Assembly (NCBI GenBank): GCA_022750155.1
Contig: JAKIWG010000012.1
Span: 1 to 64,000, forward strand
Direction of reading: 5' to 3'
Length of the DNA stretch: 64,000 bases
DNA from: Thermoplasmata archaeon
GTDB taxonomy: Archaea > Thermoplasmatota > Thermoplasmata > Lutacidiplasmatales > UBA184
Both the position numbers and the translations under genes were made by a program. How positions within the stretch are numbered: the first letter of the stretch is position 1; each line of letters opens with the position of its first letter. This document shows positions 1-64,000 of the stretch, one piece after another. Under the pieces are notes generated by a model. It had not been told where the DNA came from, made no database searches, and saw only the letters and a program-made list of their open reading frames with translations.

Positions 1-2
1 AG

Positions 3-869
3 AACTTCGCCGACGGCCTCAAGCTCTTCCGGAAGAACACGTTCAAGCCGCGCGAAGCCGACGGCCTCGGATTCTACTCCGGACCGACGGCCTACATGGT
101 CACCTCGCTGCTGATATTCGGGGTATTGCCGATCTCCTCGGGGTGGGCGGACGGCTCCCTCCCCCTCAGTCTCCTGCTCGCCCTCGTGATCTTCTCCTTC
201 GCGCCATTGTTCATCTTCGTCAGCGCCTGGTCCTCGAACAACAAGTACTCCCTGCTCGGCGGAATGCGCTCGGCGGCCCAGATGATCGCCTACGAGGTCC
301 CGATCCTGATCGCGGTGGTCGCTGTCGTGCTCGTCGCGGGCAGCTTCGACCTGACGACGATCGTGAACGAGCAGCAGAACTACTGGTTCTGGGGGCCGTT
401 GTTCCTTGCCCTGCTCGTCTTCCTTACCGGGATGCTCGCCGAGATGGAACGGATCCCGTTCGACCTTCCCGAGGCCGAGGCGGAGCTCGTCGAGGGGTGG
501 AACACGGAGTACGGCGGCATGCTGTTCGCCTTCTTCATGCTCGCCGACTACCTACGGGCGCTCGTCGGGAGCATCCTGGTCGTCCTGCTCTTCCTGGGGG
601 GGTGGACCCTCCCCTCGTACCTGCCGAGCGTATTGACCTCCTTCCCCCTCGCAGGCATCTTCTGGCTGATGCTGAAGACCTACCTTGTCTTCGGCCTGTT
701 CGTCTGGATCCGCGCCTCCCTCCCCCGCGTGCGGACCGACCAGCTCCTGCGCGTCGGCTGGATGCGGATGATCCCGCTCTCCCTCCTCTCCATCGTCCTG
801 GCGGTGCTGCTCGTGGCGGTACGGTGCCTGCCGGTCTTCGGCTGCCTGCCGCCCATCGGAGGATCGTAG
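3..869 (+). CDS. nuoH: NADH-quinone oxidoreductase subunit H (5' truncated by window edge)
   Basis: Frame is open from base 3 (NFADGLKLFRKNTFKPREADG...); multi-TM protein with EMERIPFDLPEAEAELVEGWNTEYGGM typical of NuoH; followed by nuoI-N. Confidence 0.95.
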   Translation, partial: NFADGLKLFRKNTFKPREADGLGFYSGPTAYMVTSLLIFGVLPISSGWADGSLPLSLLLALVIFSFAPLFIFVSAWSSNNKYSLLGGMRSAAQMIAYEVPILIAVVAVVLVAGSFDLTTIVNEQQNYWFWGPLFLALLVFLTGMLAEMERIPFDLPEAEAELVEGWNTEYGGMLFAFFMLADYLRALVGSILVVLLFLGGWTLPSYLPSVLTSFPLAGIFWLMLKTYLVFGLFVWIRASLPRVRTDQLLRVGWMRMIPLSLLSIVLAVLLVAVRCLPVFGCLPPIGGS

Positions 870-875
870 GAAACC

Positions 876-1655
876 ATGGCCGCCACCGCACCCCCGCCGG
901 AGAAGACCGAGGAGAATCCGATCCTCTGGGTCGCGAGACCGATGCTCACGGCGGCGCGACAGTTCGCCAAGAGCCTCGTGCGACCCTCGACGATCGTCTA
1001 CCCGTTCGAGCGGCTCGAGGACCCCAAGTTCCGCGACGAGGTCCAGGTCGCGTCGGGCAAGCCCATCGGCGTGGGCCACGTGTGGGACAACTACCGCGGG
1101 GTCCACGCGCTCAACATCGCCACGTGCATTTCCTGCAACCTGTGCGCGTTCAGCTGCCCGGACGTCTGCATCGAGATGGTCACCGTCCCCGGTGGGGATC
1201 CGAAGCACCCGAAGAAGTGCCCTCAGATCGACTACGGGAAGTGCAGCTACTGCGGCTTCTGCTCGGACGCGTGCCCGGAGGGGTGCCTGTCGATGACCAC
1301 CCGGTACGAGCTCGCGTCGCCGAAGCGATCGGACCTCGTATTCTCCCCGCAGAAGATGTTCGACGTCTTCCAGCGCAAGCTCCCCATGAGCCCCATCCGG
1401 CTCGAGCGACCCGCGAACGAGGACGCCATCCTCCTCGATGCCCCGCTGTGCATCGGCTGCAACGCGTGCGCCCGGGACTGCCCGACCAGTTGCATCACGA
1501 TGCTCGACATCCCGAAGCCGGTCGCGAAGCCCGGGGAGAAGCTCCCCCGTAGGATCTGGAAGGAGCCGGTCGTCAACGACTCCGACTGCGTCCGGTGCGG
1601 GACCTGCATCAGCGTCTGCCCCAAGGAATGCCTGTTCTGGGGGACTCACCCTTGA
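876..1655 (+). CDS. nuoI: NuoI-like ferredoxin subunit with four 4Fe-4S motifs
   Basis: CISCNLCAFSCPDVC, CSYCGFCSDACPEGC, CIGCNACARDCPTSC, CVRCGTCISVCPKEC; position between nuoH and nuoJ. Confidence 0.9.
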   Translation: MAATAPPPEKTEENPILWVARPMLTAARQFAKSLVRPSTIVYPFERLEDPKFRDEVQVASGKPIGVGHVWDNYRGVHALNIATCISCNLCAFSCPDVCIEMVTVPGGDPKHPKKCPQIDYGKCSYCGFCSDACPEGCLSMTTRYELASPKRSDLVFSPQKMFDVFQRKLPMSPIRLERPANEDAILLDAPLCIGCNACARDCPTSCITMLDIPKPVAKPGEKLPRRIWKEPVVNDSDCVRCGTCISVCPKECLFWGTHP

Positions 1656-2140
1656 GTCTCGAGGAACTGGCGTTCCTCGTCCTCGCCGGGATCGCGATCG
1701 GCACCGCGCTCGCGGCCCTGCTCGTGCGAGAGCTCGTCCACACCATCCTGTGGATCTCGGTCTTCTTCGTCGCGCTTTCGGCGATCTACTTCCTGCTCCA
1801 GGCCGATTTCCTCGGGATCCTTCAGCTCGGCGTGTACGCCGGCGCGGTGACCATCCTGCTCCTGTTCGGGGTGATGGTGACGCGCAAGAGGATCTTCTCC
1901 CGGGAGGCGGCGACGGGGATCGGGCCGTTCCCCCTCGCCCTCGCGCTCGTGTCGGTCGTCATCCTCGCGGGCGTGGCCTCCGGGCTCCCCACCCAGCCCG
2001 CGTCGGTCCAGACCTACGCGCCGGCCATGCTCTCGCAGGAGCTGTTCACGACGGACGGGGGCTGGCTCGTCCTCCTGGGTCTCACCATGCTGAGCGCGCT
2101 CGCCGGAGCGATCTATCTCGTGCGAGAGGGACGCGAATGA
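1652..2140 (+). CDS. nuoJ: NADH-quinone oxidoreductase subunit J
   Basis: LQADFLGILQLGVYAGAVTILLLFGVMVTRKR; TTG start overlapping the nuoI stop (TTGA) inferred inside ORF 1595..2140. Confidence 0.88.
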   Translation: MSLEELAFLVLAGIAIGTALAALLVRELVHTILWISVFFVALSAIYFLLQADFLGILQLGVYAGAVTILLLFGVMVTRKRIFSREAATGIGPFPLALALVSVVILAGVASGLPTQPASVQTYAPAMLSQELFTTDGGWLVLLGLTMLSALAGAIYLVREGRE

Positions 2141-2454
2141 CCGATTTCGTCGTCGCGCAGTTCGTCGGGCTCTCGGCCGCGCTGCTCGGGATCGGGCTCT
2201 TCGGCATCCTCACGCGCCGCAACTTCATCCTCCTGCTCATCGCCATCGAGATCGCGATCAACGCCGCGGTCCTCAACTTCGTCTACTTCGCCGGATTCGC
2301 GACGGGTCCGGGCGGCGTGAGCGGCCAGGCCGCGGCCGTGGTCATCGTCGGCCTCGCCGCGACCGAGGTCGCCGTAGGCCTCGCCATCGTGCTGGCGCTC
2401 AACCGCCAGCGCGGGTCGATCAACGTGGCGGAAGCGACCACGCTCCGGCAGTAA
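2137..2454 (+). CDS. nuoK: NADH-quinone oxidoreductase subunit K
   Basis: 105 aa, 3 TM; LLLIAIEIAINAAVLNFV...ATEVAVGLAIVLALNR; ATGA overlap with nuoJ; lies inside longer ORF 1438..2454. Confidence 0.92.
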   Translation: MTDFVVAQFVGLSAALLGIGLFGILTRRNFILLLIAIEIAINAAVLNFVYFAGFATGPGGVSGQAAAVVIVGLAATEVAVGLAIVLALNRQRGSINVAEATTLRQ

Positions 2455-2463
2455 GGGGAGAAC

Positions 2464-4452
2464 ATGGGCGCATTCGACTCGCTGTTCCAGTGGGCGTTCC
2501 TGGTCCCCCTGTTCCCGCTGCTGGGACTCGTCATCGTCGGATTCTTCGGCGACCGGATGAAGAAGGCCGAATTCGGCGGATGGGTCGCCGTCGCCTTCAG
2601 CGGGATGGCCATGGTCCTGGGGGTCCTCATCGCCGTCGGGGAGGCGCTCACCCCGGGCCGATACACCGACGTGAGCTACGCCTGGCTCACGCTCCCGGGC
2701 ACCCAGTCGGTATTCTCGAACGGATTTTCGCTCGTGATGGGCACGCTCGTCGACCCGATCTCGGCGCTGATGCTCATCGTGGTCAACGTCGTCGGGTTCC
2801 TTGTGATGCTGTACTCCATCGAGTACATGCACCACGACAAGGGACTCCCCCGATACTACGCCGAGCTCTCGCTGTTCCTGGTCGCGATGAACGGGCTCAT
2901 CCTCTCGGACAACCTGCTCGAATTCTTCCTCTTCTGGGAGCTCGTCGGCGTCTGCAGTTACTTCCTCATCGGGTTCTACTACGAGAAGCCGAGCGCGGCG
3001 AGCGCGGCGAAGGAGGCGTTCCTCGTCACGCGCGTGGGCGATGTCCTGTTCCTGCTGGGGATATTCATCTATTTCGCGACCTACGCGACCTCCGGCGGCG
3101 GCGCGGGCTGGGCGGCGTCCGGGTTCAAGTTCACCACCGGCAGCACCCCGTTCCTGGGGAGCCTCGTCGGCTCGGCGAGCTCCCCGACGCTCACCATCGC
3201 CGGGCTCATGATGCTCGCCGGTGCGGCCGGGAAGTCCGCGCAGTTCCCCCTCGATGTGTGGCTGCCGGACGCGATGGAAGGACCCACGACGGTCAGCGCG
3301 TTGATCCACGCGGCGACGATGGTTGCCGCGGGGGTCTATCTGTTGGCCGTCGTCTCCCTCTTCCTCGGCTTCACCGCCGACGATCGGCTGGCGATCGTCG
3401 CCGTAGGGGGGTTCACCACGATCTGGGCGGCGTCGATGGCGGTGGTGAACACCGACATCAAGCGCGTGGTGGCCTATTCGACGATCTCCCAGCTCGGGTA
3501 CATGGTCCTCGCGGTCGGGGCGGGATTCGCGATGGTCGGATTGTACCATCTGTTCACGCACGCGTTCTTCAAGGCGCTCCTCTTCCTCGCGGCGGGGGCG
3601 GTCATCCACGCGGTCGGCACCCAGGACCTGCTCAAGATGGGCGGGCTGGGCAAGTCGATGCGCATCACCTCGATCGCCTTCCTCATCGGCGCCCTGTCGC
3701 TCTCCGGATTCCCCGGGTTCGCCGGGTTCTGGAGCAAGGACGACGTCCTCGCGTCGGTGTATTCGCAGGTCGGCGCCCATCCGCTGTACTGGCCGTTCCT
3801 GCTCTGCGCCCTGGCCACCGTGTTCCTGACCGCGTACTACATCTTCCGCGCCTGGTTCCTTGCATTCTCCGGCGATCACCCTCGGGACCCGACGCTGCCC
3901 CACGGGCACGACGCGCCGTGGGCGATGCGCCTCCCCCTCCTCGTCCTCTCCGTCCTCGCGGCCGTGGCCGGCCTGTTCGCCTTCCTACCGTCGTTCTCCA
4001 GCCTCCTTCCCGGGGCGAACGTCCCTCCGGTGTACGGGAGCACGGATCTGGTGCTCACCGCGGTCTCGGCGGGACTCGGGCTGGGCGGGATCGGCGTCGC
4101 CTACGTGATGTGGGGGAACGGGCGCGTATTCCAGCTCCCGTCGGGTTCGCCCCTCCAGGGGGCCCGGACGGTGCTCCTCCGCCGATATTACATGAAGGAC
4201 GCCTACGACTGGATCGGCCTTCACGGGGTCTACCGACTCGCCCGCGCCGCCGACTTCGTCGACCAGTTCGTCATCGACGGAAGCATCCGGGGGATCGAGC
4301 GGGCGTTCTCGTCCCTCTCGAACGGGATGCGGCGCCTCCAGACCGGGGTCGTCTCCGACTACGCGGCGTACGTGGTGACCGGTCTCGTCGGGGTGCTGCT
4401 CTTCTTCCTGTTCGTCGCCCCGTGGATCTTCAGGACCATGGGAGGGGGCTGA
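2464..4452 (+). CDS. nuoL: NADH-quinone oxidoreductase subunit L
   Basis: 662 aa; DVWLPDAMEGPTTVSALIHAATMVAAGVYLL, FFLFWELVGVCSYFLIGF. Confidence 0.96.
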   Translation: MGAFDSLFQWAFLVPLFPLLGLVIVGFFGDRMKKAEFGGWVAVAFSGMAMVLGVLIAVGEALTPGRYTDVSYAWLTLPGTQSVFSNGFSLVMGTLVDPISALMLIVVNVVGFLVMLYSIEYMHHDKGLPRYYAELSLFLVAMNGLILSDNLLEFFLFWELVGVCSYFLIGFYYEKPSAASAAKEAFLVTRVGDVLFLLGIFIYFATYATSGGGAGWAASGFKFTTGSTPFLGSLVGSASSPTLTIAGLMMLAGAAGKSAQFPLDVWLPDAMEGPTTVSALIHAATMVAAGVYLLAVVSLFLGFTADDRLAIVAVGGFTTIWAASMAVVNTDIKRVVAYSTISQLGYMVLAVGAGFAMVGLYHLFTHAFFKALLFLAAGAVIHAVGTQDLLKMGGLGKSMRITSIAFLIGALSLSGFPGFAGFWSKDDVLASVYSQVGAHPLYWPFLLCALATVFLTAYYIFRAWFLAFSGDHPRDPTLPHGHDAPWAMRLPLLVLSVLAAVAGLFAFLPSFSSLLPGANVPPVYGSTDLVLTAVSAGLGLGGIGVAYVMWGNGRVFQLPSGSPLQGARTVLLRRYYMKDAYDWIGLHGVYRLARAADFVDQFVIDGSIRGIERAFSSLSNGMRRLQTGVVSDYAAYVVTGLVGVLLFFLFVAPWIFRTMGGG

Positions 4453-4453
4453 G

Positions 4454-5932
4454 ATGGTCCCGGTCCTTTCGCTCCTGCTCCTGACGCTCCTCGCCGGGAC
4501 CGTCGTCACGTTCCTCGCGGGGCGGCGGGCCCGTTGGGTCGCGCTCGCCACCTCGGTGGGATTCCTGTTCGAGACCCTCTGGCTCCTCGACTCGTACACG
4601 TCCTGGCCGGGGCGAAGCGGCGCCTTGGGGGTGCCGCAGTACTCCGACGGGGAATCGTACGCCTGGATCTCGGTGCCGTGGCTCCACATCAACTACACCG
4701 TGGGGATCGACGGCATCTCGTTGATCCTGATCCTCCTGACGGCGTTCCTGCAGCTCGCGACGGTCGTGTACTGCTGGACCGAGTCGAGGAGGCCTTCGGC
4801 GTGGTTCGGCCTCGTGCTGCTCACCTGCCTCGGGAGCTTCGGGGTGTTCATCGCGCTCGACGTGCTGCTGTTCTTCCTCTTCTGGGAAGCGACGCTCATC
4901 CCGATGTTCTTCATGATCGGGTTCTGGGGCGGCCCGCGACGCCGATACGCGGCGTTGAAGTTCTTCGTCTACACCCACGTCGCCTCGATCGTCATGCTGG
5001 TGGCGCTGCTCGCCGTCGTCTTCTACGCGCATGCCGCCTCCTTCGACTTCTCCGACATCTACATCGCGACCCACAGTTCCGGATTCCCTATCGTCACCCA
5101 GGCGATGCTCTTCCTCGCGCTCTTCTTCGGCTTCGGGGTCAAGTTCCCGATCGTCCCGTTCCACACCTGGCTGCCCGACGCCCACGTCGAGGCCCCGACG
5201 GGCGGCTCGGTCCTCCTCGCCGGGCTACTGCTGAAGCTCGGCGGGTACGGTCTGATCCGTTGGGCGGTGGAGGTGCTGCCGCAGGGGCTCGCCCACACCA
5301 GCTGGATCGTCTACGGCGTCGCCTTCGCTTCGATCATCTGGGGAACGGTCCTGTCGCTCTCCCAACGGGACCTGAAGCGGATGATCGCCTACTCCTCGAT
5401 CAACCACATGGGCATCGTCCTGTTGGCGATCGCCGTCTACTCGTCGCTGGGGCTGCTCGCCGCCGTCCTGTTGATGTTCGCCCACGGGGTCGTGAGCGGG
5501 CTCCTGTTCATGGCCTCCGGGAGCGTCCACCACACCTTCGGGACCCGCGACATCGTCACGCTCCGAGGGATCACCCCGAGGACCCCGGTGCTGGCCACGA
5601 TGATCATGGTCGGCTCGCTCGCATCGCTCGGTCTTCCGGCGCTGATCAGCTTCCCGGCGGAGTTCACCGCGCTGCTCGCTACGTGGGACCGGCTCGGCTA
5701 CTGGGTCCTGCTTCCGCTCGTGATCCTCGTCGTGACCGCGGGCTTCTACCTGTGGATGATGCAACGGGTGCTGTTCGGGCCTCCGCAGAACATCCCGGAG
5801 AAGGCCCACGACGTCGACGTGTACGAGACCGCGGGGATGGCGATCCTGGTGGCGCTGATCATCCTGTACGGCGTCCTCCCGGGGTTCCTGGTGAACGTGA
5901 TCGTCAACTCGCCGGTCTACGGGTTCCCGTGA
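4454..5932 (+). CDS. nuoM: NADH-quinone oxidoreductase subunit M
   Basis: 492 aa; FHTWLPDAHVEAPTGGSVLLAGLLLKLGGYGLIR, MIAYSSINHMG. Confidence 0.96.
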   Translation: MVPVLSLLLLTLLAGTVVTFLAGRRARWVALATSVGFLFETLWLLDSYTSWPGRSGALGVPQYSDGESYAWISVPWLHINYTVGIDGISLILILLTAFLQLATVVYCWTESRRPSAWFGLVLLTCLGSFGVFIALDVLLFFLFWEATLIPMFFMIGFWGGPRRRYAALKFFVYTHVASIVMLVALLAVVFYAHAASFDFSDIYIATHSSGFPIVTQAMLFLALFFGFGVKFPIVPFHTWLPDAHVEAPTGGSVLLAGLLLKLGGYGLIRWAVEVLPQGLAHTSWIVYGVAFASIIWGTVLSLSQRDLKRMIAYSSINHMGIVLLAIAVYSSLGLLAAVLLMFAHGVVSGLLFMASGSVHHTFGTRDIVTLRGITPRTPVLATMIMVGSLASLGLPALISFPAEFTALLATWDRLGYWVLLPLVILVVTAGFYLWMMQRVLFGPPQNIPEKAHDVDVYETAGMAILVALIILYGVLPGFLVNVIVNSPVYGFP

Positions 5933-5940
5933 GGCGGTAG

Positions 5941-7524
5941 ATGGACCCGGTATCGTGGACCTGGTTCCTCCCGGAAGCGTTCCTCCTCGGGGCGGCGCTC
6001 CTCGTATTCCTCCTCGACGTCCTCGGGGTGGAGAAGCTCGAGGCGTTCGGCGCGGTCGCGGTCGGGGCCACGGCCCTCTCGCTGCTCGCGGTCGTCGCCG
6101 ACCTCGGGTTCACCCCGCTCTCCTTCCTGTCCACCCTTCCCCCCTCCGTCGTCGACTCGGGCGGCGGCGCGACGAGCCTCTACGCGTTCTCGAGCCTCGG
6201 GCTGGTCTTCCAGGGCGTGTTCCTGTCGAGTGCGCTGCTCGTCTCGTTGGCGTCCCTCTCCCGGCCCTCCCACGAGAAGGGCGCGGCGGTGTTCTACGGC
6301 CTCCTGTTGATGGCCACGCTCGGGATGATGCTCGTCGCCGTCTCGGCGGACCTGATCTTCCTGCTGTTGGCGATCGAGGTCACCGGGATCGCCACCTACC
6401 TGATGGTGGGCTACACCCGAAAGGACGCGCGGGGTCTGGAGGCTGCGATGAAGTTCTACATCATCGGCGCGCTCTCCACCGCGCTCTCCTTCTTCGGCGC
6501 CTCCCTCCTGTTCGGCGCCTTCGGGTCGACGAACCTTCTCGTGCTGAGCCAGGGGCTGGGAGGGATCTCCAACCACTCCCTCGCCCTCGTCGGCTACGCG
6601 TTCCTGATCGTAGGCCTCGGTTTCAAGGTCACGCTCGTCCCGTTCCATGCCTGGGCCGTCGACGTCTACGACGGGGCCCCCACGGATGTGTCCGCCTTCC
6701 TCGCGGGCGGGACGAAGAAGATGGGCGTCTTCGCGTTCTTCCTCGTGTTCATCGGACCGCTCTCGATCCTGACCGTCCGGGCCGTGAACTGCACCGGCAC
6801 CGTATGCATCGCCCCGTACGACTTCCGGCCCACGGTGGAGCTCACGCTCGGGCTCCTCGCGATCGTGACGATGACCCTCGGGAACGTCCTCGCGCTCCTC
6901 CAGAAGGAGATGAAGCGGATGCTCGCCTACTCGTCGATCTCGCAGGCGGGCTACATGATGATCGGCATCGCGATCGGTACCGCCCCCGCCCTCGCGGGAG
7001 CGACCCTGCAGATCCTCGCGCACGTGTTCATGAAGGCCGGCGCCTTCCTCGTCGTCGCCGGCGTTTCGGCGCTGGGCGTGGGTCCGCTCATCGCCCAGTA
7101 CCGCGGGTTGGGGCAGCGCCGCCCGTACCTGGGGGTCGCCTTCGCGCTGATGCTCCTCTCGCTCGCCGGGATCCCGCTCACCGTCGGTTTCGTCTCGAAA
7201 TTCATCCTGTTCTCCGCCGCCGTCCAGGCCTCCACGGTGGCCGGCCAGTCGTTCTTCTTCTGGCTCGCCGTGGCGGGGCTCCTCAACAGCGCGCTCTCCG
7301 TCTTCTACTACGCGAGGGTCCTCAAGGTGATGTACATGGAATCGCCCGACGCCAGCGTCCCGCTCGACGGCCCCGCCGGGGACCCGACGGGCGGCCTCGG
7401 ATACGGGCGCTCGGCCGCGATCCTCCTCGCGGTGGTGGCGATCGTGGCGCTCGGGGTCTACCCGCAGCCGGTCTTCTCGGCGATCCAGGCCGCGGCGACC
7501 CATTTCGTGGCGAGCGGGGCGTGA
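5941..7524 (+). CDS. nuoN: NADH-quinone oxidoreductase subunit N
   Basis: 527 aa; VPFHAWAVDVYDGAPTDVSAFLAGGTKKMG, MLAYSSISQAGYMM. Confidence 0.95.
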   Translation: MDPVSWTWFLPEAFLLGAALLVFLLDVLGVEKLEAFGAVAVGATALSLLAVVADLGFTPLSFLSTLPPSVVDSGGGATSLYAFSSLGLVFQGVFLSSALLVSLASLSRPSHEKGAAVFYGLLLMATLGMMLVAVSADLIFLLLAIEVTGIATYLMVGYTRKDARGLEAAMKFYIIGALSTALSFFGASLLFGAFGSTNLLVLSQGLGGISNHSLALVGYAFLIVGLGFKVTLVPFHAWAVDVYDGAPTDVSAFLAGGTKKMGVFAFFLVFIGPLSILTVRAVNCTGTVCIAPYDFRPTVELTLGLLAIVTMTLGNVLALLQKEMKRMLAYSSISQAGYMMIGIAIGTAPALAGATLQILAHVFMKAGAFLVVAGVSALGVGPLIAQYRGLGQRRPYLGVAFALMLLSLAGIPLTVGFVSKFILFSAAVQASTVAGQSFFFWLAVAGLLNSALSVFYYARVLKVMYMESPDASVPLDGPAGDPTGGLGYGRSAAILLAVVAIVALGVYPQPVFSAIQAAATHFVASGA

Positions 7525-7528
7525 GGGG

Positions 7529-8629
7529 ATGGAGGCGTACGACGTCGCCGTCGTCGGTGCGGGACCGGCGGGGGCGACCGCGGCCCGATTCTCCGCCCTC
7601 GGGGGGGCGCGGACGATCCTCCTCGACCGCCGCCCCGAGCTCGGCCACCCGGTCCAGTGCGGGGAGTTCCTTCCGACCCCGGCCGAGCTGAAGGACCTCT
7701 TCGACTGCGACGAGGTCATCGACGAGACGTTCCGGGTCCCGCCGGGAACGATCCTCCGGGAGACCCACGGGATGGTCTGCATCGCCCCCTCCGGCCGCGA
7801 GTACCGGTTCCCCCTGGAGGGCTACTCGGTCTCCCGTCGCGCCTTCGACAAGGCGCTCGCGCTCGACGCGGAAGGCGCGGGGGCCGAACTGCGTCACCCG
7901 TGCGGGGTCACCCGCGTCCGCGACGACGTGGTGAGCCTCGCCGGCGGCGGCCAGATCCGCGCCCGGGTCATCGTCGGCGCCGACGGGCCGCTCTCCACCG
8001 TCGCGCGCTCCGCCGGGTTCTCCGTCGAACGGGAGATGTTCCGGATGGTCACGGGAACCTCGTTGGGGACGTTCTCCGACGAGATCCGGCTCTACTTCGG
8101 CCAGGTGGCACCCGGGGGGTACGCCTGGGTGTTCCCCCGCCGCGCCGACGCGAATGTCGGGCTGGGGGTCACGAGCATCCCGCGGGGCCGGAGCCTCGGG
8201 ACCCTGCTCGACCGGTTCCTGCGTCGCGAGAAGATCTCGGGGGCGACGGATCGGACCAGCTGGTGGGTGCCGATCGGGCCCCCGCCCCCGAGCGCCGTAC
8301 GGGGCCGGGCCCTGTTCGCGGGGGACTCGGCGAACCTGGTGATGGCGACGAACGGTGGGGGGATCCCGACCGCGATGATCTCCGGGCGTGACGCCGGGGT
8401 CGCCGCCGCCCGCCACATCCGCGACGGGAGGCCGCTCTCGGAGTACGACACACTGTGGAAGCGGCATCTGTTCCAGCCCCTCGCCCGGGGGCATCGCATC
8501 AAGCACCTCGGGGACCGCGTCGTCGCCCGAGACCGGTTCCTCTCCCTCGGAATGCGCTATATCGGGGCATCCGGTCTGGATTCGATGATGCGCCTGCGCT
8601 GGCCACGCCGATTGGGGGGGGCCCGGTGA
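7529..8629 (+). CDS. Geranylgeranyl reductase family FAD-dependent oxidoreductase
   Basis: N-terminal YDVAVVGAGPAGATAARFSALGGARTILLDRR, PVQCGEF, GDSANLVMATNGGGI; next to polyprenyl synthase. Confidence 0.88.
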   Translation: MEAYDVAVVGAGPAGATAARFSALGGARTILLDRRPELGHPVQCGEFLPTPAELKDLFDCDEVIDETFRVPPGTILRETHGMVCIAPSGREYRFPLEGYSVSRRAFDKALALDAEGAGAELRHPCGVTRVRDDVVSLAGGGQIRARVIVGADGPLSTVARSAGFSVEREMFRMVTGTSLGTFSDEIRLYFGQVAPGGYAWVFPRRADANVGLGVTSIPRGRSLGTLLDRFLRREKISGATDRTSWWVPIGPPPPSAVRGRALFAGDSANLVMATNGGGIPTAMISGRDAGVAAARHIRDGRPLSEYDTLWKRHLFQPLARGHRIKHLGDRVVARDRFLSLGMRYIGASGLDSMMRLRWPRRLGGAR

Positions 8630-9678
8630 CGAGCCCAGAACCGTCCATCGGCGAGACCTCGCTCGAGGCGATCCTCAGCCAGACCCTGGGCGCGGACGCG
8701 CCGGCCCAGCTCGCCGACGTGCTGCCGTTCCTCGTCCAGGACCTGACCCAGATCGACGCGCGGCTCCACCAGGTCCTGGGCTCGACCTACCCCCAGCTCA
8801 CCGAGGCGGCCCGCTACGCGTGCGCGACAGGCGGCAAGCGGATCCGACCCCTGCTCATGGCGGCCACCCACCGCGCGCTGGGGGCGACCTCCACGCAACC
8901 GATCCACTCGCTCGCCGCCGCCTTCCAGCTAATCCATACGGCCTCGCTCGTCCATGACGACGTCATCGACCATGCCGAGATGCGAAGGGGCCGCCAGTCG
9001 ATGCCGAGGGCGTTCGGCCTCCCCACGGCGATCGTCGCCGGGGACTACCTGTTCGTGCGGGCCTTCGAGCTCGCCGCGGACTACCCCAGGGCGATCATCC
9101 TGCGGTGCGGGGAGGCGTGCGCCGACCTGGTGGAAGGCGAGGTCCTGCAGGACACGAGCCGCTTCGACCTGACGACCGGGCGCGAGCACTACTTCCGCGT
9201 CATCGAGCGGAAGACCGGGGCGATCGTCGCCGCCGCGCTCGCCAGCGTCGCGGAGATCGCCCATGCTCCTCCGGCGATGGTGGACGCCTGCTCGTCGTTC
9301 GGCAAGGCCCTCGGCATCGCCTTCCAGGTCCGCGACGACCTCCTCGACGTCTACGGCGACCCGGACCTGTTGGGAAAGCCATTGTACTCCGACCTCCGAG
9401 AGGGGAACCCGACCCTCGTGTCGCTCGAGGCCTACGGGTCGCTCGAGGGGGCGAAGAAGGGGGAGTTCGAGCGGATCTTCGCGCTCCGGCGCAAGCAGCC
9501 GGGGGATCTGCTGAGACTGCGGACGTTGACCGACGAGACCGGGGCCCCGGAACGCGTGGCCCAGGAGGCGACCCGATGGGCGGAGCGCGCGATCCAGGCC
9601 CTCGATTCGATGCCCTCCTCCCCCTACCGGACGCTGCTCATGCGTTCGGCCCGCGGCGCCGCCGAGCGTCGGTTCTAG
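8626..9678 (+). CDS. idsA: Polyprenyl (geranylgeranyl) diphosphate synthase
   Basis: GGKRIRP, LVHDDVID, second Asp-rich RDDLLDVYGD; GTG start at 8626 overlapping the preceding stop. Confidence 0.9.
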   Translation: MTSPEPSIGETSLEAILSQTLGADAPAQLADVLPFLVQDLTQIDARLHQVLGSTYPQLTEAARYACATGGKRIRPLLMAATHRALGATSTQPIHSLAAAFQLIHTASLVHDDVIDHAEMRRGRQSMPRAFGLPTAIVAGDYLFVRAFELAADYPRAIILRCGEACADLVEGEVLQDTSRFDLTTGREHYFRVIERKTGAIVAAALASVAEIAHAPPAMVDACSSFGKALGIAFQVRDDLLDVYGDPDLLGKPLYSDLREGNPTLVSLEAYGSLEGAKKGEFERIFALRRKQPGDLLRLRTLTDETGAPERVAQEATRWAERAIQALDSMPSSPYRTLLMRSARGAAERRF

Positions 9679-9747
9679 CGGAGCGCCGCTGGAGCGAAAG
9701 CTGTATCTTGAATCGGACGGCTCACGCGGAATCGGGGGGAGCGATCC

Positions 9748-10230
9748 GTGTCGGAAACCAGCGTGAGCCGAGCCCCACCTTCCCACGCCCCGACGATCGA
9801 CCACCGCGCCTCCAAACCGCTCGTCCTGGACCACCTGCCCGCCGCGTGGAGCCCCTCGAACCTGAGGCCGTCGCTCCCCATCGGGGTCGCCCTCCTCTCG
9901 GTCCTGATCGCGATCTCCGGCGTGGTGGTACTGGTCGCCGGGTCCCTCTTCCTTCTGAACACGTACTTCGGGACCGTCGTTCCAACGAGCCTGCTTATTG
10001 TCCGGTCCGTCGACCCGTTGGGGGCCGGGATCCTCGTACTGGTCGGGGCGGTCCTCCTCTCGGTGGCGAACGCGCTCTGGGCGCAGGAGCGCTGGGCGCT
10101 CTGGACGACGGTCGCCGTGCTGTTCGCCGCCCTCGCGTACTCCTTCTTCACGGCCTCGATCACGGTGCTGTTCCTGCTGTTCCTCCTGCTGTTCATCTAC
10201 CTGCTCACCGTGCGCCGCTACTTCTACTGA
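9748..10230 (+). CDS. Predicted multi-TM membrane protein
   Basis: 160 aa with several hydrophobic segments; ATGA junction with downstream nitrilase gene. Confidence 0.7.
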   Translation: MSETSVSRAPPSHAPTIDHRASKPLVLDHLPAAWSPSNLRPSLPIGVALLSVLIAISGVVVLVAGSLFLLNTYFGTVVPTSLLIVRSVDPLGAGILVLVGAVLLSVANALWAQERWALWTTVAVLFAALAYSFFTASITVLFLLFLLLFIYLLTVRRYFY

Positions 10231-11033
10231 TGCGGCTGTTGCTTGGGGAACTGGCCCCGGTCCCGGCGGAGCCCGCCCGGAACCTCGAGCGGATCGACCG
10301 GGCGCTCTCCGGCCGCTCGGTCGACCTGGCGGTGTTCCCGGAGCTGTTCCTCTCGGGGTACCGGATCGGGGACCGGTTCCACCGTCTGGCCCTCAGGCAC
10401 GGGGATCCGTCGTGGCAGGCGCTCCAAGCCATCGCAGGGCGACGCCACTGCGCGATCTCGGTCGGCGCGCCCCTCGCCTCGCGGGAGCGACCGGGGGAAG
10501 TGGAGAACGCGGTCCTGACCGTACGCCCGGACGGGAGCAGCGGTTCCCAGTCGAAGCGCTACCTCCCCTCGTATGGACCGTTCGAGGAGGGTTCGGTGTT
10601 CACGCCCACGCATTCCGGGCGCCCGCTCGAAGTCGAGGGCCAGAAGGTCGGGTTCCAGATCTGCTACGATGCCTTCTTTCCCGAAGTCTCCCGGGAGCTC
10701 GCGCTCGCGGGCGCGGTGCTGCTCGTGGTGATCTCGGCCTCACCGGTGACCTCCAAACGCCTGTTCGAAAAGGTGTTGCCGGCCCGCGCGGTGGAGAACG
10801 CGGTGCCCCTGGCGTACGTCAACCGGGTCGGGGTGGAGGACGGCGTGGTGTTCGGAGGGGGCTCGGTGGCGGTCGACGCGCGGGGGGAACCGGCGGAGGT
10901 CGAGTGGGCGCCGTTCCCCGGCGGCGCCGCCGAAGAGCGGACCGGCGAGGTCGAGATCGATCTCACCGACGCCCCGCGTTGGCGCCCGTTCCGCCCGGTG
11001 CTCCGGGATGTCGCGAGTCGCCCGCCCCCCTAG
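10230..11033 (+). CDS. Carbon-nitrogen hydrolase (nitrilase/NAD synthetase-amidase family)
   Basis: Glu in [11 protein letters not shown], Lys in [13 protein letters not shown], Cys in [12 protein letters not shown] triad context; translational overlap with upstream ORF. Confidence 0.88.
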
Positions 11034-11109
11034 GCGCGGAATCGGCACCTTCCGGCCTGGCCCATTCGAACCGACGGCTTATCAATCGCCCGGACAGGGT
11101 CGGGGGTTA

Positions 11110-13125
11110 GTGCCCCCCGCACGATCGCTCGCCCAGGAACTCGCCGCCAAACAGCGGGAGATCTCCGTCGCCGAGTTCTTCGAGCGCAACCGACAGATCC
11201 TCGGCTTCGACAACCCGCTGAGGGCACTCCTCACCACGGTGAAGGAGGCCGTGGACAACGCGCTCGACGCGTGCGAGGAGGCCGGAGTCCTCCCCGACAT
11301 CCGGATCGAGATCGTGAAGGAGGCCGGCGACCGGATCCACGTCGCCGTCGACGACAACGGCCCCGGGATCCTGAGGCGGGAGATCCCGAACGTGTTCGGA
11401 CGCCTCCTCTACGGGTCCCGGTTCCACGCGAACCGGCAGTCGCGGGGCCAGCAGGGGATCGGGATCAGCGCGGCGGTCCTCTACGCGGGACTGACGACGG
11501 CCCGCCCCGCGCGCGTCACCTCCAAGGTCGAGGAGGAGGAGGCCGCCCACGTCCTCGACCTGCTCATCGACACGCAGAAGAACCTGCCGAAGGTGGTCCG
11601 GGAGGAGCTCGCCCTCTGGGACCGGCCGCACGGGACCAAGGTCGAGCTGTTCCTGAAGGCGAAGTATCAGCGCGGGCGCCAGTCCCCCTTCGACTACCTC
11701 AAGGGCACGGCGATCGTCAACCCGCACGCCCGCCTCACGCTGGTCGAGCCGGACGGGACCCGCGTCACCTACGAACGGGTCTCCACCGAGGTGCCTCCGC
11801 TCCCGAAGGAGACTCCCCCCCACCCCTACGGCCTGGAACTCGGCGAGCTCGGCTACCGGCTGAAGTCGTCGAATCGCCCGACCCTCGCCGAGTGTCTGAC
11901 CCGGGACTTTGCCGGGGTGTCCCCCCGAGCGTGTCGCGAGGTCCTCGACCAGGCCGGCCTCAAGGGAAAGGAGAAGCCCGCCGACCTCCACGGGGACGCG
12001 CTGGAGAAGCTCCTGGCCGCGTTGCACCAGGTTCCCCTGGTGCCCCCCTCGGCCGAATCCCTCTCGCCGATCGGACCGATGCTCATCAAGCGGGGCCTTC
12101 GGAACGTCCTCGGGGAGGTCCGCCCCGATTTCTACGCACCGCCGGTCAGTCGCCCACCCAAGGTGCGGGGGGGCGCCCCGTTCGCGGTGGAGGTCGGCCT
12201 GGTGTACGGGGGAGGATTGCCCGCGGACCAGCCCATCCAACTGCTTCGGTTCGCCAACCGGGTGCCCCTCCTGTTCCAGCAGGGAGCCTGCGCCATCACC
12301 ACCGCGGTCCAGAACCTCGACTGGCGACGCTACGGGCTGGACCACAAGGGGGGCACCGGGCTCCCGACCGGGCCCTGCCTGGTGCTGGTCCACGTCGCCT
12401 CGACGAAGGTCCCGTTCACCAGCGAGGCGAAGGAGGCCATCGCGGAGGACCCGGAGATCGACAAGGAGCTCACGCTCGCCCTGCAGGCGGCGGCTCGGCA
12501 CCTGAAGACGCACCTGTCGAGACGCAGTCGACGGGAGTTCGCCGAGGAGAAGTTCGCCATCATCCAGAAGATCCTGCCGAAGCTCGCCGCCAAGACCAGC
12601 GCCATCGTGCACAAGCCGATCCCGGACCTGACCCCGGTGATCACGAAGATCATGGACATCGTCAACGTCGAAACGACCGTGAGCCCGGATTCCGGCCGGG
12701 TCGCCGTGCGCACCGAGGTCACCAACTACACCCCCCGCGCCCGGGTGCTGGAGGTGTTCCTCGAAATGCCTCGGGAGCAGTTCGCCTCGGGCTCCTTCTC
12801 CCCGACCCCCGACGGGACCGATGCGGAGCTCGGGCGCGCGTGGTGGACGCTGGAGAAACTCGTCCCGAGCGCCCGGACGACGGTGACCGTCACGTTCCCG
12901 AAGGGCACCGAGGTGGAGACGTCCGACCTGTCCTGGTACATCGCCGGTATCGACGAAGGGCACGTCCTCGGGGCCGAACCCCAGCCCGGAGATTGGGACG
13001 TGCGCCTTCCGAGGGCTGTGATCGAGGCCGCCGAGGCCGGCTTGGAACCCGACCCCACGACCGAAGAACAGGAGGTGGACTACGATGCCGCCGAAGGGAG
13101 CGCGAAAGTCGAAGACGACGAGTGA
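11110..13125 (+). CDS. top6B: DNA topoisomerase VI subunit B
   Basis: GHKL motifs [46 protein letters not shown] start at 11110 inside ORF 11008..13125. Confidence 0.95.
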
Positions 13126-14224
13126 GGAGAGGGACGGGGCGATCCGCGTGGACGCCCTGAAACCGACGATCGACCTCGCGTCGGAGATCTGGTCCCAGCT
13201 CGACCGGGGAGAGATCCCCCGGATGCGACTGCCGCTGAGGACCAAGCAGAACATCCAGTTCCAGATGCGGGAGGGCGTCTGGCGGCTGGGTCGCGCCCTC
13301 GGTACCCGCAGCGCGCGCAAGCTGGACGGCGCCCTGATGCTGCTCAGGACGTTCTACCTGATCGATTTCATCAACGAAATGGCGCGCGATGGCAAGACCT
13401 CGACGCTCCGGGAGCTCTACTACATCTCCGAGGGATGGGAGGAGTCGAAGTTCCACAGCGAGGACGAATCGAACCTGCTCATCGAGGACCTGGAGGTCAT
13501 GTGCGAGCGGCTCCGGGAGGACTTCCGCCTGCACCCGGAGGAGAACGGCGCCTCGATCATCGGGGACCTGACCCTTCGGGAGACGAACCGCAAGGGGATG
13601 GTCAAGAAGTTCAACTGCCGCGACGATGTCGGCGACGGGGGCTACTCGCTCCCGTTCAACGTCGAGAAGGAGAAGATCGAGTTCGTCTCGACGGGCGCCA
13701 AGTTCATCATCGCGATTGAGTGCGGCGGGATGGTCGACCGGCTGGCCGAGAATGGCTTTGACGAGCAGAACGACGCGCTCCTGCTGCACCTGAAGGGCCA
13801 GCCGGCCCGGTCGACGCGACGATTTCTGAAGCGCCTCAACGAAGAGCTGAAGCTCCCGGTCGTTGTCTTCACCGACGGCGACCCCTGGTCGTTCCGGATC
13901 TTCGCGTCGGTGGCGTTCGGGGCGATCAAGACCGCACACATCTCCCAGTACCTCGCGACCCCCGCCGCCGAGTTCCTCGGCGTCACCGCCTCCGACATCG
14001 AGAACTACAAGCTGCCCTCCGACCAGCTGACCGAGCAGGACATCCGCGCGCTCCAGGCCGAACTGACCGACCCGAGGTTCAAGACCACCGAGTGGCGCTC
14101 GGAGATCGAGCTCATGCTCAAGAACGGAAAGAAGGCCGAGCAGCAGTCGCTCGCCAAGTACGGACTGAACTACGTGACCGAGACCTATCTCCCCGAGAAG
14201 CTCACCGAGATGGGCGTCCTCTAG
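13085..14224 (+). CDS. top6A: DNA topoisomerase VI subunit A (Spo11-like)
   Basis: [31 protein letters not shown] and toprim [15 protein letters not shown]; overlaps the end of top6B. Confidence 0.95.
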
Positions 14225-14227
14225 GGT

Positions 14228-14647
14228 TCACGTCAGGCCGAGTTCGGCGCGGCCGCCGGGGGCGAGGAGCGATTCGGAGAGCTCCGTGGGCGCGTAGACG
14301 ACACTCCCGCGCTGGAGGGTGGTCTTTCGCCACCGCACCCCCTGCTCCTGGAACTCGGACTTCTCCGCCGCCTCCTCGAGGGCCTGGCCGGTAGCGCGCG
14401 CACCCGGCGTGCCCCCGTCCCGCGCGACGAACAGCAGGTCGGCGGCGAGGTCGTAGACCACCCAGGCCCTCGGGACGATCACCCGGAGCGTGACCAGGCG
14501 GGGTCGGAACTGCATCTCGCTCTCGGTCTCGGTGCGGTGGAAGAGGGCGTATTCCGTGCCTCCGACGGAGGCGCACCGGTCGAAGGAGAAACTCTTCAGC
14601 AGGAACTCGAGCAGGTTGACCTCGAGCTCCCCGTCGTCCGCCGGCAT
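14228..14647 (-). CDS. Conserved hypothetical protein
   Basis: 139 aa ORF, good start; TATA-like box on minus strand (14673-14680) ~26 nt upstream. Confidence 0.6.
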   Translation of the reverse strand: MPADDGELEVNLLEFLLKSFSFDRCASVGGTEYALFHRTETESEMQFRPRLVTLRVIVPRAWVVYDLAADLLFVARDGGTPGARATGQALEEAAEKSEFQEQGVRWRKTTLQRGSVVYAPTELSESLLAPGGRAELGLT

Positions 14648-14773
14648 TGGGCCCGGGCACTCCGGGCCCGTCCATAAACCCGCGGGCCCCTTCTCGGGGT
14701 AAACCGCGCCTCCGGCCGCCTGAAACCTAATAAAGGGCCGGTTCTACCTCGGCCCGCTTCGGACGCGGGTGTA

Positions 14774-14881
14774 ATGAAACGTAGCTCACGCGTTTGGAAG
14801 AAGCGCGGCCACATGCGCTGGAAATGGCGCAAGAAGCGCATGCGACGACGCATGCGCGCCCAGAAGATGCGTAAGCAGTAG
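14774..14881 (+). CDS. rpl41e: Ribosomal protein eL41 (35 aa)
   Basis: Hand translation MKRSSRVWKKRGHMRWKWRKKRMRRRMRAQKMRKQ*, matching the RWKWRKKRMRR(L/R)xRxxxKMRxx core of eL41; absent from the ORF track because of its length. Confidence 0.88.
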   Translation: MKRSSRVWKKRGHMRWKWRKKRMRRRMRAQKMRKQ

Positions 14882-14967
14882 GCTCACGCATCGCGCGGTG
14901 CGACGGGAGGCGCCTCCCTCCCGCCGAACCTTTTCGGACCCTCCCAGGGCAGAGTGGGGCGATCGGT

Positions 14968-15201
14968 CTACCAGGCCAGGCGGTCGAGCTTGCGGGCTTC
15001 CTTGGTGGATTTCTTCCACTCCTTGTAGTGCTCCCGGCACAACGGGGCTCGCCGACCCTTCTCGCTGAGCTGGGGGAACGCCCGCCGGGCCTCGGTCAGG
15101 GTGAGGTGACGGATCGCCTCGCCTCCGCAGTTGGGGATCGCACAGAGCTCGGGAACGTCCTCTTCCTCCGGGGCTTTTCGGGCGGGGGCCTCCGGGGTCA
15201 A
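14968..15201 (-). CDS. Small putative zinc-binding protein
   Basis: 77 aa [80 protein letters not shown] start overlaps sucD stop (TTGA); CxxxxC...CxxH pattern. Confidence 0.6.
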   Translation of the reverse strand: MTPEAPARKAPEEEDVPELCAIPNCGGEAIRHLTLTEARRAFPQLSEKGRRAPLCREHYKEWKKSTKEARKLDRLAW

Positions 15202-16082
15202 CGCGTGCCTCGATCCCGAAGGAGCTGGGCGACGGCGTCCGGGATCTCGTAGGGGAACGTCACGACGGTCGCCCCGGCGGCCTCGAGGGCGCTGAGCTTG
15301 CTCTGGGCCGTCCCCTTGCCGCGCGCAATGATCGCCCCGGCGTGGCCCATCCGCTTGCCGGGAGGCGCCGAGCGGCCGGCGACGTAGGCCACGACAGGCT
15401 TCCGTACGTGGTGGCGGATGTACTCGGCCGCATCTTCCTCGGCCGTGCCGCCGATCTCGCCGACCATGACCACGAGGTCGGTTTCGGGATCCTGCTCGAA
15501 CAACGGAAGGGCGTCGACGAAGCTCGTCCCGACGACCGGGTCCCCGCCGAGCCCGAGGCACGTGCTCTGGCCGAGCCCGTGCTCCTTGATCGCATTGACG
15601 ATCTCGTAGGTCAGGGTCCCGCTCCGGGAGACGACTCCGACGCGCCCGGGGCGGAACACCACGTTCGGGATGATCCCGACCTTCGCCTTCCCGGGCGAGG
15701 CGATCCCCGGACAGTTCGGTCCGATGATGCGCGCACCTCGGAGGCGGGCATAGTGGTACATGGTCAGCATGTCGTGGAACGGGATGTGCTCGGTCACGAT
15801 GACGCACAGGCGGATTCCTGCGTCGACGGCTTCGAGCAGGGCGTCCTTGGCGAACGGCGCGGGAACGAAGATGGTGGTGGCGTTCGCCCCCGTCTTGGCG
15901 ACCGAGTCGGCCACGGAATCGAAGACGGGTACGCCCTCGACCACCGAGCCCGCCTTTCCCGGAGTGACTCCCGCGACGACCTTCGTCCCGAAGGCGAGCA
16001 TCTGGCGAGCGTGGACCGTCCCCTGATGGCCAGTGATCCCCTGGACGACGACCTTCGTATCCGAATCGACGAGCACGCTCAT
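15198..16082 (-). CDS. sucD: Succinyl-CoA synthetase alpha subunit
   Basis: [59 protein letters not shown]; start MSVLVDSD at 16082. Confidence 0.95.
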
Positions 16083-17230
16083 GGTACGGCTCCGTCCCGC
16101 ACGGTGTAGCCGGCGGCCGCCACGGCCGCTTGGGCGGACTCCTTCAGCTCCCGACGCGCCGTGATGCCGGCCGCCTTGAGGATCTCGATCCCTTCGGCCT
16201 CGTTGTTGCCCCGGATCCGGGCGACCAGCGGGAACCGTTCCCCCTCGGGGACCTGGGTCATCGCGGCGACCAATCCCTTCGCCACGGTGTCGCACCGGGT
16301 CACCCCCCCGAAGATGTTCAGGAACACGCTCTTCGGATGGGCCCGGGCCATGAGGAGGAACGCCTCGGTGACCTTCGCCGGGTCGTCCGTACCCCCGAGG
16401 TCGAGGAAGACGCCGGGCCGGCCCCCGAACTGCTGGAGGACATCGAGCGTGGCCATCGTGATCCCGGCCCCGTTCGCGATCACCCCGATGTCGCCGTCGA
16501 GCTGGACGAAGGCGATCTCCTTCTCGCGGGCGATCTCCTCGAGGGGGGTCCGGTCGTCGAGCACCTCGGCGTACTGGGGATGCCGGAACGTGGCGTCGTC
16601 CTCGATGATCACCTTCGCGTCGAGCGCCACCACGGCGTCCCCGACGACCGCCAGGGGGTTGATCTCGACCAGTTCCGCGTCCTCCTTCTGGAAGACCTCC
16701 CACACGCGGTCCAACAGCGCGTCGGCCGACCGGGCGACCGGCCCGGAGAGGCCCCAGGCTCGTATGACCCTCCGCTTGTGAAAGCCGGAGAGGCCCTCGA
16801 ACGGATGCACCGGGATCCGGGTGATCTGCTCGTCGGGAACATTCTCGATCTCCACCCCGCCGCTCCCGCTCGCCATCAGCACGGGCTGTCGCTGGGAGCG
16901 ATCGAGGGTCATCGAGACGTACAGCTCGCGCGTGATGGCGAGCTTCTCTTCGACGAGGAGCTCGCGGACCTTTTCTCCCTGAAAATCAAGCCCCAGGATG
17001 GCGCGAGCCGCTTCGCGTGCCTCGGCCCCGGTACTGGCGAACCGGACTGCGCCGCCCTTTCCTCGACCCCCCGCGAGCACCTGCGCCTTGATCACGCACG
17101 GGAGCGGGACCCCGCCCGCCTGGACGGCCCGCTCGGCCTCCTCCGGGGAGCGGACCACCTGGCCGCGTGGGAGGGAAACCCCGTATTTTCGGAAGATCTC
17201 CTTGCCGCGCCACTCCGTGAGCTTGACCAT
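16079..17230 (-). CDS. sucC: Succinyl-CoA synthetase beta subunit
   Basis: ATP-grasp; KAQVLAGGRGKGG, NGAGITMATLDVLQQFGGRPGVFLDLGGTDDPAKV, NIFGGVTRCD; start MVKLTEWRGKEIF. Confidence 0.95.
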   Translation of the reverse strand: MVKLTEWRGKEIFRKYGVSLPRGQVVRSPEEAERAVQAGGVPLPCVIKAQVLAGGRGKGGAVRFASTGAEAREAARAILGLDFQGEKVRELLVEEKLAITRELYVSMTLDRSQRQPVLMASGSGGVEIENVPDEQITRIPVHPFEGLSGFHKRRVIRAWGLSGPVARSADALLDRVWEVFQKEDAELVEINPLAVVGDAVVALDAKVIIEDDATFRHPQYAEVLDDRTPLEEIAREKEIAFVQLDGDIGVIANGAGITMATLDVLQQFGGRPGVFLDLGGTDDPAKVTEAFLLMARAHPKSVFLNIFGGVTRCDTVAKGLVAAMTQVPEGERFPLVARIRGNNEAEGIEILKAAGITARRELKESAQAAVAAAGYTVRDGAVP

Positions 17231-17263
17231 GGATGACCTAGGGCCGCGCAAGACGGCCGTCTA

Positions 17264-18601
17264 TTAAGTTCGTGGGGCGACCGAGCGCCGCCGAGAGCGC
17301 CGCGGGCTGCTGCGGATGGCCGCCCGCGCCGAGCGGTGGCCGGAGAGGCCCGCTCGGCGCGTCGCGAGCCGTCGGTCCGGGAGGGAACGGGCCAGGTCGT
17401 CGAGCAGCTTGGAGGCGACCTCGGACTTCGGCCCGGCGAGCCAGTGGCGCTCGTTTCTCGAGGAGACGACCAGGGCGTTCGTGGAGGGCTGCCCCAGGGT
17501 CGCTCGGTCGTTCGCCACCACCACGTCCGCCCCCGACTCCTGCATCAACCGGCGGGCCTCGCGCTCGAGTACCTCCGCGGAGACCCCGGCCTCGAGCTTG
17601 AACCCGACGAGAAGCGACGGCGCCGGGGCAGCCTGGCGGAGGCGGGGGAGGATCTTCGGCGCTTTCTCGAGAGTCAGCTCCAGTCGGGCGCGGTCCCGCG
17701 ACGGGATCTTTCCGGGATGCGCCCGCAGCGTGAAATCCGCCAGGGCGGCGGGGACGATCACGGCGTCCGTTTCGCGCAACATCGCCGCGGAGCGTCCGAT
17801 CTCGCGCACGAGGTCGGAGACGCTCGTCCAGTGGCGCGTGCGCAGGAAAGGGGGGATCGGGACCCGAAGGGCTCCGGCCCACAACTCGACGTCAGCACCG
17901 CGGAAATGCGCCTGGGTAGCGAGGGCGACCGCGGTTTCCCCGCTGCTTTCGTTCGTCACGGAGCGCACCTCATCGATCGGCTCGCGGCTCGCCCCGCCGA
18001 TGACCACCACCCGCCGACCGGCCCACGGTCCCCGGGCGAGCCGATGCAGTACGGCTGCCGCGACCTCCTCCGGAGAGGCGATCTTCTCCTCGCCCTCCGC
18101 GGATATCGACGAGATCACCCCGACCCCCCATCGACCGAGGCGTTCCAGGTTCTCGCGGAGCGCGGGATTCTGGCCCATATGCGCGTGCATTGCCGGGGCA
18201 AGGAGGATCGGTACGCCCCCGCCGAGGGCGACCGACGCGCAGGAGGTCACCGGCGTGTCATCGATGCCGTGGGCGATCTTCGAGATCGTATTCGCCGTCG
18301 CCGGGGCGATCAGGAGGAGGTCGGCCTGGTCCTCGCCCGGACCGAGAAGGGTCACGTGCTCGACATCGCCGGTCAGTTGGGTGATGGGGGGATGTCCGGT
18401 GGCGAATGCGACCACTTCCGGGGTCAGGATGCGCGTCGCTTCCTGGCTCATGACCGCCCGCACGTCCGCCCCATGTCGGATCAGCTCCCGGGCGATCCGG
18501 GGAACCTCGATCGCCGCGATCGACCCCGAGATGCCGAGAATGATACGGCGGCCGGCCAGGAGCTGGGAACGTCGCCCTCGGATCGCTCGACTCGGGTGCA
18601 T
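17264..18601 (-). CDS. coaBC: Bifunctional phosphopantothenoylcysteine decarboxylase / PPC synthetase
   Basis: GISGSIAAIEVPRIARELIRHGADVRAVMSQEATRILTPE, LLIAPATANTISKIAHGIDDTPVTS, PAMHAHM, TNESSGETAVALA, NDRATLGQPSTNALVV. Confidence 0.92.
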   Translation of the reverse strand: MHPSRAIRGRRSQLLAGRRIILGISGSIAAIEVPRIARELIRHGADVRAVMSQEATRILTPEVVAFATGHPPITQLTGDVEHVTLLGPGEDQADLLLIAPATANTISKIAHGIDDTPVTSCASVALGGGVPILLAPAMHAHMGQNPALRENLERLGRWGVGVISSISAEGEEKIASPEEVAAAVLHRLARGPWAGRRVVVIGGASREPIDEVRSVTNESSGETAVALATQAHFRGADVELWAGALRVPIPPFLRTRHWTSVSDLVREIGRSAAMLRETDAVIVPAALADFTLRAHPGKIPSRDRARLELTLEKAPKILPRLRQAAPAPSLLVGFKLEAGVSAEVLEREARRLMQESGADVVVANDRATLGQPSTNALVVSSRNERHWLAGPKSEVASKLLDDLARSLPDRRLATRRAGLSGHRSARAAIRSSPRRSRRRSVAPRT

Positions 18602-18713
18602 CCGCGTGTTCCTTTTCCGAGGGTCGGTGGGACCGCTGGACCCCCCGGGGCCCTTAAGTCCGTGGGAGGGGGGGGAGGAGAGCGCTTAATCCTGCGGCGT
18701 CGCTCCGCACCTC

Positions 18714-19607
18714 GTGCCTTCCAAACGTCGACCTGCCCCGACGCCCCCCGCTCCACGGACCGAGCCCTCCACAGAGGAGCTCCCTCCCGACGAGGTCCCG
18801 CTTCCGATGATCGGCGGCGCGACCTCCCAATTTGCCGAGGTGGCCCACCTGGTCACCGCCGAGCCCGTCGTGAGCCCGCAGCAGGTGGCTCGCGGGGTCG
18901 TGGTGTTCGACCTCGACGGGACGATCATCGACGACATCGGCCTCATCAGCCACGTGGCGGCCGACGTGATATCGACTGCATTCGGCACTCCCGCCGCGGA
19001 GGCGCGGATCCATTATCTGGCCACGACCGGCATGCCGTTCGAGGCTCAGCTCGCCCAGCTGTTTCCCGCCGCCCCCGCGGTGCTTCGGGCACAGACCGCG
19101 AGGACCTTTCACCAGCGCAAGATCCAGGAGGCGTACAAGCACGCCAAGCCATTCCCTGAGATCCCCCGCGTACTCCGGACGCTCTCCCAACAGCAGTGGA
19201 CCCTGGTCGTTTCCACCGGCGCGGAGCGGGAGATGGCCGACCTCGTGCTCGAGCGGGAGGGGCTGCGATATTGGTTCGAGTCCGTGCTCGGCTCGGGCCA
19301 GGGCACCAAGCGCGAGCACCTGATCGAGTACCGCAGGCGCTATCCGGAAGCCCCCATGGTCCTGGTCGGGGATTCGCGATTCGACATGGAGGCCGCGGCT
19401 TCGGCCCCCGATGTTCTCCCTGTGGGACGGGCCTCGTCGCTCCAGGATTGGACGCTAACCCCGGCGGATCTCAAGAGCTGGGGAGCGGTGTGGGCGGACT
19501 ACTCGCTGGGAGCCCTCCCCGAGGCGATCGAAACCTTGCTTCGCCTCAGGCCGGAGGGCAAACGACCCGCGGCCCCCCGGAAGTCTGCGCGACCGGGGAA
19601 GAAGTAG
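18714..19607 (+). CDS. HAD-superfamily hydrolase
   Basis: VVVFDLDGTIIDDIG; VVSTGAEREM; VGDSRFDMEAAASA; GTG start. Confidence 0.85.
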   Translation: MPSKRRPAPTPPAPRTEPSTEELPPDEVPLPMIGGATSQFAEVAHLVTAEPVVSPQQVARGVVVFDLDGTIIDDIGLISHVAADVISTAFGTPAAEARIHYLATTGMPFEAQLAQLFPAAPAVLRAQTARTFHQRKIQEAYKHAKPFPEIPRVLRTLSQQQWTLVVSTGAEREMADLVLEREGLRYWFESVLGSGQGTKREHLIEYRRRYPEAPMVLVGDSRFDMEAAASAPDVLPVGRASSLQDWTLTPADLKSWGAVWADYSLGALPEAIETLLRLRPEGKRPAAPRKSARPGKK

Positions 19608-19714
19608 GGCCGGGACCGAGACTCTCCGGGACGGGGGTTGGCCCCGTTCCCTTTTGAACCCGGGTCGAGGGATCCACAGTCCCCCAGGATAGGCCAAGCT
19701 ACCCCATCCCGGCC
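19608..19714 (-). tRNA. tRNA-His (anticodon GTG), with predicted 31-nt intron in the T-loop (19622..19652)
   Basis: Minus strand: G(-1) GCCGGGA TG GGGTAGCTTGGCCTATCCTG GGGGA CTGTGGA TCCCT CGAC CCGGG TTCAAA [intron] T CTCGG TCCCGGC C. Acceptor 7/7, anticodon stem 5/5 (one G-U), T-stem 5/5 (one G-U) after intron removal; encoded G-1 opposite C73 as in tRNA-His. Confidence 0.85.
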
Positions 19715-19882
19715 GCATCGCATCGAGGCAGGGCCGAGGAGAAAAGCGTTTCGTTCCGACGCCGAGACATTCTGCGTTCGGGGGAACTCAGGGGAGCGGG
19801 CGGGCGGGTCGCCCCCTCCGGGCGGCAGAATCCCCCCACGCGAGAGCCTAAATGCCGCCCTCCGACTCCGCCGCGCTCCTTC

Positions 19883-21682
19883 ATGGCTACTTCGCCCGAA
19901 CCTGCATCGGCCCCGCGCCTGCATGCCTGGCTCTCCGTAGCCACCTGCCATACGCCGAACCCGACCGCGGACGGAGAGCAGGTCCTCTTCCTGAGCGATG
20001 AGACCGGACTCCCCCAGGTCTGGGCGGTCGGTACCAACGGCGGGACCCCCCTGCGACTTCTCCCGAACGACGAGCGCGTCGGTGCCCTCCATGCGGCCCC
20101 TTCAGGGACGGCCGCGATTCTCGCCGTGGACCGGCGGGGCGATGAGCATTGGCAGCTTCAGTACCTCCCCGACGTCCGGCAACCGACCAAGGGGGGGAGG
20201 ATGCTCACCGACCGCCCCGCGGCGATCCATCTCCCGGGGGGGTGGAGGGACGACGGGCGGAGGTTCGTCTTCTCCTCGAACGCCCGCGACGGGCGATTCT
20301 TCGACATCCACCAGCTGAACGTGGACCGGCCCGGGGAGCTCGAGACGCTCTGGGAGCACGACGGCTGGACCGACCTCGTCGCGGTCCGGGAGGAAGACCT
20401 GCTCATCGCCGAGCGAAAGACCAACCTCGATGCCGACCTGTACCTGGTCCGAAGCGGGGCTCGTCATCACCTGAACCCGCACTCCGGGGAACAGACCGTC
20501 ACCTCCGGGACCCTCGCGGGGGGGATCGTGTATGTCGGGAGCAATCCGGGACGGGAGTTCTGTGCCCTCGTCCGATACCGCGTGGGGGCCTCGAACCACG
20601 AATTCCTGCGCGAGTACGACGGCGACGTGGAGCTGGTGCGTGCGTCCCCCGACGGTCAGTTTCTCGCGGTAGTGCTCAACCGACAGGGGTGGAGCGACAC
20701 CCGGGTGTATGCGATCGCGACCGGAGAAGAACGCGCACTCAACTCGGGGCAGCGCGGCGTCGTCGGATCGCTCCGATGGCTGCCCGATAGCTCCGGATAT
20801 GTCTTCGACCTGAGCTCTACCGAAGGGGTCGACGTCTACCGTCGCCTTCTTGCGACGGGCAAGGAGAAGCGTCTCGCCACCTCCCCGCGCCTCGTCCCGG
20901 TCCATCTCGCCCCGCCGCGGCTCGGCGAATTCCGGGCCTCCGACGGCGTGAGCGTGCCCTACTGGGAGTACGCGCCGACTCCGCCGAGCGTCCGCGGGAC
21001 GATCCTGTGGGTCCACGGCGGTCCGGAGGCGCAGGCCCGCCCGTCCTTCTCGCCGGTCGTCGAATTCCTGGTGGCCGAAGGATGGCGCGTGATCGCCCCG
21101 AACGTTCGCGGCAGCACCGGATACGGTCGCACCTTCGTCCACCTCGACGACGTCGGGCTGCGCCTGAACTCCGTTCGAGACCTGTCGGAGCTGGTCGGGC
21201 GCCTCGTGCGCGACGGCAAGGCCACCCCGGGGCGACTGGGAATCGTGGGAGCGAGCTACGGAGGGTTCATGGTCCTCTCCGCCGCCACTCGGTATCCGGA
21301 GCTCTGGGGGGCGGCCGTGGACGTCGTCGGGATCGCGAATCTGGTCACGTTCCTCGAGGAGACCGGGCCCTGGAGACGGGCGCTCAGGGAAGCAGAGTAC
21401 GGGAGTCTGACGACAGATCGCCGTATCCTCGAGGACTTCTCCCCGATCCACCGGGCGGCGGAAATCCGTGCCCCGCTGTTCGTGATCCACGGCCGCAACG
21501 ACCCGCGAGTGCCGGTCCACGAGGCCGAGCAGATCGTGGGGACCCTTCGCACGCTCGGCCGTGAAGTGGAGCTCCTGATCTTCGAGGACGAGGGGCACGT
21601 GATCTCCCGCCTACCGAACCGTATCCTCGCCTGGAGCCGGGCGGTCGAGTTCCTCGACCGTCACCTGACTCCTCGCGCGTGA
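19883..21682 (+). CDS. S9-family prolyl oligopeptidase / acylaminoacyl-peptidase-like
   Basis: N-terminal beta-propeller; catalytic GASYGGFMVLSAA, GRNDPRVPV, EDEGHVI; VHGGPEAQ. Confidence 0.9.
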   Translation: MATSPEPASAPRLHAWLSVATCHTPNPTADGEQVLFLSDETGLPQVWAVGTNGGTPLRLLPNDERVGALHAAPSGTAAILAVDRRGDEHWQLQYLPDVRQPTKGGRMLTDRPAAIHLPGGWRDDGRRFVFSSNARDGRFFDIHQLNVDRPGELETLWEHDGWTDLVAVREEDLLIAERKTNLDADLYLVRSGARHHLNPHSGEQTVTSGTLAGGIVYVGSNPGREFCALVRYRVGASNHEFLREYDGDVELVRASPDGQFLAVVLNRQGWSDTRVYAIATGEERALNSGQRGVVGSLRWLPDSSGYVFDLSSTEGVDVYRRLLATGKEKRLATSPRLVPVHLAPPRLGEFRASDGVSVPYWEYAPTPPSVRGTILWVHGGPEAQARPSFSPVVEFLVAEGWRVIAPNVRGSTGYGRTFVHLDDVGLRLNSVRDLSELVGRLVRDGKATPGRLGIVGASYGGFMVLSAATRYPELWGAAVDVVGIANLVTFLEETGPWRRALREAEYGSLTTDRRILEDFSPIHRAAEIRAPLFVIHGRNDPRVPVHEAEQIVGTLRTLGREVELLIFEDEGHVISRLPNRILAWSRAVEFLDRHLTPRA

Positions 21683-21740
21683 ATGTGCGAGCCGCCGGGA
21701 AACGACGACGCTTCGGGGTTCGGGAGTCGGGAAGGCCCGC

Positions 21741-22415
21741 CTAGGTGGGACGACGTGGCCGAGGCAACCCGGGGGCGGACGGCATCGCCCTTCGCCCTCT
21801 GGATCGCACCCGGCGCTGAATTTCGGCGCTTGGGCCGACGAGCGCGATCTGGCCCTCGTCGGGGTCTCCGAGGACGATCGCGCGACCCTCGGCCCATCGC
21901 AACGCCGCGAGGGCGCACGCCACCGAGTCCAACTCATCGTGCGTAATCGACACGGCGACCACGCTACCGGAGAATCCATCCCGCCGCATGGCCCGACGCA
22001 GCCGTTCGATGCCTCGCCCCTTGCGGGGCCAACCCAGGAGGTCTTGCACGCCGCCGGGGTAGCTCTCGATCACCGGATGGGCCTCCCGTTCCAACGACTT
22101 CCGTAGGGCAATCCCCCGTGCGGTCAGCATCCTCATCGGTCCGAGGGTCAACGGAAAGAACGGTATCCCCCGCGCCCTGAGCTCGAGGTCGCACGCGCGG
22201 AAGTGCGGGGGTCCGCGGACCTCCAGGCTCGCCCGTCCTCGAGGTAGGGAGAGCGGAGCATCGATCGCGACGGGGGCTCCCGGCGCCGACTCCGCCCACT
22301 CGAGGATCTCGCCGTCCGAACGGAGTACCTGGGTGGCCGCGACCAGGTCCTCGCCCATCCGACACACGCCGGTCGACCTATTCGGGGACCCGGCGAGGTC
22401 GATGCCGAGTGCCAC
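21741..22415 (-). CDS. DUF429-like predicted nuclease family protein
   Basis: VALGIDLAGSPNRSTG (GTG start), VAIDAPLSLPRG, AHPVIESYPGG, HDELDSVACALAA. Confidence 0.75.
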   Translation of the reverse strand: MALGIDLAGSPNRSTGVCRMGEDLVAATQVLRSDGEILEWAESAPGAPVAIDAPLSLPRGRASLEVRGPPHFRACDLELRARGIPFFPLTLGPMRMLTARGIALRKSLEREAHPVIESYPGGVQDLLGWPRKGRGIERLRRAMRRDGFSGSVVAVSITHDELDSVACALAALRWAEGRAIVLGDPDEGQIALVGPSAEIQRRVRSRGRRAMPSAPGLPRPRRPT

Positions 22416-22519
22416 CGCCCCGGGGCGAGAGCTCCGACTCGGCGACCGCGCCAACGCCAAAGGGACCCCGCCTAACGTCTGGGCGGTCCGAGCCGGGAAG
22501 CTCCTGGTGGATCGAGGAC

Positions 22520-23068
22520 CTATCGAAGGAGCCCGGCGTTCTGCAATTCTTTCGTGATCTTCTTGACCGCCACGTCGATGTCCGAAGGCTTCCGGGCCCC
22601 GGTGCAGACGAGCTTGCCCGACCCGAATAGCAGGATGACCACCCGCGGTTCCTCCATCCGGCAGACGAGACCGGGGAACTGCTCCGGTTCGTATTCGACG
22701 CGGTCGAGCCCAAGGGTGACCGCGATCGCATTGAGGTTGATCTCGGACTCCAGGTCCGAACTCGCGACGATGTTCTGCACCTGGATCGCCGGGTGCATCT
22801 TGATCTTCTGACCGCCCTTGCGCACCTGCTGCGCGACGATCCGGATCGAGTCCTCGACCTCCTTCATGCTCTTGCCCCCCGTGCAAACGACCTTGCCGGA
22901 CCCGAAGAGCAAGATCGCGGTCTTGGGCTGCTTCAGACGGTAGATGACCCCGGGGAACTGGTCGGGTTCGTACTCGGCGCCCTCGAGTTCCAGCGCGATT
23001 GCCGGAAGGTCGAGCTTGTCGGCGAGGGAAAGAGAGGCCACAACGTTCTCGATTCGAATTTTGGCCAC
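22520..23068 (-). CDS. tbp: TATA-box-binding protein
   Basis: Two direct repeats: IENVVASLSLADKLDLPAIALELEGAEYEPDQFPGVIYRLKQPKTAILLFGSGKVVCTGGKS / VQNIVASSDLESEINLNAIAVTLGLDRVEYEPEQFPGLVCRMEEPRVVILLFGSGKLVCTGARK. Confidence 0.97.
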   Translation of the reverse strand: MAKIRIENVVASLSLADKLDLPAIALELEGAEYEPDQFPGVIYRLKQPKTAILLFGSGKVVCTGGKSMKEVEDSIRIVAQQVRKGGQKIKMHPAIQVQNIVASSDLESEINLNAIAVTLGLDRVEYEPEQFPGLVCRMEEPRVVILLFGSGKLVCTGARKPSDIDVAVKKITKELQNAGLLR

Positions 23069-23089
23069 GGGCGATTCAGGGATTTTGGC

Positions 23090-23097
23090 TTATAAAA
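23090..23097 (-). promoter_or_regulatory. TATA box of tbp (TTTTATAA)
   Basis: Centre ~25 nt upstream of the GTG start at 23068, implying a leaderless transcript. Confidence 0.65.
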
Positions 23098-23239
23098 CCT
23101 TCCAGTCGATCTTTCCGACGTTTCCGGGCCGGTCCCGGGCCCGTTTCGCGCGTCCTTTCGAGGCGCCTTGGCCATCGACTCGCCCGTCGGCGCGCCGCAC
23201 TTCCCGGTTCCTTATCTCGGCGGGGCGTTTGCTGAGACC

Positions 23240-23872
23240 ATGTCCCGCCCTCGTTTGTTCACCTACCCCATCAGTCATTACTGCGTCTCGGCGGAGCGGA
23301 TGCTCGCGTTCAAAGGGATCGCCTTTGATCGGGTGCGAGTCCCGTACGACAACCGGCAGGAACTCATCGGTTCGACGGGTCAGGATTACGTCCCGGCCCT
23401 CGTGTGGGAGGACCAGGTGATCCCTTGGGACGGGATCGCGGACTTTGTCGAGGAGAAGGTTCCCACCCCTACCCTGTACCCCGACGGACAGCGGGCGCTC
23501 GCCAGAGCGCTCGAGCATTGGGGGCACCAGGTGGTCGAGGAAAGGGTCTGGCAAGCGGTGGTGACGAAGGTACCCCCCGTCCTCGCCGACGCGAACGAGC
23601 GCTGGGTGTTCGAGGAGATGCAGACCCGCGCGAGGGGACCCTGGAAAGTCCTCGAGGCGAGGCGACCCGAATTCGAGAAAGAGATGGTTCGAACCTTGCG
23701 AATGGTGGAGGAGATGCTCGCCCAGCGGGCGTGGATCCTCGGGGAACCGAGCCTAGCGGACTTCGGGATCTATGGATCGATATCCCCCCTCATCACGGTC
23801 GGCGACCCGATCCCGCCCGACCTACCCCGGCTGGCCTCTTGGGCGGAGGCGATCGCCCGGATTCCCGGGTAG
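23240..23872 (+). CDS. Glutathione S-transferase-like protein
   Basis: RLFTYPISHYCVSAERMLAFKGIAFDRVRVPYDNRQEL..VPALVWEDQVIPWDGIADFVEE (thioredoxin-like N domain) + ILGEPSLADFGIYG C-terminal GST signature; ATG at 23240 preferred over 23168. Confidence 0.8.
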   Translation: MSRPRLFTYPISHYCVSAERMLAFKGIAFDRVRVPYDNRQELIGSTGQDYVPALVWEDQVIPWDGIADFVEEKVPTPTLYPDGQRALARALEHWGHQVVEERVWQAVVTKVPPVLADANERWVFEEMQTRARGPWKVLEARRPEFEKEMVRTLRMVEEMLAQRAWILGEPSLADFGIYGSISPLITVGDPIPPDLPRLASWAEAIARIPG

Positions 23873-23910
23873 ATGGCCGACCGACGACGCGTCCGCGATG
23901 AGAGCGGGCG

Positions 23911-24486
23911 ATGAAACCGGGGGCGAACCCGCCCAAGCGCGCCTCCGCCCGGCGTTCCCTGCCGCGCGCCCGATCGCTTCGGCTCCGGATCGCCACCCCC
24001 CGGGATATTCCACTCCTCGTCGCGCATCGTCTCAGCATGTGGACCGACATCGGCGGGCGGACTCCCCGCGCGATCCATCGGCATGGCGCGGTCTATCGAC
24101 GGTGGCTCGCCAAGCGCATCCGATCCGGCGAACTGGTCACATTCATCGCCGAGTGCGACGGGGTGATCGCGGGAAGCGGAGGTGTGTGGTTCCACTCAGC
24201 GCAGCCGAGGCCAGGGGAGGAGCGAGAGGTCTGCCCGTACATCCTCTCAATGTACACGGTCCCCCAGTTCCGGGGATTCGGAGTCGCGTCGTCGATCGTT
24301 CGACGTCTCGTCGACCTGTGCAGGAAGCGGGGGTTCGCTCGCGTGGAGCTCCACGCGTCCGTGCAGGGGCAGCCGGTCTATCGGCGACTCGGGTTCGAAC
24401 GAACCCGTGAAATGCGACTTTGGCTCCGACGACCCCGCAGCCCAAACCCCCGACCCCGCCGGGGAGCCGCACGCTCGGCACGGTAG
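23911..24486 (+). CDS. GNAT-family N-acetyltransferase
   Basis: LRIATPRDIPLLVAHR, ILSMYTVPQFRGFGVASSIVRRLVDLCRKRGFARVELHAS..YRRLGFE. Confidence 0.85.
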   Translation: MKPGANPPKRASARRSLPRARSLRLRIATPRDIPLLVAHRLSMWTDIGGRTPRAIHRHGAVYRRWLAKRIRSGELVTFIAECDGVIAGSGGVWFHSAQPRPGEEREVCPYILSMYTVPQFRGFGVASSIVRRLVDLCRKRGFARVELHASVQGQPVYRRLGFERTREMRLWLRRPRSPNPRPRRGAARSAR

Positions 24487-24568
24487 GCGGCGTCCGACTC
24501 GCACCGCCCGCCCTCCCGCGAATCGAGCCGCACACTTTTTCCCATGAGCGTACGGTGTTACACCGAGG

Positions 24569-27436
24569 ATGAGACGAATTCGCCCAGCGAATGGGGCCAT
24601 CCGGCGGGAGGGCCAAGCCATCCCGTGGTCCGTACTTCTCTCCGTCGGCCTTATGGCGATTCCTACGGTCGGATTCGCCCCCCACCCGTGGATCTCGGCC
24701 CCCGCCCCGTTACACCCCTACGGCACGAGCGACCTCCTGCGTCATATCAGGGCCGGACCCACCCCGGCCTCGGCCGGTCCGGTTCACCCGGGGTCGGCCA
24801 GCTCACTGAACGGAAGGCAAGCGGTCAACCCGAGCGCCTTCTACTCGGCCGAACCCGCGCCCGTCGGAATCGCTGACTACGGCGTCGACGGATCGGGCGG
24901 GGGGTACTCGTACAATACGACCACTTTCTTCGGAGACCTGCAGTTCGGCACCGTCTCCACCCGGAACAGTTCGCTCGCCTACGGCCGCGAGTTCACCATT
25001 CAGCTGAACGTCGTGCTCCAGTTCACCCGAGGCGCCTCGACCTACAGCTATTGGATCCAGGATGTGGCGGACCTGAACACCTCGAACAATGTGGTGGTCA
25101 TGATCGACAACGTCTGGAACTTCTCCTCGCCCGGGGGCGCGCTCCCCTCCAGTTCCTTCACGGGGAACGGGTCGTTCGTCGCCTCCCCATCCTACTACTA
25201 CGACGTCGCCAGCTACTCGCTTCCGGGCAATGGCGCCGTCTTGCCGTTCCCGGTGGATTTTGGGCTCCGGGTCGTCTCGAGCAACGTGTCGGGCACGCCG
25301 GGGGTCGCCTACCAGTACAACGACACCGGTCGGTGGGTCACGTACGACAACCTAGCCTTCGGATGGGCCAAAGGGGGCGCGGACAGCGGGTTCGTAGTGA
25401 ACGGCAACTCGTACAATCCGCGAGGGCTGTTCGACGACGCCGAGCTAATCCTCGGCGGACCCGGGGGAGGGTCCGCGACCGAGGACTTCGGCGCCCGGAT
25501 CCACGAGAACCTGTTCTACTGGAACGGACACAACTTCCAGAAAGTGCTCAACGCGTACAACCACGGGAGCGACACCGCCGAAGCCATCTGGAACCTGACC
25601 GCACGGGGCTTCCATTACGTCAGCAACGGGACCCTGTTCGGCTACCTGACCGCGGGAGCGGGGACCCTGGGCCGCCTGTACTCCCGTTCCCTGGTCTCGC
25701 TGCTCAACGTCAGCGTCCCTTTTTCCAGGGGCGAGCTGTTCCTGAACGGGACCGACTACGGTCCGTTCGTGGGAGGCGACGCGAATGTGACGGTAGGGCC
25801 CGGCCTCTACGTGGTGAGCGTAGACCGCAATGGCTCGCTCTACGGGACCCGGACCGTCGCGGTGCCCGCGGCCTCCTACGTGCCGGTGAACTTCACGAAC
25901 GCAACCCATTACCCCGTCGACTTCCATCAAACGGGACTCCCCGCCGGGGGCACGTGGTCGGTGACACTCGGAGGGAGCATGCTCTCCTCGGGCGGACGCT
26001 GGATCAACTTCAGCGCAGTGAACGGGTCGGTGGGATACTCCGCCCGGGTGCCGGCCGGGTACCTCGCCCAACCATGGAGCGGCACCGTAGTAGTATCCGG
26101 TGCGGGGGCGAACGTGTCCGTGGGGATTTCCCGGGTATTGTACAACGTGACCTTCACGCAGGGGAGCCTCCCCTCTGGCACGATCTGGTCGGTGGCCCTC
26201 AACGGGACCATCCTCAGCGGGAACACCACGTCCCTCTCGGCCCAGGAACCCAACGGGAGCTTCCCATACACCGTCGGATTCCTATCGGGGTACCGTCCAT
26301 CCCCGAGTTCCGGGACGATGGTCGTCGCGGGGAGCCCCCGCTCGCTGACGATACTCTTCTCGCAGGTCGACTATATCGTGACCTTCTTCGCCCCCGGGTT
26401 GCCCTCGACCGTCCACTGGTCCTTCGCGTTCGCCGGCCTGAACTACTCGACGAATCAGAGCTTGCTGAGCGTACTTGTCCCGAACGGAACGTACGGTTTC
26501 CAGGTTTTCCCCATCCCAGGGTACACCGAATCCCCCTCGGCCGGTAGCGTCCCGGTGAACGGGGGCCCGGCCTCCCAGACGTTCACGTTCACAATCGTCA
26601 CCTATGCTGTCTACGTCAACGCGACGGGGTTGCCCGTGGGGGCGATGTGGGCCCTGACCGTCGACGGGAGTTCGACGATCGGATCACTTCATTCGGTTCT
26701 GCTACGGGAACCGAACGGAACGCATCGGATCCAGGCGGGTGCGGTCCCGGGGTACTTGACCCGCTCCCCCATCGTCGTGCTGGACGTCCAAGGTCGGCCG
26801 GCGTCGGTTACGTACCCCTACACGATGTTCACCTACCTCGTCACCCTCGCCGCCACCGGCCTGCCTCAGGGCCTCCCCTGGTCGGCCACGGTCCGCGCCG
26901 ACGCAGCCAATATCTCCAACTCCACCTCCGGTACCCTCCTCTCATTCACCCTTCCCAATGGGTCGTTCGCCTATTCGGTGGCGGCGCCGGCCGGCTACAC
27001 CGCCACACCGTCGAGCGGCTCGGACGCGGTGACCGCTGCCTCGGTCAGCCTCCTCATCACGTTCCGCCCGATCGTGGGCTCCGTCGCCGGGTCGGTCGAT
27101 CCTGCCGGTGCCCTCCTCACCATCAACGGTACCCCGGTCATGGTCTCAGACGGGGCATTCCTGGTGACGCTGAGCCCCGGGACCTACGACCTTCGTGCCA
27201 CAGCCCCCGGCTACGCCGCCTGGACGGAGACCGTGACCGTCTCGGCGGGGAACACCACGAATGTGCGGGTGGACCTGACCGCGAATCCGAGCTCGTCCCC
27301 CTCTGGGCTCTCGATCGGTTCGACTCCGCTTCTCCTCCTGATCGCGGTCGTAGGGGCCGCCGTAGTGATCGCCGCCCTCGTGGCGCGCCGCCGGTCCCGA
27401 GACGCGGACTCTGGCCCGCGCCGACCACCTCGTTAA
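24569..27436 (+). CDS. Thermopsin-like (peptidase family A5) surface protein with 'GLP..W' repeat modules, a PEGA-like domain and C-terminal TM anchor
   Basis: GIADYGVDGSGGGYSYNTTTFFG, IQLNVVLQF, YWIQDV, VWNFSSPGG, YDNLAFG, DDAELILGGPGGGSATEDF, NGHNFQ, NAYNHGSDTAEAIWN; ~5 repeats of YxVTFxxxGLPxGxxWSVxxxG...PNGSxxYxVxxxxGYxxxPxSGxxxV; PLLLLIAVVGAAVVIAALVARRR. Confidence 0.8.
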   Translation: MRRIRPANGAIRREGQAIPWSVLLSVGLMAIPTVGFAPHPWISAPAPLHPYGTSDLLRHIRAGPTPASAGPVHPGSASSLNGRQAVNPSAFYSAEPAPVGIADYGVDGSGGGYSYNTTTFFGDLQFGTVSTRNSSLAYGREFTIQLNVVLQFTRGASTYSYWIQDVADLNTSNNVVVMIDNVWNFSSPGGALPSSSFTGNGSFVASPSYYYDVASYSLPGNGAVLPFPVDFGLRVVSSNVSGTPGVAYQYNDTGRWVTYDNLAFGWAKGGADSGFVVNGNSYNPRGLFDDAELILGGPGGGSATEDFGARIHENLFYWNGHNFQKVLNAYNHGSDTAEAIWNLTARGFHYVSNGTLFGYLTAGAGTLGRLYSRSLVSLLNVSVPFSRGELFLNGTDYGPFVGGDANVTVGPGLYVVSVDRNGSLYGTRTVAVPAASYVPVNFTNATHYPVDFHQTGLPAGGTWSVTLGGSMLSSGGRWINFSAVNGSVGYSARVPAGYLAQPWSGTVVVSGAGANVSVGISRVLYNVTFTQGSLPSGTIWSVALNGTILSGNTTSLSAQEPNGSFPYTVGFLSGYRPSPSSGTMVVAGSPRSLTILFSQVDYIVTFFAPGLPSTVHWSFAFAGLNYSTNQSLLSVLVPNGTYGFQVFPIPGYTESPSAGSVPVNGGPASQTFTFTIVTYAVYVNATGLPVGAMWALTVDGSSTIGSLHSVLLREPNGTHRIQAGAVPGYLTRSPIVVLDVQGRPASVTYPYTMFTYLVTLAATGLPQGLPWSATVRADAANISNSTSGTLLSFTLPNGSFAYSVAAPAGYTATPSSGSDAVTAASVSLLITFRPIVGSVAGSVDPAGALLTINGTPVMVSDGAFLVTLSPGTYDLRATAPGYAAWTETVTVSAGNTTNVRVDLTANPSSSPSGLSIGSTPLLLLIAVVGAAVVIAALVARRRSRDADSGPRRPPR

Positions 27437-27465
27437 GAGTCCACCGGCTCCTGCGATGAGGACCC

Positions 27466-28017
27466 ATGGATTCGTTCGACGCCGTCGATGCGAGCGCCCT
27501 TCGGTGGCTCCGGACGTCGGAGAACCCGGTGGTGTTTGAACTCCGGTCCGGCGACCGGCTGCTCGCTCGCCTCACCCGTGCCCGCCACGAAGGCACCCTC
27601 ACCCATGCCGAAACCTCGGCCGGTCGCTGGAGCCTGAAGCGGGTCGGTTTTCTTCACCCACGGGTGACAATGCGTCACGCCGATTCCTCCGCTCCGGTCG
27701 CCCGATTGGATATCCATTGGCGCCGCACCGTGCTCGTGGTCGACGGAAAGGCCCCGTACATCTTCGAGCGGGCGGGATTGTCGGTACCGGCCTGGCGGTT
27801 CCTCAGCGCCGCAGGGGCGCAACTGGTGCACATCGAGCCGGTCCGGGAGGGCCGGCAGCTCGTGGGCGGCACAGTCAGCGTCTCGGAGGGAGGGACGAAG
27901 CTGCCCGAGCTGCCGCTGCTCCTGCTCGTCGGGTGGTATTTCATCATGCATGAGTGGTACGAGGACGAGGCGATCGCCGCGGGCGAAGCGATCTTGGAAG
28001 TCTCCGCTCGACCCTGA
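27466..28017 (+). CDS. Hypothetical protein
   Basis: 183 aa ORF, ATG 30 nt after the thermopsin-like gene; no family recognised. Confidence 0.6.
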   Translation: MDSFDAVDASALRWLRTSENPVVFELRSGDRLLARLTRARHEGTLTHAETSAGRWSLKRVGFLHPRVTMRHADSSAPVARLDIHWRRTVLVVDGKAPYIFERAGLSVPAWRFLSAAGAQLVHIEPVREGRQLVGGTVSVSEGGTKLPELPLLLLVGWYFIMHEWYEDEAIAAGEAILEVSARP

Positions 28018-28770
28018 GCGTGCTCCGGTTCGGCCTCACTCTCCCAGATCGCCACGGCTCCTCTCGAAGCCAAATGCTCGAAGCATCGCCGAAGCGAGCG
28101 GATCCGTCCCGTACATCCACCGCTTCCCTCACGGGGTCTACCCATCGGCGTACGTGACGGCGACGGATTGGGTCGGGGTCGCCGCGGTGGAACACGCCAT
28201 CCTGCTCCCCCCTCCGGGCCCGCCCTGCCCTGCTACGAGCCACCCAACCTCGAGTGCCATGGCGATCCCACTGGAGGGGCTTGTGGTGCTCAGAACGATT
28301 GTGCTGGGAGTCGTGGTCGTGGGGCTCTTCGTGCGGCCGGAACGAACGTAGATTGCGCCCGGAGTAGGGGCTCGATGCTCCTCCACGTGCATGCGGACCC
28401 CCCACTTGCCCCCCAGGTTCAGCCTGATCCTCCGGCGCCTCCTCCCGTCAGATGCCAACACGCTCTCCGATCGCCGAGCTCCTTTGAAAGCCGGGCGAGG
28501 AGCTTTCCGGAGGGCACTGGACCAACGACTCAAGGCACTCCGGAACCTTGCCGCGTCGGTACAGAGGCAGGGTCGTGCCGTCCCGCGACTTGAGCAGGTC
28601 CTGTCCCGCCCGACCTGGCGGGCCCGAGGGGCCTCCGGTGGGTGGAGCGCTCGCGGGCCGAAGGGCTCGTGACGTACCGGATGAGGCCCGGACCCGATTC
28701 TGTTGGTTCCGGCCGCCCGTATCCGGGAAACCCTATGTAGGACGGGCCATCCGTCCGATGAGGTTCGCCG

Positions 28771-29751
28771 ATGTCCCAGAACGACGCCGAGGCGGTCTGG
28801 GTCGAGAAATACCGGCCCCACTCGCTGCGCGACATGCTCGGGCAGGAGGGGATCGTTCCGCTTCTGTCGGCCTACGCCCAGAAGAAGAGCCTCCCTCATC
28901 TGATGTTCGCGGGGCCGCCCGGGACGGGAAAGACGACCGCCGCCCTCGCACTCGCCCACGACCTGTTCGGAGCCGAGTGGCGCCAGAACTTCCTCGAGCT
29001 GAACGCCTCGGATGAGCGTGGGATCGACACGGTCCGGACCACCATCAAGGGGTACGCCAGGACCTCTCCCATTGGAGGGGTGGGGTTCAAGCTCCTGTTC
29101 CTCGACGAGGCCGACAATCTGACCTCTGAGGCGCAGGGTTCCTTGCGGCGGCTGATGGAGCGGTACTCCGCGGCGTGCCGCTTCATCCTCTCGTGCAACT
29201 ACTCTTCGCGGATCATCGAGCCGATCCAGTCCCGCTGTGCGGTGTTCCGATTCCGGGCATTATCTCCGGAGCAGACCCGGGCGCTCCTGGAGCGGGTCGT
29301 GGCCTCCGAGCGCCGGACGGTCCACCCGGCCGCCCTCGAGGCGATCGTGGTGGCTGCGGCGGGAGATGCGCGTCGGGCCCTCAACCTCCTGCAGCTCTCG
29401 GCGACCTACGCCGACCCGGTTACGGAGGAGACGGTCCGTGAGGTGGCCACCGTGCCTCTTCGTTCGGAGATCGCCGCCATGGTGGCGGACGCGCTCGTCG
29501 GGGATTTCCTGGGCGCCCGAAAGCGCCTGCTCGCGCTCTTCGCCGAGCGCGGCGCGAGCGGGGAGGACATCCTGCGGGCCTTGCACAGCTATGTACCGGA
29601 GCTGCCGGATTCCGGGCTCTCGCCCATGGAGAAGATTCGGCTGATCGATTACCTTGGCGAGATCGACTTCCGGCTCGCCCAGGGAGCGTCGGAGCGGATT
29701 CAGCTGGAGACGGTTCTGGCCCGGATCGCGCTCGGAAACGACCGCAGGTAG
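28771..29751 (+). CDS. rfcS: Replication factor C small subunit
   Basis: VWVEKYRPHSLRDMLGQEGI, FAGPPGTGKTTAA, FLDEADNLTSEAQGSLRRLMERY, FILSCNYSSRIIEPIQSRC. Confidence 0.96.
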   Translation: MSQNDAEAVWVEKYRPHSLRDMLGQEGIVPLLSAYAQKKSLPHLMFAGPPGTGKTTAALALAHDLFGAEWRQNFLELNASDERGIDTVRTTIKGYARTSPIGGVGFKLLFLDEADNLTSEAQGSLRRLMERYSAACRFILSCNYSSRIIEPIQSRCAVFRFRALSPEQTRALLERVVASERRTVHPAALEAIVVAAAGDARRALNLLQLSATYADPVTEETVREVATVPLRSEIAAMVADALVGDFLGARKRLLALFAERGASGEDILRALHSYVPELPDSGLSPMEKIRLIDYLGEIDFRLAQGASERIQLETVLARIALGNDRR

Positions 29752-29756
29752 ACGAA

Positions 29757-30206
29757 ATGGCGACCCAACGCCGCGTCCACGAGAAGCCGGTGGTGTTCCG
29801 GCAGGCGACCGTCCGCGGGTCCCTCCGCCTTCGGCCGTCCACGGTGGTGGCCATCCGACAACGGCGCGTCGAAAAGGGAGACGCCCTAGGGGCGGGAGAG
29901 CTCGCGGGTCTGCTCGCGATGAAGCGCACCCCGGAATTGATCCCTCATTGCCACCCCATCCCGCTCACCGGTTCCCGCGTGACCCTCTCGATCCAGCGGT
30001 CCGGCGTGCGCGTCGAAGCGGTGGCCGAGGCGCTCTGGAGGACGGGTGTGGAAATGGAGGCACTCGTCGGCGCCACGATCGCGCTCCTCACGGTATGGGA
30101 CATGGTGAAGTATCTCGAGAAGGACGAGCGAGGCCAGTACCCGATCACCCGACTGGGCCCCGTCCAGGTGCTCCGCAAGATCAAGCGGGCGGGGAAGGCA
30201 CCATGA
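29757..30206 (+). CDS. moaC: Molybdenum cofactor biosynthesis protein MoaC
   Basis: VAIRQRRVEKGDALGAGELAGLLAMKRTPELIPHCHPIPLTG..GVEMEALVGATIALLTVWDMVK. Confidence 0.94.
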   Translation: MATQRRVHEKPVVFRQATVRGSLRLRPSTVVAIRQRRVEKGDALGAGELAGLLAMKRTPELIPHCHPIPLTGSRVTLSIQRSGVRVEAVAEALWRTGVEMEALVGATIALLTVWDMVKYLEKDERGQYPITRLGPVQVLRKIKRAGKAP

Positions 30207-30721
30207 GCGGAGCTTCCTCGCCCGCTGGGCGTCATCACTTGGGGGGCGCTCGATCGATCGGGTTCGTGGTGCTCTCGGTCTCCGACACCCACACTGAGGA
30301 GGACGATGTCTCCGGCCAGCTCGCAAAGAGCCTTCTGACGGGTGCCGGGCATCGAGTGGTCCACTACGACCTAGTGGCCAACAGTGTCGCCGACGTTCGA
30401 GACAGGCTCGACCCGTACCTCTCGGAAGTCCCCGTCGAGGCCGTCATCACCGTCGGAGGGACAGGGGTGAGCTCACGCGACCTCACCGTCAACGCGCTCG
30501 AGGTGATGGGAGGGAAGGCCCTCGACGGCTTCGGCCAGCTCTACAGAACCATCAGCTTTGAGCAAGTCGGGCCCCTCGCGATCCTCAGCCGGGCGACCCT
30601 GTTCCTGGTCCGCGGCAAGCCGGTCTTCGCCCTCCCCGGTTCGGAGCGGGCGGTGCGGACGGCCATCGAGAAGCTGATCCTCCCGGCCGTCCAGCACCTC
30701 GTCGAGGAACTCGAGCGCTGA
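30203..30721 (+). CDS. moaB: Molybdenum cofactor biosynthesis protein MoaB
   Basis: VVLSVSDTHTEEDDVSGQ, VITVGGTGVSSRDLT, FALPGSERAVRTA; ATGA overlap with moaC. Confidence 0.9.
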   Translation: MSGASSPAGRHHLGGARSIGFVVLSVSDTHTEEDDVSGQLAKSLLTGAGHRVVHYDLVANSVADVRDRLDPYLSEVPVEAVITVGGTGVSSRDLTVNALEVMGGKALDGFGQLYRTISFEQVGPLAILSRATLFLVRGKPVFALPGSERAVRTAIEKLILPAVQHLVEELER

Positions 30722-30734
30722 CCCCGAGACCCGC

Positions 30735-31568
30735 TCAGGCCGGCGTGAACGAGCGCATGCCCAGGGCTCCCATCGGAGGCGGGCCCGAATCGAGCGTGGC
30801 GTCGACGACTCCCTGCTGTCGGCAGAACTCCCGCCAGGCCGGGTTGTCGTCCACGTGGTGGGCCAACAGCACCCCGACGGGCGAGAGCGCGGCCCATGCG
30901 CTCCGCAGTTCGAACCTGGCCCTCGCGGGGTCGGGCCCGTTGTCGTAGAAGTAGAGGTCGACCGGTCCGAGGTCCTCGAGGATGGAGGCCAGACGCTCCT
31001 CGGTGTTGCCGAGGACGAGCGTCCAGCGGCTGCGGAGCGAGGGAGCCACCAACTGTCCGACGGAGGCGTCCTGCACGCCCGATGCTCGTCCCTGGGTCGG
31101 TCCGGGCCCCAGCGAGACGAGGTCACCGGTCCCGTTCGCCTCGAGGCCCGCGAGGATCCATGCCGTCGAGTACCCCGGTCGAACACCGGTCTCCACGACA
31201 TGGCGAGGGCGGAGGGCGCGGACGACCAGATAGAGCAGCGCGCCCTGGGGCAGCTCACGGGTGAACGGAAGGCTCGCCCCACGCTGGAGCAACAGGTCGG
31301 GGACCTCTCCTTCCGACAGGTCGTGGCGGTATCGCTTCAGGTCGGAGGCCGTGGCGCCGGTCAGGGTGGCGATGCGGTCGAGCGAAGCCTGGCGGAAGAG
31401 CAGCATCCGCTGCCGGATCGCCTTGCGCGCGGCGGGGGCGAGGAGCACGGGATGTCGGACCGTTCTGGGGACGGGGACGGCGGAGCCGTCGAGGGGGGCG
31501 GGGTGGCCCGGCGGGACGAGCAGACTCGGTGTCCGTTGCATGGAGATGAGATGGGTCTCTCGATACAT
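30735..31568 (-). CDS. Class I SAM-dependent methyltransferase-like protein
   Basis: RHVVETGVRPGYSTAWILAGLEANGTGDLVSLG, DLGPVDLYFYDNG...LLAHHVDDNPAW; start ambiguous (ORF opens at 31625). Confidence 0.7.
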   Translation of the reverse strand: MYRETHLISMQRTPSLLVPPGHPAPLDGSAVPVPRTVRHPVLLAPAARKAIRQRMLLFRQASLDRIATLTGATASDLKRYRHDLSEGEVPDLLLQRGASLPFTRELPQGALLYLVVRALRPRHVVETGVRPGYSTAWILAGLEANGTGDLVSLGPGPTQGRASGVQDASVGQLVAPSLRSRWTLVLGNTEERLASILEDLGPVDLYFYDNGPDPARARFELRSAWAALSPVGVLLAHHVDDNPAWREFCRQQGVVDATLDSGPPPMGALGMRSFTPA

Positions 31569-31691
31569 AGTCCATGCGTTCGGACCCGGGGGGCGCACCG
31601 GGGCCCGGACCGGCGGGGACGGCACTCTGGTAGCCCTCTCGACCCCGAGGGGTTTAATACGCCCCGCCCATCAAATAGTCGGGGACAAGCC

Positions 31692-32009
31692 ATGGTGGTT
31701 CAGGAACTTGACGGTACGGGTTTCGATAGGTTCGCGGGCCAGAGCGCCGTCGCCGTGGTCGACGTCTGGGCCCCCTGGTGCGGGCCGTGCCGGATGGTCT
31801 CCCCCATCGTCGACCGTCTCTCGGAGCGGTACAATGGCAAGGTCGCCTTCGGGAAACTGAACAGCGACGACAATGGCGAAAAGGCCGGGGCCCTCGGGAT
31901 CATGAGCATTCCCACGCTCCTCTTCTACAAGCAGGGCAAACTCGTCGACCGAATCGTGGGCGCGTACCCCGAAGAGGTCATTGACGAGCACATCCGCAAG
32001 CTGCTCTGA
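31692..32009 (+). CDS. trx: Thioredoxin
   Basis: VVDVWAPWCGPCRMVSPIVDRLS (WCGPC), IMSIPTLLFYKQGK; 105 aa inside larger ORF 30855..32009. Confidence 0.95.
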   Translation: MVVQELDGTGFDRFAGQSAVAVVDVWAPWCGPCRMVSPIVDRLSERYNGKVAFGKLNSDDNGEKAGALGIMSIPTLLFYKQGKLVDRIVGAYPEEVIDEHIRKLL

Positions 32010-32104
32010 CTGTTCCGCCCGGGGCACGGGCGCCTCCGGAACCCCGTCCAGCGCGGCTGTTCCTCGGCCGGTGATCCTCTGCCGGACGGCGTCGCGGAGG
32101 ATGC

Positions 32105-33385
32105 ATGAGCAGCGCCGACGTGCAACTGGCGAGGTACTCGTTCAAGCGAAAGCTCGACGAGATCGGGGCCGTCCGCGGGAGGGCCACCGAGCTAGTCACG
32201 CTCTACGTCTCCCCGGGTAAGCAGATCTCGGAGGTGATGGGGTACCTGCGCAACGAGTACGCGCAGAGCTCGAACATCAAGAGCCGGACGACCCGCAAGA
32301 ACGTGATGTGGGCGATCGAGTCGCTGATGGGTCGTGTCCGCCAGTTCAAGGAACCCCCATCGAACGGCGTCGCGTTCTTCGTGGGCAGCAAGGCCGTCGG
32401 GGCCGACAAGAGCGAGACGGTGACGTTCATCGTGGAGCCCCCCGAACCGCTCAACACCTACCTCTACCGGTGTGACTCGTCGTTCTTCCTCGACCCGCTG
32501 CTCGCGATGGTCCACGAGCCGGACCAGTGGGGCCTCATCGTCATGGACCGCGCCGAGGTGACCCTCGGCTTCCTGCGGGGGAAGCGCGTCGAGCCGATGC
32601 GGAACCGGCAGTCCCAGGTCCCGAGCAAGCATGGGCGCGGGGGCCAGTCGGCCCACCGGTTCGAACGGATGATCGAGCACGCCGCCCACGAGTTCTTTGT
32701 CAAGTGCGGGGAGATGGCGAATGAGATGTTCCTTCCAAAGAAGGAGCTCCTGAAGGGGATCCTGCTCGGCGGCCCGGGGGCCACCAAGGAGTATTTCTTC
32801 AAGGAAAACTACCTCCACTACGAACTCCAGCAGAAGGTCGTCCAGCCGCTCTTCGACGTGGGGTACACCGACGAGTACGGGCTGAGAGAGCTCGTGGAGC
32901 GGGCCACCCAGACGCTCCACGGGCTCGAGCTCACCGAGGAAAAGAAGATCATCCAGCGGCTCCTCAACGAGATCCGCCGCGCCGACCAGGGCCTCGCGGC
33001 CTACGGGGAGGCCGACGTACAGCGCGCCCTCGACTCGGGGGCCGTGGAAACGCTCCTCGTCAGCGAGGGGCTGCGGCGCAAGCGGGCGACCTTCTCGTGC
33101 GGGGCGTGTGGCCACTCGTTCGACCGGACCCTGTCGGACGAGGAGATCGAGCACGTGGTCGACCAACCGTGCCCGAGCTGCGGGGGGGGCCCCGTGACCC
33201 GAAAGACCGTGGAGGACTACGTGGAGGGGATGTTCCAGCGGTCGGCGAAATCCGGGGCGACGGTGCGCATGATCTCCACCGAGAGCGAGGAAGGGGAGAT
33301 GCTCGCCAAGGCGTTCGGCGGGGTGGCGGCCCTGTTGCGGTATCCGCTTCCGAGGCTGACCCCGCTACGCCAACCCACCGCCTGA
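32105..33385 (+). CDS. prf1: Peptide chain release factor aRF1
   Basis: SSNIKSRTTRKNV (NIKS motif), GRGGQSAHRFERM (GGQ motif), C-terminal zinc ribbon CGACGHSF...CPSCGG. Confidence 0.96.
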   Translation: MSSADVQLARYSFKRKLDEIGAVRGRATELVTLYVSPGKQISEVMGYLRNEYAQSSNIKSRTTRKNVMWAIESLMGRVRQFKEPPSNGVAFFVGSKAVGADKSETVTFIVEPPEPLNTYLYRCDSSFFLDPLLAMVHEPDQWGLIVMDRAEVTLGFLRGKRVEPMRNRQSQVPSKHGRGGQSAHRFERMIEHAAHEFFVKCGEMANEMFLPKKELLKGILLGGPGATKEYFFKENYLHYELQQKVVQPLFDVGYTDEYGLRELVERATQTLHGLELTEEKKIIQRLLNEIRRADQGLAAYGEADVQRALDSGAVETLLVSEGLRRKRATFSCGACGHSFDRTLSDEEIEHVVDQPCPSCGGGPVTRKTVEDYVEGMFQRSAKSGATVRMISTESEEGEMLAKAFGGVAALLRYPLPRLTPLRQPTA

Positions 33386-33467
33386 CCTTCGGGCGCTTCT
33401 CCGAACGACCGGTCGGGCCCCCCGAGCCACCCCCTCGCGGGGGTTCACCGAGCGGGGCATCGAGCCG

Positions 33468-33992
33468 ATGTCCTCCATCCTCACGCGTGAGGGCTTATGG
33501 TGGGCACCGTCCTCGCGGACGGAGATGCCGGTCGCCTTCGAGATTGACCGCACGATCCAGGCCCCACCCCCCTTCGTGCACCATTGGTGGATGGAGAATG
33601 GACCGTCGTTCGAGATCCGCGTTCGGGACGGGGTTCGGCAGGAGCGCACCCGAAAGGATCCGTACCACCTGACCGTGAAGCGTTGGACCCGACACTCCGG
33701 TCGGGACGTCTACCTGGAGGCCGAAATGGAGGTCAACGATGTGTCGAGCTGGTCCTGCCGCAAGACCACGTCGGTGAACGGGGTATTGTTTATCGAGGAA
33801 ACGGTCCGGTACTACTCGGAGGCCGTGAGCGCCGGGTGCCGCCTGCGCGTCGCGTTCGAGATCCATGGGCCGACCCTGGTCCGTCGAGGGTTGCTTAGAA
33901 TCTCTCGCGGCCGATTGACCCGGCACCGTGCGGCGGAGCTCGATCGGGCCATACGGGAATTGGAACGCGAGCGAGCGAGTCCGGCGGGCTGA
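33468..33992 (+). CDS. Hypothetical protein, possibly SRPBCC/START-like
   Basis: FEIDRTIQAPPPFVHHWWMENGP...RKDPYHLTVKRW layout; weak fold inference. Confidence 0.5.
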   Translation: MSSILTREGLWWAPSSRTEMPVAFEIDRTIQAPPPFVHHWWMENGPSFEIRVRDGVRQERTRKDPYHLTVKRWTRHSGRDVYLEAEMEVNDVSSWSCRKTTSVNGVLFIEETVRYYSEAVSAGCRLRVAFEIHGPTLVRRGLLRISRGRLTRHRAAELDRAIRELERERASPAG

Positions 33993-33995
33993 CGA

Positions 33996-35414
33996 TCACC
34001 AGAGGTTGTCTAGTGGGTCCGGGGACGGGCCGGGGGGGGAGGGTTCTGACTTGCCCCTCGGGGGAGAGGGTTCGAGGACGGAACTCGGAGGGTACCGACT
34101 GCCCGGTACTCGCGGGGCGTCAGGGATGTGCCGACGCCGGTCCACGACGACGGCTGCGGCGACGATCCCCCCGACAGCGCCGGCGCCCAGCACCGCGACC
34201 GCCTCGGCGGAGACGTGGGACGGGGTTTGCCCTGCGACGACCGGGCACGACGCGAGCAGGCACTGGGAGCCCTGCTGCGCCTCGGAGTATGGTTCAGGCT
34301 CGGCCTGGATGACCCCGCCCGTCCCGTTCGAAGGGCTCACCAGGGGCGTGAACGAGGCTCTGGGCGCGGCCGAAGTGGTTTGCGCTCCGTACGCCGTGGA
34401 GGAGGCGAAGACTCCGAGATGTCCTCCGCCCTGAGGGGCGTAGTCGACCGCCGCCGTGGACGCGCCCTGCTGACCGGCCTCCAATCCTTCCCACGGCCCG
34501 TGGCTGACCCCGAATAGGTCGGACTGTCCGGGCAAGAAGATGATCCCCTCCCGAGTGTGAAAGGTCCCCGTCAGGCTCAGTCCGATGACGTCGGCCATGA
34601 CCCCGCCGGTCAGGTCGACGGTCCCGAGATCTCGGCCCGCGAGCGCGATGGCCTGCACACCGGATGCGGACCCATGCGGAGAACCCGAGAAGCGTTGCGT
34701 CGTCCCCAAAACGGAGGTGTTGGCTAGAAGGTAGATCGCCGCCCAGGACCCGAGGGCGGAGGCGGAGGATGACGACGTCCAGTTCTCCCCGTGCGTGGGG
34801 TTCGACGGGACGAGCCCTAGCGCCGGGGCGAAGGTCGTGGTCTCGTCGGCGCTGACACCGATCGAAAGGGATGCGCTCCGGGTACGGGTCGCCCCCCCTG
34901 GCCCGTCGAAGACATCCGACCAATTCTCCGACAGGTTTGAGCTCATGGCGGAATGGGTATTGACCAACGCGAGGGCCGGCGTTTCTGACCCGTTCACGAG
35001 CACGGCGCCGAGACGGGTGAAGTTGACGAACGACACATCGACCTCCCACGCATGGACCGAAAGGGACCCGGTGAATCGAGGGGAAGAGCAGGTCGGGACG
35101 CACAATCCGAACTGAAAGCTCTGCGCCGCCGTGCGTTCGACCATGAGAGAGATCGAAGTGCCGTTGGGGTGGGTCTCGGTGAGGAGGACGTGGTAGGCGA
35201 ACGAAGCCGTCATGTTCGAACTCCCGTTCCCCACTACCCCGAGCGACGTTCCGCTCCGAGTGGCTCCGTACGCCCATTGCATGACACCGGCCGCGCCCAC
35301 CGAAGAGCCGGCGACTGCAGGCAACGGCCCCGGGACTGAGCAGAGCATCAGAAAGCCGGCGACACAGGCCAGGAGCACGACCGCCGCGCTCGGACCGGTC
35401 GTTCGGGGGGACAT
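33996..35414 (-). CDS. Secreted, C-terminally membrane-anchored surface protein
   Basis: N-terminal signal SAAVVLLACVAGFLMLCSVPGPLPAVAG, multiple N-glycosylation sequons, C-terminal TM AVLGAGAVGGIVAAAVVVDRRR with Pro-rich cytoplasmic tail; ATG at 35414. Confidence 0.75.
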   Translation of the reverse strand: MSPRTTGPSAAVVLLACVAGFLMLCSVPGPLPAVAGSSVGAAGVMQWAYGATRSGTSLGVVGNGSSNMTASFAYHVLLTETHPNGTSISLMVERTAAQSFQFGLCVPTCSSPRFTGSLSVHAWEVDVSFVNFTRLGAVLVNGSETPALALVNTHSAMSSNLSENWSDVFDGPGGATRTRSASLSIGVSADETTTFAPALGLVPSNPTHGENWTSSSSASALGSWAAIYLLANTSVLGTTQRFSGSPHGSASGVQAIALAGRDLGTVDLTGGVMADVIGLSLTGTFHTREGIIFLPGQSDLFGVSHGPWEGLEAGQQGASTAAVDYAPQGGGHLGVFASSTAYGAQTTSAAPRASFTPLVSPSNGTGGVIQAEPEPYSEAQQGSQCLLASCPVVAGQTPSHVSAEAVAVLGAGAVGGIVAAAVVVDRRRHIPDAPRVPGSRYPPSSVLEPSPPRGKSEPSPPGPSPDPLDNLW

Positions 35415-35458
35415 CGGGCTCACTGGGGGGGACTCCTCGAGGGAAGAAGCCAAGTATG

Positions 35459-35483
35459 GGTGATAAGGAAATGTTCCATCACC
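35459..35483. promoter_or_regulatory. Dyad-symmetric putative operator GGTGATaaGGAAatgTTCCATCACC
   Basis: Arms GGTGAT/ATCACC and GGAA/TTCC around ATG spacer, in the divergent intergenic region 35415-35580. Confidence 0.55.
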
Positions 35484-35580
35484 TCCGGGAACCATTGGAC
35501 GGCGTGCTAGAGGCTCTCCGAAGGAGCGTGAGCAGACGCCGCGCTCCCTGACCGACGCCGAAGCGAAGGTCATCGCCGCG

Positions 35581-36606
35581 ATGCTGGCCTCCTCGACGGC
35601 AGGTGAACGCGAGAGGCTGCGCCAGCTAAAGGTCCCCCGATCGACGTATCACGCCGCACGTCGACGCGCCTATCTCGAGGGCTGGTTGCAGGACCGTTAC
35701 ATCCCGAATCCGACGAGATTCCATTGGGGTCGGGTCCGGTTCGTGCTCGCACGCCCCTATGCCGACCAGTCGTCCGAGCTCCTCGACTCGTGGTCTCGGG
35801 AGGAAGGCGCCGTGGTGGTCTGGGGGAGCGCCCAGGTGGCATTGGGGGTCTTCTTCCACACGGATCTCGATGCCGCCGAGGAGGCGGAGCAGCGGCTCAA
35901 GTCGCACGGTCACGCGGCCTGGTCGACGACGTGGTGTGCCGACCCCGGGGGCGAGAGCATTCCGGTCTACTTCGACTTCGAGGGCTCCTGGGCTCACCTC
36001 TCAGGGGCGGCCGGATCACTGGGCTACCCTCACGGTCTAGGTGGGCCCCACCCGGCGGACGGAGAGATCCGGGACCGGTCCGCGACGACCGCCGACCCTC
36101 GACGAGCATGGGCTGCGGCAGAACTGCTCCATCGGCCGTTCGTTCCAGAGGGCGGCATTCGTTCCCCGCATCTGGTCGGCCCGTTTGGCCTTCCGTGGTC
36201 ACAGCAGCGGTTGCTGGCGAGTGGATGGGTGACCCACCGGGTGCTTCTCTACCCCGCCAAGGTCCCCCCCTTCTCGGGGCGAACCACGGACCAGGTCCTA
36301 TGGATCGTTGGGCGCCTACGAGGGCAGGCGACCGCGGACCAACTCTTCGCTCGGCTCACCCGCGATTGCCGCGTGTATCCGTTCCTGTTCGTGGACCAGG
36401 GCGGAGTGCTCCTCATGGGGGCGCTCGGGAAGGGAGGAGCCTCGGCCTCGTCATCCGAGTCAGCGGGAACCGAGCCACGGCGGCCCGTCATGCCCACTCT
36501 GAAAGAGTCGCTGGAGGGAATCGAGATCATTCAGGAAGCCTCGGCCCAAATGCAGACGGTGGTCGATCACCGATATGATCGACTCCTTGAACGTCGTCAC
36601 TCCTGA
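35581..36606 (+). CDS. Putative HTH (Lrp-like?) DNA-binding regulator
   Basis: LKVPRSTYHAARRRAYLEGWLQDRYIPNP resembles an HTH recognition segment followed by alpha/beta regions; start may lie slightly upstream (LTDAEAKVIAAM in frame). Confidence 0.55.
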   Translation: MLASSTAGERERLRQLKVPRSTYHAARRRAYLEGWLQDRYIPNPTRFHWGRVRFVLARPYADQSSELLDSWSREEGAVVVWGSAQVALGVFFHTDLDAAEEAEQRLKSHGHAAWSTTWCADPGGESIPVYFDFEGSWAHLSGAAGSLGYPHGLGGPHPADGEIRDRSATTADPRRAWAAAELLHRPFVPEGGIRSPHLVGPFGLPWSQQRLLASGWVTHRVLLYPAKVPPFSGRTTDQVLWIVGRLRGQATADQLFARLTRDCRVYPFLFVDQGGVLLMGALGKGGASASSSESAGTEPRRPVMPTLKESLEGIEIIQEASAQMQTVVDHRYDRLLERRHS

Positions 36607-36922
36607 GGCGGGCGCCCCACCAATCGGTTCCCGCCTCGCCACTCTCCTTCCGGGTCCGAACGCACTCGCGCGCCAAGGGGAGAGACCAGACGCGCCAGGA
36701 GACACGCTGTTCGCCGGCAGGGAACGACGGCCGAAGCGCGGCACGAATCCACTGAGGCAACGTGAGAGCTTGATACTGGATTGGGAGGCGAAGGTTTGCG
36801 GAGACCCTAGCCGAGTTTCGATACCGCGGACCCTATGGGCAGCCGCTAGGGCCGCGCGGGTACGGGAAGCCGCTGCGTCCCGACCCAAAACGCCAAATGC
36901 CCGGAAAGTGGGCCACCCATGA

Positions 36923-36997
36923 GGGCGTGTAGCCTAGTCTGGATAGGGCACCGGGTTCCTAACCCGGCGGTCGGGGGTTCAAATCCCCCCACGCCCG
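36923..36997 (+). tRNA. tRNA-Arg (anticodon CCT)
   Basis: gggcgtg ta gcct agtctggata gggc a ccggg ttCCTaa cccgg cggtc ggggg ttcaaat ccccc cacgccc g; all stems pair. Confidence 0.93.
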
Positions 36998-37300
36998 TGC
37001 AGTCGGTGGAAGTAGGCGACCCTTCCCCGACATCCGCAGGTTCGCGAGCTGCCCGGAGGGTTTTCCTGCGTTCTGGTCCCTCAAGAGAACGCTGGTGGAG
37101 CGGCAACGCAGAGCCCGGGAAGAAAAGGACCTGCGAGGGCGCAAGGTGGGTTCGCGAAACAGCACGGCGGACCGGCCGAGGGGGCGCGTACCGGAGAGGT
37201 GATTCGTGTGCTCTTGCGACCCTACGACTGAGACGAGTTCGCAACTCCTTATACCCCACCCCGGTGGGAGGTCGGCCGGCGCTGCGGGGGATGTCGGCCC

Positions 37301-40300
37301 ATGGCGCCGAAGGATCATCCAAGCATCGGGTTTCATCGGCCCCTCTTCGGTTCACTTCCGACCGCTGCCCTCAGCTGGGCCCTCGCGCTGTTGCTGTTCG
37401 GCATCCCCCAATCCGGCGACCCGTCGATCGGCCATGTGGCGGGACCTTCCCCGCACTCCAATGGCCTCGCGCCGCTGGCGGCGGTCGACTCGGTGCCGGT
37501 CAACCTGTCGATAGCCCCGACGGCGGTTGAGCTCTCGAACGAGTTCTGGGGAACTACCGTCTCGGCCCGTGCCAACATTCTCCCCTCCGAAGGGGCGATC
37601 ATCAACTCCACCCCGACCCGGCTGGTGGTCTGGCCCGGAGGCTCCGCCGGCGACGAGTACAATCCTCTCAACGACTCGCTCGTGGAGATCAGCGCCCGCA
37701 CGGTACAGTGGGGGACTCCGCCGACGAGCGAAGCGGAATTCGTGGACCTCTGCCGTTCGATCCACTGTCAGGCCATCATGCAGGTCCCGGGCGAGGTCGA
37801 CAACCTCAGCCTCGCCGAGTCGATCGTCAACTACACCGAGAAGACGCTCGGGTTCCGTCCGGCCTTCTGGGAGATCGGGAACGAGCCGGAGCTCTGGCAC
37901 AATTGGCGCATGCCCTGGGCGGCTTGGGGGGCGGGGACGCAAGAGGGGAAGCGGATGATCACGCCCCTGCAGTACGCCGATGAACTTCACAATTTTACCG
38001 TAGGACTTCACCTCATCGACCCCGGGCTACGCGTCCTCGGCCTCGCCGGGACCGGGCGCCCGGAATTCAAGGTGGGATTGAGTGACTGGCTGAACGCCAC
38101 AGTCGCGGTCGACGGGTCGATCCTGGCCGGGATCGCCGTGCATAGCTATCCCGCCGGATCGACCGGCGCCCCGGGCCTTGTTCCCTTTTACGCGTCCTCC
38201 AACGGCCCCTACTCCCTTGCCGGACGGATCGATACCGCCCGCGCCGCCATCGCGGGAGAGCTGAACCTCACCTGCCCGGCGTGCCCGCAGATCCCGGTCT
38301 ACTTCACCGAGATCGGCTCTGCGTTGTCGAACCATCAGTACGGCAATTTCAGTCGACAGTTCCCCGGCGCGCTGGCACTCGCCGTGATGGTCATCCAGGG
38401 CATGACCCTCAATGCCAGCAACCTCGACCTGTTCGCGTCGGTGATGAACACCAGCAACTCCTGGTTCGACTTCCAGGGCAACGAACGCCCGGATTACACC
38501 CTCTACTCGGAAATCTTCCCACACCTCGGCAGCGAAGCATTCCCCGTCTCCCTACAGACACCGAACGGATCGCGCTACCAAGGGACGAATTCCACCCTCT
38601 CCAGCGACCTCTTCGGGATCGCCACGCGGGCACCCGGGCAGCTCAACCGCTCCGACCTCCTACTCGTGAACGACAACCTCACCACCAACGTCAGCGTCGC
38701 GCCGACCCTCCCGGGTCCGGCCCCCCACGGGCCCGTGGTGGTGTGGACGTGGCAAGGTCGGTTGGTGAACTCCACCGGAAACCACACCCTCTGGACGACC
38801 CCGGCGACTCCTGAGCCTACCGCGACTGTCCTGACCTGGGGCCTCCCATCCCGGTGGACCCTACCCCCGCAATCCCTGGCGTTGTTCGAGGGATACCCTG
38901 GCCCCCTCACCACCGTTCGCCTCTCGGAGACCGGCGTCCCGAACGGCACCCGATGGTTCGCGTCGGTGGACGGCCGTATGGGGACGTCGACGGGTCCGGG
39001 GCGGACGCTTCTCCTGACCGAGGGCAATCACACGCTCTCGGCGTTGCCCATCCCGCTGCCGATCAGCGCGGTTTCTTCGGGGACGAAAGGGCGCCTCGAG
39101 CCGTTTGCCGTCGGGTCCTTTTCGGTGGGAACCCGGCCCCTTTCCGTCCCGGTCCCGTTCGTCCGGCAGTGGGAGCTCAATCTGAGCGCCGACCCGACCG
39201 CGGGAGGGTCGGTCAGTCCGCTCCCGATATGGGCCAACGACAGCGCCCCGCTCACGCTGACGGCCACCCCCCTGCCAGGATACGTGTTCACCCATTGGGT
39301 GGGCTGGGGCGCGGGAGGCAGCAACTCAACCCTGGCTGTGATTACAATCTCGCCCACCGGTCCGGTGCGGGAGGTGGCTTTCTTCGCCGAGGCCCTCCCC
39401 GTCTCGTTCGTCCAATCGGGACTGCCGGCGGGTTCGAACTGGTCGGTCTCAGTTCGAGACGTGCTGCTGACTGGGACGACCCGGACCCTCGCGACCCGAG
39501 AGACCAACGGGACCTACGGCTTTTCTATCGGTCCGGTGGCCGGGTATCGTTCGAATCCCACCAACGGATCGTTCAGCGTATTGGGGTCTCCCGTCCGCGT
39601 ATCGGTGACGTTCATCGCCCTCCGACCCCCGCCGGCGCAGTTCTCGGTGACCTGGACGGAAACCGGGCTCCCGAACGGGACCTCCTGGTCGATCCTCTGG
39701 GGGAATCGAACGCTCGGGTCGAATTCGACGGAGATCCTCACCTCCGAGCCGGACGGGAGCTACCCGTACGCGATCGTTCCCGTCCCCGGATTCCAGGCTC
39801 GGCCTCCGTCCGGCATCGTCCGGGTCGACGGTGACTCCAGCGCGACCGCGGTGCAGTTCGTCCCAGAACGGACCGATTTTCCCGCGGTCTGGCAGGAGAC
39901 GGGGCTCTGGGCTGCCGTCGCCTGGTGGGTCGTGGTCGATGGTACTCGGGTCAACGCCACGGGGGGGTGGGCGATGGCCCAGCTCGCGAACGGCTCCCAT
40001 GGGTTCCAGATCGGCGACTCGGGGGGTTTCACCCCTTCTCCCGGGTCGGGAACTCTGTTCATTCTTGGGGCGGGGACGAACGTTTCGGTCCGCTTCCTCC
40101 TCCCGACTTTCCCCGTCCGGGTCTCCGCCCTGGGGCTCCCCGGGAACGAGAGCTGGACGATCCGGATCTCCGACATCGCGCTCCTCCTCGCCTCCCCCAC
40201 CATCCAGCTGATGGAGCCCAATGGGACATACACCTGGGTAGCGGGGGCTCCCGGAGGGTTCCGCCCGGTCGAGACGCACGGGAACCTCACGGTGACGGCG

Positions 40301-40510
40301 GGACCGGCGAACCTGACCATCCAGTTCGTCCCTGCGGACACCCTCCCACACCCCTCGGAATGGTCGCTCGCGGGCGGTGCCGCCCTGGTTGCCGGGTTGG
40401 TGGCCCTCGCCGGGTGCGCGGCCTTCCTGGCCCTCTCCCGACTTCGAGCGGCGGCCCCTCGGTCACCGCCGGCCCAGCCACCGGAGCCGGAAAAGCCGGC
40501 AGGCAGATGA
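37301..40510 (+). CDS. Secreted glycoside hydrolase-like (clan GH-A-type) protein with Ig-like 'GLP..W' repeats and C-terminal TM
   Basis: FWEIGNEPELWHNW (GNEP acid/base motif), VYFTEIGSALSNHQYG; repeats VSFVQSGLPAGSNWSVSV..., VTWTETGLPNGTSWSILW...; TM ALVAGLVALAGCAAFLALSRLRA. Confidence 0.75.
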   Translation: MAPKDHPSIGFHRPLFGSLPTAALSWALALLLFGIPQSGDPSIGHVAGPSPHSNGLAPLAAVDSVPVNLSIAPTAVELSNEFWGTTVSARANILPSEGAIINSTPTRLVVWPGGSAGDEYNPLNDSLVEISARTVQWGTPPTSEAEFVDLCRSIHCQAIMQVPGEVDNLSLAESIVNYTEKTLGFRPAFWEIGNEPELWHNWRMPWAAWGAGTQEGKRMITPLQYADELHNFTVGLHLIDPGLRVLGLAGTGRPEFKVGLSDWLNATVAVDGSILAGIAVHSYPAGSTGAPGLVPFYASSNGPYSLAGRIDTARAAIAGELNLTCPACPQIPVYFTEIGSALSNHQYGNFSRQFPGALALAVMVIQGMTLNASNLDLFASVMNTSNSWFDFQGNERPDYTLYSEIFPHLGSEAFPVSLQTPNGSRYQGTNSTLSSDLFGIATRAPGQLNRSDLLLVNDNLTTNVSVAPTLPGPAPHGPVVVWTWQGRLVNSTGNHTLWTTPATPEPTATVLTWGLPSRWTLPPQSLALFEGYPGPLTTVRLSETGVPNGTRWFASVDGRMGTSTGPGRTLLLTEGNHTLSALPIPLPISAVSSGTKGRLEPFAVGSFSVGTRPLSVPVPFVRQWELNLSADPTAGGSVSPLPIWANDSAPLTLTATPLPGYVFTHWVGWGAGGSNSTLAVITISPTGPVREVAFFAEALPVSFVQSGLPAGSNWSVSVRDVLLTGTTRTLATRETNGTYGFSIGPVAGYRSNPTNGSFSVLGSPVRVSVTFIALRPPPAQFSVTWTETGLPNGTSWSILWGNRTLGSNSTEILTSEPDGSYPYAIVPVPGFQARPPSGIVRVDGDSSATAVQFVPERTDFPAVWQETGLWAAVAWWVVVDGTRVNATGGWAMAQLANGSHGFQIGDSGGFTPSPGSGTLFILGAGTNVSVRFLLPTFPVRVSALGLPGNESWTIRISDIALLLASPTIQLMEPNGTYTWVAGAPGGFRPVETHGNLTVTAGPANLTIQFVPADTLPHPSEWSLAGGAALVAGLVALAGCAAFLALSRLRAAAPRSPPAQPPEPEKPAGR

Positions 40511-40532
40511 TGGACGCCCCAAGGGGGCCCCC

Positions 40533-42596
40533 GTGAGCATCGCCTCTTTCACGTCGACCGCGTCCCAGTGGGGTCTCCCCCTCGGCGGGCTACTGGTGGG
40601 GGTGGCGCTCGGTGCCCTGGTGTTCCTCACGATCGAATTGCTCCGGGGAAAACCTCGCCACTTCCGAGCGGGAAACGTTCCTGTCCGGGTCGCACACCCT
40701 CCGCCGTGGATGGAAGATGAGCCGGAAGGCCCTCCCCAGGAGGGCCGGGCCGCACCGATCCGGGTATTCTTCGCAGGGGGTGAGCGAGTCCTTTGGATGG
40801 TCGGAGCGGGGACCCACCCCTCGCTTCCCCTTCCGCGGGCGCGGCGGTTCGTCGTCGTCCTGGCCGGGGTCTTCCTCGCCATGTCGGTGCTCCTCCTCGC
40901 GACGTACCCCATCGTGTTCGGTTACTACGATGACCTCGTCGGCGCGGTCGGGACACTCCTGTACTGGCCCCTCCCGTGGCCGGGGGTGTACGCGGTGGGG
41001 ACGAGCGTCGCCGTCGTCCCGGATTACGTCTTCCCAATGTATCTCTCCGGAATGGTCGCATTCTCCGTGGCGAGCGGCCTCTGGACCCGAGGAGCCGGCA
41101 CCGAGGGACGCCGTCGGCTGTGGGCTGCGGCCATCCTGATGGCGTACATCGGAACGGAACTGCTGCTCGATGCACTCCTGTTCACCATCCCCGGCAAGGG
41201 ATTCCGGGACCTGGGCCTCCTGGTCCGTTCGCTCAATGGGGGGCTGTTCCTCGCCCTTCTGACGCTCTGCGCGCTCCACCTGCCCCCGCCCCAGGAGCTC
41301 CCATTCAGGTTCCCGAGGGAACGCGGGGCCATCGCGGTATTCTTCGCGGTCGGAATCCTCTCGCTCGCCTCCGCGGTGCTCCTCCTCGTCGCGGTGCGGT
41401 TCTGGCTCGAGTCGGTCTCGATCGGGCTCAGCCTGACCACCTTGCTGCTCATACCTACGGTGAGCCTCGAGATCTTCGGGCTCCTCTCCCGACCGCTGTA
41501 CTTCCGTGGGTTGAGGAAGCACCCCGTCCCTTCGGTCTCCGAGTACCACCCGACGGTCTCGATCCTCATCCCCGCATACAACGAATCCGGCTGGATCCGA
41601 TCGACGATCCGTTCCGCGGACCTCGCCGCCTCCTCCTACCCCGGGGCGGTCCAGATCATCGTCGGGAACGATGGATCGACCGACGACACCCTCCGGCTGG
41701 CCCGGGAGGCGATCGCGGAACTCCGGTATGCCCGCGGCGTCGTCGTAGATCTACCTCACGGAGGCAAATCGAGCGCGCTCAACTCGGCGCTGGCGTTGGC
41801 GACCGGTGAGATCGTACTGCGGTTGGACGGAGACACTGAGATCTCCTCGACCTCCGGGTTCGGCCCTATGATCCCCCACTTTGCGGACCCAAAGGTCGGC
41901 GCGGTCCAGGGCGGGGTCCACCCGCGGCAGCGCGCCGGTTGGACGCGCAAGCTCCGGGCGCTGGAGATCGCGTGGAACCACTATCTCCTGCGCCCCGGGG
42001 GCATGGCCACCCGCAGCGCCGAGGTCGTCGATGGACTGTTCTCGGCCTTCCGAAGAAAGGACCTCCTCGAAGTCGGAGGTTGGGTCCCCTGGAACGGGGA
42101 AGACACGGAAATCTCGATCCGATTGCAGCGCCTGGGGTTCCAGACCCGGATCGAGGCGCGGGCGGTGGCGTTCGAAGATGTCCCCGGGGACTACGACTCG
42201 CTCCGCCGTCAGCGCGTCCGATGGGCCCGGGGGATCCTCATGGCGAACGGGCAACATTACCCGGCGCTGATCGGGCCGGTCCCGGAGTTCGCCGGACTCG
42301 GGGTGCTGATCTGGTTCCTGATGTACGTCCACTCGGGGATGCGCAGTCTGATCTATGTCTACCTCGCGGCGCTCGCGCTCATCCTCGGGGTGCCATCGCT
42401 CGCCGGCACCCTCGTGCTGCTGATGTTCGTGCTGGCGATTCGGGTACTCCCCCTGTCGTTCTTCCTGATCCGGATGGGGCGAACGGACGTACTTCCTTGG
42501 GTCCCCTTCTACCCGATCGGGAGCCTGATCAAGCAATCGTTCCGGTTCGAGGCATACGGCACCCTCGGCCCGAGCGCGGTGGCCGAGTATGCGTAG
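40533..42596 (+). CDS. Membrane glycosyltransferase family 2 (cellulose/hyaluronan synthase-like)
   Basis: VSILIPAYNESGWIRSTIRSADLA..IIVGNDGSTDDTLRLA, LRLDGDTEI, GEDTEISIRLQRLGF, QRVRWARG; flanking TM segments; GTG start at 40533. Confidence 0.88.
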   Translation: MSIASFTSTASQWGLPLGGLLVGVALGALVFLTIELLRGKPRHFRAGNVPVRVAHPPPWMEDEPEGPPQEGRAAPIRVFFAGGERVLWMVGAGTHPSLPLPRARRFVVVLAGVFLAMSVLLLATYPIVFGYYDDLVGAVGTLLYWPLPWPGVYAVGTSVAVVPDYVFPMYLSGMVAFSVASGLWTRGAGTEGRRRLWAAAILMAYIGTELLLDALLFTIPGKGFRDLGLLVRSLNGGLFLALLTLCALHLPPPQELPFRFPRERGAIAVFFAVGILSLASAVLLLVAVRFWLESVSIGLSLTTLLLIPTVSLEIFGLLSRPLYFRGLRKHPVPSVSEYHPTVSILIPAYNESGWIRSTIRSADLAASSYPGAVQIIVGNDGSTDDTLRLAREAIAELRYARGVVVDLPHGGKSSALNSALALATGEIVLRLDGDTEISSTSGFGPMIPHFADPKVGAVQGGVHPRQRAGWTRKLRALEIAWNHYLLRPGGMATRSAEVVDGLFSAFRRKDLLEVGGWVPWNGEDTEISIRLQRLGFQTRIEARAVAFEDVPGDYDSLRRQRVRWARGILMANGQHYPALIGPVPEFAGLGVLIWFLMYVHSGMRSLIYVYLAALALILGVPSLAGTLVLLMFVLAIRVLPLSFFLIRMGRTDVLPWVPFYPIGSLIKQSFRFEAYGTLGPSAVAEYA

Positions 42597-42951
42597 GCGA
42601 GCCCCTCGACGTAATCTGCCTCTCACGGGCGGGATGAGCGGGGCCTCTCGGAAAGGTGAGCGAGGAGAGCGGGGCTCCACGGACGAGGGCGTGCGCCCGC
42701 CGGGAACCCCGGTAGCGACCCCTGGGGCGGATCCTTGGGGTCCGGCCCGTCGACGTATCCGGCCGGGCTCCGCGCATCGTGACCGGAGGGTGTGCCGTCG
42801 AGAGTCGCCGGCCGGCCCATCGTTCGAGCTCAGGGCAATCCCCTCTGAGACGGCCCCCGGGCTCCCCCGGCGCGATTTCCTGGCTCGAATGGGAACCCAC
42901 CACCGCCTCTCTGGCAACCATGATATCCTGCCCACCCGCTCGGCTCGCTCG

Positions 42952-45900
42952 ATGGTTGGAGGTACGTTCGCACACCGACGATACCGGGCTCACCACGCGG
43001 CCGCCGTCTTGGCGGTGGCGACCATCGCACTCATCGGCCTACCACCGGCCGAGCTCGGAGGGGGCGGCGGATGGACCGGACCCAATCGACTGGTCCCCCT
43101 CAGCCTGGCACCGGGCCAGTGGTCCGCTGGGGGGCACTCCCTGCGGACCTCCCCCTTTGTTGGCTCGCATCCCGCGGGTTGGATTCACGCATTGGTGGCC
43201 AATCCCTCCAACGACTGGCCAGAGTTTCACCGAAATGCCCGGCTCACAGGAGATTCCCCCGGGAGCTCCATTTCATCCTCGAACGCGTCTCGGCTCGGGG
43301 TGGCCTGGGCCACCGACCTGTACGGCCCCGCGCTCGATTCACCGGCGGTGGCGTACGACTCAATTCTAGGCAAGACCCTCGCGTACATTGGGACGGAGAA
43401 CGGCAATGTGCTGGCGGTGGACATCGCGAGCGGCCAGATCATCTGGGGCACCTGGATCGGTTCGCCGATCCGATCGACCCCCGCCGTGGGAGATGGTGCG
43501 GTGTTCGTCGGCACGGATCGCAACCCGGCGCTATTCAAGCTGAACGCGACCACCGGCGCGGTGGACTGTTCCGCGATCGCGCCCCTGCCTATCGAGGGTT
43601 CTCCCGCGCTCCTTCGCGCGTCGAACGGGACGTTGGAGGTCTTCATCGGGACGATCGACACCGGAGTCCGCAGTGGACCTCTGATGGCCATAGACGCGGC
43701 GAACTGCGCGGTCGACTGGAAGTTCTACGGGTTCGCCCAACACGCCGGAAGCTGGGACCCGGTCGCCGCCGCAGTGAATGCGACCGGAGTCCCCCTGGTC
43801 CTCTTCGGCACCTCCGACCCGGACTCGTCGGTGTACGCCCTCAACGCCCTGACCGGGGCCGAGGTTTGGCGGTTCCAGACCTACAACCCGTCACCGGGAG
43901 TCTACGACGTCGGAGCCGGGGTGACGATCTCTCCGCCCGGAGCGCGGGGATTCGCTCACGGCGTCGCCTACGTCCCGAGCAAGTACGGGATCATGTACGC
44001 GCTCGACCTGTCGAGCGGGTCGATGCTCTGGAGCACCAATTTCAACACACTGGCGGGGGTTACCGGGGGGGGTCGTTCCACCGCCGCGCTGGATGGAGCG
44101 AACCTCGTGTTCGGCTTCAGTCGCGGTATGTTCGACCTGAATGCCAGCACGGGCGCAGTCCTGTGGCAGTACAACGATTCAGCCCACGCGGAGGCGATCT
44201 CCTCGCCCGCGATCGGCGGAGCCCCAGCGCACGAAGTCGCCGCCGTGGCCGATCTCTCCGGAGGGTTCGAGGTCGTGTCGCTGGCCAACGGCTCGGAACT
44301 CTATCGCTACCACACCGGAGGCTACGTCACGGCATCCCCCGCCATCGTCGGAGGCGAAATCCTGATCGCTTCGACCGACGGCTTCCTGTACAGCTTCGCG
44401 GTCGGAGGGGGGAACGACCCGGCCCTGCCGACGACCACCGTCACTTCGCCCGGTGACGGCGCCGCGATCGGCAACCCCAACGGCAGTTTGCTCGCCACGG
44501 GGGCCGCGACGGACCGATATGGTGTATCCGGCGTCGTGGTCGCCGTCGAAAGCAGCGGCACGGGCGGACCCTGGTGGGATTCGGCGACCGGTAGCTGGGT
44601 CCCCGGACCGATCGGCAATCCGGCGACGCTGGCCCGGTCGCCCAATGGGACGTCCGCGAACTGGACGTTCTCGTTCCCGGTCCCGCGGGCGGGAGGCACC
44701 TTTCAGTTGACCGCCTACTCGGTCGCGTCGGCCGGACAGTCCGACATCCAGGGGGCCTTCTCGGGATTTTCCGTATCGTACAGCACGAAGGGCCCCCACC
44801 TCCGTGCGACCTCGACCTACGTGGCCCCGGGGGGCCTCGTGACACTGAACGGAGGAGGATTCGGCAAGTTCGAGAAAGTCACCGTCAGCCTACTGGGGAC
44901 GCCCTTGGCCAGCGTGACGACGACCTCGACCGGGTACATTCCTAACCTGCGGGTGCTGATCCCATCCAGCGCCGCGTTCGGTCAGACCTCGCTGGTCGCC
45001 CTGGGACTCACTTCGGGGAGGTCGGCCACCGCGGCGATCACCGTGGCGAACAATTGGGACCAGTTCGGTTTCAACGCCTCCCATCGGAGTTTCGAGCCGA
45101 ACGACCCGGCCCTCGACAACCTGATCTCGCCCGGGGCAAGGATCTGGGTCGATCTGGCTTGGCATTTCGACGCCGGGGTGGCGATCAACGCATCTCCCGT
45201 CGTCGCAAACGGGGTGGCGTATGTCGGCGAGACGGGAGGAACCCTATATGCCGTGGCGATCCACAACGGCGGCCTCCTATGGACCTGGTCGGTTCCCGGG
45301 GGGGCCCCTATCAACAGCTCGGCGGCCGTCGACCCCGGCCGGGCTCTGGTGTTCGTGGCCGCCCAGAACGGCGTGGTCTATGCCCTCTCCACGCTGACCG
45401 GCCGGCCGATCTGGAACGTCTCGGAAGGGGGGGCCCTTCGGGCCCCGGTCTTCCTGAACGGTGAACTCTATGTCACCTCATCCAGCGGCGCCGTTCGGGC
45501 GATCGTGGAAGCCAACGGTTCAACCAGCTGGAAGGTTTCCCTTGGAAGCCAAATTGGGTCGTCCGCGGCGATCGACGCATATCGGAACCGGCTCCTGGTG
45601 GGCGAAGCCAACGGCAATCTGGTCGCGTTGAACGCCACCTCGGGGGCTACCCTGTGGACCTATCACGGCGGCGGGGCGATCGTCGGCACACCGATGGTGT
45701 TCATGTCGACCGTCTACGTCGGGTCGACCGACCGCAACATCACGGCCCTCAAGGCCGGGACGGGGGCACGCCTGTGGACGTACCGAGCCGGCGGGGCGGT
45801 GAGCTCCTCCGGCGCGCTCTCTGACAGCGGAACTCCCGGAGGCTCTTCGCTCGAGCTGCTCGTGGGGTCCGCCGATGGCTATCTGTACGTGCTCGACGCG

Positions 45901-46158
45901 GTCAACGGTTCGCTGTTCTACAAGGTCCCGGCAGGTTCTCCCGTCGTGGGGGTATCCGCGTCGAAGGGCGTTTTCCTGCTGGAGACGGCCTCGGGATGGA
46001 TCGACGGAGGCCGAACCTACTCCAACCTGACCGTCTGGAAGTACCACACATCAGCCAAGCTGGGCAACGCCCCCGTGATCGTCGACGGTACGATCTTTGT
46101 CGGGGGGCGGGACGGCTACCTCTACGCGTTCACGAGCTACGGCCAAGCCCCCGTCTGA
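42952..46158 (+). CDS. Secreted PQQ-like beta-propeller repeat protein
   Basis: Repeats such as LAYIGTENGNVLAVDIASGQIIWGTWIGSPIRSTPAVGDGAVFVGTD, LLVGEANGNLVALNATSGATLWTYHGGGAIVGTPMVFMSTVYVGSTD; signal-like N terminus; start approximate. Confidence 0.82.
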   Translation: MVGGTFAHRRYRAHHAAAVLAVATIALIGLPPAELGGGGGWTGPNRLVPLSLAPGQWSAGGHSLRTSPFVGSHPAGWIHALVANPSNDWPEFHRNARLTGDSPGSSISSSNASRLGVAWATDLYGPALDSPAVAYDSILGKTLAYIGTENGNVLAVDIASGQIIWGTWIGSPIRSTPAVGDGAVFVGTDRNPALFKLNATTGAVDCSAIAPLPIEGSPALLRASNGTLEVFIGTIDTGVRSGPLMAIDAANCAVDWKFYGFAQHAGSWDPVAAAVNATGVPLVLFGTSDPDSSVYALNALTGAEVWRFQTYNPSPGVYDVGAGVTISPPGARGFAHGVAYVPSKYGIMYALDLSSGSMLWSTNFNTLAGVTGGGRSTAALDGANLVFGFSRGMFDLNASTGAVLWQYNDSAHAEAISSPAIGGAPAHEVAAVADLSGGFEVVSLANGSELYRYHTGGYVTASPAIVGGEILIASTDGFLYSFAVGGGNDPALPTTTVTSPGDGAAIGNPNGSLLATGAATDRYGVSGVVVAVESSGTGGPWWDSATGSWVPGPIGNPATLARSPNGTSANWTFSFPVPRAGGTFQLTAYSVASAGQSDIQGAFSGFSVSYSTKGPHLRATSTYVAPGGLVTLNGGGFGKFEKVTVSLLGTPLASVTTTSTGYIPNLRVLIPSSAAFGQTSLVALGLTSGRSATAAITVANNWDQFGFNASHRSFEPNDPALDNLISPGARIWVDLAWHFDAGVAINASPVVANGVAYVGETGGTLYAVAIHNGGLLWTWSVPGGAPINSSAAVDPGRALVFVAAQNGVVYALSTLTGRPIWNVSEGGALRAPVFLNGELYVTSSSGAVRAIVEANGSTSWKVSLGSQIGSSAAIDAYRNRLLVGEANGNLVALNATSGATLWTYHGGGAIVGTPMVFMSTVYVGSTDRNITALKAGTGARLWTYRAGGAVSSSGALSDSGTPGGSSLELLVGSADGYLYVLDAVNGSLFYKVPAGSPVVGVSASKGVFLLETASGWIDGGRTYSNLTVWKYHTSAKLGNAPVIVDGTIFVGGRDGYLYAFTSYGQAPV

Positions 46159-46179
46159 ACTGCATCACGCCGAGTGCGT

Positions 46180-46200
46180 TCGACCGCTTTATTCGGTCGA
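46180..46200. terminator. Perfect 7-bp hairpin TCGACCG-CTTTATT-CGGTCGA after PQQ-propeller stop
   Basis: Read directly; 22 nt after the stop at 46158. Confidence 0.35.
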
Positions 46201-46660
46201 AGCACACGGCCGCAAACCGCCGACGCGCATCGACTCGACCAGAGGGAGCGATTCGTGGCCGCCTAACGTCCTCCGAGCGCTCGGTCTGCCCCCATGGGTG
46301 CCCTCCGGTCCCACTCGCGGCTCGCTACCCCAATGTCGGTCTCAGTGCCCTCGAGGTCGGCCGACGAGTCATCCCCGGAGCGGGCACGGGGGAACCGGTG
46401 GTCGGGTCCGACCCAATCTTCCAGCTTTCCGCGGGGGTCGCGCGCCGGACCGAGGCGAAGGCGACGCGACCTCGGAAGGTTCCGGGTGGGCATTCCCGAC
46501 CCGTCGCACCTTACGAGCCGTGTACCCTTTGAACCGAATTCCCCTTCGAACCGCGGGTCCCAGAGTGAGCGCGGGCGCCTCCGGGGAAACCGAATATCCT
46601 TCCGGTCCGGAGGTCCGAGGTCGGACGTCCGACCCCGGGGCACTTCGGGACGCCTTCCCG

Positions 46661-47326
46661 ATGGGAGATATCTCCATCCCGCGCACCCCGATGGCGGTGC
46701 ACGCGACAGCCAGCGTGGACGGAATGTCCACCGCTCAATTGAGAGCCGAAGTCACGGATGCCCTCGGCAATCTGGGATTCGCCGTCGTCCAGGAGGAGCC
46801 CCCCGAGTTCTCCGCAAAGCATCCGATCGGAACGGCGGCGAAGCCCGCCTTTGGCACGATCGTCGGCGAGGCGGGACTCCGGGCGGATACGACGGCCGTC
46901 AAAGCAATCCGACGGTGGGACTATCTCATGATCGCCGTCGGCGCTTCCGGATTCGCCCTCGTGCTCCTGCTGGCGGCCGCGGGCGTGGTCACCTCCCGAG
47001 GTTTTCCATTTCCGGCCCTCGTCTTCTTCATGGTAGCCGTCTTTGGGACCGCTCACCGGCAGAGCACGTTGGCGATCTTCGAGAGCCAGATCGTGTCCGT
47101 CCAATATTGGGGAGAACGAGCCCCCGACCAAGGCCCGGACCCCGTGACGGCGGGAACGAGTCTCCATTTTCAGATCCGAATCAATGCCGGTAGCATGTCG
47201 ACCGTCAATTGCGGGGGAAAGGGCAGGAGTGTGCGACAACTCCGACGCGTGAACTCCCCCGAAGCCGGATTGGCCGGAGTACCCGAGTCGATCCTGCAAT
47301 CGATTGGAGCCAGCCTAGGCCGATAG
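46661..47326 (+). CDS. Membrane protein of unknown function
   Basis: 221 aa with two hydrophobic segments (YLMIAVGASGFALVLLLAAAGVV, FPFPALVFFMVAVFG); start inside ORF 46097..47326. Confidence 0.6.
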   Translation: MGDISIPRTPMAVHATASVDGMSTAQLRAEVTDALGNLGFAVVQEEPPEFSAKHPIGTAAKPAFGTIVGEAGLRADTTAVKAIRRWDYLMIAVGASGFALVLLLAAAGVVTSRGFPFPALVFFMVAVFGTAHRQSTLAIFESQIVSVQYWGERAPDQGPDPVTAGTSLHFQIRINAGSMSTVNCGGKGRSVRQLRRVNSPEAGLAGVPESILQSIGASLGR

Positions 47327-47479
47327 TGCCGGCGACCTCCTTCGTCGGCTGGGGAGGGCGGCAGTGGGAGGTGGGGTGCCACGACGGACCAACGGGGAGG
47401 TCATCAGGTCTCAACCGTGGGTGTCGGCGGCGTCGCCTCCCGATGAACTAAACCATGGGAACATCTCGCCCTGACGGAG

Positions 47480-49234
47480 ATGGTCCGCGATCGATGGCTT
47501 AGAGCGGTCGCGGGCCACGCCAGGTTCGATTCCGGGCGGGCCGGGTCGAGCGTAGTGGAACGACGGCCCACAACGGCCGCCTTGGTCCGCAGACCACCCC
47601 TCCCCGGCGGTTCCCGTCTTGGACCCAACCTCGCGGGGAGCGCTCGGGCCTCCCGTGTGGGCCTGCTGGCGAGCGTGACGTTGTCGATGCTTCTGGTGGG
47701 AATCCCGGCGTGGACAGGAGCGGCGCCAGGCGTGTCCTCTCCGATGCGTTCGGCGGGCTCTGAGCTAACCGCCTTCTCCACTCCAGCCTCATCGCCGGCG
47801 ACCGGTCCGCTGGTGGCGCAAACCCCCGGCACGTTCTGGTCGCTCGACCTCCAAACGAACACTTCCTCGGGCGTCTGGAGCGACCCGGCCATCCGGGGAT
47901 TCCTCAACGAAACCCCATTCTCGTGGTTCCGTTATGGCGAGTGGACTGAGGAGTGCAACATCACCGCGAATGTGATGTACGGGTCGAATGGGTCGTCCGT
48001 CGGGCCCTGCTCGTACAACCTGCCCGCGTTCAAGTCGTGGTGCCTCAGTGTCACCACCCGGTGCCACGTCGTCCTCCCGCTTCCCGCGGAGAATGACAAC
48101 CCGGTCGAGGATGCGTACATCGCCAGCTGGATCGTCCACACGGTGGGGATCCGACCGCAATTCTGGTCCATCGGGAACGAACCGATGCTCTGGAAGCACT
48201 ACGGGATACCGTGGGCCAACTGGTCGAGCCATGACCGGAGCCGACCGACCCCCCGAGAGTACGCCCAGCAGCTTCGGACCACGATCCACGACGTGCTCGC
48301 GGTCGACCCCGGGGCCCGCTTCATGGGGCTGGAAGCGGCCTGCGCGTGCGATAGACCCTGGCTGACCGAGGTGGCGCGGGTCGACGGGGGCCGGATCGCG
48401 GCCATCGGATACCATTCCTATCCGTTCGGCGCCGCCGTCAACGAGTCGCTGCCGCAGTTCTTCAGCCCCCTCCAGTCGCATCTGAACATTTCATCCACCT
48501 ACTCCGACGTCCGAAACACCGTGAACGGCGCGTGCACGGGTTGCTCCAGATTGCCGATATTCCTTCATGAGTACAACGCAGGGCCGGGGAATCGTCCTTC
48601 GGGATGGGGCGGGTCCTACGCGAACGCGCTGTTCCTCGCGGCCTCCGTTACCCAGGCGCTGCTCGCGAACGTGACCCAGCTCACGATATTCAACCTCCAG
48701 AGCAACTCCTCCCAGTTCGGGTATTCGATGATCAATGCCACGGACTCGGTCGGGCCGACCGGACTGGTCTTTTCGAAGGTCCTCAGCCAGTTGGTCCGCG
48801 GGGATGTCTATGACCCTCGGCTGAACTCCTCGGTACCGGGGGTCTTCTCGGTGCTCACCCAGCACGCCGGGCGGACCACGATGCTGGTCGTCAACACCAA
48901 TCTGACCTCCCCCTTCGTGCTTCAGACGGGCGCCCTGCTCCGACCTGGGAGCAATGCAACCGCCATATCGTGGAATTCCACCCTCCCCGCACCGGTTACG
49001 GGCTCCTCCGCAATCCTCGGGAACTACACCGTCCCCCCGGAGGGGTTACTTCTGCTCAACGTGTCGTCACACGCCGTTCGGGGGCCCGTCGTGCATCCGC
49101 GCCCGGACGCAGATGCTCGGGCCCTGGCGGTTCCCGGATCATGCCACCCGCAGAACGGGCCGAGCGCTGCGTACTGGTCCGTGGATTCGCGCGATCACAT
49201 ACCCCGCGGTCGAGCGGTGGGCCGGCGCCCTTAG
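47480..49234 (+). CDS. Secreted glycoside hydrolase-like protein (paralogue of the 37301 N-terminal domain)
   Basis: FWSIGNEPMLWKHYGIPWANW, IFLHEYNAG.., NVTQLTIFNLQSNSSQFGYS; N-terminal hydrophobic segment VGLLASVTLSMLLVGIPAWTGAAPG. Confidence 0.7.
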   Translation: MVRDRWLRAVAGHARFDSGRAGSSVVERRPTTAALVRRPPLPGGSRLGPNLAGSARASRVGLLASVTLSMLLVGIPAWTGAAPGVSSPMRSAGSELTAFSTPASSPATGPLVAQTPGTFWSLDLQTNTSSGVWSDPAIRGFLNETPFSWFRYGEWTEECNITANVMYGSNGSSVGPCSYNLPAFKSWCLSVTTRCHVVLPLPAENDNPVEDAYIASWIVHTVGIRPQFWSIGNEPMLWKHYGIPWANWSSHDRSRPTPREYAQQLRTTIHDVLAVDPGARFMGLEAACACDRPWLTEVARVDGGRIAAIGYHSYPFGAAVNESLPQFFSPLQSHLNISSTYSDVRNTVNGACTGCSRLPIFLHEYNAGPGNRPSGWGGSYANALFLAASVTQALLANVTQLTIFNLQSNSSQFGYSMINATDSVGPTGLVFSKVLSQLVRGDVYDPRLNSSVPGVFSVLTQHAGRTTMLVVNTNLTSPFVLQTGALLRPGSNATAISWNSTLPAPVTGSSAILGNYTVPPEGLLLLNVSSHAVRGPVVHPRPDADARALAVPGSCHPQNGPSAAYWSVDSRDHIPRGRAVGRRP

Positions 49235-49743
49235 GGTACCTCAGAAACAGGGCGCCACCCCCCCCTTGCCCGGATCGCTACTCGTGCGTGATGGCCAGAC
49301 GGACCGCGAAGGGAATCCCCGCTCGACGCACCTCTGAGCTCGAGGCGGGGGCCGTCGCGCGTGGCCGATCCGAGGGATCTTGGCATCGTCAGCCCCGACG
49401 TGCTGGATCGGTAGGCGAATCGGAATGGGGCGACTCCGCCGAACAGCACCAGGGAACGATCCGCTGGGTCGAACCTCCGCCCGAACTCACCGGAGCTCGG
49501 CGAGGACGAGTCAGGCCGCGGCGTGCTGTTGCTCCACCCGCGGATCGTGTACCCGAACGTGAGTTCGAATTTACTGTACGGATTCTCCCCGACGAGGATG
49601 CTCGCGTTCAGGTGCGGGTCCCACGCCACCCACGAGATCATCAGCAACGGGCCTACCCCCACGAGGAGAGCCCGCATTTTCCCGAGCGGCTCCCCCACGA
49701 AGCCTTGCCCGAAGTGAGACCTCTCGATAGAAAATGAAGACAT
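49231..49743 (-). CDS. Hypothetical protein with one or more TM segments
   Basis: MSSFSIERSHFGQGFVGEPLGKMRALLVGVGPLLMISWVAW...; convergent with 47480..49234. Confidence 0.35.
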   Translation of the reverse strand: MSSFSIERSHFGQGFVGEPLGKMRALLVGVGPLLMISWVAWDPHLNASILVGENPYSKFELTFGYTIRGWSNSTPRPDSSSPSSGEFGRRFDPADRSLVLFGGVAPFRFAYRSSTSGLTMPRSLGSATRDGPRLELRGASSGDSLRGPSGHHARVAIRARGGWRPVSEVP

Positions 49744-50063
49744 ACGGTTTCTCCGCTCCCTCGGCCTTGGATGATTTCGGGTCTCCGGCGAGAAAGTGCT
49801 TCCCGACTGGGGCCGAGGGCATCCCACGTTCGAGCCGTGGGCGCGACGCCCCGCCCAACACCTCCCTCCTGTAGGGGTGGCTCCGCGCCGACCGCCCGTC
49901 TTCCCGGTCAAGGCGATACCGCGGCCCGGTCCATCTCAGGGATAGGTCGATGAATTCGCCTCCCGAACGCTACGAGCGACCCCTCGGGGGCGTGATTCAG
50001 CCGTCGGATCCGCCAGCCAATGGACGAGCCGACGAGGGTCTCGGCGGGGGTCGCGTTCCGACC

Positions 50064-50426
50064 CTACAGACCGTGACACTGGAAGTGGGAGGCGAGTCGA
50101 CGGAGGATCGTCGGGGATTCGTACGAGGGACCAAACTGCTCCAGCGCGGTGTGAGGGGAGTTCACGGACCAGTATAGGGCGTCCTCGCAGTGAACCCCGA
50201 TGGAGATCGCAGAAACCCCTTCGAATCGGGCCCGCCCGGCTTCGACGAGACGGTCCGCCGCTCTCCGGGTCACCTCGAGACCGTTCCCCCGGTCTTCAAA
50301 CCCGACCGACGCGACGACCTCCTCGTAGAGGCGATGGACGCACCAGGGCGAGTCGACGCTCTCGTCGAGGGCCTGCTGTATCCGATCGGCCAGGCGATGT
50401 TGGCCTTCGGACATGGGGGTGGCCAT
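50064..50426 (-). CDS. Hypothetical protein
   Basis: 120 aa MATPMSEGQHRLADRIQQALDESVDSPWCVHRLYEEVVASVGFEDRGNGLEVTRRAADRLVEAG..., plausible helical composition. Confidence 0.45.
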   Translation of the reverse strand: MATPMSEGQHRLADRIQQALDESVDSPWCVHRLYEEVVASVGFEDRGNGLEVTRRAADRLVEAGRARFEGVSAISIGVHCEDALYWSVNSPHTALEQFGPSYESPTILRRLASHFQCHGL

Positions 50427-50733
50427 GCCCCATTCTTGCCGGGGCGGGTGGATAAATCTGTCGATGTTCGAATGGCCAGCCCTGTGGGGTGAAACGTCCA
50501 GATAGGCGGTCCACACGGGGGGGTCCCGTCGGGCGACCGGTTCTCCGGGGGAAGGTCTGGGGGGTCGGTGGGCCTTTAACTGAGAAGCCCATGGACCTTC
50601 GGATTCCATCAGGGGATGAACTAACGAAGGCGCCTACCTCCGACCTGCGAACCCCGCGGATGGCGGAGTGGTCGGTTTCCGCGGTTCGCCCGGCGGGGGG
50701 CCCCCCGACGGCCCTTCGCCTGGAGGTGGGCCG

Positions 50734-52737
50734 ATGGACCTGACCGACCCGGCGACCTACATCCCGATTCTTTTCCTCATCCTGATCGCCCTCCTGTTCC
50801 TCATCGCGGGACTGTTCCTCATCACGGAGAACGAGGTGGGGATCCTCACCCGCCGGATGTTCGGCACTCGAATGCCCCCTGGGCAGGTCATCGCCCGCCA
50901 CGGCCAGGTCGGTGTGCAAGCCACGACGCTCATGCCCGGACTCTACTGGCGGATGCCCATCATTTGGAACATCAAGAAGGCCCCGGTCATCGAGGTCGGC
51001 GAGGCGAACACTGCGACCATCGAGTCGATCGACGGCCGACCCCTGCCGAAGGGTCGCTTGCTGGGAGACGAGGTCGAGTGCAACCAGTTCCAGGACGCAG
51101 AAAAGTTCCTGGACGGAGGTGGATTCAAGGGGCCCCAGGTGGGAATCCTCCGCCCTGGGAAATATCGGATCAACACGCTCGCCTTCACGCTCAAGATGTG
51201 GACTGCCGCCCAGATCAATGCCGGGCAGGTCGGGATCATCACGGCCCAAGACGGGCGACCCCTCCCCACGCGACTGATCGTGGCGCCGCCCCCCATGACC
51301 GCCGCTTCCCCCGAGCTCCCCCACGCCCGAAACCACAACTACTTCCAGGACGGGCCTGCGTTCCTCGACAGCGGAGGGTATCGTGGCCCCCAGCAGGATA
51401 CGCTGCAGCCTGGACGTTACTACATCAATCCGCTCCTTTTCAATGTCGATATCAAGAGCGTGTTCGAGGTCCCGCCGGGGTTCGTTGCGGTCCTCCGATC
51501 GAATATCGGCGAGGAGCTCGAGCACTCTGACTCCAAGCCGACGCCCATCTCCGACCGCCCTGACTTCGACCAGACCGTACACAGCGCGATCGAGACGATC
51601 CTGACGGTCGACCGGAACCGTCGGGGGATCTGGCAAATCCCGGTCGCTCCGGGAAAGTACAACCTCAACCCCGTCGCCTTCACCGCCTATCTCGTCCCCA
51701 CGAGCGCGATCATGGTCGACTGGGCGAGCTCGCAGCGGCCGAACGCCCCGGAAATGTCCCGCCCCTCGACCGCCCCAATGCAGGACACCTCCTCCTACCC
51801 GTACCTGACGGACCAGACCGCGAAGGGCGTGTCGTTCTTTCAGTTCTCCCAGCTTAAGGTGACCTCGAAGGACGGGTTCCAGCTGGAGGTCGACGTGCGG
51901 ATGGTGATCCGGATCCTACCGGAGAACGCGGCGTTCATCATCGCCCGGTTCGGTTCCGTGTTCAATCTGATCCAGCAGATCGTGCATCCCCTCATCGACT
52001 CGTCATTCCGAAACAATGCCGGGGAGAAGAAAGCCCTCGAGTTTGTCCAGGGCCGCTCCCAGCTCCAGCAGGAGGCGCTTGAGAAGGCCCGCACCGAGTT
52101 CGCGAAGTACATGGTCGAGGCCCAGAACCTCCTGATCTCCTACATCGCCGTAGACGAGAGCCTCCTCGCCACCCAGACCCAGAAGGAGATCGCCATGCAG
52201 CAGCAGGCCCAGTATCAGCAACAGGCGCTCGCCGAGGAGCAACGCATCGCCGTCCAGGAGAAGACGGCCCGGGCGAACCTCCAGCCCCAAGTCGTCCAGG
52301 CGGTCCTGCAGGTCGAGATCAACGAGAACGAGGCCAAGGCTCTCGTCAAGCAAGCGGAGGGGATCCGGGACTCCACCCGGATCAAGGCCGACGGGGAGGG
52401 CGCCGCGGTCCGTACCGTCGGGCAGGCGCAGGCCGACGCGTACCTGGCGCAGGCGACCGTCATTGGCCCGGAGCGGGTCGCTCTGGTGCGGGTGATGGAG
52501 CAGGTCCGGGACGGGCAGATCCGGATCACCCCCGATACCCTGGTCGCGACCGGGGGGGACGGGAGTTCGGCGAACACGATGATCACCGCCTATCTTGCCA
52601 CCCTGCTCGCGGGCAAGTCCACCGCCGCGGCGAGTTCCAAGGGGGCCCCGGCACCCTCGGCCCCGAACGCCCCTTCCGACACCCCCACACCTCCCGCTCC
52701 GAGCACTCCGAGGGCCGCGGCCAAGCCTTCCGCATGA
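50734..52737 (+). CDS. SPFH/flotillin-like membrane protein
   Basis: N-terminal TM YIPILFLILIALLFLIAGLFLITENEVGILTRR; SPFH-like DGFQLEVDVRMVIRILPENAAFIIARFGSVFNLIQQIVHPLIDSSFRN; Q/E/A-rich coiled coil; alanine/proline-rich tail. Confidence 0.85.
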   Translation: MDLTDPATYIPILFLILIALLFLIAGLFLITENEVGILTRRMFGTRMPPGQVIARHGQVGVQATTLMPGLYWRMPIIWNIKKAPVIEVGEANTATIESIDGRPLPKGRLLGDEVECNQFQDAEKFLDGGGFKGPQVGILRPGKYRINTLAFTLKMWTAAQINAGQVGIITAQDGRPLPTRLIVAPPPMTAASPELPHARNHNYFQDGPAFLDSGGYRGPQQDTLQPGRYYINPLLFNVDIKSVFEVPPGFVAVLRSNIGEELEHSDSKPTPISDRPDFDQTVHSAIETILTVDRNRRGIWQIPVAPGKYNLNPVAFTAYLVPTSAIMVDWASSQRPNAPEMSRPSTAPMQDTSSYPYLTDQTAKGVSFFQFSQLKVTSKDGFQLEVDVRMVIRILPENAAFIIARFGSVFNLIQQIVHPLIDSSFRNNAGEKKALEFVQGRSQLQQEALEKARTEFAKYMVEAQNLLISYIAVDESLLATQTQKEIAMQQQAQYQQQALAEEQRIAVQEKTARANLQPQVVQAVLQVEINENEAKALVKQAEGIRDSTRIKADGEGAAVRTVGQAQADAYLAQATVIGPERVALVRVMEQVRDGQIRITPDTLVATGGDGSSANTMITAYLATLLAGKSTAAASSKGAPAPSAPNAPSDTPTPPAPSTPRAAAKPSA

Positions 52738-53153
52738 CCCCGGCCGCCTGAATCCACGCAAGAACGCCGCCATACCGCCCGAGCGTGCGCGGCTTCCGCC
52801 GGTATCTCTTGAACCCCCCCGGGGCGAACGGCAGATTCTGCGGGGGCCCGGCTGCGTCCTCTCGGCCCCACGTCCTTAAGTGAGTGGTAGCAACACGTTA
52901 AGTAACCGGACTCCGAGTCCAGACCCCTACCATGACCCTCCATTCACCCCTGATCGAACCCGACGTGGATCGGGCGGCCTCGACGGCCGCCCCTATCGGG
53001 CGGAGGAGCCTTTCGGCCCTCCGTTCCTCCTCCGCCGTGGGGCTCGGAAGTCCCATCGGGAGCCCTGTTTTGCCACGGTATCATGGGGTAGTAATACGTA
53101 TAATCCACACCCCCACCACCAGCACCCCGGTTCCGGGCGAGGAGTGAAGTCGA

Positions 53154-54182
53154 ATGTCGGTCGCGGGAGAACAGATGGAGTTCCGGGGACACCTTCGAAC
53201 CCCCCGGCCGCTCGGAGGGACCGCCGTCCCGGACCTTTCCGGCAGTGTCTCGGCGTCCCTGGGGGATGATTTGGGACCCTCGGCGTCCGCCCAAATGGGC
53301 AACTTCGATTTCTCCCACGCCGGGGGCTTTCCCCTCGGCGAACTGTTTGGGTCGCGGCGGGAGACGGTCTTCCGGCACCAGTCGGAGATCGGGATCCCCA
53401 CCGCCGAGGCCGTCGAACACACCCCGGGGCTCAGCATCGTGGTTCCGGCGTGGAACGAGGAGGCCCGGCTCCCCAAGACGCTCGACCGCTACCTGCCCTT
53501 CCTCGAGGCTCGAAAGCAGCCGTTCGAAGTGATCATCGTCGTCGACGGCTCGAACGACGCGACGGCCTCCGTCGCCCGCTCGTATGCGGCCCGCGGCGTA
53601 CGGGTGCTCGAATTCCCCCACAAGCTGGGGAAGGGGGGCGCCGTCCTCCAAGGACTACGCGCGGCCAAGTTCGATGTCGTCGGCTACGTCGACGCCGATG
53701 GGCCGATCGTCCCCGCCGAGATCGACCGGCTCGTGGGGTCCCTCGACTACGCGGACGTCGCCGTCGGCTCCCGGTGGGCCCCGGAGAGCGTCGTGACCGA
53801 ATCTCAACCTCCGTTCCGGATCCTCGCCGGACGTGCCTTCAACCTCCTCTCGCGGGTCCTCCTCGGGCTGAAGCTCAAGGACACGCAGTGCGGGGCGAAG
53901 TTCATGCGCCGCGCCATGGTCCAGAGCGTGCTCCACCAGGTGACCCTCTCCAACTGGGCGTTCGACGTGGACCTCCTCTACCACATGCGGAAGGCCGGGG
54001 CGACGATCACTGAGGTCGGCGTGACCTGGCGCCACGACTCGGCGAGCAAGCTACCGGTGATGAAGATCATCCCGGTGATGTTCCTGTCGGTCATCGGGGT
54101 CCGGCTGATGAACCTCCCGATCTCCCACCGCGTACCGCGCAAGATGGTCGATTGGTTCGTCGCGAACTACGGCACCGCCTGA
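53154..54182 (+). CDS. GT2-family glycosyltransferase (dolichyl-phosphate glucosyl/mannosyltransferase-like)
   Basis: SIVVPAWNEEARLPKTLDRYLPFL..VIIVVDGSNDATASVARSYAARGVRVLEFPHKLGKGGAVLQGLRAAKFDVVGYVDADG; SD-like gaggag upstream. Confidence 0.88.
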   Translation: MSVAGEQMEFRGHLRTPRPLGGTAVPDLSGSVSASLGDDLGPSASAQMGNFDFSHAGGFPLGELFGSRRETVFRHQSEIGIPTAEAVEHTPGLSIVVPAWNEEARLPKTLDRYLPFLEARKQPFEVIIVVDGSNDATASVARSYAARGVRVLEFPHKLGKGGAVLQGLRAAKFDVVGYVDADGPIVPAEIDRLVGSLDYADVAVGSRWAPESVVTESQPPFRILAGRAFNLLSRVLLGLKLKDTQCGAKFMRRAMVQSVLHQVTLSNWAFDVDLLYHMRKAGATITEVGVTWRHDSASKLPVMKIIPVMFLSVIGVRLMNLPISHRVPRKMVDWFVANYGTA

Positions 54183-54244
54183 TCGGCCGGTCGTTTCGGC
54201 CGCTGCCGGCCCGCACCCGTCTCGGGGCGCGGGTTAGGGTTGGG

Positions 54245-55795
54245 TTACGGTGCCGCCATCGACCTTCCTCGACGTCGGCGAGCCAGAAGGAGAGCAGAAA
54301 CGGCAAGGACGAGAACCGACGCCAACACGATCCCGGCTGTCCACCAGGCCGGTCCCGGGGGGTTCGTGTAGAAAGGCCCCTGGGGTGGGGGAGGGCATGG
54401 CGGAAGTTGCATTGAAAGCGTCACCGCGGACATTGCCGTGGTTCCTTGGCTGTCGGCAACCGTGAGGGTGACCGTTCGGTTCTGACCCCATGTCAGAGTC
54501 GTGTTGGTGTCGGGTTCGGTTGCACCCCCCGTCGGAAGGGTCCAGGTGTAGGTATAGGGCGGTGCCCCACCCGCGGGTGAGGCGTTGAGTAACACGTAGT
54601 TGGTGACGCCACCCGAGATTTCGCACGTCGCGTACTGGATGTGGAAGCTGAAGTTCGCGACGAGGGCCTCCGGGGCCCACCATTCCCAGGAGTCGTTGCG
54701 ATTGACGCCCGTCCCGAAACCGTTGCCTGACTGGTACTCGTCCGACCCGCCCGCGAGTAGGATTTTGTGGGAGTCTGGGTCATAGGCCATGACGGCGTAG
54801 CTTCGGTTGCTCGGAGACGGAACGGGCCCTAGAGGCAGCCATCGGGCGTCCTGGAAGAGCCAAGTCTGGCTCGGGAGAGTGAGGTTGCCGGCTCCCGATC
54901 CCCCCCCGAATAGGAGACCCTCCTGCGACCAGGGATCATAAGCGAATGACGCCCCGGCTCGCGGTGATGGGGCCACCGAGGTATGGAGGAGGGTCCAGTT
55001 TCCCGACCGGAATACCCACGTGTCGTTTGAGGCGTATGCTCCCGAGAAGAGAACCACCTGCTGGTCCTTCGAATCGTATGTCATCGCCGCGTAATCGCGA
55101 CCTGGAGGAGAGGTGGGTGGATTCAGCCGTGTCCACAACCCTGATCGGTAGGTCCAGGTGGGTGAACAGGGGCTTGCCCCGCAGCCGAGGGATCCTCCTT
55201 GGTCGGCGCCACCGAAGACCACAACGTACCCGTCCGCGGCATCGAAAGTCATCGAGGCCCCGGTCAAGGGGGGCGGCGAGTTGCTCACCGATCGGGTCAG
55301 ATCGGTCCAGTTCCCCCCGGAGAACGCCCAGGTTTCGTTACAGTAGGTCCCGCACCAACCCGTGCTGGTGGTGAACAGCAGAACGTACCCGTCGGCGGCA
55401 TCGTAGGCCATTATCGGGACGTCGATCTCCTTCGGGGTGGCCGTGTTCGTTTCACGCGTCCAGCCCCCCCCGCTAGCCAAGATGTACGTCGAAGACTGTC
55501 CGGTTGAGTTCTCCGCGGTGACGAGCACAAAGTAGTGGTCTCGCGCGTCGAAGACCATAGTCGATACGACCGCATCGAGGGGTCCCGTCCGGTTGGTCAT
55601 GTTGGTCCAGTTGCCGGGAGCGGGGGAACTCGAGCCGGAATGCAGTTGGGGAGGATTCGTCCGATGGTTCTCGCCGGACAGGAGCCCCGGAGGCGCTCCA
55701 CCACCGCCGAGCGGGGAGGAGGTGAGGAGCAGCCCCCCACAGGCGACCGCTAGTAGGAGAGATGCGATTGGCCAAGATACCTCCCGCCGCCCCAT
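54245..55795 (-). CDS. Kelch-like beta-propeller surface protein with PKD-like domain and C-terminal TM
   Basis: YDAADGYVLLF, FDAADGYVVVFGG, YDSKDQQVVLFSG repeats; NASPAGGAPPYTYTWTLPTGG..VTLTVADSQGTT; TM TAGIVLASVLVLAVSALLLARRRR. Confidence 0.82.
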   Translation of the reverse strand: MGRREVSWPIASLLLAVACGGLLLTSSPLGGGGAPPGLLSGENHRTNPPQLHSGSSSPAPGNWTNMTNRTGPLDAVVSTMVFDARDHYFVLVTAENSTGQSSTYILASGGGWTRETNTATPKEIDVPIMAYDAADGYVLLFTTSTGWCGTYCNETWAFSGGNWTDLTRSVSNSPPPLTGASMTFDAADGYVVVFGGADQGGSLGCGASPCSPTWTYRSGLWTRLNPPTSPPGRDYAAMTYDSKDQQVVLFSGAYASNDTWVFRSGNWTLLHTSVAPSPRAGASFAYDPWSQEGLLFGGGSGAGNLTLPSQTWLFQDARWLPLGPVPSPSNRSYAVMAYDPDSHKILLAGGSDEYQSGNGFGTGVNRNDSWEWWAPEALVANFSFHIQYATCEISGGVTNYVLLNASPAGGAPPYTYTWTLPTGGATEPDTNTTLTWGQNRTVTLTVADSQGTTAMSAVTLSMQLPPCPPPPQGPFYTNPPGPAWWTAGIVLASVLVLAVSALLLARRRRGRSMAAP

Positions 55796-56108
55796 TGTTC
55801 GGACCGATGCCCGTCCCCCAGGAGAAGGTGTATCGCCCGTTCGAATGACCTTTTCGAAGGACCGATTTTACTGGCCGCCAAGCACGAATCGGGCTGGCCT
55901 ATCTCAGCGTCTCCTCAACGGTAGGTGAGCCTTCTAAGAGTGGGGCAAAGGCTCAGATTCCCCCCGCCTCCGGGGGGATCGGCAATCTCCGCCCTCATGA
56001 TAGGATCCGATCGGCGGGTTGCGGGCGGGGGGATTGGCTAGGGGCCCTCATGCTAGGTTCCGGAGTCTGCTGGCCCACGTCAGGCCAGCCGAGTGCGCTT
56101 ATCTCTCG

Positions 56109-56585
56109 ATGAGGATGGGGGGCATGAGGCCCGTAATGAAATCGGAAGAGCTCGCCGAACTGATGCAGACGCTCGACGATGCATGGAACGCGGGACCCGG
56201 AAGTAACCTCTGGGATACGTTTCGGAAGCGGCACACGAAGGATGTCGCGGTCTACTGGCCGGGTCAGCCTGAACCGACCCGTGGGATACACAACCACGAC
56301 ACGGAGGCCGTCGAGTTCTTCAAGACCTTCCCCGACAACCACCTCATCAATCGCCCGTACAAGCTCTTCTTCGCTGCGGGCAATCACACCTGTTCCGTGG
56401 CGGACTTCACCGGGACCATGAAGGGTCCGATGAAGATGGGAGGCGGCAAGGTCATTCCGCCCACCGGAAAGTCCTTCCACGTGGAGTTCTGCACCATTGC
56501 TACGTGGAACGACTCTGGCGAAATCATCGAGGAGCGACTGTTCTACGACCTCGTCGGGCTCTTGCGACAGATTGGCCTATCGTAA
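56109..56585 (+). CDS. SnoaL/NTF2-like polyketide cyclase-family protein
   Basis: 158 aa; HTKDVAVYWPGQPEPTRGIHNHDTEAVEFFKTFPDNHL...FTGTMKGPM...GKSFHVEFCTIATWNDSGEIIEERLFYD. Confidence 0.75.
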   Translation: MRMGGMRPVMKSEELAELMQTLDDAWNAGPGSNLWDTFRKRHTKDVAVYWPGQPEPTRGIHNHDTEAVEFFKTFPDNHLINRPYKLFFAAGNHTCSVADFTGTMKGPMKMGGGKVIPPTGKSFHVEFCTIATWNDSGEIIEERLFYDLVGLLRQIGLS

Positions 56586-56644
56586 TGCCCTGCTCCGTTC
56601 CGACCCGCCCCTGACTACTCGGTTGTCGGCGGGGTAACAGGAAA

Positions 56645-57445
56645 GTGCCGCTCGTCTATGCCGCCTACCTACCGAACGCTCCTTTCCTCATTTCACCGGA
56701 GTCGTTTGGTGGCGCAGGCTCGGAGACGGTCGAAGCGATTCGGGGACTTCGTTTAAGGGAGCGCTTCAATCCCGGGGGCGTTGTCGTCTCGTCTCCGCAC
56801 TGGGTGACACAACCCCGGTTCCGGATCAACAGCAGCTCGCGCCCTCGACAGATATACGATTTCTCGGGCTTCCCTCCCAGCCTCACCGCGGTGAAGTATA
56901 CGCCCCCCGGCGACCCGGCGCTCGCCCGAGCGCTGGTGGCGGCAGCCCGGGCCGCCCGGGTCGAAGCCGAGGGGACCGAGGAATGGGGCCTGGACCACGG
57001 CGCTTGGGCCCCCCTCATGCGACTGCTCCCCGAGGGGGACACTCCGGTGGTGGCGATCTCGATCACGCAGCAGCCTCCCGAGACCTACATCGCCTTGGGA
57101 CGCGCAATCCGGCGTGCGCTCGCGTCGTGGCCGAAGTCGATCGCATTTGTCGGGACCGGTTCGATTCTCCACAACTTCGACCGGTTGGACTCGCGGCCTG
57201 ATGCCCGATGGCCCGAGGGGGAGCAGATCGAGAACGAGATACTGGAGATCCTCAGCGCGAGGAACGATGAAGCGCTCGTATCGTTCGATCGGAAAAAATG
57301 GAACACGATTCAGCCGGAGGGTAATCTCGGTCCTCTGTTCACCCTTCTTGGCGTTGTGGGCCCCGATGTCCGGCCCAGGGTGATCCGGGGCAGTTCGGTA
57401 ATGGGCGGATTTGGAATGTCTATCCTTGAATTCGTCCCGGCCTAG
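56645..57445 (+). CDS. LigB/DODA-type extradiol aromatic ring-opening dioxygenase family protein
   Basis: VVVSSPHWV, EEWGLDHGAWAPLMRLLPEGDTPVVAISI, FVGTGSILHNF; GTG start. Confidence 0.82.
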   Translation: MPLVYAAYLPNAPFLISPESFGGAGSETVEAIRGLRLRERFNPGGVVVSSPHWVTQPRFRINSSSRPRQIYDFSGFPPSLTAVKYTPPGDPALARALVAAARAARVEAEGTEEWGLDHGAWAPLMRLLPEGDTPVVAISITQQPPETYIALGRAIRRALASWPKSIAFVGTGSILHNFDRLDSRPDARWPEGEQIENEILEILSARNDEALVSFDRKKWNTIQPEGNLGPLFTLLGVVGPDVRPRVIRGSSVMGGFGMSILEFVPA

Positions 57446-57753
57446 CGGGCGAGTTGGAAGACTGATTCGCAGCCTCGGGGTTGTCGGCCGCGCTGATTAT
57501 TCCGTGGCATTGACGTTTCCGACGCGCGGTTGATGACCTCAACGCAATCAACGGACGGTGGGGGAGCCCGCGGGGGACAGCGAAAGGGCCGCACGATCCG
57601 GAATCGAAGCCGAGCGGGCATCCGAGGTTCTCGGTCGAACGACCTTCCCCTCATACGACACGCCCGTGGAGGGTGGGGTCAGGGGTTCCCTTTCGCGCGG
57701 GCTCGGCAAGTTCGCCCTTGAGCCGGTGCAGACCCGCGGGCGAGAACGTTGCG

Positions 57754-57775
57754 CGGGCGCCCCTTCGGGGGCCCG
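57754..57775 (+). other. Strong GC hairpin CGGGC(g)CCCC-TTC-GGGGGCCCG inside a ~540-bp gap
   Basis: 9 bp with one bulged G, read directly. Confidence 0.4.
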
Positions 57776-57982
57776 AATCCTGCAGGGGCCATGGAGTGCC
57801 GGCAGCGGCAGGGCTCGGTTTGACGCCCCTTTTGGACCAGAAACGACCGTTGCGAAAAGCAGATGGGCTCGTGGCGCGCTAGGGCAGGTGTCGATGGGAA
57901 TTCAGCGGAGGGCGCCGAGGGGGTCCGCAATTCAGGCACCCGAGGAACACCGGGCTCGCCAGGTCCTGCCTGAGGCCGCCCC

Positions 57983-59566
57983 TTGACCTGGCCGGCGGCG
58001 CGGCCCACTTCGAAACCCACCATCCGCCCGGCCGCGCATCCGCCCCCGCGACCCACCCCGCGAACGCCGTCGCCCCCCACACAGCCCGTTCGGGCCGTCA
58101 CCCCCCGGCAACGGCGGTGGAGATGGGCGGCCGCTATTGCGGCCGTCATCGTCGTCGCGGTGGTCATCATTGGCCTCAGCGGGTTCGTGTTACGCCCCAC
58201 CCCGAAGTCACCTGGCCCGATGGGGCCGATCACACCCGCCCAGGTCCCGTTCCAGCACATCGTCGTGCTCATGATGGAAAATCACGCGTTCGACAACTTG
58301 TACGGAGCGTACTGCCCGACCGTGAGCGCCGCGTGCCCCTCGGCTGTGAACGGGATACCGTCAGGGACGTGCGTCCCGTACAATGCCACCGACCCCGGGG
58401 CAGGCTGCATCGCCCCCTACCCGTTTACGCGCGCCCAGCTCTCGAGCCACGATCCCCCGCATGAATGGAATTCTTCGACCGGTTCGATCAACAAGGGTGC
58501 GATGAACGGGTTCTACACGGCCGAGGGCTCCGGCACGGTTCCGTTCGGATACTACGGCGCGCAAACAATCCCCCTGTACTATGATCTCGCTCAGCAGTAT
58601 GCCCTCGGTGAGAACTTCTTCTCGTCGGCCCTCTCCTACTCGCTCCCGAACCATTGGTACCTGATGGCAGGGCAAGCGCCCCCCGGCGGGGTGAACATCA
58701 CTACCCTCCAGACCACCTATGAGAAGGAGTCCTACCTCGATGCTGCGAACAAGACCCGCACAGTGCAGGACCTCCTGAACTCCACCCCGTCAGTGACCTG
58801 GAAGTACTACGATTGGGCCCTCCCCCCGTACAACGTCTCGATCGGCGGCCCCCGTGGGCTCATCGAGAATTCAGCGTTCAACAACTGGGCCCCCCTCGCG
58901 GCCCGACATGAGTCGTACACACGATGGTACGTCGACCATTTCGTCACCCGGGACGCCTTCTTCAACGACACCGCGGCCGGAACGTTGCCGAACGTCTCGT
59001 GGATTATCCCAGGTGTGTTGTTCTCGGACCACCCCCCGGCGAACCTGTCGGAAGGACAGGCGTACGTGACAAGCGTCGTCAACGCGCTTGAGTCGTCGTC
59101 GGCATGGAACAGCACGGCGCTCTTCGTCTGCTGGGACGACTACGGTGGATTCTACGACCACGTCGCGCCACCGACGCTCGACGGGCTCGGACTCAGTCTA
59201 CGAGTTCCACTGCTGGTGGTGAGTCCGTACACCCCTGCGGGACTGGTGGTCAACAGCATCGGATACTTCGAGTCTATCCTCCACTTCATCGAATGGAAGT
59301 TCGGGCTAGGGTGCCTCACCCCCCGGGACTGTAATGCCCCGCTCCCGCTCGACTACTTCAACTTCCAGACCGGACCGCGGGCGCCGCTCTTGTTCCCCAC
59401 CGACCCGATCAACGCCACCTACCCCATGGCGGCGCAAGTGGGCAGTGCCTCGTTGGCGATTCTCCACAGCTACCGGATGGGGGATTGCTCGATCTTCTGC
59501 GTCGACCCAACTCGTTGGATTACGGGCCCGCCGGCGGCCAACTTGACCTCGACGCAGGTCGATTGA
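57983..59566 (+). CDS. Membrane-anchored phosphoesterase (acid phosphatase / phospholipase C family)
   Basis: IVVLMMENHAFDNLYGAYCPT, HEWNSSTGSINKGAMNGFY, YALGENFFSSALSYSLPNHWYLMAG, ALFVCWDDYGGFYDHVAPP; N-terminal TM; TTG start. Confidence 0.88.
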   Translation: MTWPAARPTSKPTIRPAAHPPPRPTPRTPSPPTQPVRAVTPRQRRWRWAAAIAAVIVVAVVIIGLSGFVLRPTPKSPGPMGPITPAQVPFQHIVVLMMENHAFDNLYGAYCPTVSAACPSAVNGIPSGTCVPYNATDPGAGCIAPYPFTRAQLSSHDPPHEWNSSTGSINKGAMNGFYTAEGSGTVPFGYYGAQTIPLYYDLAQQYALGENFFSSALSYSLPNHWYLMAGQAPPGGVNITTLQTTYEKESYLDAANKTRTVQDLLNSTPSVTWKYYDWALPPYNVSIGGPRGLIENSAFNNWAPLAARHESYTRWYVDHFVTRDAFFNDTAAGTLPNVSWIIPGVLFSDHPPANLSEGQAYVTSVVNALESSSAWNSTALFVCWDDYGGFYDHVAPPTLDGLGLSLRVPLLVVSPYTPAGLVVNSIGYFESILHFIEWKFGLGCLTPRDCNAPLPLDYFNFQTGPRAPLLFPTDPINATYPMAAQVGSASLAILHSYRMGDCSIFCVDPTRWITGPPAANLTSTQVD

Positions 59567-59977
59567 CCGGGGCGGCCGATGGGGTCCCACCCCGAAGATA
59601 CGGAACTAGCCCCCGGAGCTCCGATAATGAGTGCTCCGTCCGGCCCACGACCTCGATGGTAGCCCGTGCGTCTGGCAACGTCGGGCGAGGTCAAACGGAC
59701 GAGAACGTCGGTCTCAGCCTGATTCTGGTTCGCGCCGGGTTAGGGCAGGCGGCGACACCAGGCGATAATGGTCTACGTGACGTGACTGGGCACGATGCGT
59801 GGTAAACGACGCTGGCGAAGGGCTCGTGGGGGCCGGCGATCGAAGAATCGGGAACCCACCCGATGGGGCGAAGCGGCCACCCGAGAGTCGGAACAGCATG
59901 TCGGAGTGAGAATGCCTCCCAATGCGCCTGCGCCCGAGGCGCAAGAGCCACAACCCCAGAAAACGGCCTTACTCCCG

Positions 59978-60052
59978 GGGCGTGTAGCCCAGTCTGGATA
60001 GGGCACCGGGTTCCTGACCCGGCGGTCGGGGGTTCAAATCCCCCCACTCCCG
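59978..60052 (+). tRNA. tRNA-Arg (anticodon CCT), second copy, C4-U69 acceptor mismatch
   Basis: gggcgtg ta gccc agtctggata gggc a ccggg ttCCTga cccgg cggtc ggggg ttcaaat ccccc cactccc g; 72/75 identical to 36923..36997. Confidence 0.85.
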
Positions 60053-60372
60053 AGGGCTTTGCGGCGATCCTGCGTTGGAAGGTGGAGGGGCCTCACCTGG
60101 CGGGCCTTTGCGCGGAAGGTGGGGCTCCCGAGGGGGACCTGTGCGAACGCGCCGTCGCGCACAAACCGTGGGACTGGGGGATAGGCAACCGTTTACCGCG
60201 GGGTCCCTCCCCACCACCCGGCCAGTTTGATGCCCTCCGGTATCGGGGTGTGCCGCGAAAGAGTTAGTTCCCCGAGCCGAACTCCGATCCTGATTCCAGC
60301 CCGGGACGATAGAGGGGAGTCTCGAAGTGTGGTGCGGAAGTGTAATCCTACAGAACCCTTTGCCGTCCTGGA

Positions 60373-61395
60373 ATGAGGATCAGGGCCGGCGAGGGCGAGG
60401 CGTTGGCTCCCCGGAGCGATCGTCCCCCCGGGGCGCCCCTCCCCGCAAAGCGAGCCCTTCGTGGCCGGGAATCGCGGTTTGGGACCCCGACGATCTGGGG
60501 CGTCCTCCCTGCCACACTCATACTCCTCAGCACTTGCCTCGGGGGCGCGGGAGCTGTCACTCCGAAAGCCCTCGTTCTCTCAAGCCCCTACAAACACACC
60601 GTTAACACGTCGAGCTACCTCGTCGGAACGCAGGGATGCGCGAAGGCTCACGCGAGAGGGGCCGTATGGAACTCGTCCTCGGGAACCCTCAGGGCGTCGA
60701 GCCGGTCCTGGACCGAGAATTGCAAGAGGGGAATCGCCGGCGCTCGGTACAGTTACGCGATTGCGATTAGCGCTACAACCGTCATCATTCCATTTAGGGT
60801 CCCGACCAATGGGAGTCATTCGATCGCACTGAGCTGGAACGTCAAGATTACGAGCGTCGATCGGCTGACCCTGACCGGCTGCCCTGCGAAGAATCTTAGC
60901 AACTGGTACCCCACCGGCGCTTACAATCGAACGTACACGGGAGGGAGTTGCAACTCGGGAACAGAACTCAACTTCATCTTGGATGCGTCAGTCGTGGACC
61001 TCACTAACCCGGCAGTTCTGAGAGCAAACACCAGCGATGCGACGGCCTACAACGACTACTATTGGGCCAACTCGACGTACTGCGACAATCTGGGTGGCAG
61101 CCTCTCCTGCTCGAACTTCACCGGCGGATCAGGAGGCAGAGGGACCTTTGAGACGAACGCCGCGGGGGTTCCCTCGTTCAATTGGACTGGGGCGACATAC
61201 TTTACCATGTGGACTAACGGGACGAAGATGGTTAGTGGCGATCGCTACGGACTCATCGTTACTATTTCGACCGACGTTGATGCCTCGACTTGGTCATCAA
61301 ACCTTGTCACCCCCTGGTTCGCAGTGAATGCTGCCTCCATCAACATGTCGACTCTGGGCAACGGCGCCGTGCTGAGCTCCCTCGTAATCAAGTAG
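60373..61395 (+). CDS. Secreted protein of unknown function
   Basis: Signal-like segment GVLPATLILLSTCLGGAGAV, Ser/Thr/Asn-rich ectodomain. Confidence 0.65.
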   Translation: MRIRAGEGEALAPRSDRPPGAPLPAKRALRGRESRFGTPTIWGVLPATLILLSTCLGGAGAVTPKALVLSSPYKHTVNTSSYLVGTQGCAKAHARGAVWNSSSGTLRASSRSWTENCKRGIAGARYSYAIAISATTVIIPFRVPTNGSHSIALSWNVKITSVDRLTLTGCPAKNLSNWYPTGAYNRTYTGGSCNSGTELNFILDASVVDLTNPAVLRANTSDATAYNDYYWANSTYCDNLGGSLSCSNFTGGSGGRGTFETNAAGVPSFNWTGATYFTMWTNGTKMVSGDRYGLIVTISTDVDASTWSSNLVTPWFAVNAASINMSTLGNGAVLSSLVIK

Positions 61396-61581
61396 CCCTC
61401 GAATGCCCCGACCCCAAGGTATCCAGAAGCCTAGGTATCTGGGAATCTCCGGACCAACGGTCTCTCAGTAAGTCTGACCCAACCGCGAGATGCTCTCCTC
61501 CGGGTGAAAGCGTCCTTTCGACTTGGGACCCCCCAGTCGGGGACAAGGTGTCGGTTCCGAGCAACCGCGTCGGCGGGCCTC

Positions 61582-61588
61582 TTTTAAA
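61582..61588 (+). promoter_or_regulatory. TATA box (TTTTAAA) of kelch gene
   Basis: Centre ~25 nt upstream of ATG 61610. Confidence 0.5.
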
Positions 61589-61609
61589 CGCGCCGGCCTT
61601 CGCGTACCG

Positions 61610-62665
61610 ATGGCTCACCCGTTGCGTGCGGCCGGCTGCATCGCGTTCGCCATTGGCGCGCTCTGCTTGTTGGTGGCCCCGGGCGTCGCCCTTGGGGCCG
61701 CCGGCGTCACGCCCGCGGCAACTCCCGAGAAGTGGTTCAGACTCCACCCGGCGGTTTCGCCGGCGTCCCGCCAGCTCGCCGACATGGTGTACGACCCCGT
61801 CGACAAGTATGTAGTGCTATTCGGCGGCGGCAACGGCAGCGGGCCGAACTTCAACCCTCCCGCGTACAACGACACCTGGACCTATCGCGCCGGCACCTGG
61901 ACACAGCTCGCCCTCACGCTACACCCGCCCTGGGATGCGGGTTCGACGATGGTCTTCGACCGGGCGGACGGGTACGTGCTCTACTTCGACGGCAACCGAT
62001 GCGGGGGGAGCTGCGGGAACACGTGGGAGTTCAAGGGCGGGAAGTGGACGAACATCACGCCCTCGCACTCGCCGCCACCTCGCCGGACGATGTGGCTCGC
62101 TTACGACGGGCGGGATGGGTACGTTGTGATGTTCGGCGGCTTCAGCGAGCAGACTCTTAGTTACCTGAATGACACCTGGAAGTTCGTCGGCGCCAACTGG
62201 ACGCAGATCCCGACGACTGTGGCGCCCACCCCTCGCGCCGATGGGGCGATGGGCGGCCTGAGTTACGATCGAATAAGCCGGTACCTGGTCCTCTTTGGCG
62301 GCGACAACGGGTTCGGCGGCTCCGGTACCCTCAGCGACACGTGGGCGTTCGCGGGGGGCGCATGGACGCTTCTTCATCCGCCGGTATCGCCCATCTCCCG
62401 GGACTACCAAACGATGGGGTGGGACCCGCTTCTCCACGGCCTCGTAATGTTCGGCGGCGTCAACAACGGCGTCCCTGTACCGTCGACGTGGCTGTTCTCG
62501 TCGGGTGCCTGGACGAACATCACGCCCACCCACTCCCCCAGGACCGCATACGACCCGAGTTCGACGTACGACTGGCAGGACGGCTACTTCCTACTCTTCG
62601 GTGGGGGTAGCTGCGTCTGCGGGACGCCGCACGCCTACTCGAGTCAGACTTGGGTGCTCTCGTAG
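61610..62665 (+). CDS. Secreted kelch-like beta-propeller protein
   Basis: Signal MAHPLRAAGCIAFAIGALCLLVAPGVALG; repeats YDPVDKYVVLFGG, FDRADGYVLYFDG, YDGRDGYVVMFGG, YDRISRYLVLFGG. Confidence 0.82.
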   Translation: MAHPLRAAGCIAFAIGALCLLVAPGVALGAAGVTPAATPEKWFRLHPAVSPASRQLADMVYDPVDKYVVLFGGGNGSGPNFNPPAYNDTWTYRAGTWTQLALTLHPPWDAGSTMVFDRADGYVLYFDGNRCGGSCGNTWEFKGGKWTNITPSHSPPPRRTMWLAYDGRDGYVVMFGGFSEQTLSYLNDTWKFVGANWTQIPTTVAPTPRADGAMGGLSYDRISRYLVLFGGDNGFGGSGTLSDTWAFAGGAWTLLHPPVSPISRDYQTMGWDPLLHGLVMFGGVNNGVPVPSTWLFSSGAWTNITPTHSPRTAYDPSSTYDWQDGYFLLFGGGSCVCGTPHAYSSQTWVLS

Positions 62666-62711
62666 CACGGCCTGGTGCATGCGCCAAAGGCGTACCTTGC
62701 GGAACGCCCGC

Positions 62712-63230
62712 CTACGGCGCGTTGCAACCTCCCGTAGCAGCCCTTATCGAGATGGCGACCGACGCCGGATTGTAGACTACGACATACCAGTCCCCGTTTC
62801 CAAGGAGCACGGTGTGATTCGTTGACGTGACCGGGCCAGAGTCCCAGACATAGTGTTGGGCGGGTCCCGCGGTACTGTGGCTCGCGTTGCCGGTCGCGTT
62901 GCTGGTCCAGCCCAGCGATTCATAGTCACTCTGGCTTAGAATGTACATCGAGTACGTGGAGTTCGACTGCGCCCAGATGGAGAGCCGCGATTGCGGCACG
63001 GGGCCCCCGTAGTGGTTCGAGTTGTTGTTGAGGTCCTCCGTGACCAACGCGTACTGCCCAGACGGAACGATCGTCCCCCGACCACCCAACGCGGGTTCTG
63101 AGCCACATGCTGCGACTGGGGCCTCGGGGGAGGGGCCCGCCTGCCGGAGGTCCATCCAATAGACCAAGGCGAGGCCGGAGACAAGCACTACGAGAGCGAC
63201 CGAAAGGGCACCGAGCCACAGGAACTTCAT
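62712..63230 (-). CDS. Small membrane-anchored secreted protein
   Basis: N-terminal TM MKFLWLGALSVALVVLVSGLALVYWMDLR, Asn/Ser-rich ectodomain with two Cys. Confidence 0.65.
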   Translation of the reverse strand: MKFLWLGALSVALVVLVSGLALVYWMDLRQAGPSPEAPVAACGSEPALGGRGTIVPSGQYALVTEDLNNNSNHYGGPVPQSRLSIWAQSNSTYSMYILSQSDYESLGWTSNATGNASHSTAGPAQHYVWDSGPVTSTNHTVLLGNGDWYVVVYNPASVAISIRAATGGCNAP

Positions 63231-63393
63231 GGGTCCCGAGAAGGTCAGGGCCCTATTTACAGAGGGCTCCCCGCGCGATTCCCAAGGGCGGGCACCAACT
63301 GCAAGGGCCGTAACGAGAGCGCTTCAGGGAGGTTTTCAAACGAGTGCCTTGCGTAACCCCCTCCCTCGCAGGGACCCGGACCCTTCTGGGACG

Positions 63394-63413
63394 GGGGGGT
63401 TTGGTAACCCCCC
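63394..63413. repeat. 8-bp perfect inverted repeat GGGGGGTT-TGGT-AACCCCCC
   Basis: Read directly; divergent intergenic region. Confidence 0.5.
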
Positions 63414-63494
63414 TCCGAAAGTTCACGACTACGATCCAGAGGGCTACTAAGGGGGCGATAGGGCCACAAATGACTCGAGGCTTCCGCCTGAAGG

Positions 63495-63935
63495 ATGGTC
63501 GGGACCCGCAGGGACTGGATCATCGCAGTCCTGATAGCCGCGCTCTTCTGCGCGACGGCGTCCTGGGTCGTGCTGTCCGCTCCATCTCTGAAGGAGCCCA
63601 CCCCGTGCGCGACCGAGTCTCCCCAATGTATGACGCTCGATGGCAGGAACTATTTGTTCGAGTCCGAGTCTCTCTTCGGCAATCAGTCGTGGCTCAACTA
63701 CAGCTTCGACGGGGTGACCTTCGGCTTCCACCTATGGTGCGGAGTGGACGGCCCGGACGTGGGAATCGTCTGCGGCAATGCCACCGAGGGGGATGGGGCC
63801 GTCTACGACTACAACTTTAGTGATGGGCCCACCCCCATGACGAACCCACCGTGGCAGACGTGGGTGGCTCCTGACTATCAGGTCGCGGTCCAGTACCGGG
63901 AGGGTGGGATGGTCCACTTGCTCGTCGCCGCTTAG
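63495..63935 (+). CDS. Small membrane-anchored secreted protein
   Basis: N-terminal TM DWIIAVLIAALFCATASWVVLSA, ectodomain with Cys pairs; divergent from 62712..63230. Confidence 0.6.
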   Translation: MVGTRRDWIIAVLIAALFCATASWVVLSAPSLKEPTPCATESPQCMTLDGRNYLFESESLFGNQSWLNYSFDGVTFGFHLWCGVDGPDVGIVCGNATEGDGAVYDYNFSDGPTPMTNPPWQTWVAPDYQVAVQYREGGMVHLLVAA

Positions 63936-64000
63936 GACCTCCCTCGAGGTGCGGTGCAAACGGACACGTTGAACTCACTAACGTGGCGCCCGACGAATCG

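Follow-up and report, generated by a model that had tools for sequence, protein, structure and literature searches.

The 64-kb window, the whole stretch of DNA that we analysed, carries on its minus strand the only tRNA-His gene found in the genome of a soil Thermoplasmata archaeon (Lutacidiplasmatales-like). We are nearly certain that this single gene is functional and that its precursor loses a bulge-helix-bulge (BHB) intron at position 59/60, in the T-loop, through the action of an alpha'2 splicing endonuclease and the RtcB ligase. The tRNA-His(GTG) gene runs from G-1 to C73 (19714..19608, minus strand) and both of these terminal bases are genome-encoded, as is evident from direct reading of the sequence. 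Exon 1 (19653..19714, minus strand) comprises G-1 and positions 1-59, with the acceptor strand GCCGGGA, the anticodon loop CTGTGGA, the T-stem strand CCGGG and TTCAAA, while exon 2 (19608..19621, minus strand) consists of T60, the T-stem strand CTCGG, the acceptor strand TCCCGGC and C73. Between them lies the 31-nt intron, AGGGAACGGGGCCAACCCCCGTCCCGGAGAG (19622..19652, minus strand), which occupies the same site in relatives. As expected from a preliminary description of the window, removing these 31 nt yields a canonical tRNA: the spliced sequence is called tRNA-His(gtg) by ARAGORN, with a T-stem of 5/5 pairs, while the unspliced gene gives no call with ARAGORN and no match with cmscan/Rfam. 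The same description had warned that default finders could overlook the gene, and indeed both programs report two tRNA-Arg(CCT) in the 64-kb window and no other tRNA. Its reading of the locus as a functional tRNA-His(GTG) that contains a BHB intron of the archaeal type at 59/60 is supported by the sequence, by the ARAGORN call on the spliced form and by the relatives.

The stop codon of a convergent HAD-family hydrolase gene (18714..19607, plus strand) directly adjoins the 3' end of tRNA-His, and the junction, already pointed out in the preliminary description, was confirmed at 19605-19608, next to C73; the resulting GGCCCTA arrangement is common to most relatives. On the other side, a divergent gene of the S9 prolyl-oligopeptidase family (19883..21682, plus strand) serves as a synteny anchor in relatives. 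A candidate TATA-like element, GAAACGCTTTTC (19741..19752, minus strand), lies about 28-39 nt upstream of G1; judged by eye, many relatives display a similar A-rich/T-rich box at about equal distance upstream of tRNA-His. The two tRNA-Arg(CCT) genes of the window (36923-36997 and 59978-60052, both plus strand) are identical at 72/75 bases within dissimilar flanks; in the second, one acceptor pair is broken. An att-site origin was considered for this second copy, and a Pfam scan of proteins encoded nearby revealed no integrase.

The precursor is predicted by RNAfold to form a cloverleaf with a BHB in the T-arm, the minimum free energy (MFE) structure being identical to the centroid and both agreeing with the fold initially drawn for the intron. 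The central helix pairs exon positions 54-57, TTCA (19655..19658, minus strand), with GGAG in the intron (19624..19627, minus strand), and is supported by RNAfold and by covariation. It has 3/4 pairs in the window gene (U-G, U-A and C-G, with an A.G mismatch), exactly as first described, and 4/4 in many relatives and sister genes. The 5' bulge is formed by A58, A59 and the first intron nucleotide (19652..19654, minus strand) and the 3' bulge by intron nucleotides 30-31 (AG) and T60 (19621..19623, minus strand), so that two 3-nt bulges lie on opposite strands around a 4-nt helix, as in a BHB. The rest of the intron folds into the hairpin GGGA-a-CGGGG-ccaac-CCCCG-TCCC (19628..19651, minus strand), present in the MFE structure and marked by compensatory changes in orthologues. 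From the TTCAAAT loop that is restored, we infer that cleavage would take place after 19653 and between 19622 and 19621. When compared to dinucleotide shuffles, the whole precursor has a weak z-score of -1.25 and the T-arm piece one of -2.09. Since the folding energy only mildly beats the shuffles, the proof of the BHB rests on comparison.

Exon 1 has one match in the host genome, no other tRNA-His occurs among the tRNA matches of this genome, and an uninterrupted tRNA-His (at most 3 mismatches) was found in 0/103 family genomes. The second intact tRNA-His that the preliminary description had treated as a sign of a pseudogene was therefore found in neither. Exon 1 is present in 86/103 family genomes, and in 35/36 of the high-quality ones. 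In seven named relatives (L075-L080 and L084) the gene is syntenic beside the S9 peptidase gene and has its intron at the identical site. Relatives also keep the acceptor complement, together with exon 2, whose conservation the earlier reading had made a test of its own. Exons are near-invariant across relatives, while 35 distinct 32-nt orthologous His introns average 67% identity and nevertheless keep 90.6% of their hairpin pairs, as opposed to 76% (maximum 81%) when permuted. We extended the comparison to 100 T-loop-interrupted genes from four isotypes (His, Glu, Asp and Arg; 91 distinct rows). In this alignment 96.8% of helix cells are paired, compared to 74.2% after shuffling and no more than 64.6% after sliding; double changes occur at 24/32 pairs and the covariation score is 0.579, against 0.187 for shuffled data. 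The central helix has the consensus TTC(A/G)57 : (T/G/C)GA(A/G), in which exon base 57 follows the intron: A57 occurs with U in 32 cells and G57 with C in 17. The partner of A57 is mostly U and otherwise gives the A.G mismatch, and the mismatch position is unpaired in 42/91 distinct rows. This covariation between an exon base and the intron, read from aligned sequences, is the expected signature of a central BHB helix. Together with the synteny in named relatives, the covarying helices indicate that the intron is not there by chance.

The possibility that tRNA-His is a unique anomaly was ruled out, because the weak or truncated Rfam matches of the host genome turned out to be further T-loop-interrupted tRNAs. 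Introns at 59/60 are found in at least 11 tRNA genes, namely His, Arg-TCT, Glu-CTC, Ala-GGC, Asn-GTT, Gly-TCC, Arg-TCG, Asp-GTC, Ser-GGA, Gln-CTG and Leu-TAG. All 11 recover a 5/5 T-stem after splicing, have a central helix of 3-4 of 4 pairs and share the form TTC(A/G)AA^...(T/G/C)G(A/G)(A/G)NN^T (^, splice junction). Ala-TGC is kept outside this set, as its contig ends right at the 59/60 junction. About 41 tRNA genes were identified by hand, roughly a quarter of them T-loop-interrupted. Recent copying of introns from gene to gene is unsupported, the best pair within the genome reaching 0.68 in a rough gap-penalised alignment score. Reading by hand also revealed D-arm introns in Arg-GCG, Pro-TGG and Leu-TAG. 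The tRNA-Leu(TAG) gene (locus L146, contig C26, about 105-270) has an intron in the D-arm and a second one in the T-loop, and lies just downstream of the T-loop-interrupted tRNA-Gln(CTG). On the same contig, Arg-GCG (L140) and Pro-TGG (L148) have D-loop introns at a similar place (GGTAGCTA...), and Arg-GCG of another family (locus L207) likewise has a D-loop intron. Canonical 37/38 introns are present as well, in Tyr and Met; one further locus (L034), which ARAGORN reports as an intron-containing Ser(TGA), is by hand a Leu(TAA) with a 37/38 intron.

In a 250-genome sample of the class, all 58 genomes of the window's family match the T-loop-intron model R1 (E at most 7.8e-20), a model that also matches ordinary tRNAs; a His-specific model was therefore used to survey the other families, at one or two genomes per family. 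The tRNA-His gene has a T-loop intron in families f20, f23 and f16; in f2 and f15 its intron is at 37/38, and it has no intron in f8, f9, f11, f18, f22, f24, f25, f28, f29, f30, f31, f32 and f33. In f17, it is tRNA-Arg that has a T-loop intron. The distribution of the trait is thus patchy over the class as a whole and dense within the window's family. An origin of the DNA from Thermoproteales is excluded, its nearest named relatives being Thermoplasmata/Lutacidiplasma MAGs.

The host genome has one gene for RtcB (PF01139) and one for a PF01974 endonuclease. A heteromeric enzyme, raised in the preliminary description as one that might accept a relaxed motif, is not what this gene encodes: the predicted protein of about 353 aa contains two PF01974 stretches in one ORF, with the catalytic Tyr/His/Lys only in the C-terminal unit (FRGY/AHAR/RKEF), and its PDB relatives include the enzymes of M. 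kandleri (5X89) and A. fulgidus (1R0V, 2GJW). By these sequence features it is of the alpha'2 homodimer type, a single two-domain chain. Endonucleases of broad specificity have a loop, either crenarchaeal (CSL) or of ARMAN (ASL), that is inserted close to where the catalytic unit begins and contains a conserved Lys. No CSL- or ASL-like loop was found in the host enzyme, which was aligned with the catalytic subunits of Aeropyrum and Pyrobaculum; opposite the Aeropyrum loop segment it reads AYG-SRVGAR-LELS. We propose that the alpha'2 homodimer would bind the BHB made up of the T-stem, the TTCA:GGAG helix and the intron hairpin, and would cut after A59 and before T60, each time past the second base of the bulge; RtcB would then join the exons into the mature T-loop TTCAAAT, and splicing would have to precede both T-loop folding and aminoacylation of tRNA-His.

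Two observations count against this explanation, the weak z-score of the whole precursor and the A.G mismatch in the central helix, and alpha'2 enzymes have been described as narrow (PMC6379350, PMC12397907). Such enzymes are held to be limited to canonical BHB motifs (PMC4033280, PMC12397907) and many non-canonical positions are in use here, which would favour removal of the intron by something other than alpha'2 alone, whether a different nuclease or a partner subunit that has escaped recognition. We regard this as very improbable, given that PF01974 is represented by a single gene, that the motifs are near-standard BHBs and that homodimers are reported to accept BHL-like motifs as well as a minimal BHB (PMC8707768). 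In favour of the proposed route, the homodimeric endonuclease of Ferroplasma, another Thermoplasmata archaeon, is reported to cleave a minimal BHB at 30 C (PMC8707768). As the motif is a near-standard BHB in a non-standard place, tolerance of position may be all that the enzyme needs; relaxed recognition would be called for only by the A.G mismatch, which is frequent.

The remaining alternatives concern the gene itself. In favour of a tRNA-His remnant, disrupted by an insertion of 31 nt while a working copy exists elsewhere, standard finders miss the gene and the genome is 93.7% complete, so that a second copy could sit in a gap. Across the family, however, the gene is fixed, its exons are conserved and its intron covaries, and none of the 103 genomes searched yielded an intact counterpart; on these grounds we discarded the pseudogene as highly improbable. 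Still less credible, to the point of being negligible, is retention of the 31 nt in the mature tRNA-His as an enlarged T-arm: RNAfold does predict a stable hairpin, but the insertion destroys the T-loop required for the elbow, and in all isotypes compared both junctions retain the 3-nt bulges and the central helix.

The way in which such genes are detected has practical consequences. ARAGORN or default Rfam searches would list tRNA-His and other isotypes as absent from such genomes, and conclusions on completeness and codon usage would be affected. The founding paper on Lutacidiplasmatales (PMC9287336) used tRNAscan-SE in archaeal mode and gives all 20 isotypes for AcS3-62, with introns going unmentioned; as the tRNA-His locus of this isolate (L076) contains the T-loop intron, tRNAscan-SE probably detects the gene.

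BHB introns outside 37/38 were considered almost exclusively crenarchaeal in 2011 (PMC3218864). tRNAscan-SE 2.0 has since counted 673 of them in 217 archaeal genomes, the newly detected ones chiefly in Crenarchaeota and Thaumarchaeota (PMC8450103). No description of T-loop introns from Thermoplasmata turned up among open-licence papers. Reviews associate the euryarchaeal alpha4 and alpha'2 enzymes with few introns, all at 37/38, and diverse introns with enzymes that are (alpha-beta)2 or bear a loop (PMC4090602, PMC4033280, PMC12397907). T-loop introns are of a known kind, while a lineage-wide set of them beside an alpha'2 enzyme departs from this rule of enzyme/intron co-evolution, to which the window's family, one genome of which has at least 11 T-loop introns, is a clear exception. 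We lean towards the view that a large lineage of soil Thermoplasmata independently built genome-wide T-loop (and D-arm) introns, some of them in essential tRNAs that exist in single copy, and that an alpha'2 enzyme lacking CSL and ASL serves the whole set. If so, and contrary to the published rule, broad intron use could do without a specific loop as well as without a heteromeric enzyme. The family offers a natural test, at moderate temperature, of whether tolerance of position and tolerance of motif are separate properties of the enzyme.

The non-canonical introns of Thermoproteales and other Crenarchaeota resemble those described here in their BHB junctions, their sites outside 37/38, including the D-arm and T-loop, their presence in many genes per genome and the occurrence of double introns. 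They differ in the enzyme, which is (alpha-beta)2 with the crenarchaeal loop there and of the loop-free alpha'2 type in the soil Thermoplasmata host. Permuted tRNAs share the splice position, 59/60 being their joint in Thermofilum pendens and Cyanidioschyzon merolae (PMC3218864), whereas the tRNA-His gene has the normal exon order and an ordinary internal intron. With canonical euryarchaeal 37/38 introns, the class of enzyme and the BHB motif are shared, and position and number differ. Finally, the alpha'2 endonucleases of Archaeoglobus fulgidus (1R0V/2GJW), Thermoplasma (2OHC) and Ferroplasma likewise contain two tRNA_int_endo units with the triad in the C-terminal one only; those that have been solved are 289-305 aa long, shorter than the host protein of about 353 aa, and, unlike them, the host enzyme would serve many non-canonical introns.
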